NCBI GenBank assembly: GCA_019746355.1
Contig: JAIESC010000122.1
Span: 1-31,383, forward strand
Direction of reading: 5' to 3'
Source: Xanthobacteraceae bacterium
GTDB taxonomy: Bacteria; Pseudomonadota; Alphaproteobacteria; Rhizobiales; Xanthobacteraceae
Length of the DNA stretch: 31,383 nt
Under the pieces are notes generated by a model. It had not been told where the DNA came from and ran no database searches. It saw only the letters and a program-made list of their open reading frames with translations. The position numbers and the translations under genes were made by a program. Below are positions 1 to 31,383 of the stretch, piece by piece (the first letter of the stretch is position 1; every line of letters begins with the position of its first letter).

Positions 1-221
1 GCAAGCGTCAGGCAGCCGCGCGCGGTGCGGCCGTCGATCATCACCGTGCAGGCGCCGCAGATGCCGTGCTCGCAGCCGAGATGCGTGCCGGTCAGCTCCA
101 GCTCCTGGCGCAGAAAATCCGCAAGATGCTGCCGCGCCTTGACGCGCCGCTTGAGCGGCCCACCGTTCAGCACGGCCTCGATCTCGACCTCTTCGTCGCC
201 GGCGAGTTGGTCGGCGCTCAT
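1..221 (-). CDS. Molybdenum hydroxylase 2Fe-2S small subunit, N-terminal part (CoxS-like; gene runs off window)
   Basis: The 73 visible codons encode the N-terminal plant-type ferredoxin domain of a small subunit of the xanthine dehydrogenase/CO dehydrogenase family. The cluster-binding pattern G-C-x4-C-G-x-C-T followed by a later Cys is present. The subunit carries electrons between the molybdopterin large subunit and the FAD subunit. The start ATG (219-221) overlaps the stop of the FAD-subunit gene as ATGA, so the two are translationally coupled. The C-terminal helical domain with the second 2Fe-2S site lies outside the window, and the large subunit probably follows it. The substrate cannot be told from this subunit. 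Confidence 0.9.
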   Translation of the reverse strand, partial: MSADQLAGDEEVEIEAVLNGGPLKRRVKARQHLADFLRQELELTGTHLGCEHGICGACTVMIDGRTARGCLTL

Positions 222-1087
222 GCGGCGGCCCTTTGCGACCACATGCCGTCGAGCACACGGCGGGTCAGCACCAAAGCGAGGTGGATGCGCGTGTCGCCGC
301 GAAGCCCCGGCGTGTCCTCGGGCGCAAGATCCTGACGCAGCGCCTCGTCGATCGCCCCAGTGTCGGAAAGCGGAAGGCGCAGGCCCGCGACCGACTTCGA
401 CGCTGCCTTGGCGACCCTGGCGCGGTCGGCGCAGCCGATATAGACGAGCCGCGCCTCGCCGAGCGTGCCGTTCTCGATCGTGGCGACCGCGGCGAGGCCC
501 GCGAGCGCAAAGTCGCCGTGGCGGCGCGACAGCTCGGCAAATCCGGTCGCGGTGCCGGCCCGCACCACGGGGAATTCCACCGCGACGATCAGCTCGCCGG
601 TGCGCAGATCGGTCTCGAACAGGCCCTTGAAGAAATCCTCGGCCTTCACCCTGCGCTCGCCCGCGGGGCCCGCGATCACCAGCGTTGCGCCGAGGGCTAC
701 GGCGCAGGCCGGCAGCTCCGCCGCCGGATCGGCATAGGCGAGGCTGCCGCCGAGCGTGCCGCGGTTGCGGATCGCGACGTGACCGATGTGCGGCGCGGCC
801 TTGGCCAGCAGCGGCAGGTGGGCGCGGACCAGATCGGACGACAGCAGCTCGGCATGCCGGGTCAGCGCGCCGAGCCGCACGACGCCGCCGGCGCGAGACT
901 GGCCGCGCAACTCCTTCAGCTCGGCGATATCGACCAGAAGCTTCGGTGCCGAGAGCCGCATGTTGAGTCCGGCGAGCAGGCTCTGGCCGCCGGCGATCGG
1001 CACCGCCTCGCCGTCCGCATCGGCCAGAATCCGGCACGCTTGCCCGAGCGTCTCCGGGCGGATGTAGCGGAAATTCCGCGCCTTCAT
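218..1087 (-). CDS. Molybdenum hydroxylase FAD-binding medium subunit (CoxM-like)
   Basis: The 289-residue product matches the length and architecture of CoxM-type flavoprotein subunits. An N-terminal FAD-binding domain has A-G-G-Q-S-L-L-A near residues 33-40, and a second FAD motif, R-N-R-G-T-L-G-G-S with a following A-D-P, lies near residues 107-120. A C-terminal CO-dehydrogenase-flavoprotein domain follows. It passes electrons from the 2Fe-2S clusters to an acceptor in the cytoplasm. Its ATG overlaps the stop of the upstream gene by 4 bases and its own stop overlaps the start of the 2Fe-2S gene, so all three are co-translated. Medium subunits of this type serve hydroxylases of many N-heterocycles, purines and aldehydes, so the substrate is open. 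Confidence 0.92.
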   Translation of the reverse strand: MKARNFRYIRPETLGQACRILADADGEAVPIAGGQSLLAGLNMRLSAPKLLVDIAELKELRGQSRAGGVVRLGALTRHAELLSSDLVRAHLPLLAKAAPHIGHVAIRNRGTLGGSLAYADPAAELPACAVALGATLVIAGPAGERRVKAEDFFKGLFETDLRTGELIVAVEFPVVRAGTATGFAELSRRHGDFALAGLAAVATIENGTLGEARLVYIGCADRARVAKAASKSVAGLRLPLSDTGAIDEALRQDLAPEDTPGLRGDTRIHLALVLTRRVLDGMWSQRAAA

Positions 1088-1842
1088 GCCACCCGCTCGA
1101 CGCTGACGCCGCGGCAGTCCATCTCGTATTCAAGGTCCACCACCGGCGGGCGGTTGTAGTGCCAGGTCAGCCCGGACCGCGCCGCGCCACGCCGTACGAT
1201 CTCGGCTTCGAGGAACGGATGGATGTCGTGGATCGTATAGAGCTGGGTGGCGGTGGTGTCCTTCCAGCCGAAGCCGAGCACGCCCATGCGCCGCTCCATC
1301 TCCGCCAGCACGAAACGCGCCTTTTCGGCCATGCCCGCCGGCGAGACATCGCCGAGCCGGACGATATGATCGCGGTAGTTGCCGCGGCCTTCCGGCGCCT
1401 CGCCGCTGCCGGCGATGACGAAGGAGGGCTCGGCGCCGGCGGCGGCTTCCGTGTAGCTGAAGGCATGGAACGACGGCGCGGGCGGCGGATCGATCGCCGG
1501 GCAGACATTGCTGCGCGCCACCGGATTGGACTTGCCGTCGTAGATGTTCCAGCGCTCCAAGGTACCGACATAGACCTTATTGAATGCGGTGAAACCTTCT
1601 TCGGTGAACGGCGCGGGAGAACGCAGCTCGCAGGCGCAGAACGCCGTCAGCGGCCGGCCCGCGGCGGTGATGATCTGCTCGATCCGGCGAAAGCCCGCTT
1701 CGAGCGGCTCCGGGGCGCGGAACTGGACGCGCACGATGCGGTGGCCCGGCTCGGCCGCGACGCCGGCCGAATACTGAAACACGCCTTCGACGAAACGATA
1801 GCCGCCGGACTTGAAGGGGAGGACGGACATCGGACAACGCAC
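1084..1842 (-). CDS. Conserved protein with two Rid/YjgF-like halves; possible CnbZ-type 2-aminomuconate deaminase
   Basis: The 252-residue protein lies between the LivF gene and the FAD subunit in one operon. Each half has a trace of the Rid (YjgF/YER057c) pattern. The N-terminal half has F-x-A-F-N-K-V-Y followed by A-R-S-N-V. The C-terminal half has T-A-T-Q-L-Y-T and ends R-P-P-V-V-x-L-E-Y-E-M-D, where Rid proteins have R-x-x-V-x-V. From memory, proteins of this size and pattern are sometimes named 2-amino-5-chloromuconate deaminase CnbZ; I could not check this. A deaminase between a transporter and a hydroxylase would fit breakdown of an N-containing aromatic. An internal start, Met5 (M-S-V-L-P), is possible. 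Function is inferred and uncertain. Confidence 0.75.
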   Translation of the reverse strand: MRCPMSVLPFKSGGYRFVEGVFQYSAGVAAEPGHRIVRVQFRAPEPLEAGFRRIEQIITAAGRPLTAFCACELRSPAPFTEEGFTAFNKVYVGTLERWNIYDGKSNPVARSNVCPAIDPPPAPSFHAFSYTEAAAGAEPSFVIAGSGEAPEGRGNYRDHIVRLGDVSPAGMAEKARFVLAEMERRMGVLGFGWKDTTATQLYTIHDIHPFLEAEIVRRGAARSGLTWHYNRPPVVDLEYEMDCRGVSVERVA

Positions 1843-1850
1843 CCTTGGCT

Positions 1851-2576
1851 TTAAGACAGGCCCATATAGGCTTCACGGATGGCGGGATCGTTGACCAGGC
1901 TCATGGCCGGCCCGGATTTCACGACGCGCCCATGATCGATCACATAGGCCCGGTCAGCAAGCTCCAGCGCATTCATGACGTCCTGCTCTACAAGCAGGAC
2001 AGCCACGCCGGACCTGTTGACCGCGCGCAGGCTTTCCGTGAGCAACTCCACCGCGCGTGGCGCGAGCCCGAGCGACAGCTCGTCAACCAGCAGCAGGCTC
2101 GGCGCAGCCATCAGGCCGCGGCCGATCGCGCACATCTGCTGCTCGCCGCCGGACAGCGTGCCGGCGTCCTGGTTCCGGCGCGTCGCAAGGATCGGAAACA
2201 TGGCATAGACGCGCTCGAGGTCGGCGGTGACCGCCGCCTTGTCGGTGCGCAGATAGGCGCCCATCAGGAGGTTGTCGCGGACGCTCATCGCCGAGAACAG
2301 GCGGCGGCCCTCCGGAACGTGGGCGACGCCGGCGCGGACGAATTCGGCGGGCGATGCCCCGAGCATCGGCTCGCCGTCCGCCGTGATGCTGCCGGCGGAG
2401 GCCTTGAGCAGCCCCGACAGGCAACGCATCAAGGTGGTCTTGCCGGCACCGTTCGAGCCGACGATGCAGACGAGCTCGCCCGGTGCCACATCGAGGCTGA
2501 TGTCCCACAGCACGCGGACATCGCCGTAGCCGGCCTGCAGGGCCGTCACCGAAAGCTTCGGGCGCGCGGCGTTCAC
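1851..2576 (-). CDS. livF: HAAT-family ABC transporter ATP-binding protein LivF
   Basis: The 241-residue cytoplasmic ATPase energises uptake through LivH/LivM. Walker A (G-S-N-G-A-G-K-T-T) is at residues 40-48, the signature L-S-G-G-E-Q-Q at 141-147, and Walker B L-L-L-V-D-E at 161-166. The usual D-E-P-S-L-G-L-A-P of LivF reads D-E-L-S-L-G-L-A-P, a Pro-to-Leu change next to the catalytic Glu. Its start overlaps the LivG stop by 4 bases. The transporter family takes branched-chain amino acids, amides, urea or aromatic acids, so the name marks the family and not the substrate. Confidence 0.93.
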   Translation of the reverse strand: MNAARPKLSVTALQAGYGDVRVLWDISLDVAPGELVCIVGSNGAGKTTLMRCLSGLLKASAGSITADGEPMLGASPAEFVRAGVAHVPEGRRLFSAMSVRDNLLMGAYLRTDKAAVTADLERVYAMFPILATRRNQDAGTLSGGEQQMCAIGRGLMAAPSLLLVDELSLGLAPRAVELLTESLRAVNRSGVAVLLVEQDVMNALELADRAYVIDHGRVVKSGPAMSLVNDPAIREAYMGLS

Positions 2577-3322
2577 TGCAAGGCCTCCCGCTGCGCGGCG
2601 TATTTGGCGCCGAGATAGGCCTCGATCACGCGCGGGTCGCTGACCACCTCGCGCGGCGTGCCCTGCGCAATCAACTGGCCGTGGTGCAGCACCAGCAGCC
2701 GATGCGAGATCGACATCACGACCTTCATCAGATGCTCGATCACGATGATGGTGACGCCCTGCCCGGCGATCCTGCGGATGATGGCGAGCGCGTCGTCGAT
2801 CTCGGTCTGGTTGAGGCCGGCATTGACCTCGTCGAGCATCAGGAGGCGCGGCCGCATCGCGAGCCCTTTCGCCAGCTCCAACCGCTTGCGCCGCGCCAGC
2901 GTCAGCGACGCCGCCGGGCGGTCGGCCACGTCGGTCAGGCCGGTGAAGGCGAGATGCTCGCGCGCGATCTCCTGGGCCTCGCGGACGCCATGGGCATGGC
3001 CGCAGAACAGCGCGCCGGCCGCGACATTCTCGACCACCGTCATGCGGGGAAACGGCTGCACGATCTGGAACGTGCGGGCGAGGCCGCGTTGCGCGATCTG
3101 GTGCGGCTTGGCGCGGGTGATATCGCTGTCCTCGAACTGCACCCGGCCCGACGTCGCCGGATGAACGCCGGTGATGATGTTGATCAGCGTGGTCTTGCCC
3201 GCGCCGTTGGGGCCGATCAGGCCTATGATCTCGCCCTTGTCGACCGCGAAGCTGACACCGTCGACGGCTTTCAGCCCGCCGAACCGCCGCGACACGTTGT
3301 CGAGGATGAGCAGCGCCGTCAT
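2573..3322 (-). CDS. livG: HAAT-family ABC transporter ATP-binding protein LivG
   Basis: I place the start at the ATG at 3320-3322 (M-T-A-L-L-I-L-D), giving 249 residues, the usual LivG length. The open frame continues upstream, but that part is only a shadow of LivM. Walker A (G-P-N-G-A-G-K-T-T) is at about 37-45. The signature is degenerate (L-T-L-A-R-R-K-R-L-E-L-A in place of L-S-G-G-Q), as is common in LivG. Walker B is followed by D-E-V-N-A-G-L-N. It pairs with LivF as the ATPase heterodimer. The ATG overlaps the LivM stop as ATGA. Confidence 0.93.
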   Translation of the reverse strand: MTALLILDNVSRRFGGLKAVDGVSFAVDKGEIIGLIGPNGAGKTTLINIITGVHPATSGRVQFEDSDITRAKPHQIAQRGLARTFQIVQPFPRMTVVENVAAGALFCGHAHGVREAQEIAREHLAFTGLTDVADRPAASLTLARRKRLELAKGLAMRPRLLMLDEVNAGLNQTEIDDALAIIRRIAGQGVTIIVIEHLMKVVMSISHRLLVLHHGQLIAQGTPREVVSDPRVIEAYLGAKYAAQREALQ

Positions 3323-4248
3323 GTGGCCGGCTCCTTGCGCGGCCGCCAGTTGCGCAAGGTCGACAGAAGGCCGTTCGGCAGGAACAGGATCAGCGCCACA
3401 ATGATGACGCCGAGCGCCGCGGCATGGATCATCAGGAAGTTGCGCCACACCAGCTCCTCGAAGGCGAGGAGAATGACGGCCCCGAGCGCCGGCCCGAAAA
3501 TCGTGCCGAGGCCACCGAGCAGCACCATCACCATCGGCTTGACCGCGAGCAGTACGTCGAACACGTCGGGCGGCTCGATGTACTTGACCCACGAGGCGTA
3601 GATCGCGCCGGCGATGCCGACATAGACCGCCGACAGCGAGAACCCGGCGGTCTTGTAGGCATAGGTGTTGACGCCGAGGATGCTGGCGGCGTCCTCGTTC
3701 TGCTGGATGCAACGCAGGCCGAAGCCGAGCTTGTTGCGGTGAACCACGATGGCCGTGGCGGTGCAGACGACCGCGAGCACCAGCATGGCGTAGAAAAAGA
3801 ACTGTGCTTCGGCTGCGACCGACATGCGCAGGATCGGCAGGTTCATGCCCTTGCCGCCGCCGGTGAAGTCCGGCATGCCGTTGATGAGCTCGCGCAGCAT
3901 CTCGGCGACGATCAGGCTTGCGATGGCGAAGTAATGCCCGCGCAAGTGCAGGATGGCGCCGCCGATCAGCGCGGCAAACGCGATGGCCGCCAATCCCGCG
4001 CCGGCCCAGGCGAGCGGCAGCGGCGCGCCGTTCGCCTGCAGGATCGCCGAGGTGTAGGCGCCGAGCCCGAAGAACGCCGCCGTCGCGAACGACGGATAGC
4101 CGGCGAGCCCACCGATGAAGTTCCAGGACTGCGCCAGCACCGCATACATGCAGACGGTCGTCGCGAGGCGCAGAAGATAGTTGCTGCCGGTGAGCGGCAA
4201 CAGCGCGAGCGCCAGCGCGACGACGGCGAGGATCAGCCAGGTCCTCAT
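3319..4248 (-). CDS. livM: HAAT-family ABC transporter permease LivM
   Basis: The 309-residue polytopic membrane protein begins with a hydrophobic helix and has about eight to ten membrane segments. The conserved permease loop G-H-Y-F-A-I-A-S-L-I-V-A-E-M-L-R is followed by T-G-G-G-K-G-M-N, matching the LivM G-x-Y-F-A-I ... T-G-G-x-x-G pattern. It forms the transmembrane channel with LivH. It lies 13 bases after the LivH stop and overlaps the LivG start by 4 bases. Substrate specificity is set mainly by the binding protein. Confidence 0.93.
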   Translation of the reverse strand: MRTWLILAVVALALALLPLTGSNYLLRLATTVCMYAVLAQSWNFIGGLAGYPSFATAAFFGLGAYTSAILQANGAPLPLAWAGAGLAAIAFAALIGGAILHLRGHYFAIASLIVAEMLRELINGMPDFTGGGKGMNLPILRMSVAAEAQFFFYAMLVLAVVCTATAIVVHRNKLGFGLRCIQQNEDAASILGVNTYAYKTAGFSLSAVYVGIAGAIYASWVKYIEPPDVFDVLLAVKPMVMVLLGGLGTIFGPALGAVILLAFEELVWRNFLMIHAAALGVIIVALILFLPNGLLSTLRNWRPRKEPAT

Positions 4249-4261
4249 GGGTGCAAGGCCC

Positions 4262-5128
4262 TCATTCGTACCCCCGCCGGCCCATCAGCCCGCTTGGGCG
4301 TACGAACAGCAGCACCAGCAGCAGCGCGAACGAGATCGTGACCGCGCGCTCGGGCCCGAACCAGAACGAGGTGAAGCTTTCGATCAGGCCGAGGACGAGT
4401 CCGCCGAGCATGGCGCCCGGCACGCTGCCGAGGCCGCCCAGCACGCAGACGACGAACGCCTTGCCGAGAAACAGCGGGCCGTTCAGCGGCGAGATCGGGA
4501 AGATGATGCTGAGCAGCGCGCCGGCCGCGCCCGCCATGAACGCGCCGATGGCGAAGGTCACCGCGTTGATGCGCGGAACGTCGACCCCCATCAGCGCCGC
4601 CGCCTCGCGATCCATCCGCACCGCGACGATGGCGCGGCCGATGCGGCTGTCGCGCAGCAGCCGGTAGAGCAGCAAGGTGAGCAGCAGCGCCAGCACCATC
4701 GCCGCGACGCGGTCGCCGGGCAGGAACACCGGGCCGAGCTGCACCGTGCCGAGCGGGCGCGCCAGATTGACCGCCTGATAGTCGGCGGTGAACGCAAGCA
4801 GCATCGCGTTGTTCAGGATGAGGTCAAGGCCGAATGTCAGCGTCAGCGTGATGAGAACCGGCGCGGCGACGACGCGATTGATGATGCCGGCCTGCAGCAG
4901 ATAGCCCAGCCCATAAAGAACCGCGCCGGCGATCACCGTCGAGACGAACGGATGAATGCCGAAATGGACGTAGCCGAAGAACGCCACATACGAGCCCAGC
5001 ACGATGAACGAGCCGTGCAGGATGTTGATGACATTCAGCACGCCCCAGACCAGCGAGAAGCCGACCGCGATGCACGCGTAGAGGCCGCCCAGCACCAGTC
5101 CATTCGCAGCGATCTGGAGATAAATCAT
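4262..5128 (-). CDS. livH: HAAT-family ABC transporter permease LivH
   Basis: The 288-residue integral membrane permease has the family hallmark near its N-terminus, G-x-x-L-V-W-G-V-L-N-V-I-N-I-L-H-G, and a later G-G-L-G-S-V-P-G-A-M-L-G-G segment typical of LivH C-termini. It partners LivM. The gap to the upstream binding-protein gene (104 bases) holds a strong hairpin and a small tandem repeat, described separately, so LivH may be expressed at a lower level than the binding protein. Confidence 0.93.
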   Translation of the reverse strand: MIYLQIAANGLVLGGLYACIAVGFSLVWGVLNVINILHGSFIVLGSYVAFFGYVHFGIHPFVSTVIAGAVLYGLGYLLQAGIINRVVAAPVLITLTLTFGLDLILNNAMLLAFTADYQAVNLARPLGTVQLGPVFLPGDRVAAMVLALLLTLLLYRLLRDSRIGRAIVAVRMDREAAALMGVDVPRINAVTFAIGAFMAGAAGALLSIIFPISPLNGPLFLGKAFVVCVLGGLGSVPGAMLGGLVLGLIESFTSFWFGPERAVTISFALLLVLLFVRPSGLMGRRGYE

Positions 5129-5140
5129 GATCCTGAACGG

Positions 5141-5165
5141 CCCGCCGGGCTCGCGGCCCGGCGGG
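5141..5165 (-). terminator. Intercistronic 10-bp GC hairpin between binding-protein and livH genes
   Basis: The arms CCCGCCGGGC (5141-5150) and GCCCGGCGGG (5156-5165) are perfect complements around a 5-base loop. It sits after the binding-protein stop and before livH, in the middle of an apparent operon. There is no T-run on the transcribed side, so a full intrinsic terminator is unlikely. A partial terminator or an mRNA-stabilising hairpin, as in other binding-protein operons, is the natural reading. Confidence 0.6.
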
Positions 5166-5200
5166 AAACCTCAAGCAACACTCGTGCCGAAACCGCCCGC

Positions 5201-5246
5201 ATCACTTGCGGCGTGAATCACTTGGGCATGCATCACTTGGGCATGA
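5201..5246. repeat. Threefold imperfect 15-16 bp tandem repeat over the end of the binding-protein gene
   Basis: The unit ATCACTTGGGCATG(a/c) occurs at 5217-5231 and 5232-5246, with a diverged copy, ATCACTTGCGGCGTGA, at 5201-5216. The unit at 5232-5246 includes the last codons and TGA of the binding-protein gene (M-P-K-stop). The other two copies are therefore duplicated coding ends lying downstream of the stop. Confidence 0.8.
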
Positions 5247-6444
5247 AGCGGATTTCACCCGACTTGATGGCATCAGGCCAGAGGATGACCGGCTTGCCGC
5301 CGACCAGCTGAAAGACCGGCGGCTGAAGCGAGTTGATCTGCCCGTCGGCGTTGAACCGGACGCGGCCGTAGAAGGTTTCAGCGTCGGTTGCGGAAATCGC
5401 GTCGCGCACCTTGACCGGATCGACGGTGCCGGCCTTCTCGATCGCCATCTGCAGGATCGCGCCGCAGGCGGCCGAGCCCGCTTCGATGTAGTCGGCTTCG
5501 GCACCGTTGTACTTCCTGGCAAAGGCGGCGTTGAACGCTTCGGTGGAGCCGAAGATATCCGGGCCCTTGTAGCGCACGGCCGGATGCCACCACGACATGC
5601 TGGTGATGTTCTCTGCGAGCGGGCCCATGGTCTTGGCGAACTCGCCATAGGCCGGGCCGGCGATCTCGGTGATGACCGGGGACTTCAGCCCAAGGTCGTT
5701 CATCTGCCGGCGGATCAGCATCAGGTCGTTGATGTAGCCGGAGGCATAGGCCCAGTCGGGGTTCGCCGCACGCATCTTGGTGATCGCGGCCGAATGGTCC
5801 ATCGCACCGATCGCGTAGCGCTCGGACACGACGACCTCCATGCCCTCGGCCTTCACCGCCTTCTCGAACTCCTGCGCGACGGCGAGCGGGAACAGATCGT
5901 TGCGGGCGAGCACGGCGACGCGCTTGATGCTCTTGTTCTTGGCGGCAACGAGCTTGGCAATCGGCACCGAGACGGTCTCGTTGCCGGTGAGCGTCGAGAA
6001 GATGTATTTGAAATGCTGATCGAAGATCTCCTGCGACGACGCCGACGGGGCCAGCATCGGGATCTGGTACTTCTCGGAAATGGCGCTCGCCGCCTTGGTC
6101 GCGCCCGAGCCGAACGGCGCGAACAGGAACTGCACCTTGTCCTCGGTGATCATCCGCTCGGCGGCCTGCACGGCGCGCGGCGTGTTCGACGCATAGTCGG
6201 CATAGACGATCTCGACCTTGTAGGTCTTGCCGCCGGCCTTGATGCCCTTGGCGTTGGCGGCCTCGGCCCAGAGGTCATAGCCGCGCTTCTGCTTCAGCCC
6301 TTCGGGCGAGAGCGGCCCGGTCAGCGGCAACGGCGCGCCGACCTTGATGACGTCCTGGGCAAGAGCCGACGCGGGAAGCGCCGTGACAACACCCAGGGCA
6401 GCGACGGCCGTCGCGATCGCGCTGAGCAGGCGAGAGACAAACAT
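5233..6444 (-). CDS. Periplasmic amino-acid/amide-type ABC transporter substrate-binding protein (LivK-like)
   Basis: I choose the ATG at 6442-6444. It is preceded by GGAG with 7 bases of spacing and opens a proper Sec signal peptide (M-F-V-S-R-L-L, hydrophobic core, A-S-A-L-A before Q-D). The longer frame to 6498 would bury that signal. The mature protein begins I-K-V-G-A-P-L-P-L-T-G, the classic type I periplasmic binding fold of HAAT transporters, and the total is 403 residues. It delivers substrate to LivHM. Neighbouring molybdenum hydroxylase and amidase genes suggest an aromatic or amide compound rather than leucine; this is inference. Confidence 0.92.
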   Translation of the reverse strand: MFVSRLLSAIATAVAALGVVTALPASALAQDVIKVGAPLPLTGPLSPEGLKQKRGYDLWAEAANAKGIKAGGKTYKVEIVYADYASNTPRAVQAAERMITEDKVQFLFAPFGSGATKAASAISEKYQIPMLAPSASSQEIFDQHFKYIFSTLTGNETVSVPIAKLVAAKNKSIKRVAVLARNDLFPLAVAQEFEKAVKAEGMEVVVSERYAIGAMDHSAAITKMRAANPDWAYASGYINDLMLIRRQMNDLGLKSPVITEIAGPAYGEFAKTMGPLAENITSMSWWHPAVRYKGPDIFGSTEAFNAAFARKYNGAEADYIEAGSAACGAILQMAIEKAGTVDPVKVRDAISATDAETFYGRVRFNADGQINSLQPPVFQLVGGKPVILWPDAIKSGEIRFMPK

Positions 6445-6661
6445 AAAGAAACTCCATCGGACGCGTTGATTGCACGTGACGCGCGAGTACGCGATCACTT
6501 AGCTAATCCCAGATTTGCTTTGCTGTCGATTATCGGCTTCGCAGCCCGGGCGATCTGTCGCGTCAGGCCGACGTTCGTCGACCCAAGATATTGCGTTGCA
6601 ACGGCAAAACGCGCGCAGCGCCGATGTTTTGTGAGCCGGTCATGGGCCGGCGGCCTGATGG

Positions 6662-8149
6662 TCACGGTGTGAGGCTTGGCGCGCGACGGTGCCTGGTCGC
6701 CTGCTCGTACGCATAGGCCAATTGAATCATCCGGGCGTCATCATAGGGCCGTCCCAGGAACGTGATCCCGGCCGGCAGATTGTCCCGGGTCCAGCCGGCG
6801 GGCACCACGATCGAGGGCACGAACATCAGGTAGGTGTTGATGTGCGGCGCGCCCTTCTGATCGACAAACGGCGGGTTGACGCCGTCCTTGATCAAGGTCG
6901 GCTGGTGCTCGACCGCCTTGTGGACGACGGCATCGAGCCGATGATCCGCCATCACCTGCAGCAGCCGGGTCATCAGCGCGTCGCGCGCTTTCATATAGGC
7001 GTGATGCTGCGCCGGCGTATCGGCATTGGTCCAGCGCCGGTTGGCGCTCTTCGTCACCTTGGCGAACAGCGGCGACGCCATGGCCTCCTTGCGGGTGGCA
7101 AACGGCGCGTTGCCGCCGGCGAAGAACAGCTCGAACATCCGGTCGTCGGCTTCGACGTCCCTCGCTCGCGCCGCGAGCAAGGCCTTCAAATCCGGGATGA
7201 CCACCGGATCGACGATCTCCGCGCCCGCCTTCCGAAGATCATCGACCGCCTTGCCGAACACCGCATCGACCTTGGCGAAATCGTCGCTGTCCGGCTCCGA
7301 GTGATAGCCCATCGGCTCGCGCAGAATTCCAAGCCGCGCGCCCTTCAGCGCGTCGCTTCGCAGTCCCGCCGAATAGCTCGCGTCGGTCCGGCCCACGCCG
7401 TAGGCGGTCACCGGATCCGCGGGATCGTAACCCACCATGCCGTCGAACAGCTTCGCGAGATCGGTGACCGTGCGCGCCATCGGCCCGAGCGAGCCATTAA
7501 TAGTCGGCCAGCCGCCGTAGACGCCGCCGCGGCTGACGAGCCCGATGGTCGGCCGCATGCCGACCACGCCGTTCCAGATCGCCGGCCGCCGGATCGACGA
7601 AAAGCCCTCCTGGCCGATCGCGACGGTGCAGAAATTCGCCGACACGCTCGCGCCGGAGCCGCCCGACGATCCGCCGGCGGTGCGCTCGAGGTCGTAGACA
7701 TTGCGGGTCGAACCGAACAGCGAGCCATGGGTGTCGCCTCCTCCGAGCTCGCCGAGCGTCACCTTGCCGAGAAAGATGACGCCGGCTTTCTTGAGCTTCG
7801 CCACCACGAAGCTGTCGCGGCGCGGCACGTAGTCCTTGAACAGCAACGAACCGAGCGTGGTCGGCAGGCCGGCGATGTCCGCCTGATCCTTCAGCAGAAC
7901 CGGGATCCCGTGCAGCGGACCGACGAGGCCTGCGGACTGCAAAGCCCGGTCGAGGCTGTCGGCTTCGTCGAGAGCCTTCGGGTTGAGCGAAATGACCGAA
8001 TTGATCGCGGGACCTTTCCTGTCATAGGCGCCGATGCGGTCGAGATAGATCTGAACGAGTTGCCGCGCCGTCAGAGAGCCGTCGCGGTAGGCCGCATGGA
8101 CATCGGCGATCGTGGCTTCCACAACGCGGAACGATGGTGATGGCGCCAT
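6662..8149 (-). CDS. Amidase-signature family amidase
   Basis: The 495-residue protein has the amidase-signature catalytic set. Lys87 lies in G-I-P-V-L-L-K-D, the cis-Ser is Ser161 in G-G-S-S-G-G-S, and the likely nucleophile is Ser185 in F-S-S-I-R-R-P-A. The Ser161-Ser185 spacing of 24 matches the family. The nucleophile context has F-S-S where most members have G-G-S. Amidases hydrolyse carboxamides to acid plus ammonia; substrates vary widely. No signal peptide is evident. It lies 217 bases upstream of the transporter operon on the same strand, so it may prepare or process the same substrate. Confidence 0.9.
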   Translation of the reverse strand: MAPSPSFRVVEATIADVHAAYRDGSLTARQLVQIYLDRIGAYDRKGPAINSVISLNPKALDEADSLDRALQSAGLVGPLHGIPVLLKDQADIAGLPTTLGSLLFKDYVPRRDSFVVAKLKKAGVIFLGKVTLGELGGGDTHGSLFGSTRNVYDLERTAGGSSGGSGASVSANFCTVAIGQEGFSSIRRPAIWNGVVGMRPTIGLVSRGGVYGGWPTINGSLGPMARTVTDLAKLFDGMVGYDPADPVTAYGVGRTDASYSAGLRSDALKGARLGILREPMGYHSEPDSDDFAKVDAVFGKAVDDLRKAGAEIVDPVVIPDLKALLAARARDVEADDRMFELFFAGGNAPFATRKEAMASPLFAKVTKSANRRWTNADTPAQHHAYMKARDALMTRLLQVMADHRLDAVVHKAVEHQPTLIKDGVNPPFVDQKGAPHINTYLMFVPSIVVPAGWTRDNLPAGITFLGRPYDDARMIQLAYAYEQATRHRRAPSLTP

Positions 8150-8305
8150 GGGGCTGGACCTGCTGTTCGCTGCTGTTGGTGAGAAGCCGGAGACACTGAG
8201 AACGGCGGCGATCTTACGTCACAACCCGGCTTCGATCTCGCGCACCCTGTGTCTCGCAGGCCAGCGCATGTCTGCGTTGCATTCGCGCCGGCGCAAACCG
8301 CAACC

Positions 8306-8333
8306 GGAGCATATGCGGCTTCGGCTATGCTCC
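8306..8333. promoter_or_regulatory. Inverted repeat GGAGCATA-N12-TATGCTCC upstream of TctC gene
   Basis: The perfect 8-bp arms at 8306-8313 and 8326-8333 are separated by 12 bases and end 19 bases before the ATG at 8353. The inner GC/GC bases can extend the stem with one bulge. It could be an operator for a dimeric regulator or a stem-loop in the 5' leader. The sequence alone does not decide which. Confidence 0.5.
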
Positions 8334-8352
8334 CTCAGCTCACGCGAGCACC

Positions 8353-9339
8353 ATGACGATGACGGTCAGGACCTGCCTTGGAAATGGTCTTTATGGAGCG
8401 ATGTGCGCACTGTTCGCAGCGCTGATCGCTGCATCGCCCGCCGCGGCGCAGACGAACCGCGCGGTGAAGATCATCGTTCCTCTGGCAGCCGGTGGCGGCG
8501 CTGACATTCTGGCCCGGATGCTCGCCGAACAGATCAACCGGACACAGAGCGCGACCGTGGTGGTCGAGAACCGTCCTGGTGCCGGCACCGCGATCGCAAC
8601 CGATTTCGTCGCACGCGCGGCGCCCGACGGCGCAACGCTGCTGATCACCAATCCGGCGTTCCTGATCAATCCGCATCTGCGGCCGCAGAACCACGATCCG
8701 ATGACCAGCTTCGAGCCGGTCTGCAACATCGTGAACTTCCCGCTGTTCGTCGTGGTGGCTGCCGCTTCACCCTACCGGACGCTGTCGGACCTGATCGAAG
8801 CTGCGCGCGCCAGGCCGGGCGCGTTGTCGTTTGCCAGCGCGGGTCCCGCGACCGCGAGCCACATCGCGCTCGAGGCGCTGAAGCACGCCGCCCGGATCGA
8901 AGTCACCTACGTGCCCTATTCGGGCACCGCCCCCGCCGTGACGGCGCTGCGCGGCGGCCATGTCATGGCGGTCTATGCGGATTACACGAGCGTCGCGGAG
9001 CAACTGAAATCCGGCACGCTGCGCGCGCTTTCGGTCGGATCGCGCAAGCGGTTCGAGGGACTTCCGGATGTGCCCACCGTCATCGAGTCCGGATTTGGCG
9101 ACTACGAGCATGAGAGCTGGAACGGCCTGCTGGCGCCGGCCAAAACGCCCAAAGACATCATGACGCAGCTCGAAGGCTGGCTGGTCGCGGCCGGCGGATC
9201 GGCCGAGATCAAGGAAAAGCTCGCGGCTCAGGGCCTCTCGCCCAGCGTCGCGTGCGGCGCGGAGTTCGGAGCGGCGCTGCGGCGGCAATACGAGCAGTAC
9301 GGCCGCGCCATCCGCGCTGCAAACCTCAAGGTTCCCTAG
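8353..9339 (+). CDS. Tripartite tricarboxylate transporter (TctC/Bug family) substrate-binding protein
   Basis: The 328-residue protein has a signal peptide ending A-A-A-Q near residue 34. The Bug-family N-terminus follows: I-I-V-P-L-A-A-G-G-G-A-D-I-L-A-R, then V-V-V-E-N-R-P-G-A-G and an A-x-D-G-x-T-L-L loop. Bug proteins bind carboxylates or other small acids in the periplasm for TctAB permeases, but no tctA/tctB genes are nearby, so this is an orphan receptor like most of the family. A second in-frame ATG at 8359 is possible. Ligand is unknown. Confidence 0.93.
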   Translation: MTMTVRTCLGNGLYGAMCALFAALIAASPAAAQTNRAVKIIVPLAAGGGADILARMLAEQINRTQSATVVVENRPGAGTAIATDFVARAAPDGATLLITNPAFLINPHLRPQNHDPMTSFEPVCNIVNFPLFVVVAAASPYRTLSDLIEAARARPGALSFASAGPATASHIALEALKHAARIEVTYVPYSGTAPAVTALRGGHVMAVYADYTSVAEQLKSGTLRALSVGSRKRFEGLPDVPTVIESGFGDYEHESWNGLLAPAKTPKDIMTQLEGWLVAAGGSAEIKEKLAAQGLSPSVACGAEFGAALRRQYEQYGRAIRAANLKVP

Positions 9340-9342
9340 ACA

Positions 9343-9356
9343 CGCCAGGGCTGGCG
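9343..9356. terminator. Short CGCCA/TGGCG stem-loop after the TctC gene
   Basis: CGCCA (9343-9347) can pair with TGGCG (9352-9356) around GGGC, just 3 bases after the TAG. It has no T-run. It may be a weak terminator of the upstream gene. Confidence 0.3.
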
Positions 9357-9376
9357 CCGAGGCCGTGCGCGACCTA

Positions 9377-9382
9377 TATAAT
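9377..9382 (+). promoter_or_regulatory. TATAAT -10 element for the riboswitch-sugE transcript
   Basis: A perfect TATAAT at 9377-9382 would start transcription near 9389, at the foot of the first riboswitch hairpin, as expected for a short guanidine-II leader. A convincing -35 hexamer is not seen at the right distance. Confidence 0.5.
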
Positions 9383-9388
9383 AGGTGC

Positions 9389-9450
9389 TGAGGACGACCT
9401 CGCGCTTTCCCCCTACATCGGTAAGGACGACCTTGCCCCAGATTGCAAGG
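9389..9450 (+). ncRNA. Guanidine-II (mini-ykkC) riboswitch
   Basis: Two small hairpins carry the diagnostic ACGA (ACGR) tetraloop: AGG-ACGA-CCT at 9391-9400 (outer pair G9390-C9401) and a longer GGTAAGG-ACGA-CCTTGCC at 9420-9437. The linker is about 20 bases, and the next gene is a SugE/Gdx guanidinium exporter. In the known mechanism, guanidinium bound in both loops stabilises the hairpins and exposes the ribosome binding site. Here the 3' arm of hairpin 2 (CCTTGC, 9431-9436) is exactly complementary to GCAAGG (9445-9450), which contains the sugE Shine-Dalgarno. An alternative hairpin can therefore hide it when guanidinium is absent. Confidence 0.93.
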
Positions 9451-9457
9451 TCTCCAG

Positions 9458-9778
9458 ATGTCCTGGTTGTTTCTCTTTGTCGCCGGCGTGCTCGAAATCG
9501 GCTGGGCCGTTGGCCTGAAATATACGGCCGGCTTCACCCGCTTAGTCCCCACCGTCCTGACGGTGCTCAGCATGGCAGCAAGCCTGGGGCTGCTTGGTCT
9601 CGCGCTGCGGACACTGCCGTTGGGGACCGCCTACGCGATCTGGACGGGGGTCGGGACCGTCGGAACGGCTCTTCTTGGCATTGTCCTCTTTGCGGAATCC
9701 GCAAGCGCGGCACGGCTCGCGTGCATCGGCTTGATCGTCGCGGGAATCCTCGGTCTGAAACTGGTATCCCCGGACTAA
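9458..9778 (+). CDS. sugE: Small multidrug resistance family guanidinium exporter (SugE/Gdx)
   Basis: The start is ATG 9458: AAGG at 9447-9450 lies 7 bases upstream, and the protein begins M-S-W-L-F-L-F like SugE. The 106 residues form four membrane helices. The Gdx signature [12 protein letters not shown] near residue 13 includes the essential Glu of helix 1, and [11 protein letters not shown] is in helix 3. SugE/Gdx proteins are dual-topology dimers that exchange protons for guanidinium. The guanidine-II riboswitch directly upstream supports the guanidinium role over general drug efflux. Confidence 0.95.
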
Positions 9779-9781
9779 CGC

Positions 9782-10711
9782 TCAACAACCGCCGCGCTGC
9801 AGGCAAAACTCCCGCCCGGGACGATCGACCCGGAACGACTCGATGTACCCGCCCTTGCGCTGGGTGACGAAGATCGTGCGGCCGTCGGCACCGCCAAATG
9901 CGAGGTTGCTGGGCTCCGACGCCGTGAGCGGGATCTCACGTTCGATTTGCCCGCTGTCGGTCAGGATCACCACGGTGCCCTTGAGCATGCGGGCGGCATA
10001 GATGCGGCCATCGACGTCGGTCCTGATCCCGTCGATGTCATGGTCGGGAAATTTCCGGACCAGGCGCGGCGACGCGAGCTTCGATCCGTCGATCCGGTAG
10101 GCCCAGATTTCCCGGGTGGTCGACTCGCCGACGTACAGTGTCTTCTCATCCGGGCTGAGATCGATGCCGTTGGCCGTGCTCAGCGTCCGCGGACTGATCA
10201 TCGGTTCGCCCTGGACCTTGCCGTCGGTGGTTCGGGAAATCTTCCAGACCTGGCCGTCGCGCCGCTTCCAGTGCGGGTCGCTCGCATAGATCGTGCCGTC
10301 CCGGGCGATGGTCATGTCGTTGGGCTGGTTGAAGGCGTCGGAGCGAAAGTACTGCCGCGGAACGGCGCTGCCGGGCGCGATGACGAAGATGTTGTGCTTC
10401 TTCCAGTCGGCAATGAACATCCGGCCGTCGGACGAGAAGCGGATCGAGTTGCCGATGCTGCCATCCGGCAAGGTGGCAAAGAGCTCCGAGGCAGAAGCAT
10501 TCGGCCGAAGCCTGCCGATCGTCCCGGCCTTCTGAAAATTGACGACGTAGAGATTGCCGGCGGCATCGACGGCGGGCCCTTCGATCCCGAACGTATATTC
10601 GCCGGCCCGCGTCACCTGCCGGCTCTGAAACAGCGCAGGCTCCGCATGCAGCAGTTCGAAGGCCAGCAAAACGGGGACCAGACCAAGAAGCAGCCTAAAG
10701 CGGCGCGACAT
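9782..10711 (-). CDS. Secreted SMP-30/gluconolactonase-like beta-propeller protein
   Basis: The product has an N-terminal signal peptide (M-S-R-R-F-R-L-L-L, cleavage near H-A-E) and propeller repeats. Candidate metal ligands of the SMP-30 family are visible: Glu in I-E-G-P-A-V-D, Asn in Q-P-N-D-M, Asn in A-N-G-I-D-L-S-P-D and Asp in D-I-D-G-I. Family members hydrolyse sugar lactones or related esters. I take the Met at 10711; an in-frame ATG at 10723 is also possible. It overlaps the end of the upstream dehydrogenase gene, so the two are one operon. A lactonase acting on the product of a sugar dehydrogenase is a reasonable pairing, but the substrate is unknown. Confidence 0.8.
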   Translation of the reverse strand: MSRRFRLLLGLVPVLLAFELLHAEPALFQSRQVTRAGEYTFGIEGPAVDAAGNLYVVNFQKAGTIGRLRPNASASELFATLPDGSIGNSIRFSSDGRMFIADWKKHNIFVIAPGSAVPRQYFRSDAFNQPNDMTIARDGTIYASDPHWKRRDGQVWKISRTTDGKVQGEPMISPRTLSTANGIDLSPDEKTLYVGESTTREIWAYRIDGSKLASPRLVRKFPDHDIDGIRTDVDGRIYAARMLKGTVVILTDSGQIEREIPLTASEPSNLAFGGADGRTIFVTQRKGGYIESFRVDRPGREFCLQRGGC

Positions 10712-12749
10712 TGCGTTGCTCAAGATAGTACCCGCCGTCGTCCGTGCATTCGCCGTTGAGATATATGTCAGCCGGCCTGTAGATGCGGTTAAAACCTGGT
10801 TTTTCCCGGGCGGGTTTCTCGATCACCACAACGACCGTGTTCGTCGGGATGGCGCCGCAGATTTTTCCGCTTTTGTCATAAAACCTGCGGTCGACGCGTC
10901 CGGGCCGCACGCGCATGCGCTGGCCGGGCACCATCGTCCCCACCAGCTGATCGATCGCGGCGAGAAGCTCGCGGTAGGCCCGATCCTTGGCGATGAGCTC
11001 GCGGCCGTTGGCCGGCATCACCTTTTCCGACCCAAGACCGCGCAGCCGCGTCCGAAGCCGCCCCGCGTCCGGGTCGCCTGGATAAATCCAGCCGTCCTGC
11101 GCCAACGCGAATCGCAGCACGGCATCGTCCCGCTGATCGTCGGATTGCTCCGGACGGAGGTTGAAATCCGAATGGCAGCCGGCGCAATGCTTCTCCACGA
11201 GCTGCGTGCGCATCTGGCGCAGACGCCGCCGATTTGTGTCGTTGGCACGGACATAAGCGATCAACCGGTCGATCTGCCGATCGGTGCGAGCGCCGCACGG
11301 CAGTTCCTCGGTCTGCAGGCCCGGCGCGGCGTCGATGCGGATGACGGTCGCGTTCTTGTCCTCGACCAGCCAGAGAGAGCCGTCGGCGGCCACCGTCATG
11401 CCGACCGGCGCGCCCTGCGGCCGCACGCCGTTCACCCTGTGCCACTGCGAGATGAGCTCGGTGAAGGCTGCCGCCGGCACCTGCGGCTCTTTGTCGGTCT
11501 GGAACGGCCTGCTCGGTTCGGCCGCGCAACTGACGTTGTAACGCACCGGCGCGGGGCTGATGGCGGGGAAGCCCGTGGCATCGACGTCGTAGAAGATCAC
11601 GCGGCTGCCGGTCGGCCGGTAGCCGTGCAGCCCGACCACAAGCTTTCCATCAAGCTCGGCAAGCCTGTTGCCGCGATAGTAGAGCATGGCGAGCGGCGCA
11701 CTGTGCGGCGGCAGCAACGAGTACGGCTGGCGATAGGCGGCCTTGTTGTTGCAGAAATCCTTGTAGGCCGCGTTGGTCTGAAGAAACGCCTTGAACTCCG
11801 GACTGGCGGTCGCAAGGTCGTAGCAGTAGGGCCAGCCGTAGTGCTTGCCCCGATCGAGCGCGTTCAGCTCTTCGTTGGGGCGCATCGGGTCCGAAAGATC
11901 GCGCGCGTTCTCCGCTTGCAGGAACGCAAAGCCTTCCGCGGGGAAGCGGGGATGCATGGTCAGCGCCATCGAGTTGCGGAGCCCGCGCGCGAAGGCCTCC
12001 ATCGGCGGATTTGCATCGCCGGGCTGCAGCGCCGGGAAGACACCGCCCGGCGGCGGCGTGAAGGCCCAGATCGCCGCGAGCGGCATGGGCCCCTCGCCCG
12101 CGGCGCAACCGTTCGCCGCCGCTCGCTTGCCAACACAGGCATCGGTCGGCGCGCCGACATTGACGTAGAGCCGGCTCTCCGCGTCGAGCACGAACGGCTT
12201 CATCAGGTGCGCGCTCTCGCTGACCTTGCTTCCGTCCGGCAGCCGGATATTGCGGGCGGGCAATCCCCTGACGATCGTTTCAACCGTGCGCGCGGGCTCG
12301 CTCGCCAGCGGCTCAAACCGGAATATCGTTTCCGACGTGGAGCTGTAGAGCTTGTTGTCACGGCCGATCACGAGGCCGAACGGATAATCGAGGCCGTCGA
12401 GCAGAACCCTGGTCCGGCGGCCCGGCGGAAGCTGTGGGTCGAGCAGCAGCAGGCGGCCCTTCGACCGGCTCCATCCGCCCATGTCGGCGACAACGAACAA
12501 GTCACGGCCTGGAAGCTGGATGATCGAACGCGGGAATTGCAGCCCGTCCTCGGCGCTGGCGACGAGCCCGGCGCAATATCCGTTGCGCAGCCCGATGCGA
12601 AGCCTCGGAAACGCATGCGGTGCCTCGCCGCAAGTTTCAGCGCCCACGGCATATCCGCCGCGCCGCATCGTCTCCGCTCCGGCGAAGCCGCCGGGCAACG
12701 CGCAAAGCATCGCGGCCAGCATGGCCGCATGGACCCGAATGCGCTGCAT
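10695..12749 (-). CDS. Periplasmic sorbosone-dehydrogenase-like propeller fused to cytochrome c
   Basis: The start at ATG 12749 follows AGGGG with 5 bases of spacing (a tandem ATG lies at 12752) and opens a signal peptide ending F-A-G-A-E. The protein has 684 residues. Residues about 60-500 resemble the soluble glucose/L-sorbosone dehydrogenase propeller, with L-N-A-L-D-x-G-K-H-Y-G-W-P and G-A-P-V-G-M-T-V-A. A cytochrome c domain follows, with the haem motif C-A-G-C-H at 522-526 and a likely distal ligand Met578 (K-V-M-P-A). Electrons from sugar or aldehyde oxidation would pass straight to the attached haem. The tail after about 610 is not recognised. PQQ use is inferred from the family. Confidence 0.82.
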   Translation of the reverse strand: MQRIRVHAAMLAAMLCALPGGFAGAETMRRGGYAVGAETCGEAPHAFPRLRIGLRNGYCAGLVASAEDGLQFPRSIIQLPGRDLFVVADMGGWSRSKGRLLLLDPQLPPGRRTRVLLDGLDYPFGLVIGRDNKLYSSTSETIFRFEPLASEPARTVETIVRGLPARNIRLPDGSKVSESAHLMKPFVLDAESRLYVNVGAPTDACVGKRAAANGCAAGEGPMPLAAIWAFTPPPGGVFPALQPGDANPPMEAFARGLRNSMALTMHPRFPAEGFAFLQAENARDLSDPMRPNEELNALDRGKHYGWPYCYDLATASPEFKAFLQTNAAYKDFCNNKAAYRQPYSLLPPHSAPLAMLYYRGNRLAELDGKLVVGLHGYRPTGSRVIFYDVDATGFPAISPAPVRYNVSCAAEPSRPFQTDKEPQVPAAAFTELISQWHRVNGVRPQGAPVGMTVAADGSLWLVEDKNATVIRIDAAPGLQTEELPCGARTDRQIDRLIAYVRANDTNRRRLRQMRTQLVEKHCAGCHSDFNLRPEQSDDQRDDAVLRFALAQDGWIYPGDPDAGRLRTRLRGLGSEKVMPANGRELIAKDRAYRELLAAIDQLVGTMVPGQRMRVRPGRVDRRFYDKSGKICGAIPTNTVVVVIEKPAREKPGFNRIYRPADIYLNGECTDDGGYYLEQRNVAPL

Positions 12750-12940
12750 CATTGCCCCTGCACCGCCACAGCCGTGTGATCGCTGCCATCTCTGCCGGTC
12801 AGCCCGGCCAGCCAAGCCTCCACGGACTCACAGCTTTATCTCTGCACTGCGGCCCAATCGTCGCACCGCCCGACTTGTCCACAGCCGCGCGTTTTCCGCC
12901 CGCAGGCGCCGCGCTAGCGTTTGCGCCGCTTTTGGGGGCG

Positions 12941-13762
12941 ATGATGGCGGGGACTGCACGGCCGCGGCTGCGCGCGCCCATCTATATGGGTGCGGTCGCA
13001 ACGCTGATGGTGGGACTGTTGTTGTCGGCCGGCCCGGCCGCCGCGGTCATCAAGGGCACGCCCTCCACGCTCGGTCCGTACGTCGTTCGCATCCATGCCG
13101 GCCATGCCTGCACCGGCGTCGCGATCGCACGGCGGATGATCGTCACCGCCCGCCATTGCGTGCGCGGCGGCATGCGCATCGTCGCCGGCCGCGCTACGAT
13201 CGGCGTTGCGGGCACGGGACAAAGCGGCACGCTCGATGACGGCCGCCAAGTCACGGTGACGGGCGATGCGGCGATCGTACGGCTTGCCGCGCCGCTGCCG
13301 GCGGCGGTCGTTCCGGTCAAGGTCGGCGCAGGCGACGGCGACCAGTACACCATCGCAGGCTACGGCACTGCGAACGAGGCGGCCCGCGGCGCGGTCGGCA
13401 CGCTGCGCGAGGCGAAGCTCGTTGCGGCCGAGCCGCGCGCGCTGGTCGATCCGGGCCGCACCGGCTCGATCGGCGCCAGCGCCTGCTTCGGCGATTCCGG
13501 CGGACCGGTGCTGCGCGGCGACGCGCTGATCGGCATCATCACCCGCGCGGCGCATCCGCACCCGCGCATCGCCTGCGGGCATCTCACGCGCTGGGCGCCG
13601 GTGGTGGCAAACGACGCTTCGGCGACGACGACCGCCGCCGCGCCCTCGGCCGAAAGCGGAACACAGGTCGAGGAGCCGCGGCCCGTCAAACGGCGCGCAA
13701 CAAAGCGCGCGGCGCCCCGCAGCAATGCGATCGTCGGCTACGATCCGGCGCGGCCTCACTAG
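12941..13762 (+). CDS. Secreted trypsin-like (S1) serine protease
   Basis: The start is ATG 12941 (tandem ATG 12944) after a GGGGG run; the longer open frame from 12620 is not gene-like. The 273 residues begin with a signal peptide ending P-A-A-A, directly followed by V-I-K-G. The catalytic triad is visible: His72 in T-A-R-H-C, Asp109 in G-D-A-A-I-V-R-L and Ser186 in G-D-S-G-G-P. The C-terminal tail (about 225-262) is Ala/Thr- and Lys/Arg-rich and probably disordered. It is an exported endopeptidase of unknown target. A start at 12989 is an alternative. Confidence 0.85.
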   Translation: MMAGTARPRLRAPIYMGAVATLMVGLLLSAGPAAAVIKGTPSTLGPYVVRIHAGHACTGVAIARRMIVTARHCVRGGMRIVAGRATIGVAGTGQSGTLDDGRQVTVTGDAAIVRLAAPLPAAVVPVKVGAGDGDQYTIAGYGTANEAARGAVGTLREAKLVAAEPRALVDPGRTGSIGASACFGDSGGPVLRGDALIGIITRAAHPHPRIACGHLTRWAPVVANDASATTTAAAPSAESGTQVEEPRPVKRRATKRAAPRSNAIVGYDPARPH

Positions 13763-13789
13763 GGCCTGCGGTCTGCGCCCGATTGCAGT

Positions 13790-14368
13790 TCATTCTCTCG
13801 GACACGGCGCGCCAGCCGCATCCCATTCCTTGAAAAATCGGGCCAGCTCGGAAACCGAATACGGCGCCGGCTCGCGGCCCGGTCCCGGCGTCCAGGCCCA
13901 GTGGACCAGCGGGTCATGCTCGATGTGTTGGATCACCTCGGGAATGGTGCGGTTGCCGTTTCGCTCGCGGTCTTTGATCTGGGCGCAAATTTCGCCACTG
14001 GACTTGTCGAACCATTGCATTGAGGCCGGCGGCAGCGCCCACCGAGCCTCGCGCGGATTGGGATCGTCAGGGGGATTTTGCGCCCCGGGTGGACCGTGTA
14101 CCACCGGCGAGTTGCGTTGGGTGTGACATGAGGTGCAGATGATGTGCTCGCCACCCGACCGACTTGCGCCGCCGCTGATGTACATTCCATGCGGACGCGC
14201 CTGCGTGCCGCCGTTGGACCACATCGGCAGATTGTCGGGGCCGACATGGCAATTCGCGCAGCGGGGATGCGAGAACACCTGAAACACCTTGCTCCACGCC
14301 TCCAGGCCTGCGTCCTGAGCCTGGGCTGGAACGGTCATCAAGAGAAGGGCGAGCCCGTAGCGCAGCAT
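13790..14368 (-). CDS. Dihaem c-type cytochrome of an IorAB-type oxidoreductase
   Basis: The 192-residue protein has a short signal peptide (cleavage near A-Q-A-Q) and two haem c motifs, C-A-N-C-H at 37-41 and C-T-S-C-H at 78-82. It is the last gene of the operon IorA-IorB-cytochrome, 12 bases after the IorB stop, with a GGGAAA ribosome site. It likely accepts electrons from the periplasmic molybdenum hydroxylase and passes them to the respiratory chain. Confidence 0.85.
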   Translation of the reverse strand: MLRYGLALLLMTVPAQAQDAGLEAWSKVFQVFSHPRCANCHVGPDNLPMWSNGGTQARPHGMYISGGASRSGGEHIICTSCHTQRNSPVVHGPPGAQNPPDDPNPREARWALPPASMQWFDKSSGEICAQIKDRERNGNRTIPEVIQHIEHDPLVHWAWTPGPGREPAPYSVSELARFFKEWDAAGAPCPRE

Positions 14369-14380
14369 TTTCCCGAGCCC

Positions 14381-16621
14381 TCACGCAAAACGGATCTTCC
14401 GGTTCAGCGGCAGTTCGCGGATGCGTTGGCCGGTCGCGGCGAAAATGGCGTTGGCGAGCGCAGGCGCGGCCGGCGGAACAGCCGGCTCGCCGATGCCGCG
14501 GATTTCACCGTCGCTTGGGAGTGGCCGGACCTCGATCTTCGGCGTCTGGAAAAGGCGCATGCCTTCGAACGCGTGGTAGTTCGTCTGCTCCGCGATCCCG
14601 TCCTTGTAGGTGATCTCGGCATTCATGGCGTGACCAAGCCCCCAGATGACACCGCCCTGAACCTGATTGGTGAAATTGTCCGGGTCCAGGACCTTGCCGA
14701 CATCGAGCGCGACGAAGACGTTGTCGATCCTGATGCCGCGCGGCGTATGCGTGACCTCGACCACCTCGGCGACGGGCACGCCAAACGACAGCGTGAAGGC
14801 CACGCCGCGCCCGCGATCCTTGCCGAGATCGCTTCCCCAGTTCGACATCTCGCCGACGGCTTCGAGAACCTTGCGCGACGGCTCATGCCAGCACAGGCGG
14901 ATTCGCTCCTTCAGGGGATCCGCGCCAGCGGCATGGATCAACTCGTCGAGGAAGCAATCGTGCAGAAATCCGTTGCTGGACGCGCCGACCGAGCGCCAGG
15001 AGCTCACCGGCACCATCTCCGGCGCGCGATAGCCGGTGACGCGATAGTTCGGAATTTTGAACGGCTGATCCCAGGCACCGGCCACAATGGCGACGTCAGG
15101 CAGCAACGGGATCGACATATTCTGTCGACCGAGCTGCGAGGCCGTCACCGACGGGTAGGCGATGCTCAGGTCGTAGGAGTCGACTTCGCCGTTTCTGACC
15201 CGGCCGCGCGCCCGCGCCATCCCAAGCGGGCGGGGGAAGTCATGAGTCATGTCTTCTTCTCTGGTCCAGGTCATCTTGATCGGACGCCCCGGGAATGCCT
15301 TCGCCAACTCGACAGCCTGACGGACATAGTCGTCCTCCAGGCGCCGGCCAAAGCTGCCGCCGGATATCTGGGCGTGGAGATGGACGTTTTCCTCTGCAAG
15401 CGCGGCCATCGACGCCGCCGCCGCGACCAGCATGCGCGGAATTTGCGTGCCGGTCCAAATGTCCAACCGCCCGTCCTTGAGCTGGACCACCGCGTTCATG
15501 GGTTCGAGCGGCGCATGAGCAAGGTACGGCACCCGGTATTCGGCCTGGATCACGCCGGGGCCTCTGAGCGCGGCTTCGACGTCGCCGTCATTCTTGCAGC
15601 GGCTGTCGTGGCGACCTCCGAAGGACCTCGCCACCGTCTCAAACATCGCCTCGGTCGTTGCAGGATATGGCGCGGGCCCCCAATCGAACTTGATGAGGTT
15701 CGCAGCCTTGAAAGCCCGCCAGGTGTTGTCGGCGATCACGCCAACGCCCCCGGCGATCGGTACGACCTTGATCACCCCCCTCGCCTTTTCGGCGGCGCTG
15801 GCATCGTAACCTGCGAGGCGCCCGCCAAGACGCGGGTTGGTGCGAACCGTCGCGTAGACCATACCGGGCATCTTCAGGTCGATGCCAAAGACCGCGGTTC
15901 CGGTCGATTTCGCCACGATATCAACGCGCCGCATCGGCTTGCCGAGATAGCGCCACTGTGCCTCAGGCTTGAGCGGCACATTGGCCGGCAGATCAATCGT
16001 TGCCGCCGACGCAGCGAGCGACGCGTAGCTCAGCGACCTGCCGTCCGGCGTGATCACGGCACCGTCGCGTGTCCGCAGACTGCTTTTGGCGATGCCCGTT
16101 TCCTTCGCGGCGGCGAGCAGCAACGCCTCCCTGGCGATCGCTCCGGCCATGCGCATTTTTTCGTATGCGTCTGCCACCGTCGAGGAGCCGCCGGTCACCT
16201 GCATGCCCAACAGCTTGCCGGCAACGTCTCCCAGGAAGCGTGCTTTGCGGGCCACAAGCCCGTCGTCGGTGGCGGCGACCGGGAAGCCTTCCGCCAAAAC
16301 CTTGCCGTTGTAGTAAGCCGCGCTCGGCGGACCAGGCTCGACCTTGATGTCCTTCCAGGCGAGATCCAGTTCCTCCGCCACCAACGCTGCCAGAATGGAG
16401 TACGCGCCCTGGCCGATATCGGCGCGCGGCGTGATGATCGTGACGCCGCTCTGGTCCACCCGCACATAAGGTGTCAGCGCGGCTTCACCGTTCTTGAGGC
16501 CCTTGGTCAGAGGATTCGGCGGCGCCCGGTTGTAGGCGTAAATCCCGAACGCAACGCCGCCCGCAACGGCGGCCGAGCCGACCAGGAACGTGCGGCGCGC
16601 GATCGTTTTGACGCGGCTCAT
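14381..16621 (-). CDS. iorB: Molybdopterin large subunit, isoquinoline 1-oxidoreductase beta-type (IorB)
   Basis: I place the start at ATG 16621, which overlaps the IorA stop as ATGA and opens a twin-arginine signal (R-R-T-F-L-V-G at 9-15, then a hydrophobic stretch). The open frame continues to 16960, but that is a shadow of IorA. The 746 residues carry aldehyde-oxidase/xanthine-dehydrogenase molybdenum-binding domains: [15 protein letters not shown], and the catalytic Glu of G-I-G-E-P-A-V-P-P near residue 712. A folded, cofactor-loaded export by Tat fits the two-subunit IorAB type without an FAD subunit. The substrate could be an N-heterocycle or an aldehyde. Confidence 0.9.
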
Positions 16622-17082
16622 GTGTCGCGCTGCTTCAGCTTGGCTGCGGCACTTTTTACGGCTGCGCGTATGCGCACGTAGGTGCCGCACCGGCACAAGT
16701 TGGCCGACATGGCGCGGTCGATGTCCTCGTCGGTCGGAGCGCTTTTGATCTTCAACAGGGACGCCGCTGCCATGATTTGGCCCGACTGGCAGTAGCCGCA
16801 CTGCGCCACCTGGTGCTCGACCCATGCAGCTTGCACGGCATGCATCGCCTCCGGCGAGCCCAGGCCTTCGACGGTGGTCACCTCGCCGAGCAGATCGCCA
16901 ACCTGCAAGGAACACGATCGTACAGCCACGCGGTCGACATGCACGGTGCAGGCCCCGCACATGGCGATCCCGCAGCCATACTTTGGACCGGTGATGCCAA
17001 GCTCATCGCGCAACACCCAAAGCAAGGGCATGTCGGGCTCGACATCCACCTCGTGCGTCTTTCCGTTGACCTTGATCTGCAT
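16618..17082 (-). CDS. iorA: 2Fe-2S small subunit, isoquinoline 1-oxidoreductase alpha-type (IorA)
   Basis: The start is ATG 17082 because GGAGG lies 4 bases upstream and the protein then begins M-Q-I-K-V-N-G-K, normal for the family; the open frame extends to 17166 without support. The 154 residues carry the plant-type ferredoxin cluster (Cys37, 42, 45, 57) and the helical-domain cluster (Cys95, 98, 130, 132 in C-G-Y-C-Q-S-G and C-R-C-G-T-Y). It transfers electrons from the molybdenum site of IorB to the cytochrome encoded downstream. Confidence 0.93.
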
Positions 17083-17308
17083 TCGACCTCCGAACAGATC
17101 GAAGGTGTGTTTTAAGAATTCGAACGTTATGCAATACGCGGATCGGACGCCGTCCGCTTCGAACATCCTACAGGATGGTCATAGACACCCACCGGCTGCA
17201 ATGACAATCTTCGCTGATTTTCGGCCGCAAGGAAGCCCGCCATCGCGAGCCGGCTCGATGGCGTCTAAGCTGCAACGGCAACACGAACCCCAGCCATAGA
17301 ATGCCGGC

Positions 17309-17863
17309 ATGGCCCAGTTGTTGAAACCTCATGCGGATTCGCACTGTCGCGCGGTGAGACAGATTCAAGTGGACATCGCGCGCCCGCGGTCCGATGGCCT
17401 GGTACTGTCCTATATCCTGAACGGAACCATGAGCGACATCCTCCTGCCGCCTCGCGCGGCGGCCGCGCGCAGCGACCAGCTCTGGCAGCACACCTGCTTC
17501 GAGGCATTCGTCCGTGCGCCGTCGGGGACCGGATACTACGAGTTCAACTTCTCGCCCTCGACCGAATGGGCGGCGTATCGATTCAGCAGCCATCGCGGCG
17601 GCATGCGCGTGGCGGACGGGATCGATGCGCCGCTGATCGACGCGCAGTCGGAGCCGCAGTCCTTTGCCTTGCGCGCCGCGCTGGATCTGCGCGGCCTGCC
17701 GGATCTGGTCCACGGAGCGTCCTGGCAGGTCGGCTTGTCGGCGGTGATCGAAGAGGCGGGCGGCGAGATGTCCTATTGGGCGCTGGCGCATCCGCCCGGC
17801 AAGCCCGACTTTCACCACGCGGACTGCTTTGTACTCGAGCTTTCTCCGGCTGTTGCACCATGA
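17309..17863 (+). CDS. DOMON-like domain protein
   Basis: The 184-residue protein reads as a single beta-rich DOMON-like domain. W-Q-H-T-C-F-E-A-F-V, Y-Y-E-F-N-F-S-P-S and a Trp-Ala-Ala-Tyr segment are typical of small DOMON-like proteins of alphaproteobacteria. No signal peptide is evident. DOMON domains often bind haem or sugars, and no enzyme activity can be assigned. Its TGA overlaps the ATG of the NamZ-like gene (ATGA at 17860-17863), so the two are co-translated and probably act on the same process. Confidence 0.75.
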   Translation: MAQLLKPHADSHCRAVRQIQVDIARPRSDGLVLSYILNGTMSDILLPPRAAAARSDQLWQHTCFEAFVRAPSGTGYYEFNFSPSTEWAAYRFSSHRGGMRVADGIDAPLIDAQSEPQSFALRAALDLRGLPDLVHGASWQVGLSAVIEEAGGEMSYWALAHPPGKPDFHHADCFVLELSPAVAP

Positions 17864-19071
17864 AATTCGGCATTGACCGGCTTGCCGCCGACGCCTCCTT
17901 GCGCGCGCCGCTCGCGGGCCGGCGAGTTGCGCTGCTGGCGCACCCCGCCTCCGTCACGCAAGACCTGACGCATTCGCTCGATGCGCTCGCGGCGTGCGGC
18001 GGCATCAAGCTCAGCGCCGCATTCGGCCCGCAGCATGGCCTGCGCGGCGACAAGCAGGACAACATGATCGAGTCGCCGGATTTCAACGATCCGGTGCACG
18101 GCATTCCGGTGTTCAGCCTCTACGGCGAGGTGCGCAAGCCCACCGACGCGATGATGGACACGTTCGACGTGATCCTCATCGACCTGCAGGACCTCGGCTG
18201 CCGCATCTATACCTTCATCACCACGCTGCGCTACGTGCTCGAGGCGGCGGCGAAACGCAAAAAGGCGGTCTGGGTGCTGGACCGGCCCAATCCGGCCGGC
18301 CGGCCGGTCGAAGGGCTGACGCTGCGCGCGGGCTGGGAAAGCTTCGTCGGCGCGGGCGCGATGCCGATGCGGCACGGGCTCACGCTCTGCGAACTCGGCC
18401 TGTGGTTTATCGCCACGCTGAAGCTTGATGTCGAATATCGGGTGATTGAGATGGAAGGCTGGCAGCCGGACGCCGCGCCGGGCTACGGCTGGCCGCTCGG
18501 CACCCGCACCTGGATCAACCCCAGCCCCAACGCGCCGAACCTGTGGATGGCGCGCGCCTATGCCGGCACGGTGATGCTTGAGGGCGCGACGCTATCGGAA
18601 GGGCGCGGCACCACCCGACCGCTCGAATTGTTCGGCGCCCCCGACATCGATGCGCGGGCGGTCTTAAGCGAAATGGCGCGGCTGGCCCCGCAATGGCTCA
18701 AGGGATGCCGGCTTCGGGAATGCTGGTTCGAGCCGACGTTTCACAAGCATGTCGGCAAGCTTTGCCACGGCGTGCAGATTCACACCGAAGGCCCCGGCTA
18801 CGATCACGACGCGTTCAAGCCGTGGCGCATCCAGGCGCTCGCCTTCAAGGCGATCCGCCGTTTGCATCCGGACTATCCGCTGTGGCGGGATTTCCCCTAC
18901 GAATACGCGTTCGGCAAGCTCCCGATCGACGTGATCAACGGCAGTCCGTTGCTGCGGGAATGGGTCGACGACACCTCGACCACGCCGCAGGACCTGGACA
19001 CGCTGACGCTGCCGGACGAGCAGGCGTGGTTGAGTGAGCGGCGGCCATATCTGCGCTACGGAAGTCGCTGA
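17860..19071 (+). CDS. DUF1343 family exo-beta-N-acetylmuramidase (NamZ-like)
   Basis: The start is ATG 17860, giving 403 residues; the frame open from 17566 is a shadow of the DOMON gene. DUF1343 hallmarks include V-A-L-L-A-H-P-A-S-V at 23-32, F-G-P-Q-H-G-L-R-G, I-D-L-Q-D-L-G-C-R-I-Y-T-F and D-R-P-N-P-A-G-R. Characterised members (NamZ) release N-acetylmuramic acid from the non-reducing ends of peptidoglycan fragments. Unlike the secreted Bacillus enzyme, no signal peptide is seen, so this one may act in the cytoplasm or reach the periplasm unconventionally. Confidence 0.88.
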   Translation: MKFGIDRLAADASLRAPLAGRRVALLAHPASVTQDLTHSLDALAACGGIKLSAAFGPQHGLRGDKQDNMIESPDFNDPVHGIPVFSLYGEVRKPTDAMMDTFDVILIDLQDLGCRIYTFITTLRYVLEAAAKRKKAVWVLDRPNPAGRPVEGLTLRAGWESFVGAGAMPMRHGLTLCELGLWFIATLKLDVEYRVIEMEGWQPDAAPGYGWPLGTRTWINPSPNAPNLWMARAYAGTVMLEGATLSEGRGTTRPLELFGAPDIDARAVLSEMARLAPQWLKGCRLRECWFEPTFHKHVGKLCHGVQIHTEGPGYDHDAFKPWRIQALAFKAIRRLHPDYPLWRDFPYEYAFGKLPIDVINGSPLLREWVDDTSTTPQDLDTLTLPDEQAWLSERRPYLRYGSR

Positions 19072-19090
19072 GCACACTCAACGCAGTTGG

Positions 19091-19382
19091 TCATTTCATC
19101 GCGGTGTCGAATGAAAAACGCCACAGCGGCCTGGAGGTATATTTCTCTCCGAGATAGGGATTGATCGCGAAAAATTTCCAGAGGACGAACCAATCATCGT
19201 CGAGACTGGGATTGTGACCGTTGGGATTGATGCGCAGATAGTCCGCTATGCGGCTCTCCGTGCAAGGCCGAACAGGCACGTGCTCGTAAGGTACGGGAAT
19301 GCCAATTACTTCGAGCATCCAAACTGCGAACACTCAAGTGGATTGCGGGGAGGAACACGGCCAGTTTAGTTAATGTAGCCAT
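19091..19382 (-). pseudogene. Glutathione S-transferase N-terminal-domain remnant, frameshifted and truncated
   Basis: Reading from an ATG at 19382, the start M-A-T-L-T-K-L is in one frame. The recognisable GST thioredoxin-fold stretch is in another (about 19333-19097): I-G-I-P-V-P-Y-E-H-V-P-V, then Y-L-R-I-N-P-N-G-H-N-P-S-L-D-D-D, then A-I-N-P-Y-L-G-E-K-Y. These match the normal GST pattern of V-P-Y-E, I-N-P-N-G-x-I-P and A-I-x-x-Y-L-x-E-K-Y. A frameshift separates the halves, key positions are altered, and a stop at 19091 removes the whole C-terminal domain. Confidence 0.8.
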
Positions 19383-19393
19383 CTTCCTGTGTC

Positions 19394-19429
19394 CCTCCTT
19401 GAACGTTGGAAATCACAACCTGAAGGAGG
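19394..19429 (+). promoter_or_regulatory. Leader hairpin that can sequester the Shine-Dalgarno of the ParB-like gene
   Basis: CCTCCTT (19394-19400) is an exact complement of the Shine-Dalgarno AAGGAGG (19423-19429). The 22-base loop contains a smaller GTTG/CAAC pairing (19405-19408 with 19416-19419). Folding would block translation of the gene starting at 19435. Confidence 0.5.
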
Positions 19430-19434
19430 ACGCC

Positions 19435-20283
19435 GTGTATAGGGCGCTTGATACGAAGCGGTTTACCAGTCCGCAATCAGAGTTTTCGCCAGGGCCTGCC
19501 CCATTTCTCGAATGGATTGAAATAGAGAAATTGGTCATCGACGGCACGTATCAGCGCGAAATTGGCCGGCGTGGCACGGTGAACGTTCACCAAATCGCGG
19601 AGAATTTTGATTGGTCAAAGTTTGCGCCAGTCATTGTCGCGCCGATTGAGGGCGGCCTGTTCGCTATCGTTGACGGACAACATAGAACGACTGCCGCTAT
19701 TCTGCGCCTTCAGAAAAAAGTCCCCTGCCAAGTCGTACAAGCGGATAGAGCAAAACAAGCGGCCGCTTATGCAGCCGTGAATGGAAACATCACCAAGACA
19801 ACGGCTCAGCAACTTTATCACGCCAAAGTAGCGGCCCGAGACCCAGACGCTTTGCGTTTGGCCGAGGTCTGTGCAGCCGCGGGTGTTGAGATCGTCCGGC
19901 GCAATCTGGTGCAATCGCAGATAACAGTCGGGCAGACACAAGCCGTGGGCGCTCTGTCCCGCTGCTTAAACGTGTATGGCCGCGACACTCTTATCACGGC
20001 TCTCCAGTGCATCACTCAAACTGCAGATGGCAATGCCGGTTTTGTAAGATCGACGATTGTTGAGGCTCTTTGCGAGGTTTTGAATGAGGCGCCAGCATGG
20101 AGAGATGCGGGGGAAACGTTGCTTCGCACCATGGACAAATTCAAATTCGCTGACGCGTGGGATCAAATTTCAGCCGGCAGGGATCAAATCTTTCCCAGCA
20201 CAGCGAAGAAGACGATGGCGGACACGATTCGGAAATTTTTAAAAAAGAAACTTGGCCAGAGTTCAGGGAAGGAGGCCGCGTGA
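19435..20283 (+). CDS. ParB/Srx-fold protein of unknown function (phage/plasmid type)
   Basis: I choose GTG 19435 over an upstream TTG at 19399 because a near-perfect AAGGAGG sits 5 bases before the GTG and nothing supports the TTG. The 282-residue protein has an N-terminal ParB-like nuclease fold. The first strand leads to I-D-G-T-Y-Q-R-E, and the catalytic-type motif D-G-Q-H-R is at about 80-84, followed by T-T-A-A-I. The rest is helical with a Lys-rich end. It resembles ParB-like proteins of phages and plasmids (I would compare DUF6551). The gene is visibly AT-richer than its neighbours and lies between a pseudogene and a toxin-antitoxin pair, all signs of transfer. Confidence 0.75.
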   Translation: MYRALDTKRFTSPQSEFSPGPAPFLEWIEIEKLVIDGTYQREIGRRGTVNVHQIAENFDWSKFAPVIVAPIEGGLFAIVDGQHRTTAAILRLQKKVPCQVVQADRAKQAAAYAAVNGNITKTTAQQLYHAKVAARDPDALRLAEVCAAAGVEIVRRNLVQSQITVGQTQAVGALSRCLNVYGRDTLITALQCITQTADGNAGFVRSTIVEALCEVLNEAPAWRDAGETLLRTMDKFKFADAWDQISAGRDQIFPSTAKKTMADTIRKFLKKKLGQSSGKEAA

Positions 20284-20296
20284 CTTACCGCGCGAC

Positions 20297-20322
20297 AGCG
20301 AGACGCCTTTTAGCGTCTCGCT
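20297..20322 (+). terminator. 10-bp perfect stem-loop downstream of the ParB-like gene
   Basis: AGCGAGACGC (20297-20306) and GCGTCTCGCT (20313-20322) pair perfectly around CTTTTA, 14 bases after the stop codon. No T-run follows, but the position and strength suggest a transcription terminator or 3'-end protecting hairpin. Confidence 0.65.
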
Positions 20323-20612
20323 GCTCTCCTGTTCGAAATCAGAAAACGATCTCATGCGTACTGGGATTTCTATTCCTACCGGCGCAGCTCCGCCAACTTC
20401 GCCCAGTCGGCGGATCGCTTGCGACTCGTCGACGACGACGGTGCAAAATCGTTGTAAGCAGGCGGCGTTCATGCTCTGAAATCCTCGGTCGCCCGACCTG
20501 GGCGTCAATTCCCCGTCGCGACATCCGCCATACCGCGATCCGATCCCGCCGCTGACGTCCGTGCCCGGTGACGCCGCGCCGTCGCATATGTTCGTGTCGA
20601 TCACGACGTATT
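20323..20612. other. Intergenic stretch without a confirmed gene
   Basis: There is no gene I can support here. One plus-strand frame (about 20314-20457, ending TAA) reads like a coding fragment (L-F-E-I-R-K-R-S-H-A-Y-W-D-F-Y) but has no start codon after the preceding stop. It may be the tail of a lost gene. The rest looks like ordinary GC-rich spacer leading to the toxin-antitoxin promoter. Confidence 0.4.
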
Positions 20613-20645
20613 TTGACAATCATCGTCCGTATGCTATTGTCATAC
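20613..20645 (+). promoter_or_regulatory. Toxin-antitoxin promoter with overlapping operator repeats
   Basis: TTGACA (20613-20618) and TATTGT (20635-20640) form a good sigma-70 promoter with a 16-base spacer. Two inverted repeats cover it: TGACAAT (20614-20620) with ATTGTCA (20636-20642), and GTATG (20629-20633) with CATAC (20641-20645). Ribbon-helix-helix antitoxins typically bind such sites to repress their own operon. Confidence 0.7.
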
Positions 20646-20671
20646 ACGTAATCAAGCGAACATCATTGGTT

Positions 20672-20935
20672 ATGACAACTTCTGTTCTCAGCGTGCGGGT
20701 CAGCGAGGAAGAGCGCGCCCTCCTGGAGGCGGCCTCGGATCAGGCGCGGACCAGCCTCAGCGACTTCGTCCGGCGCAAGGCGCTCGAGGCCGCAGAGATG
20801 GACTTGCTGGAGCGCCCGATCGTCACCATCCCGGCGAAAGATTGGAAGGCGTTCGAGGCTTGGGCGAACCGTCCGCCCCAGAAGATCGCCGCGCTCGAGG
20901 AACTTGTCCGCACTGATCCTGCATGGCGGGAATAA
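20672..20935 (+). CDS. tacA: TacA-like DUF1778 ribbon-helix-helix antitoxin
   Basis: The 87-residue protein starts at ATG 20672, 32 bases after the -10 box. Residues about 1-45 form the ribbon-helix-helix DNA-binding domain of DUF1778 (S-V-R-V-S-E-E-E-R-A-L-L, then S-L-S-D-F-V-R-R-K-A-L-E-A-A). The C-terminal part, with A-K-D-W-K-A-F-E-A-W, is the toxin-neutralising tail seen in TacA proteins. It should bind and inhibit the GNAT toxin encoded downstream and repress the operon. The two genes overlap by 13 bases. Confidence 0.92.
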   Translation: MTTSVLSVRVSEEERALLEAASDQARTSLSDFVRRKALEAAEMDLLERPIVTIPAKDWKAFEAWANRPPQKIAALEELVRTDPAWRE

Positions 20936-21432
20936 CACCGCCGCGGCCGCTCGCCGAAACCGACGACCGTGACGGATTCGATTGCGGCCGGGAAGCGATG
21001 AACCAGTGGTTCCGGCGGCACGCCTGGGCCAATCACGCCGCCGGCCTTTCGCGAACCAATGTCATCTGCGATACGGAGACGGGCCGGATCGTCGGCTATG
21101 TCACTTTGAGCGCCGGCCAGATCGAGCGCGCGGCATTGCCCAAGCCGCAGCAGCGAAACAAGCCCGATCCCATACCGGCGACCTTGCTCGGCCAGCTCGC
21201 GGCTCACAAAGGTCATCAAGGAAAGGGCTATGCCCGATCGCTGTTGTTTTTCGCGCTGCGCACCGCGTTGCGAGCCTCGCACGATATTGGCAGCTTCGGC
21301 GTTTTCACGCATCCGCTCGACGATGTCGCGCGCGGCTTCTACGCGCGCTGGGGTTTTCAGGATCTGCCGTTCGATCCGCGCCGGGCGATGATCGTCCGCA
21401 TGGTTGATCTGGAACGAGGCTTGGGATTGTGA
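20923..21432 (+). CDS. tacT: TacT-like GNAT acetyltransferase toxin
   Basis: The 169-residue protein has the GNAT fold: a beta strand I-V-G-Y-V-T-L-S, the acetyl-CoA pyrophosphate loop Q-G-K-G-Y-A-R-S-L-L, and the late F-Y-A-R-W-G-F motif with the conserved Tyr. In TacT toxins this arrangement acetylates the amino group of charged tRNAs and blocks translation. Pairing with a DUF1778 antitoxin and the 13-base overlap make the toxin assignment strong. The tRNA target is not deducible. Confidence 0.92.
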   Translation: MAGITPPRPLAETDDRDGFDCGREAMNQWFRRHAWANHAAGLSRTNVICDTETGRIVGYVTLSAGQIERAALPKPQQRNKPDPIPATLLGQLAAHKGHQGKGYARSLLFFALRTALRASHDIGSFGVFTHPLDDVARGFYARWGFQDLPFDPRRAMIVRMVDLERGLGL

Positions 21433-21483
21433 GTCCGGATATCGCTTGATTTCTGGCCTGCGCCGGCGCAGGCCCGAAGTCCC

Positions 21484-22680
21484 CTAGCCTGCCCGCCGCA
21501 GCCTGGTCGCCACCAGCCCGCCCCATCCGCGCAAGTGGCGGACCCATCGCTCGTCCAGAAGGGCCAACGGGTAAGCGGCCGCGAGCGTGAGCATGATGAA
21601 CAGCGCGAAAGCAACCGCCGCCGCGACGATGCTGCCGAAATGCCCCGCCAGGCCGGCGTGGGCCGGGGCAACGAGCCCATGCAAAACGGGTAGATGCACC
21701 AAGTAAATCGGAAACGACAGGCGTCCCAGCACGCCCGCCATGGGCCCGCGAAGCTTTGCGCGGATCGGCTCGCAAAACAGCACCAGCCCGAGGGCTGCGA
21801 CCGCGGCAATGCCGTGGATCAGCGGCTCGGTCTGCGGCGATGACCACGGAGCCGCGAAGGCATAGAAGCCCGAGGGCTTCGAATAGCCGTCGTAACCGAA
21901 CAGCACGATCACGAGGCCCGCGACCCCGAACGCGATCGGGCCACGCCATGGCTTCACGACGGCCGAAACTTGCGCGAGTGCTTCGCGTTCGAGATAGATT
22001 CGCGCAATCAAGACCCCGGCAACTGGCATGGCATAGTAAGGGCCGCCCTCGCCGAGCAGCATCGCCGTCAGCAGCGTGGCGATCACGCCTGTGGCCATGG
22101 CGCGCCAGAACGACCTTTGGAAGATCAGGACAAGGGCTGTCGCATAGGCCAGGAAGCTGCCGATCAGCTCGTAGTGCATCGTCCACAGCGCGGAATTGAA
22201 GTTCGCCGTCCCGCTGACGAAGGTCGTGAATGCCCCCTCCCGCACCGCGCGTCCGAGGACGGACGCGGCCTGCTCGAATGCACCGGCTCCGGGCTCGCTG
22301 CGGATATTGAACCAGGTGCTGTTCCCGTAGAGCCCGAACAGAAAGAAGATCGCCGACAGAACATTGACCGCCACCACCAGCGGGACGAGGCGCGGCCATC
22401 GTTTCACCATGCCGACGAGGATCTGCTTCCAGTCGCGCTGTTCGATGGCGCGAACCGTCAGCACAAAGCCGGACAGGACAAAGAACACCGTCACGGCCGC
22501 GGAGCCGTTGACCAGCGCGTAGAGCGGCGTGCGGACCAAGGCGATCGGATCGTCCGGGAAATTGCGCCCATGCAGGCGCGGCGCCACGAGCAGAAGGAAA
22601 TGATGCAGCAGCACGACTGCGGCGGCTATGCCGCGGAGTGCTTCCAGCTCCATGAGCTTGTCAGGAGCCGCCTTCGCCAT
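21484..22680 (-). CDS. Membrane acyltransferase, acyltransferase-3 (OafA/NodX) family
   Basis: The 398-residue protein has about ten membrane helices. Its N-terminus, L-E-A-L-R-G-I-A-A-A-V-V-L-L-H-H-F, includes the conserved His of the family. F-F-V-L-S-G-F-V-L and the R-W-P-R-L-V-P motif follow. Such enzymes transfer acetyl or other acyl groups to sugars, lipids or peptides. Its ATG lies inside the preceding small gene (20-base overlap), and that gene is coupled to lanM, so it belongs to the lanthipeptide synthetase operon. A tailoring role is possible, but acyltransferase-3 proteins also sit in many unrelated surface-polysaccharide loci. Confidence 0.88.
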   Translation of the reverse strand: MAKAAPDKLMELEALRGIAAAVVLLHHFLLLVAPRLHGRNFPDDPIALVRTPLYALVNGSAAVTVFFVLSGFVLTVRAIEQRDWKQILVGMVKRWPRLVPLVVAVNVLSAIFFLFGLYGNSTWFNIRSEPGAGAFEQAASVLGRAVREGAFTTFVSGTANFNSALWTMHYELIGSFLAYATALVLIFQRSFWRAMATGVIATLLTAMLLGEGGPYYAMPVAGVLIARIYLEREALAQVSAVVKPWRGPIAFGVAGLVIVLFGYDGYSKPSGFYAFAAPWSSPQTEPLIHGIAAVAALGLVLFCEPIRAKLRGPMAGVLGRLSFPIYLVHLPVLHGLVAPAHAGLAGHFGSIVAAAVAFALFIMLTLAAAYPLALLDERWVRHLRGWGGLVATRLRRAG

Positions 22681-22873
22681 GGGCCTTGTCCGAGGCAGCG
22701 TCCGCGAACCGGATTTCGAGCTCGGCCGGCACGGCCTTTCCGGTCGTCAAGCGCAGCGCCTCATGCGGATTGCTCAGGCAAAGCGCGCGGAACTCCAGAT
22801 CGATCTGCGAGCGCTTGAATATCTCGCGCACGGCGCGCCGCAGCTCCTCCTCCGTCAAGATCGCTTCGTCCAT
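22661..22873 (-). CDS. NHLP leader-like small protein without a recognisable core
   Basis: The 70-residue product resembles the nitrile-hydratase-like leader peptides (NHLP) of RiPP precursors: an acidic helical start (E-E-E-L-R-R-A-V), then D-L-E-F-R-A-L-C-L-S-N-P-H-E-A-L, then T-G-K-A-V-P-A-E-L-E-I-R-F. Normal NHLP precursors continue into a core after the leader. Here only A-A-S-D-K-A-H-G-E-G-G-S follows, with no Cys. I prefer ATG 22873, preceded by a G-rich Shine-Dalgarno-like run. An in-frame ATG at 22900 overlaps the lanM stop as TGATG and would add nine residues. It may be a core-less helper or a decayed precursor. Confidence 0.75.
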   Translation of the reverse strand: MDEAILTEEELRRAVREIFKRSQIDLEFRALCLSNPHEALRLTTGKAVPAELEIRFADAASDKAHGEGGS

Positions 22874-22899
22874 GCCCGCCCCCCACGGCCGCTCGAACA

Positions 22900-25800
22900 T
22901 CAGTTCAGCAACAGCACCGACGGGATTTTCGCCGGCTCCGCCAAGCGCAGCATCTGATAGCCGACGCCCGCCGCGCCCTGAAACAGACTGGGATTGAAGA
23001 ACCCGTTGTGGAACGCGATGCTGAACCCGCCGCGCTGATCGCTGCGCGCAATGGTCCGCCCGGCAAGCCGCAGCGCGCGTTCGGACCAGCCGCCGTCCGG
23101 AAACCGTTCGCCGGCTGCGCAAAGCGTGTCCATGAGCCCGGTGTTGCCGCAGCAGAGGTGATCGCGCGGCAGCAGATTGACACCGCCGGTCGCCGCCAAT
23201 GCGGCGCTGATGTCGCGCCGCACCTCCGCGGTGTCCATCATATCCAGCGCCCCGATCCGACCGAGCCCAATGCCCGGGGCGCCGTGACACCAGGCCATCG
23301 AGAACACCGGATTTTGCGACCGCCTGGTCGCGGCTGCTCTGAGATCGCGCCAGTTGTTGTGCTCCGGCACGAACGCATGGCCCTCGAAACGAACGCCCTC
23401 GAGCGCCGCATCATAAAACGCACGATCGGCGGTCGCCTTGTACAACTGCAGAAGCGCGTAAGCCATTCCGGCCGCGCCGTGAGAAAATCCGGTCAGGTGA
23501 CGCTTGTCGATGGTCGGCCATGTCCTGAGACCGAACGGATCGGGCGTGCGCCGTTGCAGGAGATGGCCGCCGCATGCGATCGCGCGCTCAAGCGCCCCTG
23601 GCTCCCCGGTCGCCGCGTGGCAGGCCAGCAGGCCGAGAATGGCGCCGGCCGCGCCGCTGATCGCGTCGAGGCTCTCGTCCCTTTCGATCTGATCCAGCCG
23701 GATGCGCAGCACCGCGATGCGCGCGTCGGCGATCAGCTCGTCGTCATCCAGAAGTTCGCCGGCCCGCGTCAGCGCATAGACGACCGAGGGCAGCCCGGCA
23801 TAGCCGCCGAGACCGAACTCCGCCAGTTCGGCATCGGCGGCAGTCTTGATCCAGCTTCGGACCGGCACGAGTGTGGCAGCGGCCAAGTCCCGGTACCGCG
23901 ACCCCGGCATGATCCGTTCCAGCGCCGCGAAGAACAGGCCGACGCCCGCCCGGCCGTTGTAGAGGTCGTTCTCCATCGGCTGCAATGTGTAGCGCTCGGC
24001 CGCGGGTGAATAGCTCAGCACCACCCAGCCGAGCTCGCCGTCGTGCTGGCGATAGGCCTTGGCTTCGATATCCTTCGCCAGCCGGATTGCGACGTCGAGC
24101 AGCGCGTCGCGGCCCGGAGCCTCGACCGGCTCTTCACTTTCATCAGTCGGCTCGATGGGCCAGGCGGTCGCAAGATTGGCGATCCGCACATCGAGCGCGC
24201 CCGTGATCAGGCTCAGCTGCCAGCGCAAATCCGCGCCGTTCAAATTGCCGATCCGGGTGCGCGCGACATTCCAGGCGCTATCGACAAAGCATCCGGCAAT
24301 CCGATGGCCGGGGCCGAATTGCAAGGCGTTCTCGTCGCCGCGCGCCGTGAACCTTGGAATATCCATGTTCCAAAGCGACGCCATCTCGGCAGCAATAAGC
24401 GGCCAGGACTTCGGCCTTTCCTTGGTCGCGAGTTGGTCGCGGGCCAGCAGATCGAGCTGAATTCCGAAATCGAGGCCGTCGCGGAGATACGCAGGGTGCA
24501 GCGCGCGGCGCAGGATCAGCGAATACAGCGCCGTCGCCCGATGGATGAACCGGGCGTCGCGGAAAAACATCGGCCGCAACGGGCCGCCCTCGTCCTGCAA
24601 CTGCTCCGCTTTTTCCATCAGGAAGCGATAGGCCTCCTCGAAGCCGTTCAAGATGTCGTTCGTGTAATCGTTCAGAACCGCGACCTTACCGTTCAGCTTC
24701 GGCAGATTGCGCGCCGGCTGCGGCGATTGCCGTTCATAGGCATAGTCCATGGCGTCGGTGTTGACCTTCGTCCAGACGATCGATTGCGCTTCGCCCTCTT
24801 CGTCCTCCGACCGCGCCAGCGCGGAAATGTCGAAATACTGACGATCCACCTTGACGGGATCGGGCAGCAGGTCGGTCGCCAGCACCGAGGCGCGCAGTCT
24901 CGCCGCGATCTCGCTCAGATCATCACCGGCGTCGGCCGACAGCGGCAGGCGATGGTGAAAGATCGTCTCCAGATCGACCGGCACGGGATGCTCTCCGCAG
25001 GCGATCAGATTCTCATAGTGAAAGTCGCTGCCGTTGAGCGCATGGACCAGGCAGAGGAAATGTCCGGCGCGCCGGTAATAGCGCCGGATTTCCTCCTCGC
25101 TCGCGCATGAGCGGTGCTCGGCATATTCGACCCAGCCGTAATTGCCGCGATCCAGCACTTTCAACGTGCGAAGCGGCAGCAGCACGCCGCAGCGATTCAG
25201 CCAGGCTACGAAGTCGAAATAGGCCTTTTCCAAGCCGAGGCCTCTCGGCTTGTAGACGAGCTTGAGCCCGCCGGAGAATTCGACGGCTACGACGGTGCGC
25301 CCGCCGTCATGCGGATCGGACAGGCTGGTCTCCACCGCAATGACGCCGCCGGCTGGCTCGCTGCGGTTGAACGTCGCTTCGATCTCGGCGAGATCGTTGA
25401 ACAGCCTGCTCTCGAACTCCCGCACGCTCGTGACCCACTGCATCACCGCCGCCGCCAGCAGCCGGGCCGCAACGCAATAGTCCTCGAACAACGAACCCCA
25501 GCCATCCTGGAAGGTTTGCGCGATGAAACGGCGATACTGCGTGTCCGACGCGCTCGCCGATCCCGCCGCTGGCCCTTCCTCGGCGAGTTGGCTGTACGCC
25601 AGGAAGGTCCGGAACTCCACGGCGAGCACGCGGGCGGCGATTTCGGTCAGCCGCTGCAGCAAGTCGCGGGCGAATGTGTCCAGCACATCGGCGGAAAGCC
25701 TGCTTCCGCCGCTCGCGGCGAGGCGCGCTTGCGCCACCGCAACAAACGGCGCGAACAGCTCCTCGAACGGCAGTGGATCCCCGGCCCTCTGACACGGGAA

Positions 25801-26139
25801 TGCCGCCGCCGCGTCCGCCGCAACGGCGGCATACCGCAATCGCTCCGTCGCCTCCAGAACCTGTTCGAGGACGCCGCACCATTCGGGCAGCGGGAAATCC
25901 GGAGCGACCTCGACCGGTCCAAGCAAGCGCCGCACGCTGTTTGCGTCCAGCCCGTCGCGTGCCAGTCGTGCGGCGAACAGCGCTTCGTCGCCGCCGGCTG
26001 CGGCGTTGCACCAGTCCTTCAGCCTGGCATTTGATTTGTGCGAATCAGCAGGAGTCTCGACGCGCAAGCCTGTCGCGCGCCGCTCCCAGAAAGACAACGA
26101 GTCGACCGCAATTCTTGCAAGCCGATCTGACGTGAGCAA
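22900..26139 (-). CDS. lanM: Class II lanthipeptide synthetase LanM, CCG zinc-site type
   Basis: The 1079-residue enzyme combines both LanM halves. The N-terminal dehydratase has V-Y-K-P-R (Lys297), the catalytic loop S-D-F-H-Y-E-N (Asp372, His374, Asn377) and V-D-L-E-T (Asp389); it phosphorylates and eliminates Ser/Thr. The C-terminal LanC-like cyclase has G-F-S-H-G-A-A-G, W-C-H-G-A-P-G (Cys951) and L-C-C-G-N-T-G (Cys996, Cys997). The usual Cys-His-Gly is thus Cys-Cys-Gly, giving three Cys zinc ligands as in ProcM-like enzymes. The start is TTG at 26139, with AAGG nine bases upstream and an in-frame stop just before. Confidence 0.95.
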   Translation of the reverse strand: MLTSDRLARIAVDSLSFWERRATGLRVETPADSHKSNARLKDWCNAAAGGDEALFAARLARDGLDANSVRRLLGPVEVAPDFPLPEWCGVLEQVLEATERLRYAAVAADAAAAFPCQRAGDPLPFEELFAPFVAVAQARLAASGGSRLSADVLDTFARDLLQRLTEIAARVLAVEFRTFLAYSQLAEEGPAAGSASASDTQYRRFIAQTFQDGWGSLFEDYCVAARLLAAAVMQWVTSVREFESRLFNDLAEIEATFNRSEPAGGVIAVETSLSDPHDGGRTVVAVEFSGGLKLVYKPRGLGLEKAYFDFVAWLNRCGVLLPLRTLKVLDRGNYGWVEYAEHRSCASEEEIRRYYRRAGHFLCLVHALNGSDFHYENLIACGEHPVPVDLETIFHHRLPLSADAGDDLSEIAARLRASVLATDLLPDPVKVDRQYFDISALARSEDEEGEAQSIVWTKVNTDAMDYAYERQSPQPARNLPKLNGKVAVLNDYTNDILNGFEEAYRFLMEKAEQLQDEGGPLRPMFFRDARFIHRATALYSLILRRALHPAYLRDGLDFGIQLDLLARDQLATKERPKSWPLIAAEMASLWNMDIPRFTARGDENALQFGPGHRIAGCFVDSAWNVARTRIGNLNGADLRWQLSLITGALDVRIANLATAWPIEPTDESEEPVEAPGRDALLDVAIRLAKDIEAKAYRQHDGELGWVVLSYSPAAERYTLQPMENDLYNGRAGVGLFFAALERIMPGSRYRDLAAATLVPVRSWIKTAADAELAEFGLGGYAGLPSVVYALTRAGELLDDDELIADARIAVLRIRLDQIERDESLDAISGAAGAILGLLACHAATGEPGALERAIACGGHLLQRRTPDPFGLRTWPTIDKRHLTGFSHGAAGMAYALLQLYKATADRAFYDAALEGVRFEGHAFVPEHNNWRDLRAAATRRSQNPVFSMAWCHGAPGIGLGRIGALDMMDTAEVRRDISAALAATGGVNLLPRDHLCCGNTGLMDTLCAAGERFPDGGWSERALRLAGRTIARSDQRGGFSIAFHNGFFNPSLFQGAAGVGYQMLRLAEPAKIPSVLLLN

Positions 26140-26282
26140 GGAGGCGCGCCTTCAAAGTCTGCGAGGCGACCGCCGCAAACGATTGGTGCAGCCGGGAGAC
26201 GACTCGAATTTGCTCCCCCCGAAGCGTGGCCGCGGGCGGAGCGGCTGTCCCGTTCGCGACGGCTCGCCCCAGTCAGCAGTCG

Positions 26283-26483
26283 CTATTCCGGACTCAACGG
26301 ACCACGGGTGCGATAGAAGCAGTTGTTAAGCGTACGCGGCGTCGAGTTGTTGCACGAGCCTTCCATCCGCGCCGCCGGGCGCTTGCCGCGCTCGATGCCC
26401 GCGGGAAGATCATGCTGGGTGAGTGGCGGCGGCAGAACGAACGTCAGGGCACTATTCTTCCGGTCCTTGTCCGAAACACTCAT
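26283..26483 (-). CDS. Candidate lanthipeptide precursor peptide (LanA-like, inferred)
   Basis: The 66-residue reading frame starts at ATG 26483 with an excellent GGAG (26491-26494) seven bases upstream. It ends TAG 143 bases before lanM on the same strand. About three quarters of its codons end in G or C, as in real genes here. The C-terminal part has the composition expected of a class II core: G-S-C-N-N-S-T-P-R-T-L-N-N-C-F-Y-R-T, with two Cys and several Ser/Thr, including a T-L-N-N-C ring candidate. The leader is unlike NHLP or typical Gly-Gly leaders (L-P-P-P-L-T-Q-H-D-L-P), so recognition and cleavage are unclear. No homologue is recognised. Confidence 0.6.
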   Translation of the reverse strand: MSVSDKDRKNSALTFVLPPPLTQHDLPAGIERGKRPAARMEGSCNNSTPRTLNNCFYRTRGPLSPE

Positions 26484-26523
26484 TGAAATTCTCCATGTTG
26501 GGCTGGCAATGTCGTCCCCCGGT

Positions 26524-26532
26524 ATTATCGTA
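26524..26532 (-). promoter_or_regulatory. Possible -10 region for the precursor-lanM transcript
   Basis: Read on the minus strand, TGC-TACGATAAT gives an extended -10-like element about 40 bases before the precursor ATG. No convincing -35 is seen. It lies in the 116-base gap shared with the divergent ABC-transporter gene. Confidence 0.3.
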
Positions 26533-26599
26533 GCACGCCGGGTCGCGCGGGGGAACTCGTCTGGCTTAAGCTTTTGCCGTTCGTCGTCGACCCCGATGC

Positions 26600-28486
26600 A
26601 TGAGAACCATGATCGCTGGTGGCGAGCGCGACGGAAACGGAAAACCCGCGTCCTTGGGGGAGCGGCGGGCGATATGGTCTATCGTTCTGTCGCTGCTGCC
26701 TTATATCTGGCCGCGCGATCGCCGTGATCTGCAGCTGCGGGTGATCGTCGCGCTCCTGCTGTTGCTCGCCACCAAGCTTGCGACGCTCGCCGTTCCGATC
26801 CTGTTCAAGCTCGCCACCGACGCCTTGGCCGGCCCGGACAGCCGCGCGGCCGCAGGCCCGCAATGGCTGCTGTGGCTCATGGCCGCTCCGGCCGCCATTG
26901 TCGTCGCCTATTGTGTCACGCGTATTGCGGAGTCGACGCTCGCGCAGGTGCGCGACGGCCTGTTCGGCCGGGTTGCAATGCATGCGGTACGCCGGATCGC
27001 GGTGCGGACCTTCGCGCATCTGCACGAGCTTTCGCTCCGCTTCCACCTCGAGCGGAAGATCGGCGGCCTGAGCCGCATCCTGGAGCGCGGCCGCAACGGC
27101 ATCGAGATCATCGCGCGGCTGATCGCGCTGCAGCTCCTGCCGACCTTCATCGAGCTGCTGCTGATCGGCGGCTACATGATGTGGCAGTTCGACTGGCGCT
27201 ATGTCGCGGCGATCCTGCTCACTGTGGTCGCCTACGTCTTCTCGACCTACCGGCTGACCGAATACCGGCTCGGCATCCGCCGCGACGTGAACAGCACCGA
27301 CACGGAGTCGAACTCGAAGGCGATCGATTCGCTGATCAACTACGAAGCCGTGAAATACTTCAACAACGTGCCGCGCGAGGTCGAACGCTACGATGCGGTG
27401 ATGACGCGCTACGAGGATGCGAGCGTCAAGTCGATCAACTCCTTGTCGATGATGAACTCCGCGAACACGCTCCTGTTCACGGCGGGCCTCGGCGCTGCGA
27501 TGATCATGTGTGCGCTCGAAGTGCAGGCTGGCACCAAGACGATGGGCGATTTCGTGCTGGTCAATGCGATGATGCTGCAGCTCTATCAGCCGCTCTATTT
27601 CGTCGGTCTGGCCTATCGGGAGATCAAGCAGGCGGCGACCGACATCGAGGCCATGTGGTCGATCCTCAAGGAGACGCCCGAGATCGAGGATCGGCCCGGC
27701 GCGACGCCGCTCGCGGTGACGAGCGGCGCGGTGACGTTCGACAATGTGGTGTTTGCCTATGAGCCGGGGAGGCAAATCCTGAAAGGGATCAGCTTCGAGG
27801 TGCCCGCCGGCAGGTCGCTCGCCGTCGTCGGCCCGTCCGGGTCCGGCAAATCGACCATCGCGCGGCTTCTGTTTCGCCTCTACGACGTGACCTCGGGCCG
27901 GATCCTGATCGACGGACAGGATATCGGCGCGGTGACACAGGTGTCCCTGCGCGACGCGATCGGCATCGTGCCGCAGGACACGATGCTGTTCAACGACACG
28001 ATCCGCTACAACATCCGTTACGGCTGCTGGTCGGCGACCGACGCCGAGGTCGAGGATGCGACGCGGGGGGCGCAGCTCGACGGCCTCATCCGCGCGGCAC
28101 CTGCGGGCTACGACACCGAGGTCGGCGAGCGGGGTCTGAAGCTTTCCGGCGGCGAAAAACAGCGCGTCGCCATCGCCCGCACGATGTTGAAGAATCCGCA
28201 CATCCTCGTGCTCGACGAAGCGACGTCGGCGCTCGACACGGCGACCGAGAAGGAAATCCAGAGCGCGCTCGAACGGTTGTCCCGCAACCGCACGACCCTG
28301 ATCATCGCGCATCGGCTGTCGACCGTGGTCAGCGCCGACGAGATCATCGTTCTGGATCGGGGCGTGGTCGCCGAGCGCGGCACGCACAAGGCCCTGCTGG
28401 CGCGTGGCGGTCTCTATGCCGGCATGTGGCAGCGTCAGCAGGAGGCCGATGCGGCGCGGCACGCCGAGGCGGGGCAGCCGGGATGA
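26600..28486 (+). CDS. Atm1-type ABC exporter (fused membrane and ATPase domains)
   Basis: The 628-residue half-transporter has six membrane helices (about 40-320) and an ATPase domain. Walker A is G-P-S-G-S-G-K-S-T, the signature L-S-G-G-E-K-Q-R, and Walker B I-L-V-L-D-E-A-T-S-A-L-D. The Atm1/HMT1 subfamily is marked by Y-E-A-V-K-Y-F-N-N in the membrane domain and by D-V-N-S-T-D-T-E-S-N-S-K-A. Atm1 proteins export glutathione-linked sulfur or metal species. Position beside lanM could mean peptide export, but there is no C39 protease domain as in LanT. A second ATG at 26612 is possible. The TPR gene downstream overlaps by 4 bases. Confidence 0.92.
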   Translation: MRTMIAGGERDGNGKPASLGERRAIWSIVLSLLPYIWPRDRRDLQLRVIVALLLLLATKLATLAVPILFKLATDALAGPDSRAAAGPQWLLWLMAAPAAIVVAYCVTRIAESTLAQVRDGLFGRVAMHAVRRIAVRTFAHLHELSLRFHLERKIGGLSRILERGRNGIEIIARLIALQLLPTFIELLLIGGYMMWQFDWRYVAAILLTVVAYVFSTYRLTEYRLGIRRDVNSTDTESNSKAIDSLINYEAVKYFNNVPREVERYDAVMTRYEDASVKSINSLSMMNSANTLLFTAGLGAAMIMCALEVQAGTKTMGDFVLVNAMMLQLYQPLYFVGLAYREIKQAATDIEAMWSILKETPEIEDRPGATPLAVTSGAVTFDNVVFAYEPGRQILKGISFEVPAGRSLAVVGPSGSGKSTIARLLFRLYDVTSGRILIDGQDIGAVTQVSLRDAIGIVPQDTMLFNDTIRYNIRYGCWSATDAEVEDATRGAQLDGLIRAAPAGYDTEVGERGLKLSGGEKQRVAIARTMLKNPHILVLDEATSALDTATEKEIQSALERLSRNRTTLIIAHRLSTVVSADEIIVLDRGVVAERGTHKALLARGGLYAGMWQRQQEADAARHAEAGQPG

Positions 28487-29322
28487 CGGCGAACGGACCT
28501 TCCCAGGCGAGTGGCGGCGATGACGACACGGCGCTGGCGCGGGCCATGCTCTGTCTGGAGCAAGGCCGGCCGCAGGACGCGGAGCCGATTGCGGCCGAGA
28601 TGCTCAAGGCCGACCCGCATGACACGGGCGCGCTCTACGTCCTGGGCTGCGCACTGACGATGCAGGGCCGCGCCGGCGAAGCGATTGCGCCGCTCGAGGC
28701 CGCCGCAGGCGCCCGCGACGATCCGGCCCTGCATACGGCGCTGGCGATCGCGCTGCGTCAAGCTGGCCGTAACGACGATGCGGTCAGGAGCCTTAAGCTC
28801 ACGATCGCGCGGCATCGCGAATATGCCGCTGCGTTCCTTGAGCTCGGTCATCTGCTGGTTTCGATGGACCGGCACGACGAGGCGGTCGACGTGCTGGCGC
28901 GCGGCCTCGACATCGCGCCAACGATGCCGCAATTGCCGATCCAGCTCGGCTATGCCCAGCTCTCGCGTGGCGACTGCAACAAAGCCAGGGATGCTTTTGC
29001 CCGCGCGCTGGAGATTTCCCCTGGCTCGCATGATGCCCTGTTCGGCATGGCCAAGGCGCACCAGGAGATCGGCGAGAATTCGGACGCCGCCGCCTGGTTC
29101 CGCCGTTATCTGGCGGAGCGCCCGAACGATGCTAGTGCCCTGCTCGGCCTCGGGCATTGCCTGCTCGAGCTCGGCGAGCTCGACGCCGGGTACGACTGCT
29201 TCCGACGCGCGGCGCAAGGTGGCGCGCAACGCTACGGCAGCGCGCTCACGTCCCTGGCGTCTGCGGCGCGCGGCCGGTTTTGGCTGAAGCCGAGCCGGGC
29301 CAGACAATTCTTCGGGGACTGA
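28483..29322 (+). CDS. Tetratricopeptide repeat protein
   Basis: The start is ATG 28483, overlapping the ABC-exporter stop as ATGA; the frame open from 28426 lies within that gene. The 279 residues form about six to seven TPR units, for example A-L-Y-V-L-G-C-A-L-T-M-Q-G-R-A-G-E-A and A-F-L-E-L-G-H-L-L-V-S-M-D-R-H-D-E-A. There is no signal peptide or membrane segment, so it is a cytoplasmic scaffold. Coupling suggests it works with the exporter; the partner is unknown. Confidence 0.88.
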   Translation: MTANGPSQASGGDDDTALARAMLCLEQGRPQDAEPIAAEMLKADPHDTGALYVLGCALTMQGRAGEAIAPLEAAAGARDDPALHTALAIALRQAGRNDDAVRSLKLTIARHREYAAAFLELGHLLVSMDRHDEAVDVLARGLDIAPTMPQLPIQLGYAQLSRGDCNKARDAFARALEISPGSHDALFGMAKAHQEIGENSDAAAWFRRYLAERPNDASALLGLGHCLLELGELDAGYDCFRRAAQGGAQRYGSALTSLASAARGRFWLKPSRARQFFGD

Positions 29323-29323
29323 A

Positions 29324-30043
29324 TCAGCGCTTGGGCACGCGAAAGTGGCGGCGGTACACGTCGGTGTCCTGTCCGAGCGCCTGACGCGCCTTGATCAGGC
29401 GCTCCGCTTCATCGGCGGAGAATGTCTCGAACCGGCCGGTCCAGCTCTCACGCTTCACCGGCAGCAATTGTGCAACTGGCGTGCCCTTCGGCAGCACGCC
29501 GTTGAAGGCGGTGTCATGCCAGCGCGCCGGGAAATTGACCGGGGTGTCGTGGAACACGTCGCAATCGACCAGGCCGGTCAGCGTGGTGAACGGCAGGTCG
29601 GCGCGATTGATCGGGTGAGTGATCAGCACCGAGTAGCCCGGCGGCGCCTCGATGGTCCAGAAGTTGTTGAACTTGATGATGAAGCGATCGTCGTCGAAGA
29701 ACGGAGAGCCTTCGACCTGGCTCGCATCGTGAAATCCGATCGGCGAATGCGAATACTCGCTGACGAACCCCTTCGGCGCGTCGAAGCTCCAGGTGAATTC
29801 GCCGTCCCGCACCTCGAGGTCGACCGGCAACGGCATCAGGAAGCCGTATGTCATCGCGTCGATGAAGGGCGGACATTTCTTCACCGTCTGCCCTTCCGCG
29901 CCCATGGTCGGATTGAACGCCTTCTGCGGCAGCGCCTTGAACCAGTCCGGCAGGCCGAGCATTGCCGGAATGGGCCGCGGCAGAACAGCTTCGAGCTCGC
30001 GCGGGCAGCGAAACCTCAGCGTCGTTGGCTGGACGTTGTCCAT
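29324..30043 (-). CDS. Conserved protein of unknown function (DUF6065-like)
   Basis: The 239-residue cytoplasmic protein is rich in aromatic residues and prolines, with blocks such as K-K-C-P-P-F-I-D-A-M-T-Y-G-F, I-I-K-F-N-N-F-W-T-I-E-A-P-P-G-Y-S and F-P-A-R-W-H-D-T-A-F-N-G. I believe it belongs to DUF6065, from memory. These blocks recur in alphaproteobacterial proteins with no known activity. It is convergent with the TPR gene, with only one base between their stop codons. No catalytic motif is evident. Confidence 0.7.
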   Translation of the reverse strand: MDNVQPTTLRFRCPRELEAVLPRPIPAMLGLPDWFKALPQKAFNPTMGAEGQTVKKCPPFIDAMTYGFLMPLPVDLEVRDGEFTWSFDAPKGFVSEYSHSPIGFHDASQVEGSPFFDDDRFIIKFNNFWTIEAPPGYSVLITHPINRADLPFTTLTGLVDCDVFHDTPVNFPARWHDTAFNGVLPKGTPVAQLLPVKRESWTGRFETFSADEAERLIKARQALGQDTDVYRRHFRVPKR

Positions 30044-30079
30044 GAGACCGCCCCGTGATCGCCCATTTGGAGCGATACC

Positions 30080-31264
30080 CTACCGCGCGTTCGGCTGGTC
30101 GGCGATGCCGTCAACCCATGTGGCGAGCACGGCAAGGTCACCGTTCAGCGCCACGAGATCGGCTCGGGCACCCGCGAGCAGAACGCCGCGCTCCCGCTCC
30201 AGACCGAGGAAGCGCGCGGGAGTCAGCGACGCGGCGCGCAGCGCCTGCTCCAGCGGCAGGCCCGCAAGCCGCACCGCGTTGCGCACCGCCGAGGCCATAT
30301 CGAGGTGTGCGCCGGCGAGCGTCCCCTGCTCCGTGGTGAGCCGTCCGTTCGCAAGTCTGACCGTCCGCCCCATCAGATCGAAGTGCGTGAGCGCCGCGCC
30401 GACCGTCGGCATCGCGTCAGTGACGAGGGCTATGCGGTCCGCGCCCTTCGCCGCGAACGCGGCGCGGATCGAAACCGGATCGACGTGAAGGCCGTCCACA
30501 ATGAGCCCGGCCGTCAACCGCGTATCTGCCAGCGCCGCGCCGGCGATGCCCGGCTCGCGCGCGCTCATGGGCGGCATGGCGTTGAACAGATGCGTGACAC
30601 CGGTTGCGCCGTCTTCGACCGCCTGCATGACCACGGCGGCGGACGCCTCGCTGTGGCCGATCGACACCCGCACGCCTGAGGACGCGAGCGTGCGGACAAA
30701 GCCCGCCGGAACGCATTCCGGCGCAAGCGTGACGAGGGACGTGCCGGCGTCCGCGAGCTGGCACAAATCCTCGAGGTCGCCCGCGGCCGCTTGCGCAACG
30801 CGGTCGGGCCGGTGAACCCCGTGCCGCCGCGGGCTGATGAACGGCCCCTCCAGATGCAGGCCGAGAACGCCGTCCCGCCCCGCGGCCGAGTGCGCCGCGG
30901 CGATAGCGGCCCGCGTCTGCTCGCGCGTGTCGGAAATCAGCGTCGGCAGGCACGCCGTGGTGCCGAAGCGGCGGTGCGCCCGGGCGATGGCGCGCATGCT
31001 GTCCGCCGCGGGCCGGTCGTTGAGCAGGACGCCGCCGCCGCCGTTGACCTGCAGGTCGATAAGGCCCGGGGCGAGCAATGTTCCCGCCGGCAGGCGTTGC
31101 CGGGGCCATTCCGCGGGGACATTGCCTGCCTGGTCAACGCCAGCGATTCGCCCATCCCGGATCAGCGCCGCGGCTTCGGCATGCCACCGGTGACCGTCAA
31201 AAACGCGGTCCGCCAGGACGGCATGGCCCATGCCCGATGGAGGATTGCTGTGACCCGCGCTCAT
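30080..31264 (-). CDS. nagA: N-acetylglucosamine-6-phosphate deacetylase NagA
   Basis: The enzyme removes acetate from GlcNAc-6-phosphate in amino-sugar and cell-wall recycling. I start at ATG 31264 (394 residues), within the usual size range; the frame open to 31339 crosses likely operators, and Met 31231 is another option. Amidohydrolase features are present: P-G-L-I-D-L-Q-V-N-G-G-G-G, the metal-binding Glu of H-L-E-G-P-F, His in I-G-H-S-E-A, His in T-H-L-F-N-A-M-P-P, and catalytic Asp in L-V-T-D-A-M-P. Upstream inverted repeats suggest control by an amino-sugar regulator. Confidence 0.92.
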   Translation of the reverse strand: MSAGHSNPPSGMGHAVLADRVFDGHRWHAEAAALIRDGRIAGVDQAGNVPAEWPRQRLPAGTLLAPGLIDLQVNGGGGVLLNDRPAADSMRAIARAHRRFGTTACLPTLISDTREQTRAAIAAAHSAAGRDGVLGLHLEGPFISPRRHGVHRPDRVAQAAAGDLEDLCQLADAGTSLVTLAPECVPAGFVRTLASSGVRVSIGHSEASAAVVMQAVEDGATGVTHLFNAMPPMSAREPGIAGAALADTRLTAGLIVDGLHVDPVSIRAAFAAKGADRIALVTDAMPTVGAALTHFDLMGRTVRLANGRLTTEQGTLAGAHLDMASAVRNAVRLAGLPLEQALRAASLTPARFLGLERERGVLLAGARADLVALNGDLAVLATWVDGIADQPNAR

Positions 31265-31302
31265 CTTGGTCCAAGTCTCGCTGGATTTTTGGTGCACCCA
31301 AG
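31265..31302. promoter_or_regulatory. Two TTGG/CCAAG inverted repeats upstream of nagA
   Basis: CTTGG-T-CCAAG (31265-31275) directly abuts the chosen nagA ATG, and TTGG-TGCAC-CCAA (31289-31301) lies just upstream. Two related palindromes in a divergent gap are a typical layout for a GntR- or LacI-type sugar repressor. The regulator is not identified. Confidence 0.5.
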
Positions 31303-31370
31303 CCAATCTAGTACATCCGAGCGAAAAAGCGGGACTCATTTTGGCTCAGCCAGAGAGAGGTTTTGCTTCC

Positions 31371-31383
31371 ATGGTCCAGCGGA
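31371..31383 (+). CDS. Possible start of a divergent gene (runs off window)
   Basis: An ATG at 31371 follows GAGAGAGG at a 9-base distance and begins M-V-Q-R. Only four codons are visible. By position it could encode the regulator or transporter partner of nagA. No identity can be given. Confidence 0.25.

What the first reader, a model, noticed from the sequence alone, without database searches (positions are those of the whole stretch)
22900..26139. ProcM-like (CCG) class II lanthipeptide synthetase in an alphaproteobacterium
LanM enzymes are best known from Firmicutes, Actinobacteria and cyanobacteria. This one carries Cys951, Cys996 and Cys997 (W-C-H-G, then C-C-G) where typical enzymes have Cys, Cys, His. 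In ProcM the same three-Cys zinc site goes with relaxed substrate choice. All dehydratase residues are intact, so the enzyme should be active. The gene neighbourhood (small NHLP-like protein, acyltransferase, no LanT) does not match a standard lanthipeptide locus I know.
Basis: partly seen in the sequence, partly recalled or inferred. Interest (0 to 1): 0.85.

Follow-up and report, generated by a model that had tools for sequence, protein, structure and literature searches.

The report
Lanthipeptide cassette with split leader
This alphaproteobacterium carries an intact enzyme for making ring-shaped peptides, next to a highly conserved, unannotated peptide gene that is probably its substrate, and the guiding tag that such enzymes use appears to be divided between two separate genes, an arrangement I did not find described.

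Summary
Window 22900-26139 (minus strand) encodes a full-length class II lanthipeptide synthetase (TIGR03897, 872 bits) with Cys951, Cys996, Cys997 and all mapped dehydratase residues, inside the CCG part of a 74-row LanM tree. The reading 'ProcM-like, relaxed substrate choice' is not supported. The neighbouring NHLP-like protein is not the substrate. The likely substrate is an unannotated 66-aa ORF at 26283-26483 (-), between LanM and a divergent exporter. Its family (46 proteins, its own row included) has a nearly fixed core SCxxSTPx[TS]LNNCFYRxRG, dN/dS is 0.085-0.18 over four loci, and three relative genomes with the cassette hold one significant copy each. Its leader contains TFVLPPLLTQHxL, which resembles the second beta strand, proline stretch and L(X)4L motif of nitrile-hydratase-like (NHLP) leaders. 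The 70-aa protein after LanM is an NHLP globular domain that stops just before that strand (model on PDB 9cjx: 44% identity, rmsd 1.3, Foldseek E 0.02). So the NHLP leader looks cut in two; I propose that small protein and peptide form the leader in trans. A more distant locus (L035) shows a candidate for the same split. The exporter is an Atm1-type paralogue without a C39 domain. All is inference from sequence and models.

The parts
22900..26139 (-). LanM, class II lanthipeptide synthetase, 1079 aa (TTG start), CCG zinc site Cys951/Cys996/Cys997
   Evidence: TIGR03897 872 bits; Pfam; residues; tree
26283..26483 (-). Unannotated precursor peptide, 66 aa, ATG preceded by GGAG; leader has TFVLPPPLTQHDLP, core near SCNNSTPRTLNNCFYRTRGPLSPE
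   Evidence: 46 family members including itself, E<=1e-3; dN/dS 0.085-0.18 over four loci; present between exporter and LanM in 4 of 4 cassette loci; start context
22661..22900 (-). Stand-alone NHLP (nitrile-hydratase-like leader) globular domain, 70 aa from Met at 22873 or 79 aa from the ATG that overlaps the LanM stop; no core, no second beta strand
   Evidence: TIGR03793 model positions 6-48 of 77, below its cut-off; 14 family members including itself; PDB 9cjx E=4.9e-15; Foldseek 9cjx TM 0.60, 8tb1 TM 0.53
21484..22680 (-). Membrane acyltransferase (Acyl_transf_3); its start overlaps the end of the NHLP gene
   Evidence: PF01757 6.8e-24; in 4 of 4 cassette loci
26600..28486 (+). Atm1/ABCB7-type ABC exporter, no C39 peptidase domain, divergent from the precursor
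   Evidence: PF00664+PF00005; best PDB matches rice ABCB25 and Atm1-type exporters; paralogues at 62-64% elsewhere in the relatives' genomes; alignment
28426..29322 (+). TPR protein, start overlaps the exporter's end; flanking module, role unknown
   Evidence: a relative lies near the next gene in 9 of 9 stretches without LanM
29324..30043 (-). DUF6065-like protein (weak Pfam match); flanking module, role unknown
   Evidence: PF19541 E=0.0013, below cut-off; in 33 of 198 family genomes, two of them through the cassette

Best explanation
This is a dedicated class II lanthipeptide cassette. LanM dehydrates Ser/Thr and closes up to two thioether rings on one conserved peptide encoded at 26283-26483 (-). 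The usual NHLP leader is divided over two polypeptides: the three-helix plus first-strand globular part is a separate small protein translated right after LanM, while the second strand (TFVLP), the proline-rich stretch and the L(X)4L motif stay on the peptide. The peptide's strand would dock on the small protein, rebuild the leader fold and so present the core to LanM. The Atm1-type exporter would then move the product out. Leader removal and acylation are unresolved. Shown by sequence or model: intact LanM, conserved precursor, NHLP fold of the small protein, strand motif on the peptide, conserved gene order. Inferred: docking in trans, ring pattern, export, acylation.
For: LanM intact. Precursor: 46 family members and near-fixed core, purifying selection, and LanM and precursor hits with equal longest-contig length in 9 cases (40 LanM, 26 of 46 precursor and 7 of 14 NHLP entries compared). 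Small protein: profile hit to NHLP leader 9cjx at 4.9e-15, model superposes on 9cjx and 8tb1. In 9cjx the chain goes on KVRFVENEGA-HMTFVLPDPAGS, and the precursor has TFVLPP. PSSM of 9 NHLP strand segments: window precursor 14.0 bits, 13 of 100,000 shuffles as high; true segments 7.7-23.3 left-one-out; none of the 14 stand-alone proteins above 3.4. Without 9cjx and with one Tistrella segment in place of four: window 12.2 bits, 19 of 20,000 shuffles; L001 52, L002 129, L035 193 of 20,000. Anatomy of NHLP leaders: a1-a3, b1, b2, Pro-rich region, LxxxxL helix (PMC10858898 section 7). A YcaO enzyme needs both the a1 helix and L(X)4L (PMC12455567). Second, divergent candidate: L035 has a stand-alone NHLP after LanM and an upstream 60-aa ORF with MVYVLPAALQRPRDLP and a Cys-Cys end.
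Against: No complex was modelled or measured. The strand motif is only about nine residues and I chose it after seeing it. Four of the nine PSSM segments come from one Tistrella locus, and the signal drops without 9cjx (window 23 of 20,000, L002 317 of 20,000). For orthologue L034 it is weaker still (9.2 bits, 424 of 50,000 shuffles; 21 of 3490 control ORFs as high). One of the 46 (P0179, cut at the motif) scores -1.5. In one published system (SrpI) the globular NHLP part is dispensable, so LanM could need only the peptide's own L(X)4L. TIGR03793 matches stay below its curated cut-off, and the Foldseek E-values are weak (best 0.02). The A4 profile has no meaningful PDB hit, 9cjx included. The L035 peptide has no relatives that I could fetch and does not match the precursor profile.
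Confidence: 0.6

Rival explanations
1. The stand-alone NHLP protein is a decayed former precursor that lost its core, and LanM now recognises the new peptide by its own short leader alone.
For: The peptide carries an L(X)4L-like motif (L21/L26). One NHLP-acting enzyme needs only that motif (PMC10858898 abstract and passages).
Against: The small protein is under purifying selection (dN/dS 0.16-0.32), none of the 14 family members has anything like a core after the conserved domain, and a relative follows LanM even in L035, whose LanM is 44.5% identical.
Confidence: 0.2
2. The small NHLP protein serves another step (exporter or acyltransferase docking), not LanM recognition.
For: It overlaps the acyltransferase gene (window 22661-22680). 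Different enzymes use different NHLP surfaces (PMC12455567).
Against: The missing strand is found on the peptide itself. L035 keeps LanM plus the small protein, and tblastn found no similar acyltransferase in that 19.4-kb stretch.
Confidence: 0.12
3. ProcM-like promiscuous synthetase with many dispersed substrates.
For: CCG zinc site and CCG group in the tree.
Against: One significant precursor per genome in 3 of 3 cassette genomes; almost invariant core in 46 family members. My profile would miss precursors with an unrelated leader.
Confidence: 0.05

Closest known systems
NHLP (proteusin-type) leader peptides, e.g. DprE2 (PDB 9cjx) and MprE7 (8tb1)
   Same: Three-helix fold and first strand in the stand-alone protein; second-strand motif, Pro-rich stretch and L(X)4L on the peptide
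   Different: In the intact members I saw, these parts lie in one chain ahead of the core; here they are on two genes, and a double-glycine end is not conserved
ProcM/SyncM-type CCG LanM (prochlorosins)
   Same: CCG zinc site; sits on the CCG side of the LanM tree
   Different: One conserved dedicated substrate rather than many; leader is not Nif11 (the prochlorosin leader type, PMC10783134 abstract); no C39 exporter. ProcM itself was not compared
Roseocin-type NHLP lanthipeptides
   Same: NHLP-related leader modified by a LanM
   Different: PMC10027976 reports NHLP leaders with CHG LanMs and Nif11 leaders with CCG LanMs (passages); here CCG goes with NHLP parts
Alphaproteobacterial LanMs with short (F/E)VSDEALE leaders (L036, L040, L041, L044-L047)
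   Same: CCG LanM in the same family of bacteria
   Different: 31-34% identical LanM, different leader type, different tree branch
Atm1/ABCB7 exporters
   Same: Closest solved relatives of the cassette exporter
   Different: A second copy beside an Atm1-like gene elsewhere in the genome; Asn in 4 of 4 cassette copies where 4 of 4 paralogues have the Gln of GQ (that this Gln binds glutathione is recalled)

Membership tests
Class II lanthipeptide synthetase (LanM) | DUF4135 dehydratase fused to LanC-like cyclase | tested here: met
Class II lanthipeptide synthetase (LanM) | Catalytic dehydratase and zinc residues present | tested here: met
   residues named from PMC4550811 passages
Class II lanthipeptide synthetase (LanM) | Makes lanthionine on a precursor | not testable with these tools
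   needs mass spectrometry
ProcM-like CCG LanM | Three-Cys zinc site, placement with CCG enzymes | tested here: met
   ProcM not in the tree
ProcM-like CCG LanM | Many diverse precursors for one enzyme | tested here: not met
   one significant copy in 3 of 3 cassette genomes, core nearly fixed; not tested in the window's own genome, and unrelated leaders would be missed
Lanthipeptide precursor (LanA) | Ser/Thr and Cys in a C-terminal core beside lanM, under selection | tested here: met
Lanthipeptide precursor (LanA) | Double-glycine leader end | tested here: not met
   none in the window; a GG in 9 of 46 family members about ten residues before the Ser-Cys. Not obligatory: about one third of LanAs have it (PMC7268733 passage)
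NHLP leader peptide (one chain) | Helical domain with first strand | tested here: met
   stand-alone protein, by sequence match to 9cjx and fold; the model itself shows helices only
NHLP leader peptide (one chain) | Second strand, Pro-rich stretch, L(X)4L and core in the same chain | tested here: not met
   these motifs are on the separate precursor

The most novel reading that the evidence does not exclude
A natural two-gene NHLP leader: the folded recognition domain is a separate, reusable protein that completes itself by taking up a beta strand from each substrate peptide and hands the peptide to LanM, a built-in way of guiding a lanthipeptide synthetase in trans. It would have arisen before the split between the window's clade and the L035 clade.
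Probability: 0.5. Interest if true: 0.85.

Novelty: new variant of a known kind. Interest (0 to 1): 0.72.

Why it matters
If right, leader recognition can be uncoupled from the substrate gene in nature. That makes it directly testable which part of an NHLP leader a LanM needs, and gives a ready tool for modifying peptides that carry only a short tag. It also adds a conserved, unannotated lanthipeptide family in Alphaproteobacteria with an unusual Atm1-type exporter, and shows that a CCG zinc site does not by itself mean many substrates.

Tried and rejected
The NHLP-like protein as precursor: rejected, since its tail is variable, has no Cys and is too short for a core. Promiscuity as in ProcM: not supported. 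The DUF6065-like and TPR genes as core cassette parts: set aside, because the DUF gene occurs in 33 of 198 family genomes, two of them (G001, G002) through the cassette, and in 9 of 9 further stretches that I fetched a TPR relative lies within 4 kb of it while no LanM or precursor match was found. Rfam (gathering threshold) and tRNA scans of the window found nothing. A viral-contig scan with a LanM alignment found no relative among 32 pattern matches. Plasmid tblastn found LanMs in 193 records, all under 60% identity. The precursor profile against PDB gave two hits at E 0.7-0.9 only. The TIGR03793 genome search (57 of 388 genomes match, 0 over the cut-off) gave hits that look largely like nitrile hydratase alpha subunits, judging by frame lengths and the three sequences printed, and was not useful for intact leaders. 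The 45-50% sister LanMs (such as P0047-P0058) could not be seen in context. The second structure job and the remaining fold searches were not used.

Papers: PMC10858898 abstract, passages and section 7; PMC12455567 parts 1 and 2 of 3; passages of PMC10027976, PMC7268733, PMC11251773 and PMC4550811; other papers in search listings only. No natural split NHLP leader showed in searches (20 of 22 papers listed; 15 of 87 listed; none of the 15 held a split, discrete or stand-alone leader phrase), so an unlisted paper could exist. No paper held lanthipeptide, Atm1 and exporter together. The library lacks most subscription papers; the 2012 LanM evolution paper was not held.
Full report
1. Observation. 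The ORF 22900-26139 runs on the minus strand and encodes a 1079-aa LanM: TIGR03897 over the whole model at 872 bits, Pfam DUF4135 and LANC_like. Cys951, Cys996 and Cys997 are as stated. The ten phosphorylation and elimination positions that I mapped by motif are present in the window and kept in 136 to 141 of the 141 aligned LanMs; the CylM residues come from passages of PMC4550811. LicM2 (PDB 6st5) aligns over residues 124-1078. The window lies close to a Xanthobacteraceae MAG: the exporter, LanM, acyltransferase, GNAT, DGQHR-like and N-acetylglucosamine-6-phosphate-deacetylase-like (recalled name) proteins match L001 at 88-96%, and precursor, NHLP-like, TPR, DUF6065-like and TacA-like proteins at 84-95%.

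2. CCG. In 141 LanMs the third zinc position is Cys in 136 and His in 5; this set was gathered by similarity to the window, so it is biased to CCG. In a 74-row tree the 5 CHG rows lie on one side of a branch with SH-aLRT 100 and the window is with the 69 CCG rows. The tree is a quick one, with flagged long branches, and does not contain ProcM. In 391 genomes of the family of the Bradyrhizobium MAG (G002; G001 is among them), 39 match the LanM model and 19 pass the cut-off, with 20 loci; 19 of these 20 read CCG and one CHG. So LanM is uncommon in this family, but CCG is usual among its LanMs.

3. Cassette. Four loci (window, L001, L002, L034) share the order DUF6065-like, TPR, exporter, precursor, LanM, NHLP-like, acyltransferase. 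The three genomes other than the window's are 3 of 391 searched in the family. With the LanM as query at E<=1e-100, a genus search matched 2 of 195 genomes (one only a 33% relative) and another 1 of 11; an order search matched 3 of 397 and a phylum search 3 of 398, both counting 32-37% relatives. The one scan of named genome contigs gave two loci, L001 and L002.

4. Precursor. Between exporter and LanM is a 66-aa ORF, 26283-26483 (-), with GGAG before its start in the window and L001 and AGGA in L002 and L034. A three-sequence profile found 46 proteins among 52 candidates, the window's own included; the listing names them 'hypothetical protein' or not at all. Column counts, of 46: Ser43 45, Cys44 45, Ser47 44, Pro49 45, Thr/Ser51 44, Asn53 44, Cys55 44, Arg58 44; the exceptions fall in rows that look truncated, frame-altered or divergent (P0171, P0173, P0178, P0180). 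Pairwise dN/dS is 0.085-0.18 for the precursor against 0.19-0.32 for LanM. LanM and precursor hits share the same longest contig length in 9 cases (40 LanM and 26 of 46 precursor entries compared); this is inference from lengths. Three of 3 genomes with the cassette have one significant copy; the further rows are at E 0.05 or worse. A GG near residues 32-33 occurs in 9 of 46, not in the window, so a double-glycine cleavage site is not conserved.

5. The NHLP-like protein. Its family has 14 members including itself, with a conserved domain ending near [KE]-I-x-F and a short variable tail. It matches TIGR03793 below the curated cut-off. Its profile hits PDB 9cjx, an NHLP leader, at 4.9e-15. The AlphaFold model (mean pLDDT 71, three helices, no strand) has as best PDB match 9cjx (TM 0.60, rmsd 1.3, 44% identity, Foldseek E 0.02) and next 8tb1 (TM 0.53, E 0.6). 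dN/dS is 0.16-0.32.

6. The split. Per PMC10858898 section 7, an NHLP leader has helices a1-a3, strands b1 and b2, a proline-rich region, then a short helix with LxxxxL. In 9cjx, KVRFVENEGA is followed by HMTFVLPDPAGS; in 8tb1, LRVLENTATVVNLVLPPPPAEGELSDEDL. The stand-alone protein stops after b1. The precursor has TFVLPPLLTQHxLP: Leu17, Pro18, Pro19, Gln23, His24, Pro27 in 46 of 46, Val16 45, Leu/Met21 46, Leu26 44. A PSSM of nine NHLP segments gives the window precursor 14.0 bits, 13 of 100,000 shuffles as high; left-one-out scores of the true segments are 7.7-23.3; the 14 stand-alone proteins reach at most 3.4 and the L035 one 5.1; 0 of 5912 stop-to-stop ORFs of 40-120 aa reach 14.0, a set that includes cassette loci. 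Among the 46 the lowest is P0179, cut at the motif, at -1.5, then 8.2. L034 scores 9.2 with 424 of 50,000 shuffles as high, and 21 of 3490 control ORFs reach that, so the signal is weaker there. Four of the nine segments are from one Tistrella locus and one is 9cjx, the closest in sequence; with a single Tistrella segment and without 9cjx the counts of 20,000 shuffles as high are window 19, L001 52, L002 129, L035 193; dropping 9cjx alone gives 23, 81, 317 and 154. I chose the motif after seeing it; the test is against an independent family but is not blind.

7. Second case. In L035 (G045) LanM is 44.5% identical. The gene after it matches the stand-alone profile at 4.3e-15 and also has no core. 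Upstream lies a 60-aa ORF with MVYVLPAALQRPRDLP and ending NCCY, PSSM 11.9, 88 of 50,000 shuffles and 1 of 3490 control ORFs as high. It does not match the precursor profile itself, and no relatives of it were available (of 3 genus genomes only G045 has the LanM).

8. Exporter and tailoring. The exporter has no C39 domain in Pfam. Its best PDB matches are ABCB25 and Atm1-type proteins. Four genomes searched each have a 62-64% homologue, which in the three with the cassette is additional to the 78-94% cassette copy. Cassette copies have SAN or TAN where paralogues have TGQ or AGQ. The acyltransferase is of the Acyl_transf_3 family; acylation of this peptide is a guess. Acylated class II lanthipeptides exist (nostolysamides, abstract in search listing).

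9. Mechanism and doubt. Most likely the small protein and peptide together act as the leader. A YcaO enzyme needs both the a1 helix and L(X)4L, while a brominase needs only the latter, so both outcomes are open for LanM. I put the split reading at 0.6 and the working trans leader at 0.5; the extra controls did not change these odds.

10. Novelty. PMC10027976 ties NHLP to CHG LanMs and Nif11 to CCG (passages), so CCG with NHLP parts is already unusual. Searches showed no natural split NHLP leader in their capped listings. New variant of a known kind.

Noticed in passing
window 20561-21432 (+): TacA-like antitoxin and GNAT acetyltransferase pair, a likely toxin-antitoxin module, also in L001.
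   Followed up: no
window 28426-30043 and L103-L111: DUF6065-like gene with a TPR gene nearby recurs without LanM in the stretch; two tandem pairs in L110.
   Followed up: partly
L035 7668-7850 (+): Possible second precursor type, MLDVATSARK...MVYVLPAALQRPRDLP...KVYNCCY.
   Followed up: partly
L036: The Bradyrhizobium MAG G002 holds a second CCG LanM (34% identical to the window's) with an EVSDEALEAAA-type precursor candidate.
   Followed up: no
L049 and L050: Longer precursor candidates ending GGGSPYCIFTKGCYCIFTK, identical ends in two genomes, with an internal repeat YCIFTK in the core.
   Followed up: no
L051 (G201): CHG LanM beside an intact NHLP precursor with a Cys-rich core, in the same bacterial family.
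   Followed up: partly
L144 6746-7021 (+): Tistrella gene annotated hypothetical looks like a fourth NHLP precursor beside three annotated ones.
   Followed up: no
P0022 and P0164: A contig labelled Betaproteobacteria MAG (38,654 bases) appears, by equal contig length, to carry a 69% LanM and the precursor, so the cassette may be mobile or the label wrong.
   Followed up: no
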